Shown here: in pieces, positions 1 to 64,000 of the stretch
How positions within the stretch are numbered: the first letter of the stretch is position 1
Layout of the letters: every line of letters starts with the position of its first letter
From: Halorussus salinus
GTDB taxonomy: Archaea > Halobacteriota > Halobacteria > Halobacteriales > Haladaptataceae
Assembly: GCF_004765815.2 (NCBI RefSeq)
Contig: NZ_ML974127.1
Span: 660,927 to 724,926 of the forward strand
Direction: 5' to 3'
DNA: 64,000 nt
Translations under genes and position numbers: made by a program
Notes under the pieces: model-generated
Databases searched by the model: none
What the model was told of the DNA's origin: nothing
The model's input: the letters and a program-made list of their open reading frames with translations, nothing else

Positions 1-104
1 GACCGCTCGCTCGGTCACTTCGTTCCCTCGCTCGCGGCGGATTGCGGTGTGCGCCCGAATCGCTGGTGCGCTCGCTGTGGACCGCGACTGCACCGCAATA
101 GCCC
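1..104. other. Intergenic stretch, short-repeat rich
   Basis: The window opens in non-coding DNA downstream of the minus-strand radical SAM gene. It holds short repeats of the GAGCGAG / CGAAGTGAC type and a GCGGTGCAGTCGCGG-like segment on the minus strand, similar in flavour to the minisatellite-bearing elements found elsewhere in the window. No gene is visible. Confidence 0.5.
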
Positions 105-1832
105 TCAGTCCGCGCCTTCCGGTCGCTCCGCCGTGGTGAACGCCGTCAGGTCCACGCTCACGTCGGCGTCGAGGTCGGCGGGCGAGTCGTAGGGTCGATT
201 CACGATGACGTTTCCGGCGCGTTGCTTGCCGAGGCCCGGAATCGCGGTGAGTTCGTCCATCGTCGCGCTGTTGAGGTCGAGCGGGTGGACGACGCCCGTC
301 ACCGAGCGATAGCCGTGGTCCACGACCGCCACGTCCACCGTCCGGCCGAGTTCGCGCTCGCCCGGAATCCCGACGAGGAGTGGATACGTTCCGAGCTGTC
401 GCCCGAACGTCCGGCCGTCCTCGTGGTATTCGAGGTGGACATCGGGCAGGAGCGTCCCCGCCGGGGCGAGTCGCTGGAGCATCGGGTTGTCTATCTCCTC
501 GCGGACCTCGGTCTTGTATTGCTTGAACAGCTTCTTGTGGTCCTTGGCGATGTCCGCGCCCACGTCGCTCATCTCCGTGCCGTCGAAGGCCATGACCTGC
601 CGGATATTGACTCGGCGGAGCATCAGCCCCTCGTCGTAGACGCGTTCGAGGAACCGTTTGTTGTGGTCGAAGGTCTCCTCGCGCTCGCCCTTCAGCCCGT
701 GGAGGAGGTTGATACCCGGCAGGAGCTTCGGCAGGCGATTCGCGGCAGAGTTTCCATGCGTGGGGGCGTCGGCGGGGTCTTCGCCCGGCCGCCACCCGGC
801 CTCCTCGTTGACGATTTTGACGGCCTCGAAGCACTCCTCGGCGGTGACGTTGAGATTGTTCTCGTCTTGGACTCTGGGGTCGGCCGATTCGAGACCGAAC
901 GCCGCGGTGTCGCCCGGCGTGTTGTGTTCGGCGATGACGCGGATGCCCTCCCGCGCCAACTCGGGCCATTCGACCACCGTGATGGGGTTCATGTTGTCGA
1001 GGTGGAGCGTGTCGAGGTCGGGCGCGACCTCCCGAATCCCGCCGTAGAGGTTCCGGAGCGCGTCGGGGTTGGGCTTCTCGCCGTCGCCGCCGTAGGCGAG
1101 GATGTCGGCCTGTCGGCCGAGTCGGAAGTGTCGCGCGCCGCGGTCGTAGAGCGTCTGGACTTCGCTGACGACGGAGGGCGGTCGCCGGAACGAGGGGTTG
1201 CCGTACAGCGGTTCCGTGCAGAACGAACACCGGTAGGGACACCCTCTGCTCGTCTCCATCTCGCAGATAAGGTAGTCGGGGTGATTGGGGTGTTGTTCGA
1301 TGACGAACGCGCCGTCGGCGGCCCACCGGTCGATTTCGGCGTTGTCGCGCATCCGGTTGTTGAACCCCTCTAGTCCGCTTTCCAGCAGGTCGTAGGCCGC
1401 GGCCTCCACGTCGCCTTTCGCCACGAAGTCGAAGTCCAAGTCGTCGCGCTCGGTCTCGGTCGCGCCCGCGTTCTCGTCGCCGACGCCGAACTTGACGGGG
1501 CCGCCCATCAGGCTGGTCCCCTGCGCGGTCCACGCCATCTTGCGCACTTCGTCGGGTTCCGCGGGGGTTCCGCCGACGTACTTACCGGGCACCGTCATCC
1601 CGCCGATGTAGACGAACAGGTCGGCCTCCTCCACGTCGCGCCACTTGCCGGAGTCGTCGCGCAACTCGTCGATGGTGTGGTACGTGACGTTCTCTTTGGG
1701 CACGCCAGCATCCACGATGGCCCCGGCGGTGTACCGCGGATACGTCGAGATATAGGGCGGTACGCCGAAGTGGGCCGGTTCGTCGACGTACCCATCCACG
1801 AGGGTCACGTCGAGGTCCGCGAAGTCGGTCAT
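105..1832 (-). CDS. Radical SAM protein with C-terminal helix-hairpin-helix
   Basis: This 575-residue protein has a radical SAM cluster motif CPYRCSFC (C198, C202, C205), which binds a [4Fe-4S] cluster and S-adenosylmethionine. The roughly 190 residues before it resemble the cobalamin-binding-like N-terminus of B12-type radical SAM enzymes, but I see no clear DxHxxG motif. Near residues 515-548 a helix-hairpin-helix (TAIPGLGKQRAGNVI) is attached, a fold normally used for non-specific DNA or RNA backbone contact. The start is an ATG at 1832, with the next gene 84 bp upstream. The substrate is unknown; the HhH tail suggests a nucleic acid target, which is inference. Family assignment is secure, function is not. 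Confidence 0.88.
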   Translation of the reverse strand: MTDFADLDVTLVDGYVDEPAHFGVPPYISTYPRYTAGAIVDAGVPKENVTYHTIDELRDDSGKWRDVEEADLFVYIGGMTVPGKYVGGTPAEPDEVRKMAWTAQGTSLMGGPVKFGVGDENAGATETERDDLDFDFVAKGDVEAAAYDLLESGLEGFNNRMRDNAEIDRWAADGAFVIEQHPNHPDYLICEMETSRGCPYRCSFCTEPLYGNPSFRRPPSVVSEVQTLYDRGARHFRLGRQADILAYGGDGEKPNPDALRNLYGGIREVAPDLDTLHLDNMNPITVVEWPELAREGIRVIAEHNTPGDTAAFGLESADPRVQDENNLNVTAEECFEAVKIVNEEAGWRPGEDPADAPTHGNSAANRLPKLLPGINLLHGLKGEREETFDHNKRFLERVYDEGLMLRRVNIRQVMAFDGTEMSDVGADIAKDHKKLFKQYKTEVREEIDNPMLQRLAPAGTLLPDVHLEYHEDGRTFGRQLGTYPLLVGIPGERELGRTVDVAVVDHGYRSVTGVVHPLDLNSATMDELTAIPGLGKQRAGNVIVNRPYDSPADLDADVSVDLTAFTTAERPEGAD

Positions 1833-1916
1833 GAAACAGGGTTGCTTCTCGACGGGTAAAACGGTGACTACACGGGTCGAAACTGCTCGGTCCCGCGCGG
1901 AACGAGTCCGTACTCG

Positions 1917-2708
1917 TCAGTGCAGATACGGGTACGACCGAAACGCGCCGAGGAGGGCGCGTCGGTCTTCGACCGCCGAGAGGTCGGCGACGTAGACGGT
2001 CGGGTACGGAAGCCCGCGTTTGACCCGGAGCGTGTCCTCCTCGACGGTCACGTCGCGGAGCCGTCGCCACGGAATAGCAGTCCCTCCTCGATTCCCGGTC
2101 TGGCGAATCAGCAGATGATCGTCGAGTGCGACCAGTTCGCGGTCGGTCGTTCCGGTGAAGGCGTTTCCGATAGTTATCCCGAGCAACGTTCCGACGAACG
2201 AACCCACGGAGAACGAATCGCCCATCACGAGGCCGAGAACCGAGAGGACCGCGGCGGAACTCACGACGCCGAGTCCGAACTCCCATCGCCGAGGCTCGAC
2301 CGCGGTGACGCTCGCTCGGACGCGCTGGCGTTCTAGTAGCAGTTCTCCTCGATGCGAGGTACCGAGCGTGACCACGACGGCAGTCCCGACGATGAAGACG
2401 AGGAGCCGAAGCGATTTGCCGTCGTCGGGCGTCGCCCCGCCGAACAGCGTCGGAGCGGCGACGCCTGCGACTGCGAGGAGACCGACGACGCCGACGAGCC
2501 AGTAGGCGCGTGCCTCGACTGCGCGGTCGAGCGCGTCGGGGACCTGTTCGAGCGCGACCCAGACGAGACCGGAGACGAGCGCGCCGAGACCGATACCTAA
2601 AACTGGGTCCGTCGGCCACGGCGCTGGCGTCGCCAGAAAGCCAGCGAGACCGACGAGGAGGCCGACCGAGAGGGGGAAGTGCCGACGTTCGGGGCGGCGG
2701 AGTTGCAC
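1917..2708 (-). CDS. Multi-pass membrane protein with PH-like C-terminal segment
   Basis: A 263-residue protein starting with GTG. It has about six hydrophobic segments (roughly residues 13-33, 35-55, 68-90, 100-118, 145-165 and 166-186). A soluble C-terminal stretch of about 80 residues contains IPWRRLRDVTVEEDTLRVKR, a pattern typical of bacterial/archaeal PH-like domains behind membrane helices. The same plan (helices, then a 'PWSNFESYDVTDD' segment, then a short alpha tail) occurs in the 285-residue protein at 56067-56924, so the two look like distant paralogues. Neither has a known function. The gene appears to be monocistronic, with a 374-bp upstream gap. Confidence 0.75.
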   Translation of the reverse strand: MQLRRPERRHFPLSVGLLVGLAGFLATPAPWPTDPVLGIGLGALVSGLVWVALEQVPDALDRAVEARAYWLVGVVGLLAVAGVAAPTLFGGATPDDGKSLRLLVFIVGTAVVVTLGTSHRGELLLERQRVRASVTAVEPRRWEFGLGVVSSAAVLSVLGLVMGDSFSVGSFVGTLLGITIGNAFTGTTDRELVALDDHLLIRQTGNRGGTAIPWRRLRDVTVEEDTLRVKRGLPYPTVYVADLSAVEDRRALLGAFRSYPYLH

Positions 2709-3082
2709 GTTCGACTATCGTGTCACTTCCCACATCAGAGTTGGCATCTCGACGCGACTCTCGGCTTCCGGGGTCGAACGGGACGCGACGAGGCTTCTTC
2801 GCGGCGTCTGCGCGGCGCGAGGCGGTGGGTAGGACGCGTTCGTTTCGCCGATAGCTCCCGCGGAAAACACTTCGATAGAGGCCTCCGCGATTCGCTCGTC
2901 CGCGGGAAATCCGTGTCCGAAGACCGTTCTCCTCGCGGCGCGTCCGCCTCGAACTGACTGCACCGACGATTCGGGTCCGCTTGCGCGGCAGTTGACACGA
3001 CGGCCCCGAATCCGGCGACGAGGCCCGACAGAGAATCGCCGAAGCCCTCGTGCTTATGGTCGCCGGGCCGTAAGATTTCAGT
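2709..3082. other. Divergent intergenic region
   Basis: This 374-bp stretch separates the minus-strand membrane protein from the plus-strand zinc-ribbon/Hsp20 pair. Overlapping ORFs exist on both strands, but their translations are Arg/Ser-rich shadows without recognisable domains. It probably carries the two divergent promoters. A weak TATA-like GCTTATGG lies about 30 bp before the ATG at 3083. Confidence 0.5.
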
Positions 3083-3241
3083 ATGCCCGCGACGCTCGAA
3101 GTGAAGTGTACGAACGACGACTGCGAGATGGACATGTTCGAGATGCATTACACCTACGACATGCCCGACGACGTGGGAGTCTCGGACTTCCAGTGTCCGT
3201 ACTGCGGCGGAACTGACTGCCTCGACGCTATCGAGCTATGA
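3083..3241 (+). CDS. Small zinc-ribbon-like protein (52 aa)
   Basis: The ATG at 3083 opens a 52-residue ORF. It has C9 and C14 in CTNDDC, then CPYCGGTDC (C38, C41, C46), a treble-clef or zinc-ribbon-like arrangement. It is acidic, and the GC3 of its codons matches its neighbours, so it looks like a genuine short gene. Its stop TGA (3239-3241) overlaps the ATG of the Hsp20 gene (3238-3240) as ATGA, which implies translational coupling. No family could be named from memory. Co-expression with a small heat-shock protein hints at a role in proteostasis or redox sensing, which is inference. Confidence 0.75.
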   Translation: MPATLEVKCTNDDCEMDMFEMHYTYDMPDDVGVSDFQCPYCGGTDCLDAIEL

Positions 3242-3654
3242 CTCTGCGAGACATCGGCCGGTCGGTCGGAAACGCGGTCCTCCAGCGCGTCGGCCGGGCC
3301 GCGAGCAAAGTGCAGGAGTCCAAGCCCCTCCCCGTGGACCTACTGGAGAGCGACGACGCCTACCTCGTGGTGTTCGACGCGCCGGGCGCGACCGGAAGCG
3401 ACGTGCAGGTCCGGTACGCCGACGGCGCGGTCCACGTCCGCATCGACCGCTTCCGGGACTTCTACGACGGGTTCGAGATGGTGTTCCCCGGCCGGGGCCT
3501 CTCGCTCGACGGGACGGCCGACCTGCCCGCCGACGCCGTGGTGGACGCCGAGGAGGCGACCGCCACCCTGACCGAGAGCGGGACGCTCCGCGTTCGAGTC
3601 CCCAAACGCACCGAGGAGAAGGGAGAGTCAGATAGCGTATCCGCAGAAGCGTAG
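3238..3654 (+). CDS. Hsp20/alpha-crystallin family small heat-shock protein
   Basis: The protein is 138 residues long. The central region (about 30-125) is an alpha-crystallin-like domain: LPVDLLESDDAYLVVFDAPG begins the beta-sandwich, and it ends with TLTESGTLRVRVPKR, the usual G-x-L-x-V-xVPK closing strand. The N-terminal arm is short and the C-terminal tail is acidic, as in halophiles. Such proteins form oligomers that hold unfolding proteins for refolding by DnaK or the thermosome, both encoded elsewhere in the window. The gene is translationally coupled (ATGA) to the 52-residue zinc-ribbon gene. The typical I-x-I tail motif is not obvious. Confidence 0.85.
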   Translation: MTLRDIGRSVGNAVLQRVGRAASKVQESKPLPVDLLESDDAYLVVFDAPGATGSDVQVRYADGAVHVRIDRFRDFYDGFEMVFPGRGLSLDGTADLPADAVVDAEEATATLTESGTLRVRVPKRTEEKGESDSVSAEA

Positions 3655-3722
3655 GGCGATTCGCTGGCCACTCTTTCTTCCGTCTTGTCCCGTTTCGAGG
3701 TTCAACCATCAGTACTGTTACG

Positions 3723-3769
3723 GAAGTGCGAGGAGAAAGCCTCGCCGTTCAAGGAGGGATGAATCCGAC
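3723..3769 (+). mobile_element. Decayed right end of an IS1341/TnpB-type element (1)
   Basis: The segment AAGCCTCGCCGTTCAAGG followed by GGGATGAATCCGAC resembles the conserved 3' end of haloarchaeal TnpB-only (IS1341-type) elements, where the tnpB transcript's structured tail sits. The hairpin CCTCGCC...GG is imperfect, so the end looks inactive. No tnpB reading frame precedes it. Identification is from remembered consensus, not a search. Confidence 0.5.
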
Positions 3770-3825
3770 AGACGATGACACAACCTACCGACGATAGCAC
3801 GGCCTGATATTCCAACAAATACTTA

Positions 3826-3871
3826 ATCCCCTTCGGGGAATGCTCGCGCTTTGGGGCGGGGAGGATGTCAA
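3826..3871 (+). mobile_element. Decayed right end of an IS1341/TnpB-type element (2)
   Basis: A perfect mini-hairpin (TCCCC-TTC-GGGGA, 3827-3839) is followed by TGCTCGCGCTTTGGGGC and GGGGAGGATGTCAA. This closely follows the usual haloarchaeal TnpB-element terminus, CTCGCGC-loop-GCGCGGGGAGGATGTCAA. The hairpin arm carries substitutions. No transposase gene remains within 500 bp, so this is an orphan end. Confidence 0.55.
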
Positions 3872-4184
3872 CCCATAAGCAGACGCCGTTTATCCGCCGA
3901 GCGACCGCTTGAAAATACTAAACGGGTTTAGCTACCAATGGTGGATCTGAGAGCTGAATTCACTCTGTTCCACTCAGTTTATTGCTTGATACGACAGGGT
4001 GTCAATTATTACTGACAACCGAACTGCGTGACGCTGCACGGGGGGATGTAATCCGTGATGGAAATTCCGAACATTAGTTCACCTCCAATGCATGCGAAGA
4101 ATCCGATTGTACTTATATTTTGCTAGTATTAATATTACATTTTCTACAATAGGTTAGAAATAGACTCGTTGTACCAGAGTAGAT

Positions 4185-5339
4185 CTACTCGACCGACATC
4201 CCTTCCGCGATGTCGAACTCCTCGTCGCCGTCGAACCGGGTCGGGTCGAACTCCGGCAGGGGGTTCTCCCCCAGAACCGCCTCGGCGGCCGCCTCGCCGA
4301 GCGCCGGAGCGCGCATGAACCCGTGGCCCTGCCACCCGGCCGCGACGTGGAGGCCCTCGCGCAACTCGCCGAGGAGTGGGTCGCGGTCGGGCGTCGCCAC
4401 GCAGAGTCCGGCCCACGCCTCGCGGACCGCGCCGAACTCCCCGAGGCGACGGCCGAGTCGCTCGCAGGTCATCTCGCAGAACTCGCGGTCGGCCTCGCGC
4501 GTCCAGTCGTCGGGGTCGCTCTCTACCTCCTCGGTGCCGTCGCCCGCCAGCAGACCCTCCGGGTGCGGTCGGAGGTAGTAGCCCGCGGTGGCGTCGTAGC
4601 ACATCGGGAGGTCCTCGCGTCGCCCGGCGTCGAACCCGGCGGTCAGCGCCTGCACGCGGTAGGGCTTGAGCGGGACCGGAATCCCGGCGACCGCGAGGAG
4701 TCGCTTGGTGTGGGCACCCGCGGCGACCAGTATCGCGTCGAAGGACTCGGATTCGTCCGAGTCGCCGGTAGCCTCCTCGTCCTCGCCAGCCCTCCCGACG
4801 CGCTCGACTGCGAGGGCGTCGGCGTCGAGTCGGACCTCGGTGTCGGTCCGAATCTCCGCGCCAGCGTCTTCGGCCTTCCGAGCGAGGAGGGCGGCGTAGC
4901 TCGCGGGGTCGGTGTGGCCCGCGTTCTCCGCGACGGCGGCGACGCCAACGTCCGACCAGTCCACCGCGGGGAACCGCTCGCGGAGGTCCTCGGGGTCTGC
5001 GAGTGCGACGTTCCGCCCGGCGTCCTGCATTCGGGGCACCTGCTCGCGGATGGCTTCCGCGCGGCGCTCGTCGCCCTCGTGGGCGAACCAGACGTAGGGC
5101 GTCTCGCGGAACTCGAAGTCGCCCTCGCCCGAGAACTCGCGGAACCGCTCGATTGCCCGGTCGCCGACGCGGGCGTCCTCCGGCGCGGCGAAGGCGTCGT
5201 AGAGGACACCCGCGGCCCGGCCCGTGCTTCCGCCCGCGATATCGTCTTTCTCGTAGACGACGACCTCCTCGTCCCGCCGCGCGAGGTCGTAGGCCGCAGT
5301 GACGCCGACCGCGCCGCCGCCGACGATTGCGACCTTCAT
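4185..5339 (-). CDS. FAD-dependent oxidoreductase, D-amino acid/sarcosine oxidase-like (DAO family)
   Basis: A 384-residue flavoprotein. It has an N-terminal Rossmann motif VAIVGGGAVGVTAAYDLA, then EKDDIAGGSTGRAAG, the FAD ribityl-contact region of the DadA/glycine oxidase family. A C-terminal FAD segment (GLHVAAGWQGHGFMRAPALG) closes the domain. Members oxidise the C-N bond of amino acids such as glycine, sarcosine or D-amino acids. The start abuts the stop of the creatininase-family gene with no gap (5339/5340), so the two are almost certainly co-transcribed. That pairing suggests catabolism of an N-methyl or cyclic amidine compound, but the substrate is inferred. Confidence 0.87.
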   Translation of the reverse strand: MKVAIVGGGAVGVTAAYDLARRDEEVVVYEKDDIAGGSTGRAAGVLYDAFAAPEDARVGDRAIERFREFSGEGDFEFRETPYVWFAHEGDERRAEAIREQVPRMQDAGRNVALADPEDLRERFPAVDWSDVGVAAVAENAGHTDPASYAALLARKAEDAGAEIRTDTEVRLDADALAVERVGRAGEDEEATGDSDESESFDAILVAAGAHTKRLLAVAGIPVPLKPYRVQALTAGFDAGRREDLPMCYDATAGYYLRPHPEGLLAGDGTEEVESDPDDWTREADREFCEMTCERLGRRLGEFGAVREAWAGLCVATPDRDPLLGELREGLHVAAGWQGHGFMRAPALGEAAAEAVLGENPLPEFDPTRFDGDEEFDIAEGMSVE

Positions 5340-6110
5340 CTACTTGTGCCCCCGCGGCCAGAGGTCGGCGAGGTCTTCTCCGGCCAGCCACTCCACGAGC
5401 GCGGCGAGGTCGTCGCTCGCGTGGGCCAGCAGTTTCTCGCCGACCTCCCGGCTCCCGTTGGTCGGTTCGCCGACCGCACCGCTCTCGGAGAAGTCGAGGG
5501 TGTCGAAGCCGATTTCGGCCCCGTGGACCGACTTGCCCCACGAGTCGCCGCCCTCGTCCTCGGCGGTCTGGAGGGCCTCCTCGCGCACGAACTCGTCGGC
5601 GATGGCGAGCATCATGCTGGTCTCCACCGCGTCGGCGTGGCCCAGCGAGGTGTCGAGTTCCTCCTCGATGAGCGCGTCGAGGTTCGACCACCAGTTCCAC
5701 GGCGCGGCGAAGGCGATTTCGTCGTCGCGCAAGTTGCGGGCCGCGCGCCGGAGCGCGTCGGCGTTCCCGCCGTGACCGTTGACGAGGACCGCCTTCTCGA
5801 CGCCGTGAGAGGCCGCGCTCGCCACGATGTCGGCGACGTAACTCTCGAAGACTTCGGGGTCGGTCCAGAGCGTCCCGTCGAACTGGCGGTGGTGGGCGCT
5901 GACGCCGACCGGAACCGGCGGGAGGAGAACGGTCTCGGGGTGGTTGGCCACGGTCTCGGCGACCGCGCGGGCCGACAGCAGGTCGGTGCCCAGCGGGAGC
6001 GCGGGACCGTGCTGTTCGACGCTCCCGGTCGGGAGGACCGCGACCGAGGCCTCCTCGAAGGCGTCGGCCGCCGTGGTCGTCGTGTGTTCGTAGAGATAGG
6101 TTCGGCTCAC
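5340..6110 (-). CDS. Creatininase family amidohydrolase
   Basis: The protein has 256 residues and a GTG start. Metal-ligand motifs are visible: GSVEQHGPALPLGTD near residues 29-43, VNGHGGNADALRRA near 109-122, and a late GHADAVETS with the conserved Glu. The family includes creatinine amidohydrolase, mycofactocin MftE peptidase and the archaeal ArfB formamide hydrolase of riboflavin/F420 synthesis. The motifs do not distinguish these. Its immediate downstream partner is a DAO-type flavoenzyme, which favours a catabolic amidohydrolase over ArfB. The upstream 270 bp hold a structured repeat. Confidence 0.85.
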   Translation of the reverse strand: MSRTYLYEHTTTTAADAFEEASVAVLPTGSVEQHGPALPLGTDLLSARAVAETVANHPETVLLPPVPVGVSAHHRQFDGTLWTDPEVFESYVADIVASAASHGVEKAVLVNGHGGNADALRRAARNLRDDEIAFAAPWNWWSNLDALIEEELDTSLGHADAVETSMMLAIADEFVREEALQTAEDEGGDSWGKSVHGAEIGFDTLDFSESGAVGEPTNGSREVGEKLLAHASDDLAALVEWLAGEDLADLWPRGHK

Positions 6111-6200
6111 GGTCGGGAGAACGGACAGCGGGCACTTAGAGATATGGCACCCGGAAAGCGCCGAAATCGGGTGGCGATGGCCGCCCCGACTGAACTTCCG

Positions 6201-6330
6201 TCTGGGTGGACTGAAAGGGGCCGCCCGCTCGCGTGCTTTGTAGTCGTCTCAGCACGGCCACTATGTCGGGCGCGCAGTTCTGCGCGCCCGACATATCCTG
6301 CTGAGCGACCGCGAGCGGGCGGGGGCTTTC
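6201..6330 (+). repeat. Structured repeat family 1, copy 1 (GAAAGGGG...GGGGCTTTC)
   Basis: Three nested helices are visible. The basal helix is GAAAG (6213-6217) with CTTTC (6326-6330), followed by an opposed GGG/GGG internal loop. Helix 2 pairs CCGCCCGCTCGCG (6221-6233) with 6310-6322, 13 of 13 bp. Helix 3 pairs GTCG-CTCAGCA (6243-6254) with TGCTGAG-CGAC (6299-6309) around a one-base bulge. A terminal hairpin of 15 bp (6262-6276 with 6281-6295) has a GTTC loop. The upstream flank TCTGGGTGGACT is nearly identical in copy 2 at 28784. It lies between the creatininase gene and the FAA-hydrolase gene. Confidence 0.8.
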
Positions 6331-6379
6331 TACCTCTTCTTCTCGACGTTCCTGCAGATGACTACCACGAACGACTCGG

Positions 6380-7099
6380 CTACTCTCGGGCGACGACTTC
6401 GTTCCGGAGTGTACCGACGCCCTCGTAGGTAATCTCGACCTCGTCGCCGGGTTCGACCAGTCCCGGATTCGCGGGACTGCCGAACGCGATTACGTCGCCG
6501 GGCCGGAGCGTGAACCGCTCGGAGAGGTAGGCGACGATTTCGTACGGGTCGAACAGCATCAGTTCGGTGTTGGCCTCTTGGCGGCGCTCGCCGGACACGT
6601 CGGTCCACATGTCGAGGTCGGTCGGGTCCACGTCGGTCTCGACCCACGGGCCGAGCGGTCCGGAGGCGTCGAAGGCCTTTCGCGCGGTCCGACCCTGCTG
6701 GTCGAGGGCGTCAACGTCGTTCATGACCGTGTAGCCCCGGACGACCTCGGGGACCTCCTCGGGTTCGACGTTCCGGCATCGCTCGCCGACGACGGCGGCC
6801 AACTCGCCCGCGTAGGTCAGTTCGTCGGTGAACTCGGGGTAGGGAATCGGTTGCTCGTGGGCCAGCAGGGAGGCTGGCGGTTTGATAAAGAAGTCCGGTT
6901 CGTCGGGACGCTCGTACTCCATCTGGTCCAGCGTCTCGGCGTAGTTGCGGCCGACGCAGTAGAGCGCCGAGGGGTCGGCGGGCGGGAGGAGTCGCCCGTC
7001 GCGCCCGACCTCGTAGGTGCCGTCGTCGGCGCGGATGACTCCATCGTCGTAGCGGCCGGAGACCGGTCCCTCCGGCGTCAGCAGGCGTGCGAGTCGCAT
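6380..7099 (-). CDS. Fumarylacetoacetate hydrolase family protein
   Basis: This 239-residue protein has the family's divalent-metal core: ALYCVGRNYAETLDQM, then PDFFIKPPASLLAHEQPI, then LTYAGELAAVVGERCRN (the E-x-E-type metal ligands), and a C-terminal TLRPGDVIAFGSPANPG. Members hydrolyse or decarboxylate acylpyruvates and related 2-oxo acids in aromatic catabolism. It is followed 65 bp downstream on the same strand by a luciferase-like protein gene. The exact substrate cannot be read from the sequence. Confidence 0.87.
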   Translation of the reverse strand: MRLARLLTPEGPVSGRYDDGVIRADDGTYEVGRDGRLLPPADPSALYCVGRNYAETLDQMEYERPDEPDFFIKPPASLLAHEQPIPYPEFTDELTYAGELAAVVGERCRNVEPEEVPEVVRGYTVMNDVDALDQQGRTARKAFDASGPLGPWVETDVDPTDLDMWTDVSGERRQEANTELMLFDPYEIVAYLSERFTLRPGDVIAFGSPANPGLVEPGDEVEITYEGVGTLRNEVVARE

Positions 7100-7164
7100 A
7101 CTCGTCGTTCGGAACTCGGCGGGAAAGAAATATCGACTCCGGCAGGGTGGTTATCGAATCGAGG

Positions 7165-7947
7165 CTAGCTCACGAACTCGTCGAGTCCGCGAGCGGGGTA
7201 GCCCACCACGAGGTCGGCACCGGCCTCCTTCAGGTCGGCGACGCGCTCGCCGACTTTCGCTGGCGACCCGACCAGCGCGTAGTCCCGCGTCGCGGCCGTC
7301 AGGACCTCGCGCGCTCGGTCGGTCGCCGTCGCGTCCGTGGGTGCCTCCTCGGGGAGCGCGCTCGCCACGGGACCGCGCCGTGCGGCGTACCCGCCCACCG
7401 CGTCCAGCACCGCGTCGTCGTCGTCGGTGAGGACGGTCGGCGCGTACACCGCGAGTTCGCCGTCGAACCCGGCGGCTCGAAGGGCGCGCAGGTCGCGCTC
7501 GGTACTGCGCGAGAGGAGTTCGAACTGGGTCGCGCCGGTGGCCAGCGCGAGGCGCTCGACGCCCTCGGTGCCGACCCACGCCGCGGGGTCGCGCTCGACC
7601 GCGGCGCGCAGGCGGGGCGCGACCGCCTTCCGGCGCTCGGCCTCCGAGAGGTAGGCGGCGTGACCGGCCACGGCGACACGTTGGACCTCCTCGGGAATCC
7701 GGTCGTACCCCGAATCGTCGCCGAGGGGGTCGAATCCCTCGGCGCGGACGGGCGTGGTCAGTCGAACTTCTTTCTCCGTCGCGAGTCCTGCCAGCGTCTC
7801 TGCGTCGGGCAGGTGTTCGCGCCCCTCGTAGTCGATAGCCACGGTCTCGAAGGGTAACTCGGCCGCCCGCGACACGTCGCACTCGGCGGGCTTGAGCGCG
7901 GCGGCGTCCAATTCGGTCTCGGCGATAGTCTCGCCAGTAGTTAGCAT
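7165..7947 (-). CDS. Luciferase-like (LLM-fold) uncharacterised protein
   Basis: A 260-residue protein. Its C-terminus DYALVGSPAKVGERVADLKE followed by AGADLVVGYPARG matches the closing segment of F420/flavin-dependent luciferase-like monooxygenases (VG-P-xx-VA-x-L...AGAD). The N-terminal half is less typical, and the flavin or F420 contacts are not clear, so it may be a divergent, possibly non-catalytic, haloarchaeal branch. The ATG at 7947 faces a 548-bp intergenic region. It follows the FAA-hydrolase gene in reverse order and could share its pathway. Confidence 0.65.
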   Translation of the reverse strand: MLTTGETIAETELDAAALKPAECDVSRAAELPFETVAIDYEGREHLPDAETLAGLATEKEVRLTTPVRAEGFDPLGDDSGYDRIPEEVQRVAVAGHAAYLSEAERRKAVAPRLRAAVERDPAAWVGTEGVERLALATGATQFELLSRSTERDLRALRAAGFDGELAVYAPTVLTDDDDAVLDAVGGYAARRGPVASALPEEAPTDATATDRAREVLTAATRDYALVGSPAKVGERVADLKEAGADLVVGYPARGLDEFVS

Positions 7948-8495
7948 GCGCGAACACCTCCAGTAACAGTCGCTCGTCGTCGTACGGTTCTACTGCTCGT
8001 GCGGAACGCGATCCATCGTCTGTGCGACCATGTAGCCACTGGTACCCGCGGGAGGGTCAAAAGCGTATCGGCGCGGTCGAAACTTACCATCGAGTCGAAG
8101 TCACTCGATTTACTCGCTCGAAGGCGCTCGATTTGGCGAACCGAGTGCGCTCGACTCGACAACCGACTCCGGCGCGTGCGGGCGCGGCGCTCGTGCGCCG
8201 CGCCTTCCCGCGCGAGGGATGAGTAGCACAGCGTAGCGAGCAACGCAATCGGGTGGGGAGGGCGTGGTCTGCGGTTGCGGTGCTGTGCGGTGGCAATGCT
8301 GTGCGGTGGCAATGCTGTGCGGCGGCAGTGCTGTGCGGCGGCGCAACTCCTGTTTGTCGGCAGTAGCTAGCTTCTCGCCGCGATGAAACTTCCTCGAAGA
8401 ACCTCGGGCAATCCAATCTACGAAAAGACAACTCCATCGTTGCGAAAGGCACACGTACACTTTCTAAAGCCGCCAAAACACGTCCAAGGACACCC
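7948..8495. other. Intergenic region carrying structured repeat family 2
   Basis: This 548-bp gap has no convincing gene. The first part (7948-8165) contains short direct repeats of the TCGAAGTCACTCGATT / GGCGCTCGATTTGG type. From 8171 it holds a hairpin, a conserved core and a 16-nt minisatellite, annotated separately. Confidence 0.55.
8171..8344 (+). repeat. Structured repeat family 2, copy A, with 16-nt minisatellite
   Basis: A hairpin pairs GGCGCGGCGC (8181-8190) with GCGCCGCGCC (8195-8204) around TCGT, extended by CGTGCGGG/CCCGCGCG. The conserved core follows (8211-8270: CGCGAGGGATGAGTAGC, then GAGCAACGCAATCGGG, then TGGGGAGG). Next come four contiguous 16-nt units (TGCTGTGCGGTGGCAA-type) at 8281-8344. 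Copies B (30131) and C (47199) share the core but carry different hairpin sequences and different minisatellites. Confidence 0.8.
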
Positions 8496-9098
8496 TCAAT
8501 CTTGTCGAACGTCGGCGTCGGGGTCCACGACTCTATCGACCCGCTCGGGCGCGCGCCAGTCGGTCGTCAACTCCAACAACTGCACCAAAATTCGGGCCGT
8601 CGCGCCCCAGACCGTGTACCCATCGACGTGGAAGAAGTGGACGATGGCCTCGCCGTACTGGGGATGCTCGCGCCGTTCGACCTCGTAGTTGTCGGGGTCG
8701 AGCAAGCCCGCGACCGGAAGCACCGCGATTTCGGCCACCTCGCGCTCGTCGGGGACGTACTCGCGGTCCGGCACGCGGGCGACGTAGGGCGTGACGGCGT
8801 ACCGACTCGTCGTCCGGATGTCGTCGAGGAGACCCACCACGTCCGCCTCGTCGGCGCGGAGACCGATTTCCTCCTCGGCCTCCCGAAGTGCGGTGGCCCG
8901 GAGGTCGGCGTCGCTCGGTTCCCGGCCGCCGCCGGGGAAGCTCATCTGGCCCGCGTGTTCCCCGAGGTGGTCGGCCCGCTTGGTGAACAGCAGGTAGTAG
9001 TCGTCGCCGCGGGTCACGACCGGCGCTAAGACGGCCGCGTCGTGTTCCTCGTCGGCGACGGTCTGTGGCACGTGGTCGGCCACGCGACCCAACTCCAT
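8496..9098 (-). CDS. NUDIX hydrolase, CoA pyrophosphatase-like (NudL type)
   Basis: The ATG at 9098 gives 200 residues. A much longer upstream frame exists but is Arg-rich shadow sequence. The NudL-type signature is visible: TKRADHLGEHAGQMSFPGGG, followed by the NUDIX box continuation ATALREAEEEIGL (near residues 65-90). Bacterial and mammalian relatives cleave CoA to 4'-phosphopantetheine and 3',5'-ADP. The C-terminus keeps the HFFHVDGYTVWGATARIL segment found in this subfamily. The next gene (9200) is on the same strand about 100 bp upstream. Confidence 0.87.
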   Translation of the reverse strand: MELGRVADHVPQTVADEEHDAAVLAPVVTRGDDYYLLFTKRADHLGEHAGQMSFPGGGREPSDADLRATALREAEEEIGLRADEADVVGLLDDIRTTSRYAVTPYVARVPDREYVPDEREVAEIAVLPVAGLLDPDNYEVERREHPQYGEAIVHFFHVDGYTVWGATARILVQLLELTTDWRAPERVDRVVDPDADVRQD

Positions 9099-9199
9099 AC
9101 CCTGAACGTCGTACCCCGTGGCCTTAATTCGTCCGTCCGCGGACGGACCAGCGGTGGACTGTTCAGTGCTACCACGCCTTGATGGCACCGCTCGCGGCG

Positions 9200-9697
9200 C
9201 TACTCGAACGCCCGGTCCAACCGCTCGCGCACGTCGTCGGCCTCCACCGGTGCCCACGCTTCGAGGTCGTAGCTCACGTCGAGGAGTTCCCGCGCTCGCT
9301 CGGCGTCGCCCGCGGCGGCGACGGTCCGGGCCTCCTCGTAGAGTCGGTCGGCGACGGTCTCGCCTAACTCCTCGCGGTCCAACTCGCGGTCGGGCACGTC
9401 GAGGATGTGGGGCAGGTCCTCGCCGTTCTCCGGGACCGTGGGGAACGCCGCTGGACCGGCGACGAGAATCGAGTCGGGGGCTTCGGAACCACCGCCGGGG
9501 GCGTCGTCGCCCGCGTACTCGGCTTCCGCGAGATAGTAGTCTTCGACCGCGCGCTCGATTTCGACCGCGACCGCCTCGCGTTCGACCTCGTCGCCCTGCT
9601 TGAACGCGAGTTCGACCAGCGCCTGTTCGAGTTCGTCGCGGGCGAGGCCGCCGAACAGGTCTACCACCCCGGCGAGTTCGTCTTTGGTGTCGGCCAT
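9200..9697 (-). CDS. Uncharacterised acidic haloarchaeal protein
   Basis: A 165-residue, strongly acidic, alpha-helical protein with no hydrophobic segment. The N-terminal helices (ELAGVVDLFGGLARDELEQA) look like a small helical, possibly HTH-like, bundle. The rest is Asp/Glu/Ala-rich with a possible TPR-like repeat near EARTVAAAGDAERARELLD. The family seems common in haloarchaea, but I do not know a function. It is likely co-directional with the NUDIX gene downstream. Confidence 0.7.
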   Translation of the reverse strand: MADTKDELAGVVDLFGGLARDELEQALVELAFKQGDEVEREAVAVEIERAVEDYYLAEAEYAGDDAPGGGSEAPDSILVAGPAAFPTVPENGEDLPHILDVPDRELDREELGETVADRLYEEARTVAAAGDAERARELLDVSYDLEAWAPVEADDVRERLDRAFE

Positions 9698-9840
9698 TCG
9701 TTGTCGGGTAGGGTTCTCGCGGGGGCTTAGTTGTTCGGGAACGGCAAGCGAGGAGTCGGCTACTGGCTCGGGTCGGTCGGACCAGCACCGGACCGCGACT
9801 GCGACGCGAACCGTCGCCGACTCCTATCGGACCGCACCGT

Positions 9841-9939
9841 ACCGCGACCGCTCGGCACCGCAAACCGCACCGAATCGTGACCGCTCGGCACCGCAAACCG
9901 CACCGAACCGTGACCGCTCGGCACCGCAGACCGCACCGC
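9841..9939. repeat. 33-nt tandem array (3 units)
   Basis: There are three contiguous near-identical units at 9841-9873, 9874-9906 and 9907-9939, sharing CGACCGCTCGGCACCGCA and ACCGCACCG. On the minus strand the units read like the GCGGTGC / GCGGTTTGCGG minisatellites that follow structured repeat family 2. The array sits beside a strong hairpin, so it may be a diverged family 2 copy on the opposite strand. Confidence 0.8.
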
Positions 9940-9957
9940 GCCCCGAACCTCCCCGCT

Positions 9958-10001
9958 TGCGCGCTCGGTCGCGCAGAACCGCGAGCGCGACCGAGCGCAC
10001 G
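9958..10001. repeat. Long inverted repeat (hairpin)
   Basis: The arms GCGCTCGGTCGCGC and GCGCGACCGAGCGC pair perfectly (14 bp) around a short loop containing AGAACCGCGA. It lies next to the 33-nt array. On the minus strand the order hairpin, GGGGAGG-like link, GCGGTGCGG array mimics the family 2 elements. No T-tract follows, so a terminator is unlikely. Confidence 0.7.
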
Positions 10002-10193
10002 GCGCGTCCGTATTGAACAGTCGGATAGCTCACGCGAAGGTTGAAATACGAGGCCGGGACGAACCTCGTCCGGACGCTTCGCGCGGTTACACCGAGGGAG
10101 GTGGCGAGTTAGTCACCAGCGTCGATGACACTGTAACCGCCAGTCCGACTAATCCGAAAGGACAGCGCAAATCAGAATCCGACAGTCAGCGCC

Positions 10194-11294
10194 CTACGCG
10201 AAGTACGCGGCCAACCGCTCGGCGGCCTCCTCGACCCGCGGACTCACCAGCGCGAACCGGAGCCAATCGTCGCGCGATTCGCCGAACGCCTCGCCGGGCA
10301 TACCCGCGACGCCCGCCTCGTCCACCAGTCGCTCGACGTTCTCCAGCGTGCCGGGGAACTCGGGGAACCGCGCCATCACGTAGAACGCGCCGTCGGGCGT
10401 CGAGTAGTCAGCGCCCGCCGCGTCCAGCGCGTCGGTGAAGGTAGCGACTCGCTCGCGCAGTAGCTCGCGGTTGGCCTCGTAGTACGCCGGGTCGGTGTTC
10501 CGGAGCGCGTGGAGAACCGCGTACTGGCCGGGCCGCGTCGTGGCGACGTTGGTCAGCATGTGGCGGGTCTTGGCCACGTCCACCAGCGACTCGGGGAAGA
10601 CCGCGTACCCGACCCGGAACCCGGTGATGGCGAACGTCTTCGAGTAGGAGTTCGTCACGATTCGGTGGTCTGAATCGAACGACAGCGCCGAGGAGAACTC
10701 CCCCGAGAAGTCGAAGTGGTCGTACACCTCGTCGCTGACGAGGAGGGCGTCGAACTCCTCGGCGATAGCGACCAGTTCGCGCATGGTCTCCTCGTCGTAG
10801 ACCGCTCCCGTGGGGTTGTTCGGCGTGTTGACCACGATTCCGGCGGTCTCGTCGCTGGCGGCCTCGCGCACGTCCGCGGGGTCCAGCGACCCGTCGTCGT
10901 CGGTGGCGACGTACCGCGCGCTCGCGCCGAGCATCGTCGTCTTCCCCGGATAGTACGGATACACGGGGTCGGTCAGGACGAACTCCGACCCGCGCTCGCG
11001 CTCCAGCGCGCGGGCCATCGCGAGGTAGTTGGCCTCGCCGCCGCCGTTGGTCACGACGACCTGTGATTCGTGGACGTTCCGGCGCTCGGCGATCTCCTCG
11101 CGGAGCGCGGCAAGTCCCTCGCTGGGCGGGTACTGGAAGTCCGCGCCGCCCAAATCGGCGTACTCGTGGAGGCCTTCGCTGACGGCGTCGGGCGACCCCC
11201 AGTCGGGGTTGCCGCTCACCATGTCCACCACGTCCCGGTCGGCGTCGGCCGCGTACTGCATCACGTGGAAGAACAACGGCGTATCGTAGTCCAT
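10194..11294 (-). CDS. PLP-dependent aminotransferase, class I/II
   Basis: I chose the ATG at 11294 (MDYDTPLFFH, 366 aa) over one at 11339, because the extra 15 residues are unlike family N-termini and leave no promoter room. Fold-type I landmarks are present: TNGGGEANYLA (phosphate loop), VVNTPNNPTGAVY, LVSDEVYDHFDF (Asp/Tyr contacts to PLP), the Schiff-base lysine in TNSYSKTFAITGFRVGY, and a C-terminal substrate-carboxylate Arg in DWLRFALV. Such enzymes move the amino group of aspartate, aromatic or branched amino acids to 2-oxoglutarate. Specificity is not evident. Confidence 0.88.
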   Translation of the reverse strand: MDYDTPLFFHVMQYAADADRDVVDMVSGNPDWGSPDAVSEGLHEYADLGGADFQYPPSEGLAALREEIAERRNVHESQVVVTNGGGEANYLAMARALERERGSEFVLTDPVYPYYPGKTTMLGASARYVATDDDGSLDPADVREAASDETAGIVVNTPNNPTGAVYDEETMRELVAIAEEFDALLVSDEVYDHFDFSGEFSSALSFDSDHRIVTNSYSKTFAITGFRVGYAVFPESLVDVAKTRHMLTNVATTRPGQYAVLHALRNTDPAYYEANRELLRERVATFTDALDAAGADYSTPDGAFYVMARFPEFPGTLENVERLVDEAGVAGMPGEAFGESRDDWLRFALVSPRVEEAAERLAAYFA

Positions 11295-11388
11295 ACGCCG
11301 ACACTCGGACGCCGCGTAGGTCTTTCTTTCGACCGGCACGTCTCGACAACCCCCGAAATTAACTTCGGCGAGAGGGTAGCTTCGAGAC

Positions 11389-11742
11389 GTGACTCACGCA
11401 GACCCGGACGCGGTCCGCGACTACTACGAACGCATCGACGCCGAGGAGTACGAGGCGGTGTTCGCGCTGTTCGCCGACGACGTGACCTACGAGCGAACCG
11501 GCCAGCGACTCGACGGCATGGCCGAGTTCCGCGAGTTCTACCTCGACGACCGGCCGCTCGAAGACGGCGACCACGAGATTCACCGGGTCGTCGCGGACGG
11601 CGATACGGTCGCGGTCCGCGGGCGGTTCACCGGCACGCAGGACGGCGAGGAAGTAGCCTTCGGCTTCGCGGATTTCCACCGCTTCGACGACGAGGGCGAC
11701 ATCGCGGAGCGGTGGACCTACACCGACCGCGACGAGGTGTAG
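11389..11742 (+). CDS. SnoaL-like / nuclear transport factor 2-fold protein
   Basis: A 117-residue protein with a GTG start. The pattern VRDYYERIDAEEYEAVFALFADDVTYE followed by RVVADGDTVAVRGRFTG and FADFHRFDDEGDIAERWTY is the cone-shaped NTF2 fold used by polyketide cyclases and scavenging isomerases. The catalytic residue cannot be assigned, so it could be an enzyme or a small-molecule binding domain. It is transcribed divergently from the aminotransferase. Confidence 0.82.
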   Translation: MTHADPDAVRDYYERIDAEEYEAVFALFADDVTYERTGQRLDGMAEFREFYLDDRPLEDGDHEIHRVVADGDTVAVRGRFTGTQDGEEVAFGFADFHRFDDEGDIAERWTYTDRDEV

Positions 11743-11819
11743 CGGCCGCTACGGCCGACGACACGTCCGAGAAGAATCGAACCTCGCGCATCGAACCTCG
11801 CGCGGGGTCGGAGTCCGAA

Positions 11820-12617
11820 TCAGCGCGCCTGCGCTCGGTCTATCCACGTCCCGATGCGCTTGTCGGAGAGGCCCGTCTCGTCGGCGAGTTGTCCCGCGTC
11901 GGCCTTCGCCAGTTCGGTCACGTCGGCGACCCCCGCCTCGCGGAGTCGTTCGGCGTAGGCCGGGCCGATGCCCTTGACTTCTTCGAGCGGTTCGCCCTCG
12001 CCGACCGGTTCGTCGGCGGCTTGGTCGGGGTCGGGTTCCGCGCCGTCGGTCTCCTCGGGCGTCGGTTCGGGTTCGTCGCCAGCGGTCTGTTCCGGCTCGG
12101 CCGCGTCGGTCGAGGGACCGACCGCTTCGGCGGGTTCGGCCGCGTCGTCGCGGCCGGTCTCGACGCTCTCGCTTCCTTCGGGTGCCGTCGTCACGTCTTC
12201 GGTCGAGATGCCCGCTTCGGCGTCCTCCTCGTCTGCCCCGGTCTCCTCGGCGTCCTCTCCGGTCTCCTCGGGCGTCGGTTCGGGTTCGTCGTCAGCGGTC
12301 TCGGTTCCGGTAGCCGCTTCCGTCCTGTCAGTCACCTCGGTCTCGGCGGAGTCGGTTTCGGCAGCATCGGTTTCGTCGGGTTCGGCCTCCTCGATGTCCG
12401 GGGCGTCGGCAGACTCGGTTCCGTCGGCGGTCTCGGTCGCGTCGGTGGACTCCTCCGCGCCGGTATCGACGCCTTTGACGGCGCTCTCGGCTTCTACGTT
12501 TGGTTCGGCCGACTCGTCGGGTTCGCGCTCGATGGTCACCCCGGACTCCGTCCGGCGCACCTGCGAGCGGTCGTCCTCGAGTCCAAGCAACGACTTCAGC
12601 TTAGTGAGCAGTCCCAT
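11820..12617 (-). CDS. Acidic low-complexity protein with C-terminal helix-hairpin-helix
   Basis: The ATG at 12617 gives 265 residues (MGLLTKLKSLLGLEDD). A short basic/amphipathic N-terminus precedes about 150 residues of Glu/Asp/Thr/Ala-rich disordered linker, in which EPEPTPEET occurs twice. The last 55 residues form a helix-hairpin-helix module (EEVKGIGPAYAERLREAG), as in proteins that bind DNA or serve as scaffolds. The gene abuts aroE (27 bp). The amphipathic N-terminus could touch membrane and the HhH could touch DNA, which is inference. Confidence 0.75.
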   Translation of the reverse strand: MGLLTKLKSLLGLEDDRSQVRRTESGVTIEREPDESAEPNVEAESAVKGVDTGAEESTDATETADGTESADAPDIEEAEPDETDAAETDSAETEVTDRTEAATGTETADDEPEPTPEETGEDAEETGADEEDAEAGISTEDVTTAPEGSESVETGRDDAAEPAEAVGPSTDAAEPEQTAGDEPEPTPEETDGAEPDPDQAADEPVGEGEPLEEVKGIGPAYAERLREAGVADVTELAKADAGQLADETGLSDKRIGTWIDRAQAR

Positions 12618-12644
12618 TTGCGCGACAGTAGACGGCCGCGCCAC

Positions 12645-13547
12645 TTAAAGCCGTGCCCGAAGCGCCTCGTTCATCGCGCTCACGGGTGCGTCTCGGCCGG
12701 TCCACAACTCGAACGCCTCGACGCCCTGATACAACAGCATCCACGCGCCGTCGATGGTGGTCGCGCCGCGCTCGCGGGCCTCGCGCAGGAGGCGGGTGTC
12801 GAGCGGCCGGTACACCGCGTCCAGTACCGCGAGGTCGCCGTGGAGCGTCTCGGCCGGGACCGGCGACCGGTCCTCCTCCATGCCGACGCTGGTCGCGTTG
12901 ACCAGCACGTCGGCCTCGGGGACGCGAGTTTCGAGCGAGTCGAGACCGCCAGCGGTCGCCTCCTCGGAGTCGTCGCGGGTCGCATCCTTGCGGGCCGCAT
13001 CCTTGCGAGTCGCGTCCTTGCGTGTCGGGCCGTCGAGGTCCGCGACGAGTCGCTGGGCGCGCTCGACCGTCCGGTTCGCGACGTGGACGCTCGCACCAGC
13101 GTCCGCGAGCGCGAAGACCGCCGCGCGGGCCGCGCCGCCAGCGCCGACGACGACCGCGTTCTGGTTCGCGAGCGTCACGTCGTGGTGCGCGAACGACCGA
13201 CGGACGCCCGCTACGTCGGTGTTGTGGCCGGTCGGTGGGGCTGTTGTTTCGTCGTCTCCTCGGTCCTCGCCACCGGTCCCGAAGTCGATGGTGTTGACCG
13301 CGCCGATGCGAGTCGCGAGGTCGTCGGGTTCGACGTGGGCCAGCGCGTCCTGTTTGAACGGGATGGTGACGTTCAGGCCCGCGACGCCGAGGGTCTGTGC
13401 CCCCTCGATTGCCGCGCCGAGGTCGTCCAGTGCGGGTTCGAAGGTGACGTACCGAGCGTCCATCCCGAGGGCGTCGTAGGCCGCCTCGTGCATCGGCGGC
13501 GACAGCGAGTGGCCGACGGGGTTGCCGAGGAGTCCGAACACGTTCAT
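12645..13547 (-). CDS. aroE: Shikimate dehydrogenase
   Basis: This 300-residue enzyme reduces 3-dehydroshikimate to shikimate with NADPH. Key features are [16 protein letters not shown] (substrate pocket), the catalytic lysine in [10 protein letters not shown] (about residue 65), GHNTDVAGV, the nucleotide loop [12 protein letters not shown], the NRT motif, and NATSVGM. Between NADP-contact strands there is an unusual insert at about residues 174-199 made of a repeated RKDA(T/A) unit. It is encoded by three 15-nt tandem copies (12976-13020). The insert makes it longer than typical AroE of about 270 residues. It probably sits in a surface loop and is tolerated. Confidence 0.93.
12976..13020 (-). 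repeat. 15-nt tandem repeat inside aroE
   Basis: There are three contiguous 15-nt units (CGGGTCGCATCCTTG type on the plus strand) at 12976-12990, 12991-13005 and 13006-13020, with a partial fourth. They encode a repeating (T/A)RKDA pentapeptide within AroE. Being a multiple of three, the unit can change in number without breaking the frame. Confidence 0.9.
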
Positions 13548-13630
13548 GTCGGGGGCGAAGTCGGCGACCGGGTTAACTACTGGGTTCCGAAGCGGTGCTT
13601 GCTACCAGTTCTCAGTGGCAATAATTGTCC

Positions 13631-13640
13631 AAATATTTAT
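13631..13640 (+). promoter_or_regulatory. TATA-like element for the CaCA exchanger gene
   Basis: AAATATTTAT lies about 40 bp before the ATG at 13675, the spacing expected of a haloarchaeal TATA box with a short leader. It supports starting the gene at 13675 and not at the upstream in-frame ATG at 13522. Confidence 0.6.
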
Positions 13641-13674
13641 CCCGCCACTCGGATTTGCCAGCAATAGAGAACAG

Positions 13675-14652
13675 ATGATACCGCTTCAAATGTCGGCTGA
13701 ACTATTGCTCTCGGTAGACACGCTGTATCTGCTCGGCGGCATCCTCCTGCTGTATCTGGGCGCGGAGTTGCTCGTAGACAGCGCCTCGTCGCTCGCGGTC
13801 GGCTACGGCATCGCGCCCGCGACGGTCGGCGTCACCGTCGTCGCGTTCTCGACGACCGCGCCCGAACTGTTCGTGAGTCTCGTCGGCGGCATCGGGATTT
13901 CCAGCGACATCGGACTGGGCAACATCATCGGGTCGAACATCGCTAACCTCGGGTTGGTCCTCGGAACGTCGGCGCTCGTCCAACCGCTGTCGGTCGATTC
14001 GAAGCTACTCTGGCGACACGGCCCGTTCATGCTCGCGGCCGCGGTGCTGCTCGTCGTGTTGGGGAGCGACGGGACGCTCGGCCAGTTCGACGGCGCGGGA
14101 ATGCTCGCCTTGCTGGCGGTGTTCACGGGGTACATGATATACCAGTCCCGGTCGGCCGACGACGAGGTCGTCCCCGACGAGATGCAGGTCGAATCCGAGT
14201 CGGGGTCGGTCAGCGCCCGCCAACTCGCGTTGCTGGCTGGCGCTGGGTTGTGTCTGCTCGGCGGTTCCATCGGTCTCGTGCAGGGCGGCACCGGACTCCT
14301 CCGGTCGTTCGGCTTCGACGACCTCTTCATCGGCATCACCATCATCGCGTTCGGCACGTCGCTGCCCGAGTTGGCGACCTCGCTGGTGAGTTCGTTCCGC
14401 GACGAGGCGGAGTTCTCCATCGGCAACGTCGTCGGGTCGAACATTTACAACGTCCTCGCCGTCATCGGCCTCCTCGCCATCGTCCACCCCTTCTCGGTGA
14501 AAGCCACCGTCCAGACGTTCCACTTCCCGGTGATGCTGGCGTTCACCGTTGGCGCGATGGCGCTGATGGCCATCGGGCGAACCGTCTCGCGTCCGGGCGG
14601 TATCGCACTCGTCGGAGCCTACGGCGGGTTCGTCTACCTCCTGTTGCCGTGA
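13675..14652 (+). CDS. CaCA-family sodium/calcium exchanger (first of tandem pair)
   Basis: 325 residues from the ATG at 13675, preceded by a TATA-like element. About ten membrane helices form two inverted halves. Each half carries the alpha-repeat ion-binding signature: VAFSTTAPELFVSLVG with GNIIGSNIANLGLV in the first, and IAFGTSLPELATSLVSSF with GNVVGSNIYNVLAV in the second. These match the YrbG/NCX architecture. In the first repeat the usual GTS is STTAPE. It sits directly upstream of a second, longer exchanger-like gene, suggesting joint Ca2+/Na+ homeostasis. Confidence 0.9.
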   Translation: MIPLQMSAELLLSVDTLYLLGGILLLYLGAELLVDSASSLAVGYGIAPATVGVTVVAFSTTAPELFVSLVGGIGISSDIGLGNIIGSNIANLGLVLGTSALVQPLSVDSKLLWRHGPFMLAAAVLLVVLGSDGTLGQFDGAGMLALLAVFTGYMIYQSRSADDEVVPDEMQVESESGSVSARQLALLAGAGLCLLGGSIGLVQGGTGLLRSFGFDDLFIGITIIAFGTSLPELATSLVSSFRDEAEFSIGNVVGSNIYNVLAVIGLLAIVHPFSVKATVQTFHFPVMLAFTVGAMALMAIGRTVSRPGGIALVGAYGGFVYLLLP

Positions 14653-14721
14653 GGCTCCCGTCCCGCCGACCCGTGGAATAACGCAAGACCTACTTTCCGG
14701 GGTAGGCTAACCTCGGACAGA

Positions 14722-16065
14722 ATGTTGAGTCGTTTACGTCATCCTCTCGCCGCAGTCGGTACGACGACGGCGCTCACGCTCCCGTGGGTCTACGTCTGGG
14801 CGACGGGTGGCACAGGCGGACTGAGCCACCTCCAGACGGTCGCCATCACCGGGGTGGCGGTACTGGGTGCCTCCTTCATGCTCGCGTGGGCCGCCGAGAC
14901 GGCCGAGAAGGACGTGCCGCGCGCGTTCGCACTGGCCGTGCTGGCGGTCCTCGCGGTCGCTCCGGAGTACGCGGTGGACGCGCTCTACGCGTGGACCGCC
15001 GGAGCGAACGCCGGTACCGAGAGCGGCATGCAAGCCGCGAACCTCGCGGTCGCGAACATGACCGGCGCGAACCGCATCCTCATCGGACTGGGGTGGTCGG
15101 GCATCGCGTTGTTCACGGTGTACCGAGCCGGTAGCTCGGCGGACCCCGCAGTGGTCGAGAAGTCCGGATTCCTGAAGAACAAGATTCAGATCGACCGCGA
15201 CCTCGCCACCGAAATCGCGTTCCTGCTCGCCGCGACCGCCTTCGCGTTCTTCGTGCCGATAGGCGGCGGTATCGGCATGGTGGACACGGTTGTTCTCGTC
15301 GGCCTGTACGCCCTCTACATCGGCATCGTCATCCGCGGCGAGGTTGACGAACACGACGAGCAGGTGGGGGTCCCGGCGTACTTCCAAAGCTACTCCAAGC
15401 TCCCGCGAATCGCCACCGTCCTCGGCTTGTTTGCGTACTCCGGCGGGATGATTTACACCGCCGTCCACCCGTTCGCGCACGGACTGGAGGAGTTAGGACT
15501 CCAACTCGGCATCCCGCCGTTCTTCATGATTCAGTGGCTCGCGCCACTGGCCTCCGAGTCGCCCGAACTCATCGTGGTCGCGTACCTCGTCAACAAGGCG
15601 CGCTCGACCGCCGGGTTCAACGCGCTCATCTCCTCGAAGCTCAACCAGTGGACGCTCCTCATCGGGACGCTCGCGGTGGTCTACAGCATCGCCGCCGGGT
15701 CCATCGGTGCGCTCCCCTTCGACGAGAAACAGCAGGCCGAAATCTGGATCACCGCGGCCCAGAGCTTCTTCGCGCTCGGCGTGCTGGCGAACTTCGAGAT
15801 CAGCGTCCGGGAGGCCGTCGTCCTCCTCGTGCTGTTCGTCTCGCAGGTCGCCGCCGAGTTCTGGATCATCCAGACGATGGCCGACGCGCAGGCTCACGAA
15901 CTCAGCATGCTCATCCTCTACGCCTACACCGCCGTCTACGTGGTCCTCGGCGTGGGCCTGTTCGTCGCCCGGCGCGACGAACTCCGGGGTATCTACGACC
16001 GCACCGCCGCGAACGCTCGCAACGCCCTCCCCGGCGGGTCCGAGCAGGTCGAACACGCCGACTGA
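14722..16065 (+). CDS. Sodium:calcium antiporter-like membrane protein (second of pair)
   Basis: This 447-residue protein has about 11-12 hydrophobic helices. The exchanger motifs are weaker than in the neighbour: LAVAPEYAVDALYAW with NMTGANRILIGLGW in the first half, and WLAPLASESPELIVVAYL with STAGFNALISSKLNQWTLL in the second. These still show the P-E metal-site prolines and glutamates of the CaCA superfamily. It lies 69 bp after the first exchanger on the same strand. A T-rich tract near 16128-16140 may end the unit. Ion specificity is unproven. Confidence 0.85.
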   Translation: MLSRLRHPLAAVGTTTALTLPWVYVWATGGTGGLSHLQTVAITGVAVLGASFMLAWAAETAEKDVPRAFALAVLAVLAVAPEYAVDALYAWTAGANAGTESGMQAANLAVANMTGANRILIGLGWSGIALFTVYRAGSSADPAVVEKSGFLKNKIQIDRDLATEIAFLLAATAFAFFVPIGGGIGMVDTVVLVGLYALYIGIVIRGEVDEHDEQVGVPAYFQSYSKLPRIATVLGLFAYSGGMIYTAVHPFAHGLEELGLQLGIPPFFMIQWLAPLASESPELIVVAYLVNKARSTAGFNALISSKLNQWTLLIGTLAVVYSIAAGSIGALPFDEKQQAEIWITAAQSFFALGVLANFEISVREAVVLLVLFVSQVAAEFWIIQTMADAQAHELSMLILYAYTAVYVVLGVGLFVARRDELRGIYDRTAANARNALPGGSEQVEHAD

Positions 16066-16162
16066 GACCGTCGCTCGTCTCCGACGGCTCTCTTTCTCTC
16101 CCCGTCGTCTCCGACGACGCAACCCGACGCGCTTTTCTTCCGCTCCTCCCGTAGTTCCGGGC

Positions 16163-17494
16163 GTGATTGCCATCGTCGTCAGCAGAGCCGACTCGGCCTC
16201 CGAACACATCGGCGACCACCTGCTGGACCTCGCGGACTGGGAGACCCGCGAGGAGGGCACGCGTCCGGACGCCGAGGGCGGCGGGACCTACTATCGAAAC
16301 GACGACTTTGAGCTTCGGGAGTTCGACGCGCTCCACCTCGACATCGAGGCGGCCGCCGACCCGTTCGAGGACCCCGACCTGCTGGTGTTCGCGTCCAAGC
16401 ACTCCGGGGACACCGGGCCGCTCCTCACCGCTCACTTCACGGGGAACTTCGGCCCGGCGGAGTACGGCGGGGTCGCGGGCGGTCTCGCGGAGGCGTGTCC
16501 GAACGCCCACGCGAAGCTCCTCGATGCGTTCGAGGAGTACGCCCCTGACCAGTACGAGGTCGGGATGGAGTGTACCCACCACGGTCCCTCGGAGGTCGGC
16601 GTCCCCTCGCTGTTCGCGGAGTTGGGAAGCGACGACGAGCAGTGGAACGACCCCGAGGGTGCCCGCGCAGTCGCGCGGGGCATCCTCGATTTGGCGGACG
16701 TTTCCCCCCACCGCGAGCGCCAGTTGGTCGGCTTCGGCGGCGGCCACTACGTCCCGCGGTTCGAGCGCATCGAGCGCGAGACAGACTGGGCGGTCGGGCA
16801 CATCGCGGCCGACTGGGTGCTGGACGCGATGGGGTCGCCCGAGCAGAACCGCGAGGTGCTTCGGCGGGCCTTCGAGGAGAGCCGGGCCGAGCGCGCGGTC
16901 GTGGAGGGCGAGTATCCCGACCTGAAGTCGGTCCTCGCGGAGTCGGGCTACGAGGTCGTGGGCGAGACGTGGGTCCGGGAGACGACCGGCGTCGCCCTCG
17001 AACTGGTCGAGCGCGCGGAGTCGGACCTCTCGGGAATCGCGGAGGGACTGCGGTTCGGCGACGCCGCGACGACCGTCGAGGGCGACGCCGACTACGAGGT
17101 CGTGGACCTGCCGACGGGACTCCTCGGGGAAGCCCAAGGCATCGACGCCGACGAGACCCGCGAGGCGGTCGCCGCGAATCTGCTGGCGTTCGAGACCGAA
17201 CAGAGCGGGACGCGCGCGGCGGGGCGCGCCGCGGTCCGCGCGCCAGACGACCGCGACGAGCTAATCGACGGGCTGGCCGACCTGCTTCGCCGGAAGTACG
17301 AGTCGGTCGCCCGCGAGGAGGGCGCGGTCGTCGCCCGCGAGACCACCTTCGACCCGGAGAAGGCCCGCACCTTGGGCGTCCCCGAGGGACCGGCGTTCGG
17401 GAAGCTCTCGTCGGGCCAGTCGGTCACGGTCCGGGGTGACGAAATCGACCCCGAGACGGTCCAGTCCGAACGCGTTCGGCGGTTCGAGTTGTAA
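16163..17494 (+). CDS. dtdA: D-aminoacyl-tRNA deacylase (archaeal type)
   Basis: The GTG at 16163 gives 443 residues ([15 protein letters not shown]). The open frame extends further upstream but overlaps the exchanger gene. The archaeal DTD2 core is recognisable: [42 protein letters not shown] and [15 protein letters not shown], with conserved histidines. The enzyme hydrolyses D-amino acids from tRNA. Standard archaeal DtdA is about 270-280 residues. Here about 160 additional C-terminal residues (after [13 protein letters not shown]) are present, a haloarchaeal extension. It precedes ftsZ1 on the same strand. Confidence 0.9.
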
Positions 17495-17503
17495 GTTTTG
17501 TCC

Positions 17504-17546
17504 GTCGGACGGAGATATGTCACCGAATGTCAGACATTCGTCCGAC
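17504..17546. promoter_or_regulatory. Nested palindrome upstream of ftsZ1 TATA (candidate operator)
   Basis: A perfect 17-nt palindrome, CGAATGTCAGACATTCG (17524-17540, centred on A17532), lies just upstream of the ftsZ1 TATA element. Outer arms GTCGGAC (17504-17510) and GTCCGAC (17540-17546) are also complementary. The placement, immediately upstream of the promoter, suits a dimeric regulator. Confidence 0.65.
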
Positions 17547-17556
17547 AAAGAGGGGA

Positions 17557-17566
17557 AAGATAATTA
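17557..17566 (+). promoter_or_regulatory. TATA-like element of ftsZ1
   Basis: AAGATAATTA is centred about 31 bp before the ATG at 17593, giving a nearly leaderless transcript. It supports the 17593 start over the in-frame ATG at 17527, which would put this element inside the coding region. Confidence 0.65.
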
Positions 17567-17592
17567 CGCTCCGTTCTCAAGGCAAGTTCAGA

Positions 17593-18741
17593 ATGGACTC
17601 GTTAGTCGAAGACGCCATCGAGGAAGCCGAGGGAGGACAGCAGGACTCCCGACAGGCCAGTTCGGGGGCTGGGGCACAGACGCAGGCCGCGAATGCGTCG
17701 GGGACGATGACAGACGAAGAGCTGAAGGATGTCCTGCAAGACCTCCAGACCGACATCACGGTCGTCGGCTGTGGCGGTGCCGGTGGCAACACGGTCAACC
17801 GCATGGCCGAGGAGGGCATCCACGGCGCGAAGCTCGTGGCGGCCAACACGGACGTACAGCACCTCGTGGAGATAGAGGCCGACACCAAGATTCTGATGGG
17901 CGAGCAGAAGACCCAAGGCCGGGGCGCTGGCTCGCTCCCGCAGGTCGGCGAGGAGGCCGCCCTCGAAAGTCAGGAGGAGATATACGACGCCATCCAAGGC
18001 TCGGACATGGTGTTCGTCACCGCCGGACTGGGCGGCGGGACGGGGACCGGGTCCGCGCCGGTCGTCGCCAAGGCCGCCCGCGAGTCGGGCGCGCTGACCA
18101 TCTCCATCGTGACCACGCCGTTCACCGCCGAGGGAGAGGTCCGCCGGACCAACGCCGAGGCCGGACTCGAACGCCTGCGCGACGTGAGCGATACCGTCAT
18201 CGTCGTGCCGAACGACCGCCTGCTCGACTCCGTGGGCAAACTTCCCGTCCGCCAAGCGTTCAAGGTCGCCGACGAGGTGCTGATGCGCTCGGTCAAGGGC
18301 ATCACGGAACTCATCACCAAGCCCGGACTCGTCAACCTCGACTTCGCCGACGTTCGGACCGTCATGGAGAAAGGCGGCGTGGCGATGATCGGTCTCGGCG
18401 AGAGCGATTCCGACGCCAAAGCCCAAGATTCGGTCAAGTCCGCGATGCGCTCGCCGCTACTGGACGTGGACATCTCGGGCGCGAACTCCGCGCTCGTCAA
18501 CGTCACGGGCGGCAACGACATGTCCATCGAGGAGGCCGAGGGCGTCGTGGAAGAAATCTACGACCGCATCGACCCCGACGCGCGCATCATCTGGGGGACC
18601 TCCATCGACGAGGAGTTGGAAGGCGAGATGCGGACGATGATAGTCGTCACGGGCGTCGAGTCGCCCCAAATCTACGGCCGCAACGAGGCCCAGCAGGCCA
18701 AGGCCAACAAGCGACTCCAAGACATCGACTACGTCGAGTAA
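17593..18741 (+). CDS. ftsZ1: Cell division protein FtsZ (FtsZ1 type)
   Basis: The 382-residue tubulin homologue starts [13 protein letters not shown], like haloarchaeal FtsZ1, with a short linker before the GTPase core. The core contains [15 protein letters not shown], the tubulin signature [16 protein letters not shown] and the T7 loop [13 protein letters not shown]. FtsZ1 assembles early at midcell and recruits FtsZ2 and SepF in Haloferax (established knowledge). In haloarchaea ftsZ1 is usually followed directly by secE and nusG. Here a low-GC gene intervenes. A palindrome and TATA element lie upstream. Earlier ATG at 17527 rejected on promoter position. Confidence 0.95.
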
Positions 18742-18916
18742 CGAGTCGCGCGACTTCGGGAGTTTGAGGGCCGCCCTGCCCCGTTCTCTCCTCGTTCGCA
18801 GTCTCCGGAGCGACTGCTGTGGCGATGGTCGGGGCTTCTCTTCTGCAGTGTACTCGACGCGAGCGAGGACCAACAGGTCTCGATGATTTACAAATAAGCA
18901 CTGGTAACTGTTAAGT

Positions 18917-18925
18917 AATATAAAG
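18917..18925 (+). promoter_or_regulatory. TATA-like element of the inserted gene
   Basis: TTAAGTAATATAAAG spans roughly 18911-18925 and ends 16 bp before the ATG at 18942. The centre at about -26 fits a leaderless transcript. This suggests the low-GC gene brings its own promoter and does not depend on ftsZ1 read-through. Confidence 0.6.
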
Positions 18926-18941
18926 ACTTACACAATTATAG

Positions 18942-20012
18942 ATGGCTTTAGATAGGATTGATATAGAAGACAAATTTGAGGCGCATGGAATTAAAGCAAC
19001 CATAGCTGGTGGCTTTGTCACTGTGGGCGTATTCACGTCTGCATATCTTCTCCCATTTTCATTTGCTAATACAATCTCAATAATTTCGGGTGGATTCACA
19101 CTTATAACTGGAGTTCCTAGCATATACTTGACTTATAGAACTAAGAAGTATGAAAGCGATAATGAAAAGTTTGGAGAGGTTGCGAAAGCGGTTGAACAAG
19201 AGCGTGAAGCACGCAAAGAACAAGACGAAGTAAAAGACGATCTCCAGAAGTATCAGCGAATTTTACGTATTCTCGAAAACCGCGATGTAGACTTGACGGA
19301 TCTTATTGACAATCAAACTGAATCAAGCCAAATTGCACTACTTGTATTTCGGGATCAAGACGCGCCAGAGGGGCATGATTACTTCGAAGTTGAAGACGAG
19401 GATGACAAGAATAAATTCATTCGAAAGCGTATGATGGAGGAGTACGGTGGAGAAACCATCTCTTCATTTACGTGGATGTTGCCGCCGAGTGTCGTCACTG
19501 AAGAAGGGCTTGAAAATGCGAACCGTGACGAACTGAAGCAATGGTTCCATCAGAACGTCTACAATCACTACAACGACGAGGAGTTCCAAGCGAACGTTCT
19601 CTTAATGGGTTTGATGGACGTAAGTTCTATCTTTTCAATCACAAAAGAGGAGACAAAACTTGGAAAGTTCGCCGAGAACCTCATTGAATATGACGACGAG
19701 TTCACGGAAGAGGACTTTTACGAAGCTTTGGCTGAAGAGCGCGTAAACATGCTAGAAGAGGTGAAATCTGGCCGACTAGTATTCTTCCTTCCTGATAGTC
19801 TGAACAAAGACACTGTGGATAAAATTCGAGACCGAAGCGAGGTTGTCAAGTCAGAGCTGACCGAGGGTGGACTACGAGAAATAGCTGACGAAGATAGCGT
19901 TGAAGCGCTAAGTGAAGGTTTCAACAAGCTCGGTATTCCGCGACCGGAGAAACTTGCTAGCGAAATCGTTGAGGATGCCCAGATGTGGGAAGCAAAAATT
20001 AACGAGGTTTGA
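18942..20012 (+). CDS. Low-GC membrane-anchored coiled-coil protein inserted between ftsZ1 and secE
   Basis: I do not recognise this 356-residue protein. Two hydrophobic helices (about 19-38 and 43-65) form an N-terminal hairpin. A charged coiled coil (about 70-112, EVAKAVEQEREARKEQDEVK) follows, then about 240 cytosolic residues with no familiar motif. Codon use is A/T-ending at many positions (AAA, GAA, AAT), unlike any neighbour, and the protein is less acidic than typical halophile proteins. It splits the usually contiguous ftsZ1-secE-nusG cluster, so horizontal acquisition is likely. The architecture (TM pair, coiled coil, soluble effector) resembles membrane-tethered sensors or defence components, but that is speculation. 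Confidence 0.85.
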   Translation: MALDRIDIEDKFEAHGIKATIAGGFVTVGVFTSAYLLPFSFANTISIISGGFTLITGVPSIYLTYRTKKYESDNEKFGEVAKAVEQEREARKEQDEVKDDLQKYQRILRILENRDVDLTDLIDNQTESSQIALLVFRDQDAPEGHDYFEVEDEDDKNKFIRKRMMEEYGGETISSFTWMLPPSVVTEEGLENANRDELKQWFHQNVYNHYNDEEFQANVLLMGLMDVSSIFSITKEETKLGKFAENLIEYDDEFTEEDFYEALAEERVNMLEEVKSGRLVFFLPDSLNKDTVDKIRDRSEVVKSELTEGGLREIADEDSVEALSEGFNKLGIPRPEKLASEIVEDAQMWEAKINEV

Positions 20013-20100
20013 GATCTGCGTTTTATGAGGGCTAATAAATACAGCCAGTAATTTACAATCATCCTACTGTGATTGGACCTCCGACATCGAGCCAAGAGCA

Positions 20101-20108
20101 ATAAATAG
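20101..20108 (+). promoter_or_regulatory. TATA-like element of secE-spt5
   Basis: ATAAATAG lies 30-37 bp before the secE ATG at 20138, in an A-rich context. The secE-spt5 pair therefore appears to have its own promoter, downstream of the inserted gene. Confidence 0.55.
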
Positions 20109-20137
20109 AAAAAGGACGCTCTCTAAGGGTCGATAAC

Positions 20138-20305
20138 ATGGACGTAAAGCTCGATCTCTCGTCGTACGTGCGAGTTCTCAAACTCGCCAGCACGCCATCG
20201 TGGGAGGAGTTCTCGAAGATTTCGAAGATCGCGGGTGCGGGAATCATCTTGGTGGGACTCCTCGGCTTTATCATCTTCGCGATCATGAGTTTCCTCCCAG
20301 CGTAG
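20138..20305 (+). CDS. secE: Preprotein translocase subunit SecE (Sec61 gamma)
   Basis: A 55-residue single-span protein. An amphipathic N-terminal helix with LDLSSYVRVLKLASTPSWEEF is followed by a transmembrane helix, IAGAGIILVGLLGFIIFAIM, the classic archaeal SecE/Sec61-gamma layout. It clamps the two halves of SecY in the membrane. It is too short for many gene finders. It lies 10 bp upstream of spt5, the conserved order, and 125 bp after the foreign gene. Confidence 0.93.
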   Translation: MDVKLDLSSYVRVLKLASTPSWEEFSKISKIAGAGIILVGLLGFIIFAIMSFLPA

Positions 20306-20315
20306 GTGATTTAGA

Positions 20316-20753
20316 ATGGCAATGTACGCAGTCAAGACGACCGCGAGTCAGGAGCGCACCGTGGCGGACATGATTATCAACCGCGAGGAGCCAGAGATTC
20401 ACGCCGCGCTCGCGCCCGACTCGCTGACGAGCTACGTGATGGTCGAGGCCGACAACGACGCGGTCATCAGCCGCGTCCTCGAGGAGATTCCCCACGCTCG
20501 GAGCATGGTGCCCGGCGCGAGCGACATCTCCGAGGTCGAACACTTCCTCTCGCCGACCCCCGACGTGGAGGGCATCGCCGAGGGCGACATCGTGGAACTC
20601 ATCGCCGGGCCGTTCAAGGGCGAGAAAGCGCAGGTCCAGCGCATCGACGAGGGCAAGGACCAAGTGACGGTCGAACTGTACGAAGCGACGGTCCCGATTC
20701 CGGTGACCGTGCGGGGTGACCAAATTCGAGTCTTGGACTCCGAAGAGCGATAA
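20316..20753 (+). CDS. spt5: Transcription elongation factor Spt5 (NusG)
   Basis: 145 residues: an N-terminal NGN domain (MYAVKTTASQERTVADMI ... LTSYVMVEAD) that binds the RNA polymerase clamp with Spt4, then a KOW domain (IAEGDIVELIAGPFKGEKAQ). It raises processivity and couples to the ribosome. The ATG at 20316 is followed by a second ATG two codons later, and either could start translation. It is co-transcribed with secE. Confidence 0.95.
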   Translation: MAMYAVKTTASQERTVADMIINREEPEIHAALAPDSLTSYVMVEADNDAVISRVLEEIPHARSMVPGASDISEVEHFLSPTPDVEGIAEGDIVELIAGPFKGEKAQVQRIDEGKDQVTVELYEATVPIPVTVRGDQIRVLDSEER

Positions 20754-20821
20754 ATCACTAAACTGCACGAAGGGCGCGCCGTCTGGAGCGGTCGTCCGCG
20801 GTCGCTACTCGCTGTTCTCAG

Positions 20822-21052
20822 TCAACGATAGCAAGGACGTACGTCGCTATCCCCCCAAGCGCCACCGAAGCCGACCATCGCGGCCAGTGTGTATATCGCC
20901 ACTCCGGTGAGACCGCTCTGTTCGATGCCGAAGTGAAACAGTAGCAGGAGATGTGTCGATATTACGCCAGCACCACCGGCCAGCGGTGACAGAATTTTCG
21001 GTCGAAGTGGACGGTTCCAACTGGACCAACTCGTCAGCTTTCCGGCTTCCAT
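20822..21052 (-). CDS. Possible small two-helix membrane protein
   Basis: This 76-residue ORF translates into two plausible membrane helices (ILSPLAGGAGVISTHLLLLF and GLTGVAIYTLAAMVGFGGAW) with a basic N-terminus, compositionally unlike a random shadow. GC3 is only moderate. It fills an otherwise empty 370-bp gap between spt5 and the ADH synthase gene. No homologue is recalled, so it is offered tentatively. Confidence 0.4.
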   Translation of the reverse strand: MEAGKLTSWSSWNRPLRPKILSPLAGGAGVISTHLLLLFHFGIEQSGLTGVAIYTLAAMVGFGGAWGDSDVRPCYR

Positions 21053-21124
21053 TACGCTCGGTTTTAGACTACCGACACAAATGGACTGTGAGTCGTCGGA
21101 ATTACCGGGGCGTGGGACGGTATC

Positions 21125-21919
21125 TCAGGCTTCGACCGCCAGCCCCGCCTCGCGGAGCGCGTCCTCCGAGGAGAGACCGTCGTGGACCACGCTCGTCACG
21201 GCGCGGGTAATCGCCTCGGGGTCGTCGTGCTGGAAGATGGACCGGCCCATCGAGACCCCCGCCGCGCCCGCGTCCATCGCGCCGCGAACCGCTTCGAGGG
21301 TCGCGCGGTCGCCCTCCGGTTCGCCCCCGGCGATGACGACCGGGAGCCGGGTCGATTCGACCACGCGCTCGAAGCTCTCGGCGTCGCCGCTGTAGGCCGT
21401 CTTCACCACGTCACAGCCGACCTCCTCGGCGAGGCGGACCGCGTGACCCAGACTCTCGGCGTCGTGTTCGTCCACGCCCGGCCCGCGGGCGTAGGCCATC
21501 GCCAGCACCGGCATCCCGAGTCGGGCGGCCTCCTCGGTGAGTTCCGCGAGTTCCTCCAGCTGCTCGCGCTCGTACTCGCTCCCGACGTTGATGTGGAACG
21601 ACACCGCGTCCGCGCCCGCCCGGACCGCCTCCTCGACGGAGCCGGTCAGGCGCTTGTCGTCGTTGTCCGGGCCGATAGAAGTAGAGGCGTTGAGGTGGAC
21701 GACGTACCCCGCGCCGTTCTTGTTGTCGTGGACCCGCGGCGCGATGCCTTTCTGGGTCAACACCGCGTCTGCACCCCCGCGAGTCACCGCGTCGATGGTC
21801 GATTCGATGTCCACGAGACCGTTCACCGCACCCAGTGTGATGCCGTGGTCCATCGGGATGATTACGTGCGTCCCGTCTGTGCCGATGCGTTCGAGTCGTG
21901 CCGCAGTTCCGACGTTCAT
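21125..21919 (-). CDS. aroA': 2-amino-3,7-dideoxy-D-threo-hept-6-ulosonate synthase
   Basis: The 264-residue class I aldolase is of the archaeal FBA/ADHS type. It shows PMDHGITLGAVNG, HLNASTSIGPDND, MAYARGPGV and a likely Schiff-base lysine in CDVVKTAYSGD, then VVIAGGEP and GVSMGRSIFQ (phosphate site). It condenses L-aspartate semialdehyde with a hexulose phosphate in the archaeal route to 3-dehydroquinate, which replaces DAHP synthase. It lies just downstream of trpCBA on the same strand, consistent with a joint aromatic amino acid unit. Confidence 0.92.
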   Translation of the reverse strand: MNVGTAARLERIGTDGTHVIIPMDHGITLGAVNGLVDIESTIDAVTRGGADAVLTQKGIAPRVHDNKNGAGYVVHLNASTSIGPDNDDKRLTGSVEEAVRAGADAVSFHINVGSEYEREQLEELAELTEEAARLGMPVLAMAYARGPGVDEHDAESLGHAVRLAEEVGCDVVKTAYSGDAESFERVVESTRLPVVIAGGEPEGDRATLEAVRGAMDAGAAGVSMGRSIFQHDDPEAITRAVTSVVHDGLSSEDALREAGLAVEA

Positions 21920-21946
21920 AGTGTGTGAATATGTGGCAAAGAACGG

Positions 21947-22810
21947 TTATTTGCTTTCCGGTTCCGGTACTTCTGTCGCGCCGTCGAGCGCGCCCCGCTT
22001 GAGTTCGCGGGCCTTGGCTTCGAGGAGGTCGGCGGTCTCCTCCTGCTCGGCAACGATGTCCACGAACGCGCTCCCGACGATGATGCCGTCAGCGCCGCCA
22101 GCGACGATTTCGCGGGCGTGGTCGCGCTCGCTGATGCCGAACCCGACCGCCTTCGGCAGGTCGGTCTCGGCGAGTCGGTCGAGGCTCCCGTGGGTGTCGT
22201 CGCTCACGTCCGAGCGCGCGCCCGTCGTGCCCAGTCGGCCCTGCACGTAGACGAACCCGCTCGCGCGGTCGAGCATGCGCCCGAGTCGCTCGTCGGTCGT
22301 CGTCGGCGCGACGATGAAGATTAAATCGAGACCGTGGGCCTCGCAAGCCTCCTTCAGCGGGTCGCTCTCGTCCACCGGCAGGTCCGGCACGATGATGCCC
22401 GAGATGCCCGCCTCGGCGGCGGCCTCGACGAAGGGTTCGGGACCTTCGCTCGCGGTTTCACCGCTCGCATTCGAGGCGCTTTGCGCCTCGCTCCCCTCGT
22501 ACTGGTAGATGAGGTTGTAGTACGTCATGCAGACCAGCGGCACGTCCACCTCGTCGCGCAACTCCGCCACGAGGTCGAAGTACCGGTCGGGCGTCATCCC
22601 GGCGTCCAAGGCGCGGCGGATGGCCTGCTGGATGGTCGGTCCCTCCGCGATGGGTTCCGAGAAAGGGAGTCCGAGTTCCACCACGTCGGTCCCGCCCCGG
22701 ACCAGCGCCCGGACGTACTCCTTCGTACTCTCGGCGTCCGGGTCGCCCGCCGCGACGTAGGAGACCAGCGCCGGTTCGTCGGCGAAGGCGTCGCGGATTT
22801 CACTCCCCAT
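21947..22810 (-). CDS. trpA: Tryptophan synthase alpha subunit
   Basis: 287 residues; it cleaves indole-3-glycerol phosphate and passes indole to TrpB. The catalytic Glu is in [21 protein letters not shown] (about residue 45). The phosphate loop is near [14 protein letters not shown] and [11 protein letters not shown]. At about residues 105-123 there is an 18-residue Ser/Ala/Glu insert ([15 protein letters not shown]) where TrpA normally passes straight from the YYN-LIYQY loop to the following helix. The DNA of the insert is a double hairpin (22452-22489) shared with the gene at 33019. The start overlaps trpB by 11 nt. Confidence 0.95.
22452..22489 (-). repeat. Intragenic double-hairpin palindrome in trpA
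   Basis: On the plus strand, GCGGT-TTC-ACCGC (22452-22464) is followed after 8 nt by GAGGCGC-TTT-GCGCCTC (22473-22489). On the coding strand the order is GAGGCGC hairpin, then GCGGT hairpin, the same order and reading frame as at 33397-33438. It encodes an extra surface peptide in TrpA. Confidence 0.85.
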
Positions 22811-24053
22811 GCTCGAACACCTCCATCGAGGGCGCGGCGTCCAAGTCGCGCTTGTCGCTCTCCTCGATTACCGTGTCGAGGTCCTTGTCGCCCCGGCCCG
22901 AGACGTTGACGACCACGAGGTCGCCCAACTCGTCGCGCGTGTCGCCGAGCGCCGCCTCTTCGAGGTACGCCAGCGCGTGGCTGGATTCGAGCGCGGGGAT
23001 GATGCCCTCGGTCTTCGACAGTCTGTGGAACGCTTCGAGCGCGGCGTCGTCGCCGACGTTGACCGGCGTGACTCGCCCCTCGTCGGCGAGGTAGGCCAGT
23101 TCCGGGCCGACGCCCGAGTAGTCGAGTCCCGCGCTCACGCTGTGGGATTCGAGAATCTGACCGTCCGGATTCTGGAGGAGTTTCGTTCTGGCTCCGTGCA
23201 ACACGCCGTCCTCGCCGGTCGAGAGCGACGCCGAGTGGGGTGCCAGCCCGTTCTCCTCGTCGATGGTGAGGGCGGAGCCACCGGCCTCGACGGCCACGAG
23301 GTCCACGCTCTCGTCGCCGACGAACTCGTGGAACGTGCCCATCGTGTTCGACCCGCCGCCGGCGCAGGCGACCACGCTGTCGGGGAGCCGTCCCGCCTTC
23401 TCCCGAATCTGCTCGCGGGCCTCCTCGGAGATGACCGACTGGAAGTCCCGGACCATCCGCGGGAAGGGGTGAGGACCCACGATGGAACCGATGACGTAGT
23501 GGGTGTCCTCGACGTTGGTCGCCCAGTCGCGCATCGTCTCGTTGATGGCCTCCTTGAGCGTGCCCGACCCGATGTCCACGGGGTTGACCGCGGCGTCGTG
23601 GAGGCGCATCCGGAAGACGTTCGGGCGCTGGCGGTTGATGTCGGTCCGGCCCATGTAAATCTCACAATCCACGTCGAGGTACGCGCAGGCCATCGCGGTC
23701 GCGGTGCCGTGCTGGCCCGCGCCGGTCTCGGCGACGATGCGCTCTTTGCCCATGTACTTCGCCAGCAGAACTTGGCCGAGCGCGTTGTTCAGCTTGTGCG
23801 CACCGCCGTGGAGCAGGTCCTCGCGCTTGAGGTACACCTCGCGGTCGTACCGCTCGCTCAGGCGGTCCGCGCGCTGGAGCGGCGTGGGCCGCCCGCCGAA
23901 GTCCCGCAGGCGCTCGCGGAACTCGTCCATGAACCCCTCCTCGTTGTCGAGGACGTATCGCTCGTAGGCGTCTGTCAACTCCTCGATGGCGGGCATCAAC
24001 GCCTCGGGGACGTACTGACCGCCGTACTCGCCGAACTTGGATTCGCTACTCAT
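22800..24053 (-). CDS. trpB: Tryptophan synthase beta subunit
   Basis: 417 residues; the PLP enzyme joins indole and serine. The Schiff-base lysine lies in [15 protein letters not shown], the phosphate-binding loop is [15 protein letters not shown], and [12 protein letters not shown] is the family's glycine-rich segment. The N-terminus [17 protein letters not shown] marks the TrpB1 type, which partners TrpA. The start ATG overlaps the trpC stop by 4 nt and its 3' end overlaps trpA, so trpCBA is a tightly coupled operon. Confidence 0.96.
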
Positions 24054-24874
24054 GTCTGTGTCTCCTCGGTCGCTGTGTTCTCGGTCCGCGTCTCCTCGGT
24101 CGCTCTCTCCTCGGCCGCCGCCCGCGTCAGTTCGCGCGTGTTCTCGGTCACGTTTCCGTCCATAATCGCGCTCCCGACCAGCAGGCCGTCCGCGCCCGCT
24201 TCGACCATCCGGCGGGCGTCGTCGGGCGTGGCGATACCGCTCTCGGCGACCAGCGTCACGTCGTCGGGCGCTTGGGGCGCGACGCTCTCGAAGGTTTCGA
24301 GGTCCACCTCCAGTCGGGCCAAATCGCGGTTGTTGACGCCGACGATTTCGGCCCCGGCGTCGATGGCCGCCCGCAGTTCCTCCTCGTCGTGGACCTCCAC
24401 GAGCGGCTGAAAGCCGCGTTCCTTCGCGGCCGCCACGAGGTCCGAGAGGTCGTCGCCGACGAACCGAGCGATGAGCAAGAGTACGTCGGCCTCGACCGTA
24501 TCGAGTTGGGCCTCGCGCACGAGGAAATCCTTCCGGAGGACCGGCACGTCCACCGCCTCGCGGATGCGCCGCAGGTTCTCGGGCGACCCGCCGAAGTGGT
24601 CGGGTTCCGTGAGGACCGAGAGGGCGGCCGCGCCGCCTTCGACCATCTCCTCGGCGAGCGCCACGGGGTCTTCGTCGCGGGTGCCCTCCGTGGTCGGACT
24701 CGTCGGCTTCACCTCTGCGATGACTGGCGCGCGCCCGTCGGTCTCGGCGTCGGCCAGCGCCGCGGGGAGCGACCGCGCGTCCACCGAGACCGGCCCCCGC
24801 TCGGGGTCGCCGCGGGCCTCGGCAGACCGAAGGATGGCGGCGACTGCGGGCGCGAGTTCGTCGCTATCGTTCAT
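24050..24874 (-). CDS. trpC: Indole-3-glycerol phosphate synthase
   Basis: The ATG at 24874 gives 274 residues ([15 protein letters not shown]). A longer frame exists, but it runs into the divergent promoter. TIM-barrel motifs are [14 protein letters not shown] (phosphate and catalytic Lys), LRKDFLV with the catalytic Lys, [17 protein letters not shown] and TLVAESGI. It closes the indole ring of carboxyphenylaminodeoxyribulose phosphate. First gene of trpCBA. A TATA-like CTTATGTAC lies about 30 bp upstream, in the 97-bp gap shared with the MGMT-like gene. Confidence 0.94.
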
Positions 24875-24971
24875 CGTTGTACACCAACGGACGGAATTGT
24901 ACATAAGACTTGCGCTGGGGTCGCGGTCCGCCCACGGAATCTTCAAGTCCGGACCGCCCGAACCGAGGGGC

Positions 24972-25463
24972 ATGGACGACATTGGCGACGCGGTCGGAGA
25001 CGACGGCGTCACCGGCATCTTCGCTCGCGAGTCGTCGTATCTCGACCGCTACGTCCAACTCGGCGTAGCGAGCGGTCGGGTCCTCAGCGTCTCGTTCCCC
25101 GACACTCCCGACGAGGAGGCCCGCGAGGACCACGACCTCCTCGACCGCATCTTCGACTACCTCGACGGCATCGAGGACGAGGAGTTCTCGGACGTGGATA
25201 TCGCGCTCACGGTTCCGACCGACCAGCGCCGCGTGTTGGAGCGCGTCCGCGAGATTCCCTACGGCGACCAGATAAACGTCGAGACGCTAGCCCGGATGAC
25301 CAGCGGCATCGACCACACCGACGACGAGGACCTGAACCTCGTCCGGACCGCGCTGGACGAGAACCCGGCCCCGCTCCTGATTCCGGACCACCGCGTCCGG
25401 GACGGACCGAGCGCCGCCCCGGCCCCCGTCGAGCAGAAGCTGCGCTCGCTCGAAGGGCTGTGA
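24972..25463 (+). CDS. MGMT/Ada C-terminal-like protein lacking the catalytic cysteine
   Basis: The ATG at 24972 gives 163 residues. The C-terminal part follows the O6-alkylguanine-DNA alkyltransferase fold: [18 protein letters not shown], then [20 protein letters not shown]. In active enzymes the last motif is PCHRV. Here residue 139 is Asp, so suicidal alkyl transfer by the usual Cys is impossible. Alkyltransferase-like proteins (ATL, with Trp or Ala at this position) bind lesions and call excision repair, and this could be an analogous lesion sensor. It is transcribed divergently from trpC and lies upstream of mfnA. Confidence 0.8.
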
Positions 25464-25538
25464 GTTCGCGGTCGGTCCGACCGCCTCCCCTCGGCCGATA
25501 ACAGAACCACTAAACGCGCGCCGTAAGTAGCGAGAGGC

Positions 25539-26588
25539 ATGGAGCGCGAGCCGCAGAACTTCGGGCGCGTCCTCTCGTCGATGTGTACCGTGCCCCACCC
25601 CGACGCCCGCGAGGCCGCCGAGCGGTTCCTCGCGGACAACCCCGGCGACCCGACGACGTATCCAGCCGTCGCCGAACTGGAGCGCGAGGCCGTCGGTCTC
25701 CTCGGCGAGATGACCGGTTTGGACGACCCGCAGGGCTACGTCGCCAGCGGCGGGACCGAGGCCAACTTACAGGCGGTCCGGGCGGCCCGCAATCTCTCGG
25801 ACTGCGACGACCCGAACATCGTCGCGCCTGAGAGCGCCCACTTCAGCTTCCAGAAGGCCGCCGACGTGTTGGACGTGGAGTTGCGACTCGCACCCACCGA
25901 CGACGACCGGCGCGCGGACCTCGGGGCGGTCCGGCGACTCGCCGACGACGAGACCGCGCTGATAGCCGGGGTGGCCGGAACCACCGAGTACGGTCGCGTG
26001 GACCCGATTCCGGACCTCGGCGCGGTCGCCCGCGAGGTGGGCGCGCTCTTCCACGTGGACGCCGCGTGGGGCGGGTTCGTCCTCCCGTTCACCGACCACG
26101 AGTGGGACTTCGCGGACGCGCCGGTCGATACGATGGCCATCGACCCCCACAAGATGGGGCGCGCGCCGGTCCCCGCGGGCGGCTTTCTCGCCCGCGAGGA
26201 GAAGACCCTCGACGCGCTCGCCGTGGACACGCCGTATCTCGAATCGACCTCGCAGGCGACCCTGACCGGCACCCGAAGCGGCGCTGGCGTTGCGGGCGCG
26301 CGGGCCGCGATGGACGCTCTCTGGCGCGAGGGCTACCGCGAGAACTACGAGCGCGGGCAGGCCAACGCCGAGTGGGTCGCCGCCGAACTCGAATCGCGGG
26401 GCTACGAGGTGGTCGAACCCGTCCTCCCGCTGGTCGCGGCCGATATTCCGCGCGAGGAGATTTCGGCGCTCCAATCGACTGGGTGGCGGGTCTCGCCCAC
26501 CGCGACCGGCGAGTTGCGAATCGTCTGTATGCCCCACGTCACCCGCGAGATGCTGACGGAGTTCCTCGCGGACCTCGATTCGGTCTGA
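25539..26588 (+). CDS. mfnA: L-tyrosine/L-aspartate decarboxylase family protein
   Basis: 349 residues of a fold-type I PLP decarboxylase: [44 protein letters not shown] and the PLP lysine in [16 protein letters not shown]. In archaea without methanofuran this family makes beta-alanine from aspartate for CoA synthesis (known for Thermococcus). A pantoate kinase gene at 39513 in this window belongs to the same pathway. The 75-bp gap to the MGMT-like gene allows co-transcription. Confidence 0.92.
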
Positions 26589-26632
26589 GCGACCCATCAC
26601 TTTTCAGTTTCGTCGGTGTCGTTGGAACACCG

Positions 26633-27283
26633 ATGCGCTCGTCTGACTCCGTCGCCGCCGAGTCTCGGTCGTCCGAGCCGCGCTCCTCCGACCCGCCGAC
26701 GCCCGACCCGCCGGACCCGCCGGAGGGCTACCGGGAACCGGTCGCGTTCTCCTACCCGTCGCTGTGGCTATCTGTCGGGTCGCTCGTCCTGTTCGTCGCC
26801 GCGTTCGTCAGCTTCGGGCGACTGATGAGTGCGCTCCGGGCCGACAGCGCGCTGGAGTTCACGGTGGGTCCGGCCGGAATCGCCGTCGTCGCGCTCCTGT
26901 CGGTCGGCACTATCGTCGTCCACGAACTCGTTCACGGGGCAGTCTATCGTCTGCTCGGCTATCGAGTCCGGTACGGACTCGCGCTGAACATGGGCGCGGC
27001 CTACGCCGCCGCCTTCGGGCAGTTCCAGACGCGCCGGGACAACGTGGTCGTCGCGCTCGCGCCGCTGGTCGTCTTTACCGTCGTCCTGACGCCCCTGCTG
27101 GCCGGACCGTTGGTGGTCGCGCTCGGGGCGTTCCTCGTCCTCGTGGTGAACACCTCGGGCGCTATCGGCGACCTCTACCTCTCGTGGCGACTCCTCCGGA
27201 TGCCCGAGGGTACCCTGCTCTACGACCTAAGCGCGCGCCACTCCTACATTTACTACCCGGAAAACGGAGATGTGGAGTTCTGA
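26633..27283 (+). CDS. Membrane protein with HExxH motif (DUF3267-like putative metallopeptidase)
   Basis: The ATG at 26633 gives 216 residues. A Ser/Pro-rich soluble N-terminus of about 40 residues is followed by four hydrophobic segments. VVHELVHGAVYRLLGYRV carries HELVH, a zinc-peptidase HExxH, next to the membrane. An Asn-containing late segment (VVNTSGAIGDLYLSWRLL) resembles the third ligand region of site-2-protease-like DUF3267 proteins. It could be an intramembrane protease or a degenerate relative; no substrate is suggested. Confidence 0.82.
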   Translation: MRSSDSVAAESRSSEPRSSDPPTPDPPDPPEGYREPVAFSYPSLWLSVGSLVLFVAAFVSFGRLMSALRADSALEFTVGPAGIAVVALLSVGTIVVHELVHGAVYRLLGYRVRYGLALNMGAAYAAAFGQFQTRRDNVVVALAPLVVFTVVLTPLLAGPLVVALGAFLVLVVNTSGAIGDLYLSWRLLRMPEGTLLYDLSARHSYIYYPENGDVEF

Positions 27284-27300
27284 CGCCGGAGTCTCTTGGG

Positions 27301-28125
27301 TCAGGACTCGGCGGCCCCGGCGTCGGTTTCGGAGTCGGCGTCGGTACCGGACCCTGCGTCGGTACCGGAGTCCCGCTCGGCGTCGGAACTCGACCGGGCG
27401 TCGCGCTCCGACTCGCCGCCGACGCGTTCGACTGCCGCGCCGAGGGCGTTGCGCTTGACGCTCCGAAGTCCCTTCTCGGCGGCCTGCCGCGACGAGTAGC
27501 CCTGTCCGGAGTCGGCGATGGTGTTACCGTTGTCGTGGACGAGTCGCCAGCGCCACTTGCCGTCCTTGCCCTCGTAGACCTCGAAGGCGGCTTTTGCGGG
27601 CGCTTCGAGTGCTTCGACGGTCGAGCCGTCGAGTTGGCGCATCTCGACCCGGCCGCCGGTCCGCTCGCGGACGACCCGCGCGGCGGCCTCCTTCGTCCGC
27701 GAGACGAGCGAGGGCGCGACGGTCTCGACCGCCTCGAACGCGTCGATGGCGTCGCCGACGAGCGACGACGAGAACTCGCGGGCCAGCAGGCACTCGCCGT
27801 CACGGTAGAGCGAAATCGAGAGGCCCTGCCACTCGACGCCGCCCGTCTCGGGAGGGTCCGGCGCGGCGACGGCGGCTCCGTCTTCGGTCCACGTCCCGTC
27901 GCGTCGGTAGTCGAGACCGACGCTCGCGGCCGTGAGGTCGCCGTCACCGTCGTCGCGCCGGTAGGAGAGCCGAGCGCGCAGTCGCGGGTGTGCGACGAGG
28001 AGATACTCGTGGTCGAACATGGCCACCCGTAGCGGTCCGACGCGCTTGAGTCTGTTTGCCGCGGTCGGTCCGAACCTGTCGATTCCCTCACGGAAATTCC
28101 GGAGAAACGAAGACAAAAAGCTCAT
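27301..28125 (-). CDS. DUF1508 (YegP-like) domain protein
   Basis: The last third contains FEVYEGKDGKWRWRLVHDNGN and then SGQGYSSRQAAEKGLRSVKRNA, a clear YegP-type domain as in the haloarchaeal HVO_2922 family. About 150 upstream residues are an uncharacterised alpha/beta region. The C-terminus is a disordered acidic GTDA-repeat tail. The ATG at 28125 (MSFLSSFLRNF) gives 274 residues. A second ATG at 28020 (MFDHEYLLVAH) is equally plausible, because the divergent gene starts at 28130 or 28151, leaving almost no promoter space for the longer form. Function unknown. Confidence 0.75.
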   Translation of the reverse strand: MSFLSSFLRNFREGIDRFGPTAANRLKRVGPLRVAMFDHEYLLVAHPRLRARLSYRRDDGDGDLTAASVGLDYRRDGTWTEDGAAVAAPDPPETGGVEWQGLSISLYRDGECLLAREFSSSLVGDAIDAFEAVETVAPSLVSRTKEAAARVVRERTGGRVEMRQLDGSTVEALEAPAKAAFEVYEGKDGKWRWRLVHDNGNTIADSGQGYSSRQAAEKGLRSVKRNALGAAVERVGGESERDARSSSDAERDSGTDAGSGTDADSETDAGAAES

Positions 28126-28150
28126 AATCGTGCTACGCTCGTATCCACCT

Positions 28151-28711
28151 GTGTTCGGCATCCTCGCCCCTGCACTCCTCGACGGCGTCGGGCTCGGCTC
28201 GTTCGAGTGGTTAGAACACGTCGTCGAGACCACGACGGGGTGGGCGGGGCTGGCCATCATCTTCGTCTACTCGTTTCTCATCGCGTTCGCGCTCCCCGGC
28301 GTGAGCGAGGTGGTGCTGGCCGCGCCGCTGGACCTCGGACTCACGCAGGCCGGGCGACTCGCGCTCATCATCCTCGTCAGCGGCGTCGGCAAGGCCGCCG
28401 GGAGCATCCTCGCGTTCCACATCGGCCAAGAGGCCAAGGAGTCCGGTCCCATCATCAGCTTTCTCCGTCGGTCACGCTTCGACGTTATCGAGTGGTCCGA
28501 GAACAAGACGGTCCAACTCGCCCAGAAGTGGGGCTACCTCGGGATGGCGCTGGCGCTCTCCGTGCCCTTCTTCCCCGACACCATCTCCATCTACGCCTTC
28601 GCGGTCCTCGAAGAGGACTATCTGAAGTTCGCGCTGGCGACGTTCGCCGGGAGCGTGGGTCGGCTCCTCGTGACGCTTCTCCTCTACGGCTCGACGGTCG
28701 CGGCGTTCTGA
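28151..28711 (+). CDS. YqaA/VTT-domain-like membrane protein
   Basis: The GTG at 28151 gives 186 residues (FGILAPALLDGVGLG); a GTG at 28130 in the same frame is an alternative. AAAAGCTCATAAT (28116-28128) sits 23-35 bp before 28151, which favours that start as leaderless. Four to five helices are visible, including LIAFALPGVSEVVLAAPLDL and GYLGMALALSVPFFPDTISIY with re-entrant prolines, as in SNARE-associated/VTT proteins. Relatives are lipid scramblases or permease-like proteins of uncertain function. Confidence 0.78.
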   Translation: MFGILAPALLDGVGLGSFEWLEHVVETTTGWAGLAIIFVYSFLIAFALPGVSEVVLAAPLDLGLTQAGRLALIILVSGVGKAAGSILAFHIGQEAKESGPIISFLRRSRFDVIEWSENKTVQLAQKWGYLGMALALSVPFFPDTISIYAFAVLEEDYLKFALATFAGSVGRLLVTLLLYGSTVAAF

Positions 28712-28783
28712 GAAGAGCTGATTTTCCGCTGACCAGCGTTTTCTACCGAACCACCGAGGACGCGCTCGGCCGACCAGACCGCG

Positions 28784-28908
28784 GTTTGGGTGGACTGAAA
28801 GGGGCCGGTCGCTGGCGTTTGCGTGGTCGCCTCAGCGACCTCTCTCCGGAGTGAACGCAGTGAACGGAGGAGATGTCGCTGAGCGACCGCCAGCGACCGG
28901 GGGCTTTC
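28784..28908 (+). repeat. Structured repeat family 1, copy 2
   Basis: The same plan as copy 1 at 6201. GAAAG (28797-28801) pairs with CTTTC (28904-28908), with an opposed GGG/GGG internal loop (28802-28804 and 28901-28903). CCGGTCGCTGGCG (28805-28817) pairs with 28888-28900. GTCG-CTCAGCGA pairs with TCGCTGAG-CGAC (28876-28887) around a one-base bulge. The helix 2 sequence differs from copy 1 at several positions on both arms, yet pairing is kept. The flank TTTGGGTGGACT is also shared. The terminal loop is unrelated to that of copy 1. Confidence 0.8.
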
Positions 28909-29029
28909 GAGGCTACGTTCACGCTGAGTCTCGTTATCGGTTCACGACAGACTTCGACGCGTATCGAGCGAAGGTTTACGGGCAGTCCGGCCCGAACCGG
29001 TGGTATGCAGCGCATCGAGGTGAGCGGCC

Positions 29030-30049
29030 GTGGCGGATAGCTTGCGGGTCGTACAGGGATTGGTCGTCCTCGTCGGCGTCGCCGTGACCGTGGCGCTCGG
29101 GTGGGTCCTGTTCGTGGAGGTGCCGGAGGGGAACCTCGCCAGACTCCTCGGTGTCGTGCTGGCCGTGCTGGCGGGGGTCGTCGGGGCGCGAGGAGCCGGG
29201 AGTCTCGCCTCGCGGTGGGCCGCCAGCTACGACGTGGCGGAGGTCGCCGTCGAGGGACCCATCACGCGCGACGGCGGCGGCGGTTCGATTCCGCCGCGAC
29301 CCGGCGGCACGCCCGCCGACGACATCGTCGAGCAGATAGAGAGCGCAGACGAGGACTCCTCGGCGCGGGCGCTCCTCTTGCGCCTGAACACGCCGGGCGG
29401 CGAGGTCGTTCCGAGCGACGACATCCGACTCGCGGCCGAGCGCTTCGACGGGCCGACGGTCGCCTACGCGACGGACGTGTGCGCCAGCGGCGGCTACTGG
29501 ATAGCCAGCGGCTGTGACGCAATCTACGCCCGCGAGGGGAGCATCGTCGGCTCTATCGGCGTCATCGGCTCGCGGGTCAACGCCAAGGGGATGGCCGACA
29601 AGCTCGGACTGGAGTACGAGCGCCTCGCGGCGGGCAAGTACAAGGACGCGGGCCAGTCGCTCAAGGAGATGTCCGAGGAGGAACGCGAGTACCTCCAAGG
29701 CATCATCGACGGCTACTACGACGAGTTCGTCGAGCGCGTGACCGACGGCCGAGACCTGAGCGACGAGCAGGTCCGGGACACCGAGGCCAGAGTCTATCTG
29801 GGCGACGACGCCGCGTCCATCGGACTGGTGGACGAACTCGCCACGAAGAAGCAAATCGAGGACCGCCTCGCCGACGACCTGAACGTCGAGGAGGTCACGG
29901 TCGAGGAGTTCACCCCCGAGCGCAACCTGATGGAGCGCCTGCGCGGCGGCTCCCAAGCGGTCGCCTACGCCTTCGGCGCGGGCGTCGCCAGCGCCCTCGG
30001 CGGCGACGACCGGGGCGACGTGGACGGCTTCGAGTTCCGACTGCGGTAG
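29030..30049 (+). CDS. sppA: Signal peptide peptidase SppA-type serine protease
   Basis: 339 residues with a GTG start. Two N-terminal hydrophobic helices (about 7-30 and 37-54) anchor it. The S49 peptidase core follows: LLLRLNTPGGEV, DVCASGGYWIASGCD with the predicted nucleophile S153, and SRVNAKGMADKLG with the general-base K186. It degrades released signal peptides and membrane fragments. The length of about 340 is the half-size, single-domain SppA typical of archaea and Gram-positives. The structured repeat at 28784 ends about 120 bp upstream. Confidence 0.92.
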   Translation: MADSLRVVQGLVVLVGVAVTVALGWVLFVEVPEGNLARLLGVVLAVLAGVVGARGAGSLASRWAASYDVAEVAVEGPITRDGGGGSIPPRPGGTPADDIVEQIESADEDSSARALLLRLNTPGGEVVPSDDIRLAAERFDGPTVAYATDVCASGGYWIASGCDAIYAREGSIVGSIGVIGSRVNAKGMADKLGLEYERLAAGKYKDAGQSLKEMSEEEREYLQGIIDGYYDEFVERVTDGRDLSDEQVRDTEARVYLGDDAASIGLVDELATKKQIEDRLADDLNVEEVTVEEFTPERNLMERLRGGSQAVAYAFGAGVASALGGDDRGDVDGFEFRLR

Positions 30050-30611
30050 GTCGCCGCGAGGGCTTAGAAACCTCTATCGTTTTTACGCACTGTTATAGAT
30101 TGCTACGAGAAACATTTACATTTCTGGAGTGGCGCGTGCGGGCGCGTCGCCGCGGGCGACGCGCCCATCCGCGCGAGGGACGAGTAGCGCAGTGAAACGA
30201 GCAACGCAGTCGGTTGGGGAGGACGTGGTCCGGTGCTGTGCGGTTGCCGTGCGGTTGCGGTATGATTGGCGTCGGCTACAGTGCGGTTCGCGGTGTGGAT
30301 GCGGTTGCGGTTCGCGGTGTGGATGCGGTTGCGGTTCGCAGTGTGGATGCGGTTGCGGTTCGCAGTGTGGATGCGGTTGCGGTTCGCGGTGTGGATACGG
30401 TTGCGGTTCGCGGTGGGGTCGAGATGACAGCCCGCTGTACGGTCTCATCTGCGTCAGCAGTAGCGAACTCGCTTCGACCCCTCGCTCATCCGGCAGAAGC
30501 GCCACTGACGCCGTTAAAAACCAGTAACCGACATGAAGACAGCAACCTCTCACGAACTCCGAAAATCGGAGAAAGCGAAAACCTGCGAACCCGACCCGAC
30601 GCGAACTTACC
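30050..30611. other. Convergent intergenic region with structured repeat family 2
   Basis: A 562-bp gap lies between the convergent sppA and aCPSF1 genes. It holds repeat copy B and a 24-nt minisatellite (annotated separately). A short T-rich stretch (CCTCTATCGTTTTTACG near 30071-30087) just after sppA may be its terminator. ORFs over the array are periodic repeat shadows and not genes. Confidence 0.6.
30131..30420 (+). repeat. Structured repeat family 2, copy B, with 24-nt minisatellite
   Basis: The hairpin pairs GGCGCGTCGCC (30141-30151) with GGCGACGCGCC (30155-30165). The conserved core runs about 30171-30230 (CGCGAGGGACGAGTAGCG, then CGAGCAACGCAGTCGG, then TTGGGGAGG). After a short link, 24-nt units GCGGTTCGCGGTGTGGAT-GCGGTT repeat about 5.75 times (30283-30420). 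The 5' flank GGCGCGTGCGGGCGCG is identical to copy A. Confidence 0.85.
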
Positions 30612-32531
30612 TCACTTGAACCGGAACGTCTCCAGATTCTTCGGCGCGAACGTCCGCATGTTGTACTCGTGGTACAGCGACGACGAGAGGTCCTGCGTGG
30701 AGGACTCGTCGCCGTGGACGCACAGCACCTTCTCGGGGCGCGGATTCATCGTCTTCACGAAGTTCATCAGGCCCTGCCGGTCGGCGTGGCCGGAGAAGCC
30801 GTCCACCGTCTCCACGTCGAGTTCGAGCGTGAGGGTGCCGTTGCGGCCGCCGCCGCGGTTCATCGGAATCTCGTCCCAGCCGTTCTGGATGCGTCGGCCC
30901 AGCGTCCCCTGTGCCTGATAGCCGACGAACGTCATCGTGTTGTCGGGGTCGCCGCCGAGGTGTTCGAGCCACGACATGATGGGGCCGCCCGTGACCATCC
31001 CGGAGGTCGAGAGGATGATACACTGGTCGCCGTCGGCCACGTCTTGGCGTTCCTCCTCGCCGCCGTCGATGTGGTTGAACTCGTCGGCGAGGAAGGGGTT
31101 CTCGTCCTCGTGGAAGATACGGTCCCGCAAATCGTCGCGCAGGTACTCGGGGTAGGTCGTGTGGATGGCCGTCGCCTCCCAAATCATGCCGTCGAGGTGG
31201 ACCGGCATCTCGGGGATGTCGCCGTTGCGCATGGCCTCCTCGATGACGAGCATCATCTCTTGGGAGCGACCGACCGCGAACGCGGGGATGACGACCTTCC
31301 CGCCCTTCTCGTAGGTGTCGTTGATGACTTCCTTGAGTCGGCGCTCGGAGTCCTCTTGGTCGGTCTGGTAGTCGTTGCGACCGCCGTAGGTCGATTCCAA
31401 CACGAGCGTTTCGACTCGCGGGAAGTCGTTGACCGCACCGTTGAACAGGCGCGTGTCGTCGTAGTGGATGTCGCCCGAGAACGCGACGTTGTAGAGGCCG
31501 TCGCCGATGTGGAAGTGCGAGACGGCGCTCCCGAGGATGTGGCCCGCGTTGTGGAGCGTGAGCTTCACGTCGGGCGCGATGTCGGTCACGTCGCCGTATT
31601 CGAGGGGGATGGTGTGCTTGATAGCCTCCCGGACCATCTCCGAATCGTAAGGCGGCGTGCGGCCTTCCTTGGCGGCCACGTCGAGGTAGTCCAACTGCAG
31701 CAAGCCCATCAGGTCACGGGTCGGTTCGGTCGTGTAGATGGGACCGTCGTAGCCGTACTTGAACAGGAGCGGAATCAGCGCCGAGTGGTCGAGGTGGGCG
31801 TGGGTCAGCACCACCGCGTCGATGGTGTTGGCCCCGGCACCCAGTGCCTCCTCGACTTGGAGGTAGGGCACTTCGTCCTCCGCGCCGGGCTTGTCGCCGC
31901 AGTCGATGAGGACGCGGGTCTCGGGCGTCGAGAGGATGAACGAAGCCCGGCCGACCTCGCGGCAACAGCCGAGCGTCGTGATGCGGACGTACTCGTCGTT
32001 GGACATCTCCTCGCGGTGAATCTGGCGACCCACCTTTTCGAGGATGTCGCGGCGCTCGTCGCGCTCCTGTTTCAGGAAGTTCCGGACGTTCGAGACCGTC
32101 GAGGACTCGATGGGCGGCGTCCGGACGACTTCGGGCGTCCAGCCGACTTCTTGGGTTATCTCGCGCAGGGTCGAGCCGTGCTTGCCGATGACCATGCCGG
32201 GCTTCTCGGCCTCGATGACGACCTCGCCCGTGTCGGCGTGGAAGTCGAGGTCGGTGACTCCGGCCTCCTCGGGGATGACCTCCATCACCTTGTCGCGGGC
32301 GTCTTGGGGCCGCGACAACACGTCGGGGTCAGGGCGGACGGTGATGCGCTTGCGAAGTTGGCTGGCCAACTGCCGGATGAGGTCGCCGTTCCGGGCGAAC
32401 TTCTTGGGGTCGCGGGTGTACACGACCAGTTCCGGGCCTTCGTACTTCACGTCGGACACCGAGATGTCGCTCGGTAGCTCGCTCGTAATCTCTGCTCGCA
32501 GGTCCTCTAGCTGCTGGTCTACTTTACTCAT
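30612..32531 (-). CDS. Archaeal CPSF1 ribonuclease / transcription termination factor (aCPSF1, FttA)
   Basis: 639 residues. N-terminal KH-like domains include VIEAEKPGMVIGKHGSTLRE (the GxxG loop GKHG). These are followed by a metallo-beta-lactamase domain with VVLTHAHLDHSALIPLLFK (zinc motif 2), AGHILGSAVSHFHIG and a beta-CASP insert with LESTYGGRND. A C-terminal GFSGHADRQGLMNF ends the fold. The protein cleaves RNA 3' ends and terminates transcription genome-wide in archaea (established for methanogen aCPSF1/FttA). An ORF upstream overlaps its start as ATGA but is doubtful. Confidence 0.95.
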   Translation of the reverse strand: MSKVDQQLEDLRAEITSELPSDISVSDVKYEGPELVVYTRDPKKFARNGDLIRQLASQLRKRITVRPDPDVLSRPQDARDKVMEVIPEEAGVTDLDFHADTGEVVIEAEKPGMVIGKHGSTLREITQEVGWTPEVVRTPPIESSTVSNVRNFLKQERDERRDILEKVGRQIHREEMSNDEYVRITTLGCCREVGRASFILSTPETRVLIDCGDKPGAEDEVPYLQVEEALGAGANTIDAVVLTHAHLDHSALIPLLFKYGYDGPIYTTEPTRDLMGLLQLDYLDVAAKEGRTPPYDSEMVREAIKHTIPLEYGDVTDIAPDVKLTLHNAGHILGSAVSHFHIGDGLYNVAFSGDIHYDDTRLFNGAVNDFPRVETLVLESTYGGRNDYQTDQEDSERRLKEVINDTYEKGGKVVIPAFAVGRSQEMMLVIEEAMRNGDIPEMPVHLDGMIWEATAIHTTYPEYLRDDLRDRIFHEDENPFLADEFNHIDGGEEERQDVADGDQCIILSTSGMVTGGPIMSWLEHLGGDPDNTMTFVGYQAQGTLGRRIQNGWDEIPMNRGGGRNGTLTLELDVETVDGFSGHADRQGLMNFVKTMNPRPEKVLCVHGDESSTQDLSSSLYHEYNMRTFAPKNLETFRFK

Positions 32532-33018
32532 AGTGAAAAAGTGGTTCCGTCTGTCCGTACTGTCACTCCGCTCGTCGTCCGACCGACCGGTCGGGTGTCG
32601 CCGCCGATGGGTCGCGGGTCACTCCCGGTCGGCCGCGCGTCGCTCCCGACCGGTCGCACGACACCGCGTGCTAACTGCTCGCAGTCGCACGTCGGGCCGG
32701 TCGATATGCCGTCAGGACAACGATGCAGAGTACAGCACAGCATAGATTTCGTTCTCCGCGGGATGGGAAACTCGCGCGTCGGCGAGTCGTCCACGTCCCC
32801 GGACTACCGGGGAAGACCGGACGCTCACTCGGGGACGCAGGAAAACCCGCTTACGCGGCATTAGTTGCCGATGTTATAAAAGCCTTCTCAATGCGGGCAA
32901 CGCCGCGGTTCGCGCAGGGCGTGCAAGGCCGCCGAGTGAGCGTCCGATGGTCGTCCGAATCGCCGCACCGAACGCCCGCATCCAAGTATCCAAGTCGGCG
33001 GGAGTCGTTCACTCTGTC
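32532..33018. other. Divergent intergenic region with 21-nt tandem repeats
   Basis: This 487-bp region separates aCPSF1 from the gene at 33019. Four 21-nt units lie at 32573-32656. A strong TATA-like TTATAAAAG (32874-32882) is near-palindromic (CTTTTATAA on the minus strand) and could drive a long-leader aCPSF1 transcript or the plus-strand gene. No confident gene is present. Confidence 0.55.
32573..32656. repeat. 21-nt tandem array (4 units)
   Basis: There are four contiguous units of 21 nt on the minus strand, of the form CGACCGGTCGGGAGCGACGCG. If translated on the minus strand they give a seven-residue repeat, RP(V/T/I)G(S/G/R)(D/T)x. It lies between aCPSF1 and the upstream TATA-like element, so it would be in the leader of the aCPSF1 mRNA. 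Confidence 0.75.
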
Positions 33019-33555
33019 ATGCGACTGACTCCCGAGCGCGTCGCCGACGAGTACGAGTGGGTCCGCGGCCGGGCCGACGTAGTGGTTCCCGTGGTCAACG
33101 AGGTCCGCGCGGGCCTCGGCGACCTGTTCGAGACCGACGTAGACGACGTGACCGCCGACGCCTACCGCGAGGAGGTCGCCGTCGTCTTCGCGGACGGCGA
33201 CCGCGCGGTCAACGTCGCCGCGCTGGTCGCGCTCCTCCGGGACCTCGACGTGGCGCACGATTATCCGGGGTTCGTCGTGGACGAGATTCTGGGCCGGGAA
33301 CTCGCCGGGACTATCGCCGGGACCCAGCCGCTCCGCCTGCTGGGCGAGGCGACGTTCCACTACGCCGACGTGAGCGTCCACGCCGACGAGGAGGGCGAGG
33401 CGCGAAGCGCCTCGGGAGAACGAGCGGGTGACGCCCGCGAGGTCGCGGGCGCGGACGACTTGGACGCCGCCTTGGCGGCCGGGTTCCAGACGCGACTGCC
33501 GGGGTGGGACTGGCAGGACGGCGAGAGTCCCTTCGCCGTGACCGACGAGCCTTAG
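33019..33555 (+). CDS. Uncharacterised haloarchaeal protein with palindromic insert
   Basis: The ATG at 33019 gives 178 residues (MRLTPERVADEYEWV). It is soluble and acidic, with alpha/beta character, and I recognise no family. At about residues 125-143 a low-complexity peptide (EARSASGERAGDARE) interrupts the fold. Its DNA is a double hairpin (33397-33438) shared with trpA. The stop overlaps the convergent flavin reductase stop by 4 nt. Confidence 0.7.
   Translation: MRLTPERVADEYEWVRGRADVVVPVVNEVRAGLGDLFETDVDDVTADAYREEVAVVFADGDRAVNVAALVALLRDLDVAHDYPGFVVDEILGRELAGTIAGTQPLRLLGEATFHYADVSVHADEEGEARSASGERAGDAREVAGADDLDAALAAGFQTRLPGWDWQDGESPFAVTDEP
33397..33438 (+). repeat. Intragenic double-hairpin palindrome
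   Basis: GAGGCGC-GAA-GCGCCTC (33397-33413) is followed by GCGGG-TGACG-CCCGC (33424-33438). The first hairpin differs from the trpA copy only in the loop (GAA against AAA on the coding strand). In both genes it is read in the same frame, giving EA(R/Q)SAS. Confidence 0.85.
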
Positions 33556-34328
33556 CCCTCCTCGGATACCTCGTCGCCTTCCCACCCCTCGACGTAGACG
33601 TTCGCTTCCGGCACGCCCCGTTCGTCCAGATAGTCCTGCGTATCCACGACCATCTGGGGGACGCCACAGACGTAACAGTCCCGACCGTCCAAGTCGTCCA
33701 GCGCGTCGGCGAGGTGGTCCTGCACGTGACCCTCGCGGCCCGACCACTCGTCGTCGGCTTCCGAGAGGACGTAGGTCACGTCGAAGTCGGGATTGTCGGC
33801 CGCCATCTGGTCCAGCGTCTCGCGGTAGATGATATGCTCCTCGTCCTTCTCGCCGAAGAAAAAGTGGGCGTGACCGGTCCCCTCGCGGACGTACTGCTTG
33901 GCCATCGCTATCATCGGCGTGATGCCCGTGCCCGTCGAGACGAACGCCACGTCCGAGTCCAAGTCCCGGAGATAGAGATTTCCGCCTAGCTCCTCGATTT
34001 CGATGGTGTCGCCCGGCGTTCGCTCGTGCATCCACGTCGAGGCCGTGCCGTCGGGGTACCGCTTGATGGCGAGCGTGATTCTCTCGCTTCCGGGCATCGC
34101 CGTGGCCGTGTAGGGGCGGACGACCTCGCCATCTTCGTCGGCGGACGTGTCGTCTTCGTCGCCGGATTCGTCGTCGGCCGCCGGACTCTCGGACCGGTCG
34201 AAGTGGACGTGGGTGTGCTGGCCGGGGTCGAACTCGAAGGTGTAGCCGTCGGCTTCGAGGAGGAACTGCTTGACCGTCGGCGTCATCTGGTGGACTGACG
34301 TGACCGTGACCTCGTGTGTGTCGGTCAT
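33552..34328 (-). CDS. FAD-dependent ferredoxin-NADP reductase-type oxidoreductase
   Basis: 258 residues. The FAD-binding barrel has FDPGQHTHVHF and VVRPYTATAMPGS (R-x-Y-T/S motif). The NAD(P) domain has FVSTGTGITPMIAMAKQ, HFFFGEKDEEHIIYRE and the closing YVCGVPQMVVD. A halophilic acidic insert (about residues 48-68, DDESGDEDDTSADED) interrupts the FAD domain. No [2Fe-2S] domain is attached, so it needs a separate electron partner. Confidence 0.88.
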   Translation of the reverse strand: MTDTHEVTVTSVHQMTPTVKQFLLEADGYTFEFDPGQHTHVHFDRSESPAADDESGDEDDTSADEDGEVVRPYTATAMPGSERITLAIKRYPDGTASTWMHERTPGDTIEIEELGGNLYLRDLDSDVAFVSTGTGITPMIAMAKQYVREGTGHAHFFFGEKDEEHIIYRETLDQMAADNPDFDVTYVLSEADDEWSGREGHVQDHLADALDDLDGRDCYVCGVPQMVVDTQDYLDERGVPEANVYVEGWEGDEVSEEG

Positions 34329-34393
34329 CGTGGAATCGGCGATGCTACGACGGACGCCCGGATAACTCGGGTGGCCGACAACCCCATCGCGAG

Positions 34394-34912
34394 CTACTCC
34401 AGAACGCCGCTGTCCCGGAGTCGCTGTCGGCCGAGTTTCCGAACGTCCACGGCTCCGGCCCGGACCGACTCGACGGAGACGAAGCGGGCGTCGGCGGCGT
34501 CGGACCCGGCCGCCACCTCGCCCTCGGTCGAAGCGCGGTCGATGCGGTAGTTTATCGACCGGTAGGTCGCCCGCGGCCCCGCCGAGAGGACCGTCCCGAC
34601 GAGGGCCAGCGCCTCGGAGTCTGCGACCAGTCCGGTCTCCTCGCGGAGTTCGCGGGCGGCCGCCTCGCGGGCGGGTTCGTCGTACTCGGGGTGTCCCGCA
34701 GGGAGGTCCCAGCGACCGGCGTCCCGGCCACCGTCGCGCTGGATGAGTAACACACGGTCCTCGTCCCGGACGGTCACGCTAGTCGTCGGCACCGACTGGT
34801 GCCACCACGTCTGCTCGCAGGACGAACAGTGGTTCCGTTCCCTGCCTTCGAATTCGACAGTCGTGAGTTCCGCGCCGCAGTCCGGGCAGTAGTCGGCCGA
34901 GATGGCTATCAT
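34394..34912 (-). CDS. NUDIX hydrolase with N-terminal zinc ribbon
   Basis: 172 residues. A zinc ribbon (CPDCGAEL ... CSSCEQTW, residues about 9-34) precedes the NUDIX box DLPAGHPEYDEPAREAAARE continuing LREETGL. The layout resembles NudC-like or ADP-ribose/NADH pyrophosphatases, although NudC's specificity loop (SQPWPFPxS) is absent, so the substrate is open. It is divergent from the next NUDIX gene, only 80 bp away. Confidence 0.85.
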   Translation of the reverse strand: MIAISADYCPDCGAELTTVEFEGRERNHCSSCEQTWWHQSVPTTSVTVRDEDRVLLIQRDGGRDAGRWDLPAGHPEYDEPAREAAARELREETGLVADSEALALVGTVLSAGPRATYRSINYRIDRASTEGEVAAGSDAADARFVSVESVRAGAVDVRKLGRQRLRDSGVLE

Positions 34913-34992
34913 CGTCCGGGCGGTCGTACCGGACGCCCTTGAGTTGCCGGTGTTCCGACAGTTCTATCTCGGCCGCGTTCGACCGGGCGACC

Positions 34993-35466
34993 ATGCAGTC
35001 CGCGACGCTCTGTTACCTCCTTCGGCCCGACGAGCGCGAGGTCTTGCTCATCCGCAAGAAGCGCGGTCTCGGCGAAGGCAAGTTCGTCGGCCCCGGCGGG
35101 AAAGTCGAGGAGGGCGAGACGCCCCGCGAGTGCGTCGTCCGCGAGGTCGAAGAGGAGATTCGCGTGACGCCCAACGACCCCGAGAAGGTCGGCGAGTTCC
35201 GGTTCGTCTTCGGCGATGAACCACGGATGTTCGTCCACGTCTTCCGCGCCGAGGAGTTCGCTGGCGAACCGGAATCGACTCCGGAGGCCGACCCGGCGTG
35301 GTTCGACTACGAGGCGGTGCCCTACGACGAGATGTGGGAGGACGACCGCCACTGGATGCCTCACCTGTTCGACGGCGAGACCTTCGCCGGGGAGTTCGTC
35401 TTCGACTCGGACGGCGACGAACTGCGCGAGTGGACGGTCGAGACCGGCGTGCGCGAGGTGGAGTGA
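34993..35466 (+). CDS. NUDIX hydrolase, MTH1/8-oxo-dGTPase-like
   Basis: The ATG at 34993 gives 157 residues ([15 protein letters not shown]). The NUDIX box is [20 protein letters not shown] continuing EEEI. The G-K-F-V-G-P-G-G-K context and a later [21 protein letters not shown] match the MTH1 (NUDT1) subfamily, which removes oxidised purine nucleotides. It lies directly upstream of the thermosome gene and is divergent from another NUDIX gene, a possible stress cluster. Confidence 0.86.
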
Positions 35467-35496
35467 CCGAACGCGGCCCCGGACGCCGGGAAAAAT

Positions 35497-35505
35497 TTAT
35501 ATAGA
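35497..35505 (+). promoter_or_regulatory. TATA box of thermosome gene
   Basis: AAAAATTTATATAGAAG includes a strong TATA (TTTATATAG) preceded by an A-rich BRE-like element. It lies 33 bp before the ATG at 35538, so the leader is very short. The strength of the box fits a heat-inducible chaperonin gene. Confidence 0.75.
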
Positions 35506-35537
35506 AGTTCAAACATCTTTCGAACGGGGGAATCACC

Positions 35538-37130
35538 ATGAGCGAATCACAACCCGGACAGCGGCGCATGGGCGGCCGACCGATGTTCGTCCTCGCGGAG
35601 GACACCGAGCGGACGCAGGGCCGAGACGCCCAGCAGTCGAACATCTCCGCCGGAAAGGCGGTCAGCGAGGCGGTACGCACCACGCTCGGACCGCGCGGGA
35701 TGGACAAGATGCTGGTCACGGACACCGGCGACGTGACCATCACGAACGACGGCGCGACCATCCTGAACACGATGGACATCGAACACCCCGCGGCCCAGAT
35801 GATAGTCGAGGTCGCGGAGGCCCAAGAGGACGAGGTCGGCGACGGCACGACCACGGCCGCGGTCCTCGCGGGCGAACTCCTCTCGAAGGCCGAGAGCCTG
35901 CTGGACGACGACGTGCATCCGACGACCATCGTGGAGGGCTACGCCGAGGCCCGCGACATCGCGCTCGACGCCATCGACGGTCTCGTGCTGGACGAGGAGC
36001 TAACCGACGACCTTCTGAAGCAGGTCGCCGAGTCGAGCATGACCGGCAAGGGGACCGGCGACGTGACCACCGAGAAACTGGCCGAGGAGGTCGTTCGCGC
36101 GGTCCGCCACGCCGAGGGCGACGAGGGCGTGGTTCGGGACAACGTTCGGGTCCACACCCAGACCGGCGGGTCGTCGTCGGCCACCGAACTCGTGGAGGGC
36201 GTCATCAGCGAGGCGGAACCGGTCCACGCCAACATGCTCCGCGTGGTCGAAGACGCCACCATCGCGGTCGTAGACGAGCAGTTCGGCGTCCGCGAGGCGA
36301 ACATCGACGCCGAGTACTCCGTCGAGAGCGTGGACCAACTCACCGCCGCGATGGACGCCGAGGACCGCGAACTGCGGGAGTACGCCGACGCGCTCGCGGA
36401 CGCTGGCGTCGATGTCGTCTTCTCGACGGACTCCATCGACGACCGCCCCGCGGCGTACCTCGCGGACGCGGGCCTTCTCGCGTTCGAGAACGTGGCCGAC
36501 GACGAGGCCCGCGCTATCGCGTCGGCGACCGGCGCGAGTCGGACGAGCAAGGTCGAAGACATCGAGGAGGCCGACCTCGGACGCGCCGAGACGGTCCGCG
36601 TTCGCACCTTCGCAGGCGAGGACCTCGCGTTCGTGGAAGGCGGCGCGGCCGCGCAAGCGGTCACGATGCTCGTCCGCGGCGGCACCGAACACGTCGTGGA
36701 CGAACTCGAACGCGCCCTCTCGGACGCGCTGGACGTGGTGACCGCGGCGCTGGACTCCGGCGGCGTGGTCGCGGGCGCTGGCGCGACCGAAATCGTCGTC
36801 GCCGACCGCGTGCGCGAGGAGGCCGCCAGCATCGAGGGCCGCAAGCAACTCGCGGTCGAGGCGTTCGCCGACGCGGTGGACGTTCTCCCGCGCACCCTCG
36901 CGGAGAACACCGGCATGGACCCAATCGACGGACTGGTGGACCTGCGGGCCGAGAACGACGAGCGCGAGGGCCGCGCGGGCATCATCGCCACGGGCCAGCA
37001 CGGCGAAATCGGCGACCCCGTGGAGTCGGGCGTCCTCGACCCCGCCGCGGTCAAGCGCGAGGCGTTCGAGTCGGCGACCGAGGCCGCGACGATGATAGCG
37101 CGCATCGACGACGTTATCGCGGCGGAGTAA
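35538..37130 (+). CDS. Thermosome (group II chaperonin) subunit without GGM tail
   Basis: 530 residues. The ATP site has [19 protein letters not shown] and [26 protein letters not shown] and [15 protein letters not shown] are other conserved segments. Haloarchaeal Cct1 and Cct2 end in long Gly-Gly-Met tails. This one stops at [11 protein letters not shown] with no such tail, and also has a short, Gln/Gly N-terminus. This resembles the third, minor subunit (Cct3/ThsC type) of haloarchaea. It carries its own strong TATA box. Confidence 0.92.
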
Positions 37131-37184
37131 CCGAATCCGTACTCGACTCTCTAGACATTCTTTCGTCGCAGTCGGTTTCGACCG

Positions 37185-37197
37185 AAATATATTTATC
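37185..37197 (+). promoter_or_regulatory. TATA-like element before the 269-aa gene
   Basis: AAATATATTTATC occurs about 30-42 bp upstream of the GTG at 37227. It is one of the most A/T-rich stretches nearby and would give a short leader. Confidence 0.6.
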
Positions 37198-37226
37198 ACT
37201 ATCTAAACGGCTTAGTCGATATAGTC

Positions 37227-38036
37227 GTGAAGGATTTCGTCGCCGATGACGTGGCGTTCTCGCGTTCCATCGCTCTTGACGCGAGTACCGTCGATTCCGT
37301 CACGGTTACCGTTGCGGTTCCAGCGACTCGTACCGAGGAGTGGGACGTTCTCGACTCGCTCTACGACGCGGGAAAGTCCGATTTTCGGCCGTTTCTCCAC
37401 AAAGCGAACGACATCCAGTACGGCTCTAACTACGGGTTCTTCGAGACGGTCCTTCGAAACGCTCCGACGCCAATTTTAGCCACGACACATCTCGGCAGAG
37501 ACGGTTCTAGCCCGGAGCGCGTCGAAGCAGTTCAGTCGGCGCTCCTCGTCTCGGACCTCGCCCACTCGGAATCGCTCGTCCTCGTTGACGGCGGTGAAAC
37601 AAAGGCCGAGGCGTTCACCAGAGCTATCGACGGTATCGTTTCCGACGTTCCGCCGACGACTCATTGCGTCAGTGCCGAGCAGTACTTCCCAACTGCCTTA
37701 CTCGCGGACATTTGCGCGAGTCATCTCGCACACCAGATTGCAGACGCCAGTGACTCTACCACCATCACTCCCGCCGCTCCCGAATCGAAGACCGAATACG
37801 CGGACAGATGGGGTAAAGCGTACAGTTCGCTCATCGACGCACGAGAGAAGTACGAACGGACACCGGTCTCGGCGAAGCGCGGCCGAACGGTCCGCGAGCG
37901 AATCCGGTGTTGGTACGAAGGCCACGTCGCAGTCGGAAACGGGGATTATCCGATGACCGACTCGTTGACTCCGGTGATGAACTCGGCAGAAGAACGGGGA
38001 TTCTCCCAGCTAGCCGACCAGTTTTCTGAGATATGA
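37227..38036 (+). CDS. Uncharacterised protein (269 aa), possibly acquired
   Basis: I recognise no family with certainty. The GTG start follows a TATA-like element. The first two thirds read as alternating strands and helices (SVTVTVAVPATRT, TPILATTHLG, SLVLVDGGETKAEAF, ADICASHLAHQI), with DGG and DICASHL suggesting an RNase H-like fold, which is only an impression. The last third is basic and Tyr/Arg-rich. GC content and acidity are lower than the neighbours'. It is flanked by its own promoter and by an empty downstream gap, suggesting a recent single-gene acquisition. Confidence 0.7.
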   Translation: MKDFVADDVAFSRSIALDASTVDSVTVTVAVPATRTEEWDVLDSLYDAGKSDFRPFLHKANDIQYGSNYGFFETVLRNAPTPILATTHLGRDGSSPERVEAVQSALLVSDLAHSESLVLVDGGETKAEAFTRAIDGIVSDVPPTTHCVSAEQYFPTALLADICASHLAHQIADASDSTTITPAAPESKTEYADRWGKAYSSLIDAREKYERTPVSAKRGRTVRERIRCWYEGHVAVGNGDYPMTDSLTPVMNSAEERGFSQLADQFSEI

Positions 38037-38194
38037 ACGGTGTCAGTTCCTGCGCCCACGTCCATCGTCTACGTTCTCGGACTTGCGTCCTCGGACTTCC
38101 GGGTCATGGTCACACAGGCTCCACGCCGACACCATGCGCTCATTTCCGGATACGTCGTCCGGCTATAAATACTTTAGGTGGAATCGACTATCCC

Positions 38195-39289
38195 TCACCC
38201 TCGCTTTCGCCGCGTTTGCGCCACGGACTCGACGGACCGTCGCCCCTCTGTCTCGCGCTCGCCGGACTTCTCGCCGCGGCGCTTCGACCGCGACCGGGCG
38301 TAGAGCGCCAGACCGACCGCCCCGAGACCCGCGAGCGCGAGACCGGTCAGGCTCCGGCGCTGGGAGGCTTCGGTGTACGCGCTCGTCTCCGAGACGTGCC
38401 GGTCGATGCCGCCACGCTCTTCGAGGTCCCCGGTCGATTCGTCGAGGTTGTTCGGCGCGTCCCGCCGAGGAGCCTCGTCGTCTTTCTGCATCGGCACGAA
38501 CAGTTTCTCCATCACGGTGTCGAGGACCCCGGCGGCGTAGTGGCCGAGCGCGGCCATGCCCTTGGCTCCGCCGCCGACATACACGTCGCGCTGGGGGTTC
38601 TCCGCGGCGTCGAGGATGGCCCGCGCCACCGTCTCGGGCGCGTAGACCGGCGGCGGGAGCGTGGCCGCCTCGTCCATGTGGTTCTTCGCGTGGTCGGGGT
38701 ACGGCGTGTCGATGGACGCGGGTTTGACGAGCGTGACCGAGACGGGCGCGCCGTCCTGCTCCAGTTCCATCCGGAGCGCGTCGGTGAACCCCTCGACGGC
38801 GTGTTTGCTCGCCGAGTAACTGCCCTGAAGCGGGATGGCGCGGTCCGAGGCGACGCTCCCGACGTTGATTATCGCGCCGCCGCGGTCCTTCAGGAGGTTC
38901 GTCGCTTCGAGCGACCCGTAGAGGAGTCCCCAGACGTTCGTGTCGAACTGGTCGCGCATGTCCTCGACCGGCGTCTCCTCCAGTTTGCCGTAGAGGAACG
39001 CTCCGGCGACGTTGACCCACGTGTCGAACCCGCCGTAGGCGTCGCGGGCGGTCGCCGCTATCTCCCGCACGTCGTCGCGGTCGCGCACGTCGGCGACGAC
39101 GTAGGTCGCCTCGCCGCCCGAGTGGCGTATCTCGTCGGTCAACTCGCGCAGGGCCTCCTCGCTCCGGGCCGCGACGACCACCCGCGCGCCGCGGTCGGCG
39201 GCCATCCGCGCGGTGGTCAGGCCGATACCCGACGACGCGCCGGTGACGACGACCACCTGCTTTTCGAGCGGTTTCAGGTCGGCGCTCAT
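38195..39289 (-). CDS. Short-chain dehydrogenase/reductase with C-terminal membrane anchor
   Basis: 364 residues. Classical SDR features: VVTGASSGIGLTTARMA (cofactor), an NVAG-type motif (WVNVAGAFLYG), catalytic Ser in NVGSVASDRAI and YSASKHAVEGF. About 100 residues follow the catalytic core. They end in a hydrophobic helix (LTGLALAGLGAVGLALYA) and a basic tail, so the enzyme may sit on the membrane. Substrate unknown. A TATA-like CTATAAATAC just after its 3' end points the other way. Confidence 0.88.
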   Translation of the reverse strand: MSADLKPLEKQVVVVTGASSGIGLTTARMAADRGARVVVAARSEEALRELTDEIRHSGGEATYVVADVRDRDDVREIAATARDAYGGFDTWVNVAGAFLYGKLEETPVEDMRDQFDTNVWGLLYGSLEATNLLKDRGGAIINVGSVASDRAIPLQGSYSASKHAVEGFTDALRMELEQDGAPVSVTLVKPASIDTPYPDHAKNHMDEAATLPPPVYAPETVARAILDAAENPQRDVYVGGGAKGMAALGHYAAGVLDTVMEKLFVPMQKDDEAPRRDAPNNLDESTGDLEERGGIDRHVSETSAYTEASQRRSLTGLALAGLGAVGLALYARSRSKRRGEKSGERETEGRRSVESVAQTRRKRG

Positions 39290-39512
39290 CGCGGGGCCTC
39301 CTCGACGCTCGCGCGTGCGTTCGGGACTGCGCGAGTGGAACCTGCGCGAGTAGAACCGTTCGGATGTCGCTGTACTGTCGTACTGTCGGCGATTTTGACC
39401 CGAGTCATGTTGGAAACTCCGACCCCGTGTCGGGGTTCCCTACGAGCGTCAGCACGTCCTTAGTCTCGGTGGCAGACGAGTCAGACCGTCTCGGACGAAC
39501 GAGCGCCGCGGG

Positions 39513-40313
39513 TCAGCGCAACTCCGCGCCGTCGGGACAGACCTCCGTCCGGTGCTGTAGGACGCCCTCGACGCCGACCGCGAACACCGTCTCGCCCACC
39601 ATCGCCATGCTGGCGGCCCCGCCCGCGGCCTCGACTTCCTCGACCGCGCGGCGGACCTCCTCGGTCGGCAGGTCGATGGCCTCGGCGAACGCCCACGAGT
39701 CGCGGGTCAGTCTGGCCAGCGAGGGGTCGTCGGGGAGCGCGTCGAGCGTGGCCGACCCCTCGCGGGCGACTCGTCTCATCAGGTCGTCGTCGGCCAGCGC
39801 CTCGTCGGTGGCGATGGGTCCGAACGACGAGTACTCGATGGGCGTCTCGCGCTCGAATTTGCGGGGGTCGCCGCCGTCGCCGACGACCAACCCGCCGCGG
39901 TTCTGGACGAACACGTCGCCGAGACCGGTCCCGGCCTCGACCTCCGCGCGGTGGGCGAGTTCGACTACCTCTTCGCGGGAGAGTGCGAGGTCGAACTCCC
40001 CGTTCGCGGCGATGACCGCGGCGAGGGTCGCGGCACCGCTCGCGCCGAACCCGCTCCCGATGGGAACTTCGGCGGTCAGGTCGGCGCGCGCTGGCACGTC
40101 CAACTCGCGGAGCGCGATTTCGACCGGTTCGAAGGCGGTCGGCTCGCCGCCGACCGTGACCACGGGGGCTCCTCGGGCGGCGCTCTCGTCTTCTGCTCGC
40201 TGTACGTCCGCGACCACGCCGTCGGCGATGGCGACGCTCGCGCCCTTCGACTGGTCTGCGGTCTCTGCGGGCGCGAAGACGGCGGTGACGCTTCCGGGGG
40301 CGAACGCTCGCAT
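39513..40313 (-). CDS. Pantoate kinase
   Basis: 266 residues of a GHMP kinase: FAPGSVTAVFAP at the start and the ATP loop AEVPIGSGFGASGAATLAA. The sequence then continues with AHRAEVEAGTGLGDVFVQNRGG, the archaeal pantoate kinase pattern. It phosphorylates pantoate, ahead of phosphopantothenate synthetase, in the archaeal CoA route. MfnA at 25539 supplies beta-alanine to the same pathway. It is followed upstream by a 22-nt tandem array. Confidence 0.9.
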   Translation of the reverse strand: MRAFAPGSVTAVFAPAETADQSKGASVAIADGVVADVQRAEDESAARGAPVVTVGGEPTAFEPVEIALRELDVPARADLTAEVPIGSGFGASGAATLAAVIAANGEFDLALSREEVVELAHRAEVEAGTGLGDVFVQNRGGLVVGDGGDPRKFERETPIEYSSFGPIATDEALADDDLMRRVAREGSATLDALPDDPSLARLTRDSWAFAEAIDLPTEEVRRAVEEVEAAGGAASMAMVGETVFAVGVEGVLQHRTEVCPDGAELR

Positions 40314-40358
40314 ACCGGGAAATTGGGCGCGAGTCCCATTTGAACCCTCGGGACGCGG

Positions 40359-40462
40359 CGACCGGGCGACAACCGAGCGACGACCGGGCGATAACCCAGC
40401 GACGACCGGGCGACAACCGAGCGACGACCGGGCGACAACCGAGCGGCGACCGGCCGACGACC
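40359..40462. repeat. 22-nt tandem array (4.7 units)
   Basis: Contiguous units of CGACCGGGCGACAACCGAGC-GA lie at 40359-40380, 40381-40402, 40403-40424 and 40425-40446, plus a partial fifth. The array occupies the divergent gap between the pantoate kinase and oxidoreductase genes, where promoters should be. There are no spacers, so it is not CRISPR. Confidence 0.9.
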
Positions 40463-40504
40463 GTTTACCGCTCGGGCAGGTAGGTGTCCGGCGTGACCGA
40501 GCGC

Positions 40505-41506
40505 ATGCACGCGGTCGCCATCGAGGAGTTCGGCGACCCGACGGTGTTCGAGGACCGCGAGTTCGACCGACCCGACCCCGACGCCGAGGAGGTGCTGGTC
40601 CACGTCGAGGCGTCGAGCGTCAACCCCGTCGAGTACAAGATTCGGCGGGGCGACCTGCCGCCGTTCGCGCCCGACTTCCCCGCAATCGTGGGCTGTGACG
40701 CGGCGGGCGTCGTCGAGAGCGTCGGCGACGACGTGACGGCCTTCGAGGAGGGCGACGAGGTGTACGGCATGGTCGGCGGCGTCACCGGCGCGCAGGGAGC
40801 CTACGCCGAGTACGTTCCCGCTCACGCCGACCTCCTCGCGCCGGTCCCCGAGTCGCTGTCGTTCGCCGAGGCCGCCGCGCTCCCCGTGGTCGCGCTCACC
40901 GCGTGGGAGATGCTGGTGGACAAGGCCGACGCGGGCGAGGACGACTCGACGCTCGTCTACGGCGGGGCGGGCGGCGTCGGCCACGTCGGCGTCCAACTGG
41001 CCGACTGGCTCGGCGCGGACGTGTCCGCGACCGGTTCGACCGAGCGCAAGCGCGAGTTGGCCGCCGACCTCGGCGCGTCCGCGACCATCGACTACACCGC
41101 GACCGACCCCGACGAGTACGTCGCCGAACACACCGACGGCGAGGGGTTCGACGTGGTGTTCGACCCGGTGGGCGACGACCACCTCCAGACCGCCTTCGAG
41201 GCGGTCGCGCCGTTCGAGCGCGTCGTCACCACCGAGTCGAGTTCGACGCAGGACCTCTCGGCGATGCACCAGCAGGCGCTCTCGCTCGGCGTCGTCCTCT
41301 CGATTCTGCCGGTCCTCCGCGGGACGGGGCGCGAACGCGTCGGCGACCGTCTCCGGCGAATCAACGAGGTCGTGGCCGACGGCGGTCTGGAACCCGTCTT
41401 GGACGACGAGCAGTTCGCGCTGACCGCCGAGGGCGTCGCCGACGCCCACCGGTACGCCGAGGAGGGCGACCACGTCGGCAAGATTTCGCTGGTTCGGGAG
41501 GCGTAG
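40505..41506 (+). CDS. NAD(P)-dependent quinone oxidoreductase-like MDR protein
   Basis: I start at the ATG 40505 (MHAVAIEEFGDP, 333 aa); a GTG at 40484 would add seven residues. It is a medium-chain dehydrogenase/reductase: SSVNPVEYKIRRGDLP, VGCDAAGVVESVG, the cofactor loop VYGGAGGVGHVGVQLA and a GSTERKRELA segment. It lacks the Cys ligands of zinc alcohol dehydrogenases, which fits the zeta-crystallin/QOR branch that reduces quinones or enones. Confidence 0.87.
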   Translation: MHAVAIEEFGDPTVFEDREFDRPDPDAEEVLVHVEASSVNPVEYKIRRGDLPPFAPDFPAIVGCDAAGVVESVGDDVTAFEEGDEVYGMVGGVTGAQGAYAEYVPAHADLLAPVPESLSFAEAAALPVVALTAWEMLVDKADAGEDDSTLVYGGAGGVGHVGVQLADWLGADVSATGSTERKRELAADLGASATIDYTATDPDEYVAEHTDGEGFDVVFDPVGDDHLQTAFEAVAPFERVVTTESSSTQDLSAMHQQALSLGVVLSILPVLRGTGRERVGDRLRRINEVVADGGLEPVLDDEQFALTAEGVADAHRYAEEGDHVGKISLVREA

Positions 41507-41538
41507 GTCCCCGACCACGGAGTCGTTCGGCGGGCCGT

Positions 41539-42795
41539 TCAGTCCGCGTCGATGGCACCCTCCATCGACCCCATCGTCTCGGTGGTCCGGAGGACGTACG
41601 GCATCAGGACGCCCTGCACGACGATGCTGAGGACGGCTACCCCGAACACCATCGCGCCGAGTTTGTCGTGGTACGGTAGCGCGTCCGGGACGGAGAGAAA
41701 GAGGGCTATCGGGATGACCGTGTGCATCCCGCCCCAGACGAGGACGTGCTGGTAGTCCAGCGGAATCTTCCCGGTACTCGTTCGGTTGACCAGTTTGATG
41801 ACCGGGTAGACGGAGACGGCCCGGACGAGGAACACCAACAGCGTGGCGACGAGGATGAGCGGCGTGAAGTTGAGCAGGTGGTCTACCGGCACCCGGATAC
41901 CGACCAGCACGAAGAGGACGGTGGTGGCGAGGAACGCCGCGGTCCGCCAGATTTCTTCGATGAACTCCACGCTCTCGGGGCGAATCACCTTCGCCTTCCC
42001 GTAGGTTCCGATCAACAACCCTGCCGAGACGACCGCGAGGACGCCGCTCAAGTGGAGTACCTCCTCGGCGAGGAGGTAGCTCCCGTACGGGAGGATGACG
42101 AGGAACAGCAGTTGGGCCATCTCCTCGACGGTGTACCGTAGGACGAGGAGGACGAGACCTCCGGTCACGGCACCGACGACGAGGCCGCCGAGGCTCACCC
42201 ACGTTATCTGGACGGCGAGGTCGAAGAGTTCCGGGAGAGTGACGAGACCTTCTATCGGCTGGTCGGTCTGGACCTGCTCCCAGACCAGCGCGAGGAGCGT
42301 CGAGAACGTCACGATGGCGAACCCCTCGCTCAGGTGGCTCTCGGTCTCGGCGAGGACGCCGAGTCGCGCCGGGGCCTCCGTGTCCCGGAAGATAGCCAGC
42401 ACGGCGACCGGGTCGATGGGGTAGACGATGACGGCGAACAGCAACGCGATGACGATGGGAACGCCGAACGCGTAGCTCCCTAACAGTCCGAGGAGTAACA
42501 CGGCGAACGGGAGTCCGAGGACGACCATCAGAATCGCCTCGGGAAGCGTGTCGGCGAAGTGTCCGCGCTTCGTCTCCTCGGCACCCTGAAAGATGATGGT
42601 CGGCAACAGCACCTTCATCACGAGGTCCGACGAGAGGTCGAGGCTGACCTGTAACTGGGAGACCGAGATGGCGAATCCGACGACCACGAGGACGACCGTA
42701 AACGGGATGCGCACGCGCCGCGCCAAGGTTCGGACGACGGCGGCGATACCCAACACCAGCATGAGTTCGGCGACCAAGACGACGAGTTCGCTCAT
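41539..42795 (-). CDS. Cation:proton antiporter (CPA1/NhaP type)
   Basis: 418 residues with about 12 helices. AVIVYPIDPVAVLAIFRD holds the DP motif of the ion site (CPA1 normally ND/DP). LAETESHLSEGFAIVTFST is the ESxxND-type conserved segment of NhaP/NHE, with Ser-Glu replacing the usual Asn-Asp. GIRVPVDHLL and VWGGMHTVIPIALFLS follow the GGxRG region. It probably exchanges Na+ or K+ for H+ in osmotic/pH control. The variant ESHLSEG motif could alter ion choice. Confidence 0.88.
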   Translation of the reverse strand: MSELVVLVAELMLVLGIAAVVRTLARRVRIPFTVVLVVVGFAISVSQLQVSLDLSSDLVMKVLLPTIIFQGAEETKRGHFADTLPEAILMVVLGLPFAVLLLGLLGSYAFGVPIVIALLFAVIVYPIDPVAVLAIFRDTEAPARLGVLAETESHLSEGFAIVTFSTLLALVWEQVQTDQPIEGLVTLPELFDLAVQITWVSLGGLVVGAVTGGLVLLVLRYTVEEMAQLLFLVILPYGSYLLAEEVLHLSGVLAVVSAGLLIGTYGKAKVIRPESVEFIEEIWRTAAFLATTVLFVLVGIRVPVDHLLNFTPLILVATLLVFLVRAVSVYPVIKLVNRTSTGKIPLDYQHVLVWGGMHTVIPIALFLSVPDALPYHDKLGAMVFGVAVLSIVVQGVLMPYVLRTTETMGSMEGAIDAD

Positions 42796-42813
42796 GGACC
42801 GGTCTCCATCCGA

Positions 42814-43092
42814 GTGTCGGACGCTCTCGGTTCGGCGCTCGGAGACGGGGATTCGGCCCCCGGAGACGCCGGTCCGTACCGGTCGGTCGGCGGGACCGGC
42901 GTCCGGCGCTTCGGGACTCCTCGGGGAGGCGTCGGGAAACGAGTCGGGACCATTACCACGGTTTCGGTCCAGAAGCGGAAAAGGCTGCTAGCCGCTGTAC
43001 TCGAAGCGGCGCGACCCCGGCCCGTCGCGGAGTCGGGAACCGACACCGACTCCGGAATCGACGCCGGGTTCGACACCCTCTCGGCCGAGTAG
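42814..43092 (+). CDS. Doubtful small ORF (92 aa)
   Basis: A GTG-started ORF with good GC3 but low-complexity Gly/Asp/Arg translation and a KRKRLLAAVLEAARPRP segment. It begins only 18 bp from the divergent antiporter start, which leaves no promoter, and no domain is visible. It is the only candidate in the 333-bp gap before pyrF. Listed as low confidence. Confidence 0.22.
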   Translation: MSDALGSALGDGDSAPGDAGPYRSVGGTGVRRFGTPRGGVGKRVGTITTVSVQKRKRLLAAVLEAARPRPVAESGTDTDSGIDAGFDTLSAE

Positions 43093-43128
43093 CAACTTTT
43101 GTATCCGCACCCCCAGAATCCGGGAGCA

Positions 43129-43938
43129 ATGACCGCGTTCTTCGACCGACTCACCGACCGCATCGCCGACATCGACAGCATCGTTTCGGTCGGTCTCGAC
43201 CCCGACACCGACCGCCTGCCCGACGACGTTCGGGACGCCGACCTGCCGCGGTGGGAGTTCAACCGCCGCATCATCGACGCGACCCACGAACACGCCGCCG
43301 TGTTCAAGCCCAACGCGGCGTTCTACGAGGACCCCGACGGCTGGCGCGCCTTGGAGAAGACGGTCGAACACGCCCGCGAGAAGGGGGTTCCGGTCCTGCT
43401 CGACGCCAAGCGCGCCGACATCGGCAACACCTCCCGGCAGTACGCCGAGGCGCTGGACTCGGTGGACGCCATCACCCTCAACCCCTTCCTCGGGCGGGAC
43501 TCGCTCGCCCCGTTCCTCGACCGCGAGGAGTCCGGATGTTTCCTCCTCTGTCGGACCTCGAACCCCGGCGGCGCGGACCTACAGGAGTTGGAACTCGCCG
43601 ACGGCGACCTCGTGTACGAGCGCGTCGCGGACCTCGCCAGCGAGTGGAGCGCGGCGGGCAACCGGAACGTCGGGTTGGTCGTCGGCGCGACGACGCCCGA
43701 CGAACTCCGGCGCGTCCGCGAGCGCGTCCCGGACTTACCCTTCCTCGTCCCCGGCGTCGGCGCGCAGGGCGGCGACGCCGAGGCCGCCGCGACGTACGCC
43801 ACCGCGACGAACGGCGCGGGACTGGTCAACTCGACCCGCGGCATCATCTTCGCCGGAGAGGAGTCCGACCAATCCTACGCCGACGCGGCCGAGGAGGCCG
43901 CCCGCGACCTGAAAGAGCGCCTGAATCGGTACCGCTGA
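43129..43938 (+). CDS. pyrF: Orotidine 5'-phosphate decarboxylase
   Basis: The ATG at 43129 gives 269 residues (MTAFFDRLTDRI). The catalytic motif LLDAKRADIGNTSRQYA holds the Lys/Asp/Lys-Asp tetrad core. VGLDPDTDRLP binds the phosphoribosyl part, and LVPGVGAQGGD plus NSTRGIIFAG form the phosphate loop. At about 270 residues it belongs to the long (group II) PyrF, found in haloarchaea and some bacteria. Final step to UMP. Confidence 0.95.
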   Translation: MTAFFDRLTDRIADIDSIVSVGLDPDTDRLPDDVRDADLPRWEFNRRIIDATHEHAAVFKPNAAFYEDPDGWRALEKTVEHAREKGVPVLLDAKRADIGNTSRQYAEALDSVDAITLNPFLGRDSLAPFLDREESGCFLLCRTSNPGGADLQELELADGDLVYERVADLASEWSAAGNRNVGLVVGATTPDELRRVRERVPDLPFLVPGVGAQGGDAEAAATYATATNGAGLVNSTRGIIFAGEESDQSYADAAEEAARDLKERLNRYR

Positions 43939-44016
43939 CTCACTCGGACCGACACGGTCGCTTCGCTTCCGTCCAGTACCGACACGCCTAATCGCGGCCG
44001 GTCCCAACCGCCGAGC

Positions 44017-44289
44017 GTGACTACCGACTCGACGATTTCGAGCCGACCCATCTTCGCCGCCGTCTCGGTTATCGTCGTCCTCGTGGCGGGCGGTATCGGC
44101 GCTATCGTCGGCGCGTCCGGCCAGAAGCGCGAGGTGGCGATGGACCTGCTGGGCGTGGTGTCGTTCCAGATGACGCCGGTCGTGATGGCCGCGTTCGGGA
44201 TGGCAGTGACCGCGAGCGTGCTGGCGCTCCTGTTCGGACTGGTCAGCGTCGCTTCCCGGTACGACGACGAGAGTGGCGAGCGCGCCTGA
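44017..44289 (+). CDS. Small two-helix membrane protein
   Basis: 90 residues with a GTG start. Two clean helices (about 11-33 and 53-77) have a short linker QKREVAMDLLGVV. Codon use matches the neighbours. Similar small proteins sit near respiratory gene clusters in other haloarchaea, but no such genes are adjacent here. Function unknown. Confidence 0.7.
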   Translation: MTTDSTISSRPIFAAVSVIVVLVAGGIGAIVGASGQKREVAMDLLGVVSFQMTPVVMAAFGMAVTASVLALLFGLVSVASRYDDESGERA

Positions 44290-44358
44290 GTTCCCACGGA
44301 CAGTGGCGAACGTCACCGCGGCGAAACGTCCTTGTCACTCCCCTCCGAGGAGTTCCGC

Positions 44359-44778
44359 ATGCCCGAAACTCGTGTCGAAGAGCTGACTACCGAAGCGGAG
44401 TGGACCGCCGCGCTCCCGATTCTGCGTCAACTCTGGACCGACGCCGACGAGGCGTTCGTTCGGTCGTGGGCCGACGAGGACGACTATCGGCTGTTCGGCT
44501 TACTGGCCGACGAGGTGCTGGTCGCGGTCGCGGGCGTCTCGATTCAGCGCGTCCTCCACCACGCTCGCCACGCGTGGATTCACGACTTCGTGGTGGACGA
44601 GACCCACCGCGGCGAAGGACACGGCGCGGCGCTCCTCGATTTCGTGGAGTCGTGGGCCGAGGACCGAGACTGCGAGTACGTCGCGCTCGCGGTCAGGGGA
44701 GGCAACGACGACGCGCTCGACTTCTACGAAGCCGAAGGGATGGACCGGTGGGGCCACGTCGTCGAGACCGGGCTCTGA
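44359..44778 (+). CDS. GNAT-family N-acetyltransferase
   Basis: The ATG at 44359 gives 139 residues (MPETRVEELTTEAEW). The acetyl-CoA loop is HDFVVDETHRGEGHGAALLD, a Q/RxxGxG/A-type motif, followed by CEYVALAVRGGNDDALDFYE, the standard motif B. A short protein of the Rim/PhnO kind. Acceptor unknown. Confidence 0.87.
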   Translation: MPETRVEELTTEAEWTAALPILRQLWTDADEAFVRSWADEDDYRLFGLLADEVLVAVAGVSIQRVLHHARHAWIHDFVVDETHRGEGHGAALLDFVESWAEDRDCEYVALAVRGGNDDALDFYEAEGMDRWGHVVETGL

Positions 44779-44823
44779 GGCGGTTCGGTTCGTCGCTCGG
44801 CGTTTCCCCTCCGAGAGGGTGCG

Positions 44824-44834
44824 AAAACTTATAG
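44824..44834 (+). promoter_or_regulatory. TATA-like element of the APC permease gene
   Basis: AAAACTTATAG lies 44-54 bp before the ATG at 44878, implying a leader of about 20 nt. Confidence 0.55.
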
Positions 44835-44877
44835 ACGGCTAAAAGATTCAAACGTCTCCTTCCGTTAGACGGGCCGA

Positions 44878-46269
44878 ATGGCTACTGGCGAATCCGAAAT
44901 CAGGGGCGACGCCGAGGGCGGGGACCTCGGTCTCACCGGGGCGATTTCGATGGCATTGGGTGGGATGATAGGTGGCGGTATCTACGCGGTGCTGGGGGTG
45001 GTCGTGAAGGTCACCGGGGCGCTCGCGTGGCTGTCGTTCGTGCTTGCCGGACTGGTCGCGCTCTGTGCCGGGTACTCGTACATCAAACTGAACCAACTGA
45101 GCCAGCCCGAGGGCGCGTCGCCGACGTATCTCGAATGGTTCGCCGACAGTTCGACGCTCGCGGGGATGGCTGGCTGGACGCTGTTGTTCGGTTACGTCGG
45201 GTCGATGGCGATGTACGCCTACGCGTTCGGGAGCTACGCCGTGGACATGCTCCCGATGGAGCAGGTGTTTGGCCTCCCGTTACGGGCGTTGCTCTCGCTC
45301 GCCATCATCGGCGTGTTCGTCGGCCTGAATCTGGTCGGCGTCGAGGAGTCCGGCTGGGTCGAAATCGTGCTGGTGGTACTCAAAATCGCGGTCCTCGTGG
45401 GTTTCGTCGCGTTCGGCCTCTGGTTCGCGTTCGCCAACGGCGGCGAGACCGCGACCGGCGGCGGCGTCGAACTCGGCCTCGGCGGACTCGGATTCGAGCC
45501 GATTATGGCGGCCGCGATGTCGTTCGTCGCGTTCCAAGGCTGGCAACTGCTGATGTACTCTCAGGGGACGATCAAGGACCACAGCGACACGAACCCGACC
45601 GCTATCTACATCTCGATTCCGACCGCGGTGGCCATCTACATCGGGGTCGCAATCGTCACGACCAGCATCGTCGGCGTCGCACTGGTCTCCCAGCGCCCCG
45701 AGGTCGCACTGGCAACCGCTGCAAGCGAGTTCGGCGGGTCGATGGGCCACTTCGTCATCGCGCTCTCGGCGCTGTTCTCGACCGCGAGCGCCATCAACGC
45801 GACGCTGTTCACCAGCGCGCAGTTCTCCGACCGACTCATCGAGAACGAACTGCTTCCCCAGCAACTCGACCCCAAGTCGCCCGACGAGTTCGAGGAGGGC
45901 GACCACCTGCCCAAGCGAATCATCGTTCTCCTCGGCCTGCTGACCGCGGCGTTCACCGTGGTCGGTAGTCTGGAGGGCATCACGTCGTTCGCGTCGCTGA
46001 CGTTCATCGTCGTGTTCGGCGCGATGAGCTACCTCGCGCTGGGACAGCGCGACCACGAGGACGTGTCGGCGATTCCGCCCGCCGTCGGACTGGTCGGGAC
46101 GGTCGCCTTCCTGCCGATGATGCTCTGGCACCTCTGGAGCGCCCAGCGGGGCGTCTTCTACACGGTCGCGGCCATCACGGTCGTCGCCGTCGTCGTGGAG
46201 TTAGCTTACTTCGAGATAGATTCGCTCGGCGGGAAGACCGACGACGAGACCTCGGTTCGGAGCGACTGA
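44878..46269 (+). CDS. APC-family amino acid permease
   Basis: 463 residues with about 12 helices. The unwound first helix carries the amino acid binding loop in GAISMALGGMIGGGIYAVLG (G-GxIGGG-I). A GCAYSYIKLNQ-like region and FVAFQGWQLLMYSQGTIKD (helix 6) also match the LeuT-fold APC superfamily. Substrate cannot be deduced. A T-tract immediately after the stop is its likely terminator. Confidence 0.9.
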   Translation: MATGESEIRGDAEGGDLGLTGAISMALGGMIGGGIYAVLGVVVKVTGALAWLSFVLAGLVALCAGYSYIKLNQLSQPEGASPTYLEWFADSSTLAGMAGWTLLFGYVGSMAMYAYAFGSYAVDMLPMEQVFGLPLRALLSLAIIGVFVGLNLVGVEESGWVEIVLVVLKIAVLVGFVAFGLWFAFANGGETATGGGVELGLGGLGFEPIMAAAMSFVAFQGWQLLMYSQGTIKDHSDTNPTAIYISIPTAVAIYIGVAIVTTSIVGVALVSQRPEVALATAASEFGGSMGHFVIALSALFSTASAINATLFTSAQFSDRLIENELLPQQLDPKSPDEFEEGDHLPKRIIVLLGLLTAAFTVVGSLEGITSFASLTFIVVFGAMSYLALGQRDHEDVSAIPPAVGLVGTVAFLPMMLWHLWSAQRGVFYTVAAITVVAVVVELAYFEIDSLGGKTDDETSVRSD

Positions 46270-46275
46270 CTGGTC

Positions 46276-46281
46276 TTTTTT
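46276..46281 (+). terminator. T-tract terminator after the permease gene
   Basis: TTTTTT begins 7 nt after the permease stop and lies in the 10-bp gap before the convergent SAM hydrolase stop. Archaeal intrinsic termination and aCPSF1 both use such U-tracts. Confidence 0.55.
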
Positions 46282-47059
46282 ACTCGACTCGCACCTCGTT
46301 GCCGACGGCAACGCCGAAGGCGTCGTCACCGCGGCCGCGGTTGACCGCCAACTCGACGTTGCCGTGACTCCCGACCGTGACGAGTCGGTCGCCAGCGGGC
46401 AGTTGTGCGTAGGCTCGCGCGACCGGTGCCGACTCGCCGTTCACCGACACCGACTCGCGGTCGCCCAGCAGCTCGCCGGGGAGGTTGGTGACGGCGTTGC
46501 CAAAGTCGTCCACGACCAGCACCTCGCCGACCGCGATGCCGTCGCCGACCGCGGCCCCGTCCTCGATGTCCGGGTCGGGGAACCGGAGGTCCTCGTACTC
46601 GCCGACGGGCACCACGTCCTCGCGCTCGTGGAACCGTTCGACGCCCTCCTCGTGAATCTCGGCGGCGGCGGGCGCGAACACGTCGCGGCCGTGGAACGTG
46701 GAACTCGCGGGGTCCAGATACTCGACCTCGAAGACCTCGATTTCGGTCGCGTCGGTGCGGTCGGCCAACTCGCGGGCCGCCGGGAGGAGAACCCCGTTGT
46801 CCGGTCCGACGAGCGCGTGGTCGCCCGCTCGAATCGCCAGCGCGGCGCGTTCGGTGCCGACGCCGGGGTCCACGACGGCGAGGTGGACCGCCGAGGGGAA
46901 GTAGGGCAAGACCTCTCGAAGCCAGAACGCGGCGGTTCGCACGTCTTGTCGCGGGAAGTCGTGGGCTACGTCCACCAGTCGCGCGTCGGTTCGCTGTAGC
47001 ATTACGCCCTTCATCGCGGCGGGGTAGGGCGTGCCGAAGTCGGATGCGAGCGTTATCAT
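46280..47059 (-). CDS. S-adenosyl-L-methionine hydroxide adenosyltransferase (DUF62)
   Basis: 259 residues. The N-terminus MITLASDFGTPYPAAMKGVM has the conserved SDFG of the fluorinase/DUF62 fold. VVDPGVGTERAAL, LVGPDNGVL and VDDFGNAVTNLP match SAM:hydroxide adenosyltransferases, which release methionine and adenosine from SAM. The fluorinase-specific insert is not evident. Convergent with the permease. Confidence 0.9.
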   Translation of the reverse strand: MITLASDFGTPYPAAMKGVMLQRTDARLVDVAHDFPRQDVRTAAFWLREVLPYFPSAVHLAVVDPGVGTERAALAIRAGDHALVGPDNGVLLPAARELADRTDATEIEVFEVEYLDPASSTFHGRDVFAPAAAEIHEEGVERFHEREDVVPVGEYEDLRFPDPDIEDGAAVGDGIAVGEVLVVDDFGNAVTNLPGELLGDRESVSVNGESAPVARAYAQLPAGDRLVTVGSHGNVELAVNRGRGDDAFGVAVGNEVRVE

Positions 47060-47198
47060 GGTCTGTCGTTCGGTCGCGTCGGTCTAAAATCATCAGTCTC
47101 CGAATCGTCGGGTGGGGCCTCCGGGTCGAACGTTCGGACCGTCTGGGTCGAACGCCCGAACCGTCTCCGGGTCGAACGCTCGGACGGTCCGGCAGTCG

Positions 47199-47362
47199 GC
47201 GCGTGCTGGCGCGGTCCCCGTGACCGCGCCGACACGCGCGAGGGATGAGTAGCGCAGGGAGAAACGACCGGAGGGAGTGCCGACCGAGCAACGCAATCGG
47301 TTGGGGAGGAGGTGGCCCGCGGTCGCGGTGCGGCGCGGTGCCGTGCGGCGCGGTGCCGTGCA
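47199..47362 (+). repeat. Structured repeat family 2, copy C
   Basis: The hairpin pairs GGCGCGGTC (47208-47216) with GACCGCGCC (47222-47230), after the shared head GGCGCGTGC. The core CGCGAGGGATGAGTAGCG (47236-47253) leads into a 20-nt longer linker than in copies A and B, then CGAGCAACGCAATCGG, TTGGGGAGG and GTGG. A short GCGGCGCGGTGCCGT repeat (two units) follows. Confidence 0.8.
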
Positions 47363-47400
47363 GTGGACTCCTCTGCTCAAGCCTGAAGCTAGCTCCTTGA

Positions 47401-47500
47401 CGCCCGGCTACCAGCACCGAAACGACCGGCTACCAGCACCGAAACGCCCGGCTACCAGCACCGAAACGCCCGGCTACCAGCACCGAAACGACCGGCTACA
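47401..47500. repeat. 22-nt tandem array (4.5 units)
   Basis: Contiguous units of CG(A/C)CCGGCTACCAGCACCGAA-A at 47401-47422, 47423-47444, 47445-47466 and 47467-47488, plus a partial fifth. There is no spacer between units. It lies just downstream (3') of the nadM stop and of repeat copy C. Confidence 0.9.
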
Positions 47501-47566
47501 GAAAGCACTCTCAACCGACCAGCCACAGAAATCCCACCCGAACTGCTCGGCGAACTACGAGACTCG

Positions 47567-48085
47567 TCACTTTCCGTTGCTGTCCGAGTCGCTCACGCGC
47601 TGAATCCGGTCCAGACCGCCGGTCTCCTCGACGACCTCGACCACGGCGTCCGGAACCAGCGACTCCCAGTCGTCGCCCGCTATCATCCGGTCCCGAACTT
47701 CGGTACCCTCCAAGACGTGACGGTCGTACATCGGCGACTGGCGCACCTCGACCCCGGCCTCCTCGAACAGGCGGATAACCAGCGGGTTGTTCGAGTACGC
47801 CACGTCGAAGTCCGGACTCATGCTCTGGACGTGGCTGACCCACACCGAGTTGCGGTCCAAGTCCTCGATGGGAACCGCGTAGGTCACGAGGTCCGAGTCC
47901 ACGAGCGACTTCGTTATCATCATGATGCGCTCGCCCGCCGTGAAGGGGTCGTGTCGAGTGTGGGAGTCGCCCGCACTCCCGATGCCGAGGACGAGTTCGT
48001 CTACCTCCTCGGCGATGCGCTGGACCACGTTGTGGTGGCCGTTGTGGTAGGGTTGGAACCGACCGATGTAGAACCCGCGAGTCAT
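47567..48085 (-). CDS. nadM: Nicotinamide-nucleotide adenylyltransferase (archaeal)
   Basis: The ATG at 48085 gives 172 residues (MTRGFYIGRFQPYHN); five residues upstream are rejected because the TATA box is 23-31 bp from this start. HxGH-class nucleotidyltransferase: IGRFQPYHNGHHNVV (HNGH), then GSAGDSHTRHDPFTAGER and the late GTEVRDRMIAGDDW (ISxTxxR-equivalent). It joins NMN and ATP to NAD+. Divergent from lonB. Confidence 0.95.
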   Translation of the reverse strand: MTRGFYIGRFQPYHNGHHNVVQRIAEEVDELVLGIGSAGDSHTRHDPFTAGERIMMITKSLVDSDLVTYAVPIEDLDRNSVWVSHVQSMSPDFDVAYSNNPLVIRLFEEAGVEVRQSPMYDRHVLEGTEVRDRMIAGDDWESLVPDAVVEVVEETGGLDRIQRVSDSDSNGK

Positions 48086-48107
48086 ACAATAGCGTTCCAC
48101 GGTGAGG

Positions 48108-48116
48108 TTTTATAAG
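48108..48116 (-). promoter_or_regulatory. TATA box of nadM
   Basis: GCTTATAAA on the minus strand is centred about 27 bp before the nadM ATG, giving a leaderless transcript. Confidence 0.75.
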
Positions 48117-48205
48117 CGTGGCGAGTCGCCGCGCTCGGAGGAAAGCCGGTTTTCAGCCGCTGTCGCGGTGAGTTCGACGTAACCGCCTCCGGCGAATCGA
48201 GGGAG

Positions 48206-48216
48206 AAAGTATATCA
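48206..48216 (+). promoter_or_regulatory. TATA-like element of lonB
   Basis: AAAGTATATCA lies 41-51 bp before the ATG at 48257, implying a leader of about 17-20 nt. Confidence 0.65.
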
Positions 48217-48256
48217 ATTCTCCAGCCCTGCATTCAGACACGTACAGGACAGTTCT

Positions 48257-50269
48257 ATGAGCAAGGACACCGATAACGAGGCTCCGCCGCAGGAGCAAAC
48301 GTCCGAGCAGGGGGGCTCGGCGTTCGAAGACCTCGGCAGCGATGTCGAACCCGACATCGCGGACGACGAAGCCGTCGAGGAGGACCTGCTGGGCGGGCTT
48401 GACATCGAGACCACCGAAGAGATAGACATTCCCGACCGACTGGTGGATCAGGTCATCGGTCAGGACCACGCCCGTGACGTGGTCCAGAAGGCGGCGAAAC
48501 AGCGCCGCCACGTGATGATGATCGGCACGCCCGGCACGGGGAAGTCGATGCTGGCGAAGGCGATGAGCGAACTCCTCCCCAAGGAGGACTTGCAGGACGT
48601 GCTCGTCTACCACAACCCCGACGACGGCAACGAACCCAAGGTTCGGACCGTCCCGGCGGGGAAAGGCGAGCAGATTATCGAGGCCCACAAGGAGGAGGCC
48701 CGCAAGCGCAACCAGATGCGCTCGTTCTTGATGTGGGTCATCATCGCCATCGTGGTGGGGTACGCGCTCCTCATCGCCACGCGACCGCTGCTCGGCATCC
48801 TCGCGGCGGGCGTCATCTACCTCGCGTTCCGCTACGGGTCGCGGGGCAACGACGCGATGATTCCGAACCTGCTGGTCAACCACGCCGACCAGACCACCGC
48901 GCCCTTCGAGGACGCGACCGGTGCCCACGCCGGTGCGCTGCTGGGCGACGTTCGCCACGACCCCTTCCAGTCCGGCGGGATGGAGACCCCGAGCCACGAC
49001 CGCGTGGAGCCGGGTGCCATCCACAAGGCCAACAAGGGCGTGCTGTTCGTGGACGAGATCAACACTCTCGACATCCGCAGTCAGCAGAAGCTGATGACCG
49101 CGATTCAGGAGGGCGAGTTCTCCATCACGGGCCAGTCCGAGCGCTCCTCGGGCGCGATGGTCCAGACTGAACCCGTCCCCTGTGACTTCATCATGATTGC
49201 CGCGGGGAACATGGACGCGATGGAGAACATGCACCCCGCGCTCCGGAGCCGTATCAAGGGGTACGGCTACGAGGTGTACATGGACGACACCATCGACGAC
49301 ACCCCGGAGATGCGCCGGAAGTACACTCGGTTCATCGCCCAAGAGGTCGAGAAGGACGGCCGACTCCCGCACTTCGACGAGGAGGCCGTCGAGGAGGTCA
49401 TCCTCGAAGCCCAGCGCCGGTCGGGCCGTAAGGACCACCTCACGCTCAAACTGCGCGACCTCGGCGGTCTCGTCCGCGTGGCGGGCGACATCGCTCGCGC
49501 CGCGAACAAGGACCAGACCGAGCGCGAGGACGTGCTGCAGGCCAAGCGCCGCAGTCGCTCCATCGAGCAACAGGTCGCCGACGACTACATCGAGCGCCGG
49601 AAGGACTACGAACTCACCGTCAATCAGGGCGAGGTCGTCGGCCGCGTCAACGGACTCGCGGTCATGGGCGAGGACTCCGGTATCGTCCTCCCCGTGATGG
49701 CCGAAGTGACGCCCTCGCAGGGTCCCGGCGAAGTCATCGCCACGGGGCAACTCAAGGAGATGGCTCAGGAGGCGGTCCAGAACGTCTCGGCCATCATCAA
49801 GAAGTTCAGCGACGAGGACATCACCGAGAAGGACGTTCACATCCAGTTCGTCCAAGCTGGCCAACAGGGCGTGGACGGCGACTCGGCGTCCATCACGGTC
49901 GCCACGGCCGTCATCTCCGCGTTAGAGGACATCCCGGTCGGACAGGACCTCGCGATGACTGGTTCGCTGTCGGTCCGGGGCGACGTGCTGCCGGTCGGCG
50001 GCGTCACGCACAAAATCGAGGCCGCCGCGAAGGCGGGTCTCGACCGCGTCATCATCCCGGCGGCCAACGAGGACGACGTGATGATCGAAGAGGAGTACGA
50101 GGAGCAGATCGAGATCATCCCCGTCTCCCACATCAGCGAAGTGCTGGAAGTCGCGCTCGAAGGCGAGGCCGAAAAGGACAGCCTCGTGGACCGCCTGAAG
50201 AACATCACCGGGTCGGCTCTCGAACGGCAGGTCGGCCGTCAGGGCACCGGCAGTCCGAGTCCGCAGTAA
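48257..50269 (+). CDS. lonB: Membrane-bound ATP-dependent protease LonB
   Basis: 670 residues. Walker A is GTPGTGKS (about 90-97). Two membrane helices (about 157-195, MWVIIAIVVGYALLIATRP and LLGILAAGVIYLA) are inserted within the AAA+ domain between Walker A and B, a hallmark of archaeal LonB. Walker B is KGVLFVDEINTL. The protease domain has GVDGDSASITVATAVIS (catalytic Ser) and VGGVTHKIEAA (catalytic Lys). It degrades membrane-linked and regulatory proteins and is essential in Haloferax. T-rich DNA after the stop probably terminates it. Confidence 0.97.
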   Translation: MSKDTDNEAPPQEQTSEQGGSAFEDLGSDVEPDIADDEAVEEDLLGGLDIETTEEIDIPDRLVDQVIGQDHARDVVQKAAKQRRHVMMIGTPGTGKSMLAKAMSELLPKEDLQDVLVYHNPDDGNEPKVRTVPAGKGEQIIEAHKEEARKRNQMRSFLMWVIIAIVVGYALLIATRPLLGILAAGVIYLAFRYGSRGNDAMIPNLLVNHADQTTAPFEDATGAHAGALLGDVRHDPFQSGGMETPSHDRVEPGAIHKANKGVLFVDEINTLDIRSQQKLMTAIQEGEFSITGQSERSSGAMVQTEPVPCDFIMIAAGNMDAMENMHPALRSRIKGYGYEVYMDDTIDDTPEMRRKYTRFIAQEVEKDGRLPHFDEEAVEEVILEAQRRSGRKDHLTLKLRDLGGLVRVAGDIARAANKDQTEREDVLQAKRRSRSIEQQVADDYIERRKDYELTVNQGEVVGRVNGLAVMGEDSGIVLPVMAEVTPSQGPGEVIATGQLKEMAQEAVQNVSAIIKKFSDEDITEKDVHIQFVQAGQQGVDGDSASITVATAVISALEDIPVGQDLAMTGSLSVRGDVLPVGGVTHKIEAAAKAGLDRVIIPAANEDDVMIEEEYEEQIEIIPVSHISEVLEVALEGEAEKDSLVDRLKNITGSALERQVGRQGTGSPSPQ

Positions 50270-50435
50270 CGGTCTCGACGTTTTCTTCGTATTTTCGCGC
50301 CGAGAGCGCGAGCCACGGCACTCCTCGGCCGTCGCCCGCGACGCCGCTCGTCGGTCACCCGCGGCGTGTGTGGCCAGTTCTCACTCGTCGGGAGCGATAG
50401 ACATCTCTTTTAGGCGACCAGTCGTAGCGTGAAAC

Positions 50436-50627
50436 ATGGGACTCAAAAAGAGCCTCCTCAGCGGTATCGTCGCGTTCGTACTCGCCACTCTCGTCGTCCG
50501 CGCGGGCGGCGGAAACGGAACGAAGTTCGGCCTGCTGACCGGCGGGTCCGTCGCGGTGACGACGTGGCTGTCCGGGCGGGACGACGGCACCGAAATCGAG
50601 TTCGAAGACGAAGTCGCCGCCGAGTAG
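50436..50627 (+). CDS. Small single-span membrane protein (63 aa)
   Basis: 63 residues with an ATG start. One strong helix (about 9-23, GIVAFVLATLVVRA) and a second weak one (GLLTGGSVAVTTWL) precede an acidic tail (DDGTEIEFEDEVAAE). Codon use is native, and a hairpin plus T-tract follows. Not recognised. Confidence 0.65.
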   Translation: MGLKKSLLSGIVAFVLATLVVRAGGGNGTKFGLLTGGSVAVTTWLSGRDDGTEIEFEDEVAAE

Positions 50628-50642
50628 CGCCGCCCACTCCTG

Positions 50643-50680
50643 TGCGGGCGACCGCCCGAGTTCGCAACCCCGTTTTTTCT
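50643..50680 (+). terminator. Hairpin plus T-tract terminator
   Basis: CGGGC-GACC-GCCCG is followed by CCCCG and TTTTTT (50673-50678), 45 bp after the 63-residue gene's stop and before the convergent gene at 50704. Confidence 0.5.
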
Positions 50681-50703
50681 TCGAGACCGCTCGTCGGTCG
50701 GCG

Positions 50704-51018
50704 TCAGACCTGCCACATCGGCGACCGGGTGGCACCGAACAGTCTGCGATGGAGTTGCTGGACGAACCGATGGAGCATCGTGAACACGAGCATGATGACG
50801 AAGACGCCAGCGGCGAAGTAGACGGTCCGGGCCGCGCCGTCGAGGCCGAGTTGCGAACTGCCCCAGAAGATGGCACCGCCGGTGGCGATGACCGTCGGGG
50901 CGCAGACGGCCACGCAGACGACGGCGTAGATGGCTAACGCGGCGAACTCTCGGGCGTAGCGGACGGACTGGTCTCGCAGACGACGGGCGGCCGTCGCGGT
51001 CTCCTCGACGAGTGACAT
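50704..51018 (-). CDS. Small membrane protein (104 aa)
   Basis: Two helices (about 25-50, and 64-86) lie between basic cytosolic ends, with a short Arg-rich tail HRFVQQLHRRLFGATRSPM. A TATA-like GATATAATT (51043-51051) is centred about 29 bp upstream of the ATG, which supports the start and a leaderless transcript. Function unknown. Confidence 0.7.
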   Translation of the reverse strand: MSLVEETATAARRLRDQSVRYAREFAALAIYAVVCVAVCAPTVIATGGAIFWGSSQLGLDGAARTVYFAAGVFVIMLVFTMLHRFVQQLHRRLFGATRSPMWQV

Positions 51019-51042
51019 TTCAGCGGTAATTCCAGTACGATT

Positions 51043-51051
51043 GATATAATT
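51043..51051 (-). promoter_or_regulatory. TATA box of the 104-aa membrane protein gene
   Basis: AATTATATC on the minus strand, centred about 29 bp upstream of the ATG at 51018. Confidence 0.65.
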
Positions 51052-51270
51052 GTTTGCGTATCGTTAGCAGTCACACCGACGTTCGGCGGTTCGCCGGACG
51101 ACCGGAGTGGCACACGAAATCCAATAGCAGGCATTCGACCGACTGCACCCTCCACCCAGCGCGCCGCTTTACCTACCGCACCACTCTACCGATTGCATCG
51201 CGCCAGCGACCACGCCGCTCTACCGGCCGCATCGCAAACCGGAGCAGGGGGCGGAGAAAATAAAATTATG
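51052..51270. other. Intergenic region, no gene seen
   Basis: Part of a 346-bp divergent gap (51019-51364). It shows loose repetition of CTCTACCG-(N)-GCATCGC (51184-51236) and then a sharply A/T-rich block (51256-51290) that holds the promoter of the next gene. Confidence 0.5.
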
Positions 51271-51281
51271 TTTATAAAATA
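51271..51281 (+). promoter_or_regulatory. TATA-like element upstream of the mini AMP-binding-like gene
   Basis: AAAATTATGTTTATAAAATAT contains TTTATAAAATA, 84-94 bp before the ATG at 51365. If used, the leader would be about 55-60 nt, unusually long here. Confidence 0.5.
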
Positions 51282-51364
51282 TCTTTCTACGTCTAAGAGA
51301 CAGCTAAAGCCACTTCCGTTCGAGAACCGACGCGATTTTTCCGCCCCGCTTCCAACGGCCGAGC

Positions 51365-52072
51365 ATGGACAAGTTGGGCGACCTCGTGACCCGCGAGCGG
51401 CGGAGCGACGACACCGCCCTCGTCGCGCCGCGCGAGAACCGGCGCTACGACTACCACCGGTTCTGCACGACTGCGTGGAAGACCGGCAACTTCTGGCGGC
51501 GACGAGGAGTCCACGCCGACGCCACCGTCGCGGTCGCAGACGACCCCGAACCAGAGGTCGTCTTCTCGTTTCTCGGGGCGGCGCTACTGGGCGCGCGGAC
51601 GCGGTTTGGCGTCTCGGACGCTCTCGACGCTCGCGTCGTCGCCGCGCCGTCCGAGGAGGTCGGCGACTACGAGGTCGCGCCGGGGTGCCAGCGCGTGGGC
51701 TACGGCGGCCCGCCCGACGACCCCGCCGTCGCGCACTTCGAGCGCGACGTGTGGAGCGAGAACCCGGCGTTCCCGGAGACGCCGGTCGAGAGCGAGGCGG
51801 TCGCGCTCGTCGCCGGGGACGAGGCGTTCTCCCACGCGGACCTCCTCGGGGCGGCCCGAGCGGTGGCCGACGACTGGGACCTCGAACCCGGCGACGAGGT
51901 GGCGGTCCGGGCACCGCTCGCGCGCCCCGGCGCGGTCGTCGCGGGCGTGGTCGCGCCCTTGCTGGCGGGCGGAGCCGTTCTCCTCCCCGACGGCGACGCG
52001 ACGGGTGATTTCGCGGTCGCGGACGGCGACGCGCCCGAGGAGACCGTCGTTCGACCCGAGGCAGTCGTCTGA
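51365..52072 (+). CDS. Miniature AMP-binding-enzyme-like protein
   Basis: 235 residues. The first half (RRYDYHRFCTTAWKTGNFWR ... VVFSFLGAALLGA) parallels the opening of acyl-CoA synthetases (the Y-x-E-L, then RGV..D.V.V and L..LGA pattern). The second (FSHADLLGAARAVADDW ... VVAGVVAPLLAGGAVLLP) parallels the region after the P-loop. The phosphate loop (SSGTTGxPKG), the core A5/A7 motifs and the whole C-terminal domain are missing. It is under half the usual 500-650 residues but has no frameshift, so it looks like a shrunken, non-adenylating relative and not a fresh pseudogene. Confidence 0.65.
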   Translation: MDKLGDLVTRERRSDDTALVAPRENRRYDYHRFCTTAWKTGNFWRRRGVHADATVAVADDPEPEVVFSFLGAALLGARTRFGVSDALDARVVAAPSEEVGDYEVAPGCQRVGYGGPPDDPAVAHFERDVWSENPAFPETPVESEAVALVAGDEAFSHADLLGAARAVADDWDLEPGDEVAVRAPLARPGAVVAGVVAPLLAGGAVLLPDGDATGDFAVADGDAPEETVVRPEAVV

Positions 52073-52120
52073 CCGACCGGCGTCCGGGGGGACTAACTGT
52101 CCCGGCGAGAACGAGACGGT

Positions 52121-52900
52121 ATGAGCGACGACCCGCTGGCGGTGACGCCGAGGCTCGGACTCGGGACGATGGGTATCGAGGAGGCCGACCGCATCGCGTC
52201 GGCGATAGACATCGGCTACCGCCACCTCGACACCGCCCAGATATACGACAACGAGGCGGTCGTCGGCCGAGGTATCGAGCGCGCGTCGGTCGAGCGCGGG
52301 GACCTCTCGCTGGCGACGAAGGTGTGGGCCGACAGCCTCGCGCCCGAGGAGGTGGCGGCCAGCACGCGCGAGAGCCTCGACAGGCTCGGGGTCGGTTACG
52401 TCGATTTGCTCTACGTCCACCGACCCATCGACGCCTACGACTCCGACGAGACCCTGCCAGCGTTTGACCGCCTGCGCGACGAGGGCCGGGTCCGCGCCGT
52501 GGGCGTGAGCAACTTCGACGCCGAGCAGGTGGCCGAGGCCCGCGAGATTCTGGACGCCCCGCTCGCGGCGAATCAGGTCGAGATGCACCCTCTCTACCAG
52601 CAGGACGACCTGCTGGCCGACGCCCAGAAAAACGACTATACGCTGGTCGCCTACTCGCCGCTCGCGCAGGGCGAGGTGTTCGACGTACCCGAGATACGCT
52701 CTGTCGCCGAGAAACACGACGTGACGCCCGCGCAGGTCAGTCTCGCGTGGCTCGCCGGAAAAGACGAGGTCGTTCCGATTCCCCGGTCGGCCAGCGACGC
52801 CCACCTCCGAGAGAACCTCGCGGCGCTCGACCTTGAACTCGATTCGGACGACGTGGCCGCCATCGAGTCGATAGACCGCGAGGAGAAGCTGTTCGAGTGA
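52121..52900 (+). CDS. Aldo/keto reductase
   Basis: 259 residues with an ATG start. The AKR signature is complete: GYRHLDTAQIYDNEAVVGRG with catalytic Asp and Tyr, LATKVWADSLAPEE (Lys), LLYVHRPIDAY (His), GVSNFDAEQVAEA and VPIPRSASDAHLRENLAALD (NADPH contacts). It reduces aldehydes or ketones with NADPH. It begins 48 bp after the mini AMP-binding-like gene and may be co-transcribed. Confidence 0.92.
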   Translation: MSDDPLAVTPRLGLGTMGIEEADRIASAIDIGYRHLDTAQIYDNEAVVGRGIERASVERGDLSLATKVWADSLAPEEVAASTRESLDRLGVGYVDLLYVHRPIDAYDSDETLPAFDRLRDEGRVRAVGVSNFDAEQVAEAREILDAPLAANQVEMHPLYQQDDLLADAQKNDYTLVAYSPLAQGEVFDVPEIRSVAEKHDVTPAQVSLAWLAGKDEVVPIPRSASDAHLRENLAALDLELDSDDVAAIESIDREEKLFE

Positions 52901-52942
52901 GCTAACAGAAAACTTACTACTCCGTGCCCGCGACCGTACCGG

Positions 52943-53377
52943 ATGACCGACTCGACGTTCTGGAAGGGACTCGCGCTCTGGTTCGCTGGCTTCGCGGCGC
53001 TCGCCCTCCTCGGCGGCGCGGTCTTGGGCGTCGTATTCCTCGGCATCGGGCAGGCTCCGCCGCCGCCGATGGACGACCTTCGCGTCTCGAACGGCGACGA
53101 CCAGAATCACACGGTCCGAATCGAGATTGTTCCCGTGAACGTCTCCGCGACGGGCGAGTCGCCGGATACCTTCACCGAGTCGATAGCGTCGCTCGAACCG
53201 GGCGAGTCGGTCGCGTTCGAGGAGGCCACCGCGGCGGGCGAGGAGTACCGACTCGTCGTCGCCGTGGACGACCGCGACCCCGAATCGTTCGCGGTCACGG
53301 GGACCGACGACTACTGCACGACCGAGATACGTGTCGAAGCGAACGCGACGGTCGAGGTCGTCACGTCCTGCGCCTGA
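52943..53377 (+). CDS. Membrane-anchored extracytoplasmic protein
   Basis: 144 residues. A single N-terminal helix (about 11-36, LALWFAGFAALALLGGAVLGVV) is followed by an exported domain of about 105 residues with a beta-rich pattern (HTVRIEIVPVNVSATG, SLEPGESVAFEEA) and two Cys near the end (C at about 127 and 143), able to form a disulfide. No lipobox. Not recognised. Confidence 0.7.
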   Translation: MTDSTFWKGLALWFAGFAALALLGGAVLGVVFLGIGQAPPPPMDDLRVSNGDDQNHTVRIEIVPVNVSATGESPDTFTESIASLEPGESVAFEEATAAGEEYRLVVAVDDRDPESFAVTGTDDYCTTEIRVEANATVEVVTSCA

Positions 53378-53422
53378 GGGCGAGAGAAAACGATTTTACC
53401 GGGGCCGCGCGTCCGTCGGACC

Positions 53423-53974
53423 ATGCCCGGCGTCACTTTTGCGCGCGGCGAGCGCGTCAGCCTCCACACCGTCGAACGCGACGACGCGGCGTTCTACCAG
53501 CGCGGCCGCAACCACCCAGATGTCCGCGGTCCCCTCGGGTTGGCCGACCCGACGAACCTCGCGCAGTCCGAGGAGACCGTCGAGGACTGGGTGGAGCGGG
53601 ACGACAGCGCCAACCTGTTGGTCTGTCTGCCGCCGGAGGACCCCGACGCCGACCCGACTCCCATCGGCACCGTGAACGCGTGGGAACTCGACCGACCTCG
53701 TGGGAAAGTCTCTTACTGGCTCCTGCCGGAGTACCACGGCGAGGGGTACGCGACCGAGGCGATGACGCTCTTTCTCGACCACCTCTTCGACGCGCGGTCG
53801 GTCCGGGGGGTCCAAGCCCACGTCTTCGCTCACAACGACTCCTCGCGGGCCTTACTCGACCGCCTCGGCTTCGCGCTCGAAGGGACGCTCCGGCAGAACA
53901 ACTTCGTGGAAGGCGCGTACCGCGACGAACACGTCTACGGACTGCTCCGCGACGAGTGGGTCGGAGCGGAGTGA
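53423..53974 (+). CDS. GNAT acetyltransferase, RimJ/RimL-like
   Basis: 183 residues. SYWLLPEYHGEGYATEAM is the acetyl-CoA loop, RGVQAHVFAHNDSSRALLDR followed by LGFALEGTLRQNNFVEG is the characteristic ending of the RimJ/L N-acyltransferase group. Likely acetylates a protein N-terminus or an amino substrate. Converges on the acyl-CoA synthetase gene with 7 bp between stops. Confidence 0.88.
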   Translation: MPGVTFARGERVSLHTVERDDAAFYQRGRNHPDVRGPLGLADPTNLAQSEETVEDWVERDDSANLLVCLPPEDPDADPTPIGTVNAWELDRPRGKVSYWLLPEYHGEGYATEAMTLFLDHLFDARSVRGVQAHVFAHNDSSRALLDRLGFALEGTLRQNNFVEGAYRDEHVYGLLRDEWVGAE

Positions 53975-53981
53975 GTCGGCG

Positions 53982-55991
53982 CTACTCCGCGTCCGCCAGT
54001 TCGTCCAGCGCCTCGGGGTTCTCGATGGAGGACATGTCGCCCAACTCCTCGCCGGTGTAGGTCGCCTCGATGGCCCGCCGGATGATTTTCCCGCTCTGAG
54101 TCTTGGGGAACTCGGAGACGAACAGCACCTCGCGGGGCTTGAACGGCTTGCCGAGTTCTTGGCCGACCTGTTCGCGCAACTCCTCGCGGAGCGCGTCGCC
54201 GACCTCGAAGCCGTCTTCGAGGATGACGTAGGCGACCACGGCCTGTCCGGTGGTGTCGTCGGGGACGCCCACCGCGGCGGCCTGATTCACGGCGTCGTGG
54301 TCGATGAGCGCACCCTCGACCTCGGCGGGACCGACCTTCCGGCCCGCCACGTTGATGGCGTCGTCCGCCCGGCCGTGGAGGAACCAGAAGCCCTCCTCGT
54401 CCTTCTGCGCCCAGTCGCCGTGGTCCCACAGCGGCGGGTCTTCGAAGGACGACCAGTACTCGTTCAGGTAGCGCTCGTCGCCCGACCAGAGGCTCTTGGT
54501 CATCGAGGGACAGGAGTCTCTGGCGACGAGGAAACCCCGCTCGTGAGTGTCGGCGATGGACTCGCCCTGCGAATCCACGATGTCGATGTCCATGCCGAGT
54601 CCCGGCCCGCCGAGCGTGCAGGGCTTGAGCGACTGGATGGGCATCGGCATCAGGAAACAGCCCATGATTTCGGTGCCGCCGGAGATGTTGATGATGGGCG
54701 CTTCGCTCCCGCCGACCTTCTCGTAGAACCACATCCACGACTCGGGGTCCCACGGTTCGCCGGTCGAACCCAGCAGGCGGAGCGTCGAGAGGTCGTGTTT
54801 CTCGACGTACTCGTCGCCGTACTTCCGCAAGGCCCGAATCGCGGTCGGCGAGATGCCGAACGTCGAGATACCGTGGCGGTCTATCATCTCCCAGAAGCGG
54901 TCGGGTTCGGGGTGGTCGGGCGCGCCCTCGTACATGAAGACGGTGCCGCCGAGGGCGTGGTTGCCGATGAGCGTCCACGGTCCCATCATCCACCCGATGT
55001 CGCTCACCCAGAAGAAGCGGTCGCTGGGCTTGTGGTCGAAGCCGAAGTAAATCTCCTTGGCGGCCTGCATCAGCGCGCCAGCGTGGGTGTGGACGATGCC
55101 CTTCGGCTTGCCAGTCGTGCCCGACGAGTACAGGAGCATCGACTCGTCGTTCGAGTCCATCGACGCGGTGTCGTACTCGTCCGATTGGGTCTCGACGGCT
55201 TCCTCCCACGAATCGTCGCGACTCCGCCACTTCAGGGACTTCTCGTCGCTGGTGATGTAGCCCAGTCGCTCGTAGACGATGGTGTGTTCGACGTGGCCCG
55301 CTTGGTCGATGGCCTCGTCGGCGGTGTCCTTGAGGAACACCTCGTCTCCTCGGCGGTAGAAGCCGTCGGCGGTGAACAGCACCTTACACTCGGGGTCCTC
55401 GATGCGGGTCGCGGTCGCGTCCACGCCGAACCCGGAGAAGATGGGCACGACGATGGCTCCGACCTTGAGCGCGCCGTAGAGAATCGAGACGACCTCCGGG
55501 ACCATCGGCATGTAGAGCCCCACCGAGTCGCCCGCTTCGACGCCGCGCTCTTCGAGCGCGTTGGCGACCTTGTTCGACTGGCGAGCGAGTTCGTGGTAGG
55601 TGATCTCCCGGACTTCGCCGTCTTCGCCTTCCCAGATGGTGGCGACCTTGTTGCGATTCTCGCTGTCGGGCCGAGCGTGGCGGTCCACGACGTTGTGGGC
55701 GATGTTCAACTCGCCGCCCTCGTACCACTCCGAGAACTGGGGTCCTTTGCTGTCGTCCCGAACGGTGTCGTACTCCTCGTAGAAGTCGATACCGAGGTAC
55801 TCGACCAGTTCGTCCCAGAACCACTCGACGCCCGATTCGCCGACCCCTTCCACCTCCGAGGTCGTCCGTTCTATCAACTCGTCGTAGTCGTCGATGCCGT
55901 ACTCCTGCATGAACTGGTAGACGTTGGTCGATTCCACGAACTCGTCGCTGGGTTCGTGGACGACCTCGTCTACGTCTTCGAGCGTATCCAT
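53982..55991 (-). CDS. Acyl-CoA synthetase (acetate/propionate--CoA ligase type, AMP-forming)
   Basis: 669 residues of the ANL superfamily. The P-loop is LLYSSGTTGKPKGIVHTH, the A5 region is NISGGTEIMGCF, and HGRADDAINVAGRKVGPAEV holds the hinge. The C-terminal catalytic Lys lies in PKTQSGKIIRRAIE, a target of reversible acetylation in Acs. The N-terminal ACAS-type extension (about residues 35-110) and total length fit short-chain Acs-like enzymes. AMP-forming synthesis of acetyl- or propionyl-CoA is probable; substrate is inferred. Confidence 0.92.
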   Translation of the reverse strand: MDTLEDVDEVVHEPSDEFVESTNVYQFMQEYGIDDYDELIERTTSEVEGVGESGVEWFWDELVEYLGIDFYEEYDTVRDDSKGPQFSEWYEGGELNIAHNVVDRHARPDSENRNKVATIWEGEDGEVREITYHELARQSNKVANALEERGVEAGDSVGLYMPMVPEVVSILYGALKVGAIVVPIFSGFGVDATATRIEDPECKVLFTADGFYRRGDEVFLKDTADEAIDQAGHVEHTIVYERLGYITSDEKSLKWRSRDDSWEEAVETQSDEYDTASMDSNDESMLLYSSGTTGKPKGIVHTHAGALMQAAKEIYFGFDHKPSDRFFWVSDIGWMMGPWTLIGNHALGGTVFMYEGAPDHPEPDRFWEMIDRHGISTFGISPTAIRALRKYGDEYVEKHDLSTLRLLGSTGEPWDPESWMWFYEKVGGSEAPIINISGGTEIMGCFLMPMPIQSLKPCTLGGPGLGMDIDIVDSQGESIADTHERGFLVARDSCPSMTKSLWSGDERYLNEYWSSFEDPPLWDHGDWAQKDEEGFWFLHGRADDAINVAGRKVGPAEVEGALIDHDAVNQAAAVGVPDDTTGQAVVAYVILEDGFEVGDALREELREQVGQELGKPFKPREVLFVSEFPKTQSGKIIRRAIEATYTGEELGDMSSIENPEALDELADAE

Positions 55992-56066
55992 CCTCGTAAA
56001 CCTCCGTACGGCAAACGTTGCGGGGACCTCCCAAGTAACTTGCTCAACGACCGCTCGCGGTGGTCG

Positions 56067-56924
56067 CTACTCCCGCCGAGGGAGGAACCGGTCAAGCGCG
56101 GCCGCGACCTCCTCGGGGTCTTCGACCTCGGTGGCGTCCCGGCGAACGTCGCGCAGGCCCCACGCCGACCACCCCGCCCGCCGAACCACGATTGCGTCGT
56201 CGGTCACGTCGTAACTCTCGAAGTTCGACCACGGAACCAGATGCTTGTGAACCGGACTCCCCGAGACGAGTCCGGCCGAGGAGACCCGAATCTCGCGTGC
56301 GGTCGTGCTTCCGTAGAACCCCGCCGTCATCGGCGCGACGAGCTGGAACACCAACTGGAGCAGGTCGGACTGGAGCAGTATCCCCGCGACGAGACAGACG
56401 ACGCTCACTGCGAGGAGACCACCGGCGACCCACTTCGCGCGCCGTCGGTCTCGGGCCGGGGCGCGGGCGCTGAACTCGACCGTCGGCGGCGCGTCCGCCA
56501 GCAGCGCCTTCGCGTGGCGGTTGTGCGAGGCCGCGACGAGACCGATGGACGCGAATAACCCCGCCACCGCACCGACGAGCGCGACGCCAGCGGCCGAACC
56601 GAGCGGTGCCTCGACTCCAGCGAGGTCCGCGACGAATAGACCGACCAAGTTGGCGAACGGGAGCGCAATCGCGGCCCAAATCCACCGCGTCCCGCCGAGG
56701 CGGACCGCCAGCGACTCCCGGCGACCGACCCGGCCGAGGACCCCCGAGACGAGCGTCAGACTTCCCAACAGGGCGAAAAACAGCACACCGGGGTCGGTCG
56801 TCCAAACCAGCGCGACGCCGATTGCGACCGCCGGGGCCGCGACCGTCGCCGCGTAGAGTCCGACGACGAACCCGTAGAAGTCGTCCGTGTCGTCGGACGA
56901 AACGGCGTGCGATGGCTCGGTCAT
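56067..56924 (-). CDS. Multi-pass membrane protein with PH-like C-terminal segment (paralogue of 1917-2708)
   Basis: 285 residues. About seven helices in the first 210 residues, then the soluble segment REIRVSSAGLVSGSPVHKHL continuing VPWSNFESYDVTDDAIVVRR, and a short helix. The same build appears in the 263-residue protein at 1917. The helix pairs flank a charged ARDRRRAKWVAGG loop. Function unknown; such PH-like tails are thought to contact lipids or partner proteins. Confidence 0.72.
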   Translation of the reverse strand: MTEPSHAVSSDDTDDFYGFVVGLYAATVAAPAVAIGVALVWTTDPGVLFFALLGSLTLVSGVLGRVGRRESLAVRLGGTRWIWAAIALPFANLVGLFVADLAGVEAPLGSAAGVALVGAVAGLFASIGLVAASHNRHAKALLADAPPTVEFSARAPARDRRRAKWVAGGLLAVSVVCLVAGILLQSDLLQLVFQLVAPMTAGFYGSTTAREIRVSSAGLVSGSPVHKHLVPWSNFESYDVTDDAIVVRRAGWSAWGLRDVRRDATEVEDPEEVAAALDRFLPRRE

Positions 56925-56969
56925 CGTCGTTCGTCTGTCACGTCTCCGCCTCGTCGCAAAAACCTTCCG

Positions 56970-57989
56970 TCAGGCCCACTCGATTCCCAGTCCCTCGTGG
57001 ACGACGAACTCCAAGGCGTTGACGAGGTAGTGGGCGACGACCACGACCAGCAGGCTCCCCGACAGCACGAACGCGGCGGCCAGCGCGAACCCCAGCAGGC
57101 CGGTCACGACGACGCCGCCGGGTCCCTGCGCGCCGTGGCCGATGGCGAACGCGACGGTCGAGAAGAGCGCGAGAATCCACGGCGAGACGCCGAACCCGGC
57201 GGCGAACGCGCCGACCAGCGCCGCCCTGAACAGTAGCTCCTCGAACCCCGCGATGACGGGGAGGACGACCCCCAACAGGACGACCCACCCGCGGAGCGTG
57301 TCGGGGGCGAGCGCCTCGCGCAGGCCCTCGGAGTACTCGACGCCCGTCGCGTCGAGGAGAACCGACGAAAGCTCGTTGGCGACGTAGAGCGCGACGCCGA
57401 CGACGATGCCGAGACCGACCGCTGGCAGGCCGACGCTCCACGGGTCGCCGACTTCGACGCCGAGCGCGACCGGCGGCACGTCGGCCAACCACGCCGCGCC
57501 GAGGATGGCCACGCCGAACAGCCCTTGACTCAGCGCGACGTTCGTCAGTAGCGCGCCCGTCGAGAACTCGAAGTCGGCCCGCGCTCGCCGGGCGTCTACC
57601 TCCGACTCGTTTTCGCCCCACGGCGAGTCGGCGTCGCGCTCCTCGTCGTGCCACGGATTCTGGTCGGCGTCCTCCTCGCCGAGAGCGTCGCGGGCGCGGC
57701 GCTCGGCCCTCGTCGGGCCGGTGTCGCGGTGGTCCTCGATTCGGGCCGCGCCGGTCGCCGGGACCGCCGATTGGGTCGATTGCGCCGACCGCGGGTCGGA
57801 ACCGGCGTCCGTCTCGTCCGGGACGGCCTCGTCGGAGGCGGCCCCGTCAGAGGCGGCCTCGTCCGATTTCGACGCCGTGCCCTCCTCGCCCTCGAACATC
57901 GCTTGGGAGGCCCGCGCGAGCATGACGAGCAGTCCGAGGACGAGCATCGTGACCGCGGCGAACGACGGGTACTGCGGCGCTGGCGGCAT
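56970..57989 (-). CDS. CPBP family intramembrane glutamic endopeptidase
   Basis: 339 residues. The Rce1/CAAX-like signature is present: EELLFRAALVGAFA (EExxxR motif 1), then FAIGHGAQGPGG (His motif 2) and VVVAHYLVNALEF (His motif 3). About eight helices are predicted, and an acidic, Arg-containing disordered domain of about 110 residues sits in the N-terminal third. In archaea targets are unknown; some relatives export bacteriocin immunity. It shares its strand with the neighbour at 56067. Confidence 0.9.
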   Translation of the reverse strand: MPPAPQYPSFAAVTMLVLGLLVMLARASQAMFEGEEGTASKSDEAASDGAASDEAVPDETDAGSDPRSAQSTQSAVPATGAARIEDHRDTGPTRAERRARDALGEEDADQNPWHDEERDADSPWGENESEVDARRARADFEFSTGALLTNVALSQGLFGVAILGAAWLADVPPVALGVEVGDPWSVGLPAVGLGIVVGVALYVANELSSVLLDATGVEYSEGLREALAPDTLRGWVVLLGVVLPVIAGFEELLFRAALVGAFAAGFGVSPWILALFSTVAFAIGHGAQGPGGVVVTGLLGFALAAAFVLSGSLLVVVVAHYLVNALEFVVHEGLGIEWA

Positions 57990-58070
57990 CGCTGTCGAGT
58001 ACGTACCCCGTGGTCAAAAACGTCGGCCTCCGAGGGCGTGGGTCGCCGTCTCCACCCGCAGTTGGGTGGC

Positions 58071-58634
58071 TTACGGCGACTCGGCCGCGAACGTCTCGAC
58101 CAGTTCGTCGGTGAACGCCGCGAGGTCGTCGGGCTTGCGACTCGTCACCAGTCCGTCGTCAGCGACGACCTCCTCGTCCACCCACTCGCCGCCCGCGTTG
58201 CGCACGTCGGTTCGGAGGCTCGGGTAGGAGGTCAGCGTCCGCTCGACGGCGTCGGCTTCGACCAGCACCCACGGCCCGTGACAGATGCTAGCGATGGGCT
58301 TGTCGTCCGCGAGGAGGTCCCCGACGAGTTCCACCGCCTCGTCGTTCGCGCGGAGGGTGTCCGCGCCCACGGTTCCGCCGGGAATCACGAGCGCGTCGTA
58401 GTCGTCGGCCGAGACATCCGCGAACGTCGCGTCTACCTCGTGGGACTCGGACCATTCGAGGTCGTCGTCCACCGTCTTCGCCTCGCCGGAGTCGCTACTG
58501 AGGACCTCGACGCTGGCCCCCGCGTCGGCGACGGCCTGCTTCGATTCGGCGAACTCGATTTCCTCTGTGCCTTCCGGTGCCACGAACACGCCGACGGTCA
58601 GTCCGTCGAGCGGTCGCTGGTCGGTCTCGCTCAT
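58071..58634 (-). CDS. DJ-1/PfpI family glutamine amidotransferase-like protein
   Basis: The ATG at 58634 gives 187 residues (MSETDQRPLDGL). ALVIPGGTVGADTLR and PIASICHGPWVLVEADAV hold the nucleophile elbow with a conserved Cys (IASICHGP), and VTSRKPDDLAAF is the ending typical of PfpI/YhbO. Family members are deglycases or chaperones. It lies just downstream of dnaJ, in a stress-gene setting. Confidence 0.9.
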   Translation of the reverse strand: MSETDQRPLDGLTVGVFVAPEGTEEIEFAESKQAVADAGASVEVLSSDSGEAKTVDDDLEWSESHEVDATFADVSADDYDALVIPGGTVGADTLRANDEAVELVGDLLADDKPIASICHGPWVLVEADAVERTLTSYPSLRTDVRNAGGEWVDEEVVADDGLVTSRKPDDLAAFTDELVETFAAESP

Positions 58635-58712
58635 TCGAATCGAAATCGGGGACCGATGCGGAAAAGGCAAGGGGCCGCGTCGTCGGCGCGAGGACGACGG
58701 GAGAGCGGTCGG

Positions 58713-59894
58713 TCAGAACGAGTTCTTGATCTTCTCGAAGAAGCCTTCGTCTACGCTGACCTCCTCGCCGCCAGCCTCGGCGAACTGTTCGAGAGCGTCT
58801 TTCTGTTCGTCGTTCAGGCTCTCGGGCGTGACGACCTGCACCTGCACGTAGAGGTCGCCCTGTCCGCGCCGCCGGAGACGGGGCATCCCCTTGTCCTTCA
58901 GGCGGAACGTCTCGCCGCTCTGGGTGCCCGCGGGCACGTCCATCTCGACGGTGCCGTCGAGGGTCGGAATCTCCACCGTGTCGCCGAACGTCGCCTGCGG
59001 GAACGAGATGGGTTCCTGCCGACGGAGGTCGTCGCCGTCGCGCTCGAAGTCCGGGTGGTCCTCGACTTCGACCTCGATGAGGAGGTCGCCGTTGGGGCCG
59101 CCGTTGGGACCCGGCGCGCCCTCGCGCTCCATCTGGAGGCTCTGGCCCGACTGGATGCCAGCGGGGACCTCGACCGACAGCGTGGCCTCCTTGCGGACCG
59201 TGCCGTCGCCCCCGCAGGTCGAACACGTCTCCGCGTAGATTTTCCCCTCGCCGCCACACTGGCGACAGGTCTGGGTCTGCTGGACGCGGCCGAGCGGGGT
59301 CTGTTGGACCTGCGTGACCTGCCCGCGACCGTTGCACTCCTCGCAGGTGTGGCTGTCGGTGCCCGGCGGGTGGCCCTCGCCGTCGCAGTCGTCACACCGC
59401 TCGGGGCGACGGACGCTGACCTGCTTCTGGACGCCCTCGAAGGCGTCTTCGAGGTCGATTGTCAGGCGCGTCCGGAGGTCTTGGCCCTTCTGTGCGCGGT
59501 TGGACCGGCCGCCGCCCGACCCGCCGCCGAAGAACTGCTCGAAGATGTCGCCCATGCCACCACCCATTCCGCCTTGGCCGCCCATGCCGCCGCCGAAGGG
59601 ACCGCCGCCCATCCCGCCGCGACCGCCGCCCGACCCGCCGGGTCCGCCGTCGAACCCGCCGCGCTTCTCGGCCTGCTCGAACCGCTCGTGGCCCATCTGG
59701 TCGTAGGCTTGGCGCTTCTCGTCGTCGGTCAGTACCTCCTTGGCCTTCTGGAGCTTCTTGAACTTCTCCTCGGCGTTCGGGTCGTCGCTCACGTCGGGGT
59801 GGTAGTCGGTCGCCTTGTCGCGGTAGGCCGCCTTTATCTCGTCCTCGTCGGCGTCCCGACTCACGCCGAGTATGTCGTAGAAGTCCTCGCTCAT
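58713..59894 (-). CDS. dnaJ: Chaperone protein DnaJ
   Basis: The ATG at 59894 gives 393 residues (MSEDFYDILGVSRDA). J-domain with YHPDV (HPD motif), then a Gly/Met-rich linker (GGMGGGPFGGGMGGQ), four CxxCxGxG zinc repeats (CDDCDGEG, CEECNGRG, CRQCGGEG, CSTCGGDG) and a C-terminal substrate domain. Type I (DnaJA) Hsp40, partner of DnaK. The gene follows dnaK on the same strand, with the small secreted gene between them on the other strand. Confidence 0.96.
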   Translation of the reverse strand: MSEDFYDILGVSRDADEDEIKAAYRDKATDYHPDVSDDPNAEEKFKKLQKAKEVLTDDEKRQAYDQMGHERFEQAEKRGGFDGGPGGSGGGRGGMGGGPFGGGMGGQGGMGGGMGDIFEQFFGGGSGGGRSNRAQKGQDLRTRLTIDLEDAFEGVQKQVSVRRPERCDDCDGEGHPPGTDSHTCEECNGRGQVTQVQQTPLGRVQQTQTCRQCGGEGKIYAETCSTCGGDGTVRKEATLSVEVPAGIQSGQSLQMEREGAPGPNGGPNGDLLIEVEVEDHPDFERDGDDLRRQEPISFPQATFGDTVEIPTLDGTVEMDVPAGTQSGETFRLKDKGMPRLRRRGQGDLYVQVQVVTPESLNDEQKDALEQFAEAGGEEVSVDEGFFEKIKNSF

Positions 59895-60036
59895 TCGTTG
59901 TGCCTTCGTAATCGGTTCTGCCACTTGAAGGGACCGGGTTCCTACGAACTCGACGCGAACGAGCGAATCACGCGAGTGTCGCGTGTCGGACCTCGTGTCC
60001 GTCTCGTCCGTCGTATGAATCTCGGTTTGAATGAAT

Positions 60037-60046
60037 AAAATTTATC
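60037..60046 (+). promoter_or_regulatory. TATA-like element of the small secreted gene
   Basis: AATAAAATTTATC lies about 37-46 bp before the ATG at 60083, in an unusually A/T-rich strip. Confidence 0.6.
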
Positions 60047-60082
60047 AAATTGAGAGGGAAAACACACAACCGGCGATAGACA

Positions 60083-60295
60083 ATGAATGTCAAACGACTC
60101 GCTATCACGCTCGTACTCGCACTGTGCCTCGTCACTGCGGGAACCGGTTCGGTCTCGGCCGCCGACGCGGGAACGAATCACTGCCTACCGGTTGAAGACA
60201 CTTCAGTCATCCACTCGGACGTGGAGCCGGATTGCTGTCTGATTCCCCCATGCCCTACGTCCGGTGACTCGACCGCGAGCGCGTCCGGCGTATAG
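60083..60295 (+). CDS. Small secreted cysteine protein (70 aa)
   Basis: 70 residues. MNVKRLAITLVLALCLVTAG followed by SVSAADAG is a textbook Sec signal peptide with cleavage near residue 26 or 27. The mature part (about 44 residues) has four Cys (C34, C51, C52, C57) and Pro-rich CCLIPPCPTS. It is on the opposite strand to dnaK and dnaJ. Possible disulfide-stabilised exported micropeptide. No homologue is recalled. Confidence 0.65.
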   Translation: MNVKRLAITLVLALCLVTAGTGSVSAADAGTNHCLPVEDTSVIHSDVEPDCCLIPPCPTSGDSTASASGV

Positions 60296-60437
60296 CTCCA
60301 CCTAACTGTCGAACGATTTCTTCGGGACGCGGTGACTCGTCCGATGTGACGCCGCCGTCCGATTCCGACGAATCGAGCCCGTCGGTACTCGACAACCGAC
60401 CGCACGACTGTAAAAATAGCAGACTGTTCAGACGCGA

Positions 60438-62372
60438 TTACTTGTCTTCGTCGTCGTCCACGTCCTCGAAGTCGGCGTCCACGTACTCGTCGTCGTCGCC
60501 AGCGTCTGCGCCGCCGGGTCCGGCCTGCCCGCCCATGCCGCCGGGACCCGCCGCACCGCCGGGACCCGCCGCACCGCCGGGACCTGCGCCGCCCGGTCCC
60601 GCGCCCGCGCCGCCAGCACCGGCTTGGGCCTGCTGCTGGTACATCTGCTTGCCGATTTCCTGTAGCTCGTCGCTCAGGCTCTCGGTCGCGTCTTCGAGGT
60701 CTTCCTTCGTGGCGTCCTCGTCTTGGAGGACCTCGCGGACGTTCTCGATTTCGTCCTCGATGTCGGCCTTCAGGTCGTCGTCCACATTCTCCTCGTTCTC
60801 CTCGAGGAGCGTCTCGGCGCGCTGGATGGAACTCTCGGCCTCGTTGCGGGCCTCGATGCGCTCGCGGCGCTGTTGGTCCTCCTCTTGGTGCTTCTCGGCC
60901 TCCTCCTGCATCTCCTCGATCTGCTCGTCGGAGAGGCCAGCGCCGCCCTCGATGGTGATCTCCTCGGAGTTACCCGAGCCTTGGTCCTCGGCGGAGACGT
61001 TGACGATGCCGTTCTCGTCGATGTTGAACCCGACCTCGATCTGGGGCGTTCCGGCCGGGGCGGGCGGGATGCCCGTCAGCTGGAACTCGCCCAGCAGTTC
61101 GTTCTCCTCGGCGATTTCGCGCTCGCCTTGGAAGACTCGGACCTGCACGGAGGTCTGGTTGTCCGCGGCCGTGGTGAAGACCTTGGACTCCTCGGTCGGG
61201 ATGGTGGTGTTCTTGTCGATGAGTCGCTCGAAGAGACCGCCCTTGACCTCGATACCGAGCGAGAGGGGCGTCACGTCGAGCAGGACGATGTCGTCCACGT
61301 CGCCGCTGAGGACGCCGCCCTGAATCGCCGCGCCCAGCGAGACCGCCTCGTCGGGGTTGACGTTCTTCTTCGGCTCTTGGCCGGTCATCTCCTCGACCTG
61401 CTCTTGGACTTGGGGCATCCGCGTCGAACCGCCGACGAGGATGACCTCGTCGATGTCCGACTCGTCGTAGCCCGCGTCTTCGAGCGCCTGCTCGGTCGGT
61501 CCGACCGTGCGCTCGATGAGGTCGGAGGTGAGACTCTCGAACTTCGCGCGAGTGATGCTCTCTTCGAGGTGGACCGGCCCCTCGTCGGTCGCGGTGATGA
61601 AGGGCAGGTTCACGTCGGTCTCCTTGCGCGAGGAGAGTTCGATCTTGGCCTCCTCGGCCGCGTCCTTCAGGCGCTGGAGGGCCTGTCGGTCCTCGCGGAG
61701 GTCGATGTTGTGGCTGTTCTGGAACTCGTCGGCCAGATAGTCGATGATGGCCTCGTCCCAGTCGTCGCCGCCGAGGTCGTTGTCGCCGTTCGTGGCGACG
61801 ACCTCGTAGACGCCGCCGCCCAAGTCGAGGATGGACACGTCGAAGGTGCCGCCACCGAGGTCGTAGACGAGGACCGTCTGGTCGGACTCGTCGTCCAGTC
61901 CGTACGCCATCGACGCGGCGGTCGGCTCGTTGACGATGCGCTCGACCTCGAACCCGGCGATTTCACCGGCGTCCTTGGTCGCTTGGCGCTGTTTGTCGTT
62001 GAAGTAAGCGGGGACCGTGATGACCGCCTTCTCCACGTCGTCGCCGAGGTACTCCTCGGCGTCGCGCTTGATTTTCTGGAGAATCATCGCCGAAATCTGC
62101 TCGGGCGTGTACTCCTCGCCGTCGATTTCGACGGTGTAGTCCTCCTCGCCCATGTGGCGCTTGATGGACTGAATCGTGCGCTCGGGGTTCTGAACCGCCT
62201 GATTCTTGGCGGGTTTCCCGACGAGTCGTTCGCCGTCGTCGAAGGCGACGACCGAGGGCGTGGTTCGCTCGCCCTCGCTGTTGACGATGATCTCCGGGTC
62301 GCCGCCCTCCATGACCGCGAACGCGCTGTTCGTGGTGCCGAGGTCGATGCCCAGAATCTTGTTGCTCGCCAT
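60438..62372 (-). CDS. dnaK: Chaperone protein DnaK (Hsp70)
   Basis: 644 residues. The ATPase domain has [34 protein letters not shown] and [31 protein letters not shown] and GILGVSAED-like substrate-domain motifs follow. The C-terminal tail of about 60 residues is Gly/Ala/Pro-rich (GGAGPGGAA repeats), then an acidic [12 protein letters not shown] end in halophilic style. A candidate TATA box lies about 120 bp upstream, giving a long leader. It works with GrpE (62581) and DnaJ (58713). Confidence 0.97.
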
Positions 62373-62492
62373 CTTGTTCGATACGTTGCGGGTTCTTCCG
62401 TTTAAGCCTTGCTAGTCTGGCTGTACGGGGTCGTCGCTCTATCCCGTCCCCCTCTTGCGGTTTTTGAATCTCACTGTGCCCGTGAATGACAT

Positions 62493-62502
62493 ACTTATAT
62501 AT
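62493..62502 (-). promoter_or_regulatory. Candidate dnaK promoter
   Basis: ATATATAAGT on the minus strand lies about 120-130 bp before the dnaK start, so the leader would be about 95 nt. That is long for a haloarchaeon and could host RNA-based or translational heat control. No such structure is proven. Confidence 0.5.
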
Positions 62503-62580
62503 CGGACCGCAATTCTACTCGTCGGCGAACGCGGTATTCGAAGAACGAAGTGATTCGAAGACCGGCTCCGCGCGGGTCGA

Positions 62581-63234
62581 TTACTCGTCGTCGCTGACCG
62601 TCACCTGCGCGGCCCGCAGGACCTTCTCGCCCATCTCGTAGCCCGGTTGGTACACGTCGGCGACGGTGCCCTCCGGCTGGTCGCTCTCGACCTGCATCAT
62701 CACTTCGTGGCGCTGTGGGTCGGTCTCGGTGCCGGGTTCGGGCGCTATCTCTTCGACCTCCTCGTCTTCGAACACGCGGTCGAGTTCCTTCAGCGTCATC
62801 TCGACGCCCTCCTTCAGGCTCTCGACGTTCTCGTGGTCGTCCTCGGCGGCGCGTTTCAGGTTGTCGCGCACGTCCAGCAGGTTCTCCACGAGGTCCTCGG
62901 TCGCCCGGTCTTTCATCTGCTCTTGGCGCTTCTTCGCGCGCTTCTTGTAGTTCTGGAAGTCCGCGCGGTTGCGCTTGAGCTTGGATTCGAGGTCGTCGGC
63001 GCGCTCCTCGGCGTCCTTCCTCTCGGCTTCGAGTTGCGCGAGATGGCCTTCGAGGTCGGTGGCGAGTTCGGCGTCTCGGGCGGCGACCTCCTCGACGAGT
63101 TCGGTACTCTCCGGCCCGAGGAGGTCCGCCTCGGCCTGCTCGTCGGCCTCGGCCTCGTCGGCGTCGGCGCTCTCGGTGGCGTCGGTCTCGTCGGCCTGCT
63201 CGCGCACCTGCTCGGTGGTCTCCTCGTCGGTCAT
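62581..63234 (-). CDS. grpE: Nucleotide exchange factor GrpE
   Basis: 217 residues. A long acidic N-terminus (about 45 residues, with DEAEADEQAEADLLGPES) is followed by a coiled coil (about 48-100, ELATDLEGHLAQLEAERKDA) and the beta-wing ending (AEPGTETDPQRHEVMMQVES). It opens DnaK for ADP release. First gene of the grpE-dnaK-dnaJ series on this strand. Confidence 0.94.
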   Translation of the reverse strand: MTDEETTEQVREQADETDATESADADEAEADEQAEADLLGPESTELVEEVAARDAELATDLEGHLAQLEAERKDAEERADDLESKLKRNRADFQNYKKRAKKRQEQMKDRATEDLVENLLDVRDNLKRAAEDDHENVESLKEGVEMTLKELDRVFEDEEVEEIAPEPGTETDPQRHEVMMQVESDQPEGTVADVYQPGYEMGEKVLRAAQVTVSDDE

Positions 63235-63314
63235 ACGGGATACAAACGGTTGGGCGCGTTTAAGGATTCAGAAACCGGGCCGGGGTACCGACTTCGCGGG
63301 ACGAGACGCGCATC

Positions 63315-63773
63315 TCAGGTCTCTATCACGCCCCTGCGCTCGAACGCCGCCCGGACCTCTTCGCTGATGTCCAACTCTTCCAGTTCCTCGGCCACGTCTA
63401 TCTCCGCGAACATCTCCTCGCCCTTCGGCGTCTTCTTCAGGTTGTTCACGTGGTAGAGGTACGAGAGTCGTAACAGCCAGATGGCCTGCTCCACGTCGTC
63501 GTCGTCCTCCACGTAGCGCGTCGTCCACCCCGATTCGGGGACGACGTGATGCTCCTCGGTCTCGCCCTCCTCGACGAGGGTCTCGCGCAGACGCTTGGTG
63601 AACGGCACGTCCACGATGCCCCACCGGTGGACGTGGCCGACTTCCCGCGGCCCGAGGGTGAACTCCCGGCCCTCGAACCGGTGTTCGTTGGTGTTGACGT
63701 GGGGCCACGCGGCGACCTCCTCGATGATTCGGTCCACGAGTCGCGCCGCCTGACGCTTGTCTCGGTCCCCCAT
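63315..63773 (-). CDS. DUF5519-like (luciferase-associated) protein
   Basis: The ATG at 63773 gives 152 residues (MGDRDKRQAARLVDR). HRFEGREFTLGPREVGHVHR followed by VDVPFTKRLRETLVEEGETE and HHVVPESGWTTRYVEDDDDV is the pattern of a small family annotated as luciferase-like/DUF5519. HVHRWG and FTKRLRE are the diagnostic parts. Function unknown; some members lie beside phage or plasmid genes. Confidence 0.8.
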   Translation of the reverse strand: MGDRDKRQAARLVDRIIEEVAAWPHVNTNEHRFEGREFTLGPREVGHVHRWGIVDVPFTKRLRETLVEEGETEEHHVVPESGWTTRYVEDDDDVEQAIWLLRLSYLYHVNNLKKTPKGEEMFAEIDVAEELEELDISEEVRAAFERRGVIET

Positions 63774-63938
63774 AGTCTCGCTCGAAGTAACGCCGTCTGG
63801 CAACTTAATCTACCCGCCCATCTATCGTAGAACGTATGCGAACGGTCTCGCGGAGTGTCGCCGCGGTTCGATACCGGTTTCGACCGCCGACCGACGGCGC
63901 GTCGCTTATGTCGCGTCGGAACCGAGAGTCAGCCAATC

Positions 63939-64000
63939 GTGGCCGACGCGACGCTCACCTTCGAGGAGGGAACCATCCGAATCGAGGCCGACCCCGACCT
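63939..64000 (+). CDS. 5' end of a probable Rad25/XPB-type helicase (partial)
   Basis: A GTG at 63939 begins MADATLTFEEGTIRIEADPD and runs off the window. This resembles the start of haloarchaeal XPB/Rad25-like DEAD-box helicases, from memory. Only 20 codons are present, so the call is tentative. Confidence 0.4.
   Translation, partial: MADATLTFEEGTIRIEADPD

Follow-up and report, generated by a model that had tools for sequence, protein, structure and literature searches.

A putative pseudo-alkyltransferase of haloarchaea carries aspartate at the acceptor-cysteine position of MGMT

Two functional classes of proteins built on the O6-alkylguanine transferase fold are described, the suicide enzymes themselves (AGT/MGMT/Ogt, e.g. 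Sulfolobus solfataricus OGT, 4zyd) and the ATLs (S. pombe Atl1, 3gva, and E. coli ATL), in which the acceptor Cys is absent. According to PMC10779285, ATLs keep the base-flipping Tyr and the Arg finger, while the Asn hinge and the N-terminal domain are missing. The window, by which we mean the whole 64,000-nucleotide stretch of Halorussus salinus DNA analysed here, contains a gene that is recognised solely by its MGMT domain, yet judged by its sequence the product is no Cys alkyltransferase (Table 1). This product, the PDHR protein, and its family share with AGT/MGMT/Ogt proteins a predicted two-domain fold over residues 14-163, the Asn hinge and the active-site His, Arg and Glu, but they have neither the acceptor Cys nor the base-flipping Tyr nor the GGYSGG wing, and their recognition helix is acidic. 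With ATLs they share the absence of the acceptor Cys and a C-terminal domain that superposes, but they differ from them in carrying Asp rather than Trp at the acceptor position, in possessing the Asn hinge and the N-terminal domain, and in lacking the Tyr. By its residues the PDHR family would fit neither the working AGTs nor the typical ATLs and would be a separate "pseudo-AGT", core to haloarchaea; we place it within the AGT/ATL superfamily as a further variant, outside both functional classes. Among the listed titles and abstract openings of open-access papers, none deals with a relative of MGMT of the Asp type, and the terms "alkyltransferase" and "ogt" occur neither in the Haloferax genome paper PMC2841640 nor in the available portion of the Haloferax repair review PMC7776575.

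Table 1. Coordinates of the PDHR protein gene, its functional sites and its divergent neighbour in the window (human residue numbers refer to MGMT)
Feature	Position	Strand	Remarks
PDHR protein gene (MGMT relative with no acceptor Cys)	24972..25463	+	163 aa plus stop
Asp139 (GAC), site of the alkyl-acceptor Cys (human C145)	25386..25388	+	D in 139/151 family proteins
Asn131, "Asn hinge" (human N137)	25362..25364	+	139/139 Asp proteins
His140-Arg141 (human H146-R147)	25389..25394	+	His 139/139, Arg 138/139
Glu161 (human E172)	25452..25454	+	139/139 Asp proteins
Val103, base-flipping Tyr site of AGTs/ATLs (human Y114)	25278..25280	+	Tyr 0/139
Recognition helix of the HTH, residues 118-130	25323..25361	+	acidic; inserted acidic turn precedes
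Short segment replacing the GxLGGYSGG wing loop	25398..25427	+	from alignments
Possible promoter box GGAATCTTCAAG	24936..24947	+	25-36 bp 5' of ATG; presumed function
trpC, divergent neighbour (then trpB, trpA)	24050..24874	-	NCBIfam NF041303, 431 bits

The open reading frame runs through without an internal stop and encodes both IPYGDQ and LLIPDHRV, the latter replacing PCHRV, so that the first-pass annotation of this DNA was right about the location, the frame and PDHR standing for PCHR. It went too far in calling the alkyltransferase signature intact, as the PDHR protein reaches 28.8 bits against Pfam PF01035 (cut-off 27) and only 20.7 bits against NCBIfam ogt (cut-off 46.4), and neither the base-flipping Tyr nor the GGYSGG wing has survived. 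The homology of the family to MGMT is real in profile comparisons. PF01035 is matched at E<=0.01 by 41 of the 41 members of alignment A2, the family aligns with canonical MGMTs at an hhalign probability of 99.1, and the family profile matches 45 PDB sequences (best E 1.1e-6), which are by name MGMTs, SNAP-tags or tag-bearing fusions, apart from a few long fusions such as 9dzy_B, whose listed names mention no tag. Alignment A2 is composed of 41 Asp-type rows, seven picked S/T/A rows having been excluded; it has 10 invariant columns, counting Asp139, which is invariant by choice, and eight of them fall within residues 127-161. The closest genus-named relatives of the PDHR protein are from Halorussus, at 83-85% identity.

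The PDHR protein is predicted to adopt the full two-domain alkyltransferase fold, including the N-terminal domain. An AlphaFold2 model computed from 26 rows (the window protein, seven haloarchaeal loci and 18 MGMT-like proteins of viral contigs) has a pLDDT of 90.5 and a pTM of 0.83; an earlier model from eight close rows without canonical MGMTs was poor (pLDDT 46). The best structural match is the AGT 4zyd_A (Z 17.8, rmsd 1.9, 139 residues), and the ATL 3gva_A superposes on the C-terminal domain (Z 8.8, 74 residues). Among the Foldseek/VIA-align matches listed, high scores belong to AGTs and ATLs only, other chains having Z <=4.0. Because canonical MGMT rows were part of the alignment, this likeness is partly imposed, and the model is better taken as support for homology than as a test of it. 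Helix H118-129 of the model corresponds to the recognition helix of the PDHR protein.

To describe the acceptor position across the family, we read this column in 152 distinct aligned proteins, comprising 151 family proteins and the canonical paralogue of the window's genome (L001). The 151 family proteins have D in 139, S in 6, A in 2, T in 2 and C in 2 (three Cys if L001 is included), and Trp in none. The protein is a variant distinct from the Trp-type ATLs, as had been proposed. Both Cys-bearing proteins belong to families f10 and f12; once the four f10/f12 proteins are set apart, the remaining 147, the Asp clade, have D 139, S 4, A 2 and T 2. A sequencing error at residue 139, one of two objections raised by the first-pass annotation, is excluded, because 139 of the 151 distinct proteins of the family have Asp there (three of these 139 rows are partial), encoded by GAC in 109 and by GAT in 30. 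The other objection, an alternative Cys elsewhere in the fold, falls away for the window protein, as not one of its 163 residues is Cys; the same holds for 112 of the 139 Asp proteins, the other 27 carrying Cys somewhere. On its encoded residues, then, alkyl acceptance by Cys is excluded in the PDHR protein, and the earlier statement that it cannot be a suicide enzyme as known stands.

Asn131, His140, Arg141 and Glu161, which by alignment make up the rest of the AGT active-site network, are kept nearly invariant, a single Arg141 being the only departure among the 139 Asp proteins (Table 1). The eight S/T/A members of the Asp clade retain the His, Arg and Glu in 8/8 and the Asn in 7/8; that they keep the network also fits a purely structural role of these four residues. 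An apparent covariation of Arg143 with Asp139 (98/139 vs 1/8, Fisher p 0.0017) was dropped, as other columns did equally well or better and the test ignores kinship.

The base-flipping Tyr and the wing loop of AGTs have been lost. At the column of the base-flipping Tyr, the 139 Asp proteins have V in 106, L in 19 and other residues in the rest, with Tyr in none. The Arg-finger column, occupied by Asn122 in the window protein, has E 30, N 20, I 19, D 16, R 15 and others, and canonical L001 has Val there; Arg125, conserved (84%) and located three residues past this column, might act as a displaced finger. Alignments of the PDHR family show no GGY(F)xGG wing loop. Over the 14 residues before Asn131, the mean net charge is -3.3 in the Asp proteins (138 of 139), compared with +0.1 in canonical haloarchaeal MGMTs (9 of 10) and +3.2 in other archaeal MGMTs (23 of 30), rows without the motif having been dropped from each group. 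Acidity is a general trait of haloarchaeal proteins, and the wider HTH region is net negative in canonical haloarchaeal MGMTs too (-2.8 vs -5.0 in the Asp family). The same 14 residues have a charge of -4.0 in the four f10/f12 proteins, two of which carry Cys; since their helix is acidic too, the acidic helix seems to be older than the loss of Cys. That the DNA-flipping side appears from these alignments to be lost, while the Asn/His/Arg/Glu network is nearly invariant, is a larger fact than the Asp alone.

A canonical MGMT with PCHRV is encoded on another contig of the same genome (G000:C3, L001) and is 32% identical to the PDHR protein over 119 aligned positions; the acceptor Cys is present in all 10 canonical loci read (L001, L163-L171). 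The suggestion that Asp is a charge fitted to high salt is not supported: this same-genome protein keeps PCHRV, and in 8 of 147 Asp-clade members the residue is uncharged (S/T/A). When L001 is used as the query, a match at E<=1e-12 is found in 70 of 194 class genomes and none in 124, so that how haloarchaea handle O6-alkylguanine becomes a direct and tractable question. A PF01035 search of 40 chosen genomes recovered a canonical MGMT in 10, Asp-clade proteins only in 22, f10/f12 proteins in 4 and no match in 4; the 22 include one genome whose copy is broken (G348) and two with further matches far below the family cut-off.

The PDHR family itself is nearly universal: 390 of the 391 class genomes gave a match, G370 (88% complete) being the exception, as did 55 of 59 relatives, with the other four 59-78% complete; both counts take in the Cys/Ser proteins of f10 and f12. 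Within the genus, the median dN/dS is 0.21 (153 pairs, 18 proteins). Beyond haloarchaea, 69 of 80 genomes of the phylum yield a match to the family profile, and the best 30 of these loci, which were fetched, all have Cys at the acceptor position. A search for the Asp family in viral contigs gave one pattern match and zero confirmed relatives. Two genomes have irregular copies, a broken Asp gene in G348 (L149) and a second, partial copy in G108 (L153).

Phylogenetic analysis with the window protein places the Asp clade (100/94) together with the Cys/Ser forms of f10/f12 at 100/99, and canonical haloarchaeal MGMTs form a separate clade (100/99). The f10/f12 proteins group together at 93/75 in this tree and at 98/90 in another tree with more rows, and the family aligns with them at an hhalign probability of 99.9 over 145 columns. 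These homologues (L076, L077, L078 and L152, from four genomes) are a sister lineage with the same acidic recognition helix, but they have Cys (2) or Ser (2) at the acceptor position and keep both the Tyr and a GGF/GDY/DGY-type wing. The family resembles a natural series, with a suicide repair enzyme giving up its hold on DNA and its acceptor around a fixed pocket.

Gene order offers a second view of this descent. Divergent trp genes are the upstream neighbours in 124 of 160 loci, about nine of these 160 being duplicates of a single place; of the remainder, 13 have LonB, a protease or NMNAT (4 of these are f10, with TBP), three have TBP alone, and 20 have none of these within the flanks. Among six wider regions from other lineages, three f4 regions (of four f4) have the Asp gene near a Rce1/CPBP-like protease-LonB-NMNAT run. 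All four f10/f12 genes adjoin a TBP gene, with NMNAT nearby in L152, L160 and L161 and LonB in L160. Since the root of the tree is arbitrary and serves for drawing only, vertical descent is what we infer, and synteny agrees with it in part. A TIGR01177/Trm14-like methyltransferase-type gene was also observed near the Cys/Ser homologue in L159, L160 and L161 (f10/f12).

We propose, with moderate confidence, that the PDHR protein is a pseudo-alkyltransferase, most likely a non-suicide binding protein that uses the former alkyl pocket, a reading we favour because few parts of the protein are as conserved as its pocket network. An archaeal O6-alkylguanine transferase would have lost its wing, its base-flipping Tyr and its acceptor Cys, where Asp139 or sometimes Ser/Thr/Ala now stands, and would carry an acidic recognition helix, while the predicted fold of two domains and the network of Asn131, His140, Arg141 and Glu161 hardly changed. 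To judge from these residues, alkyl removal and base flipping as in AGT or ATL have most likely both been lost from the pseudo-AGT; AGT-style flipping by the PDHR protein is unlikely. The former alkyl pocket would most likely hold a small ligand, the nature of which is a guess, or a partner protein, with Asp139 as a polar contact in the pocket. As a tentative extension of this proposal, the AGT fold may have turned once, within haloarchaea, to another non-suicide chemistry or ligand, giving a class-wide core gene with an Asn-Asp-His-Glu pocket and a target other than alkylated DNA bases.

The main rival to a binding protein is an ATL-like damage sensor, which would bind O6-alkylguanine DNA in an open, acceptor-less pocket and hand it over to UvrABC nucleotide excision repair; it ranks as such because most sampled haloarchaea seem to be without another MGMT. 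Where no canonical match exists, as in 124 of 194 haloarchaea, something else may have to handle O6-alkylguanine, and the Asp-clade protein is the sole MGMT-like match in 22 of the 40 chosen genomes (one copy being the broken one). Further, the HTH of PF01035 is still recognisable, the substitutes D, S, T and A are all small, so that the pocket may stay open, and UvrABC is present in Haloferax (PMC7776575). What makes such a sensor doubtful is that the PDHR family is the opposite of ATLs on the Tyr, the hinge and the N-terminal domain, and that its recognition helix is acidic.

Asp139 could alternatively be catalytic, as the nucleophile or general base of an Asp-His-Glu arrangement in a turnover enzyme, working either on DNA or on a small molecule, in which the alkyl group would pass to Asp as an ester and then be released by water. 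Asp, His and Glu do fall where AGTs have their Cys-His-Glu triad, all three conserved, and dehalogenases form alkyl esters by means of Asp-His-Glu. However, carboxylate attack on O6-alkylguanine is chemically unlikely, and if Asp is ancestral in the clade, it was replaced by S, T or A at least five separate times with the His, Arg and Glu kept, which renders turnover improbable. Of similarly low probability is a trp regulator or metabolite sensor, that is, an HTH protein put to a new use at the divergent trpCBA promoter. Divergent layouts are typical of local regulators, the trp genes are so placed in 124 of 160 loci, and a paired TGTACA-like element precedes trpC; but this element remains by trpC where about 1.1 kb intervenes (L004, L009, L012), other lineages have the gene near Rce1/CPBP-LonB-NMNAT or TBP, and the acidic recognition helix again argues against such a role. 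A functionless relic in slow decay, as might be read from the broken copy in one genome (G348, L149) and from drift of the acceptor position in a few lineages, is very improbable in view of 390 of 391 genomes, a dN/dS of 0.21 and nearly invariant pocket residues.

Several features of the immediate neighbourhood may be noted in their own right. Downstream of the gene, at 25539-26588 (+), lies a tyrosine decarboxylase gene, MfnA (NCBIfam TIGR03812, 372 bits), which is probably not a functional partner of the PDHR protein, because just 6 of 161 loci, a figure that counts duplicates of one place, have it downstream. A TT[CG]AA[GT] box occurs 18-50 bp upstream of the gene in 21 of the 23 loci listed and in only 80 of 160 overall, counts that have no chance control. 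About three same-genus genomes (L004, L009, L012) carry an insertion of some 1.1 kb, seemingly of extra genes, between trpC and the Asp gene, and the TGTACA sites remain with trpC across this insert. Two such elements precede trpC in the window (24878-24883 and 24898-24903), and TGTACA is what we take to be the TRP box of TrpY. Paired TGTACA-like sites, with <=1 mismatch each and 18-22 bp apart, are found beside trpC in 116 of the 124 trp-linked loci, again with no chance control; exact TGTACA is present in at least two copies in 39 of the 124, in one copy in 64 and is missing in 21. TrpY of M. thermautotrophicus is described as binding "TRP boxes" in PMC6737238, and the TGTACA pair is a possible candidate for a haloarchaeal trp operator.
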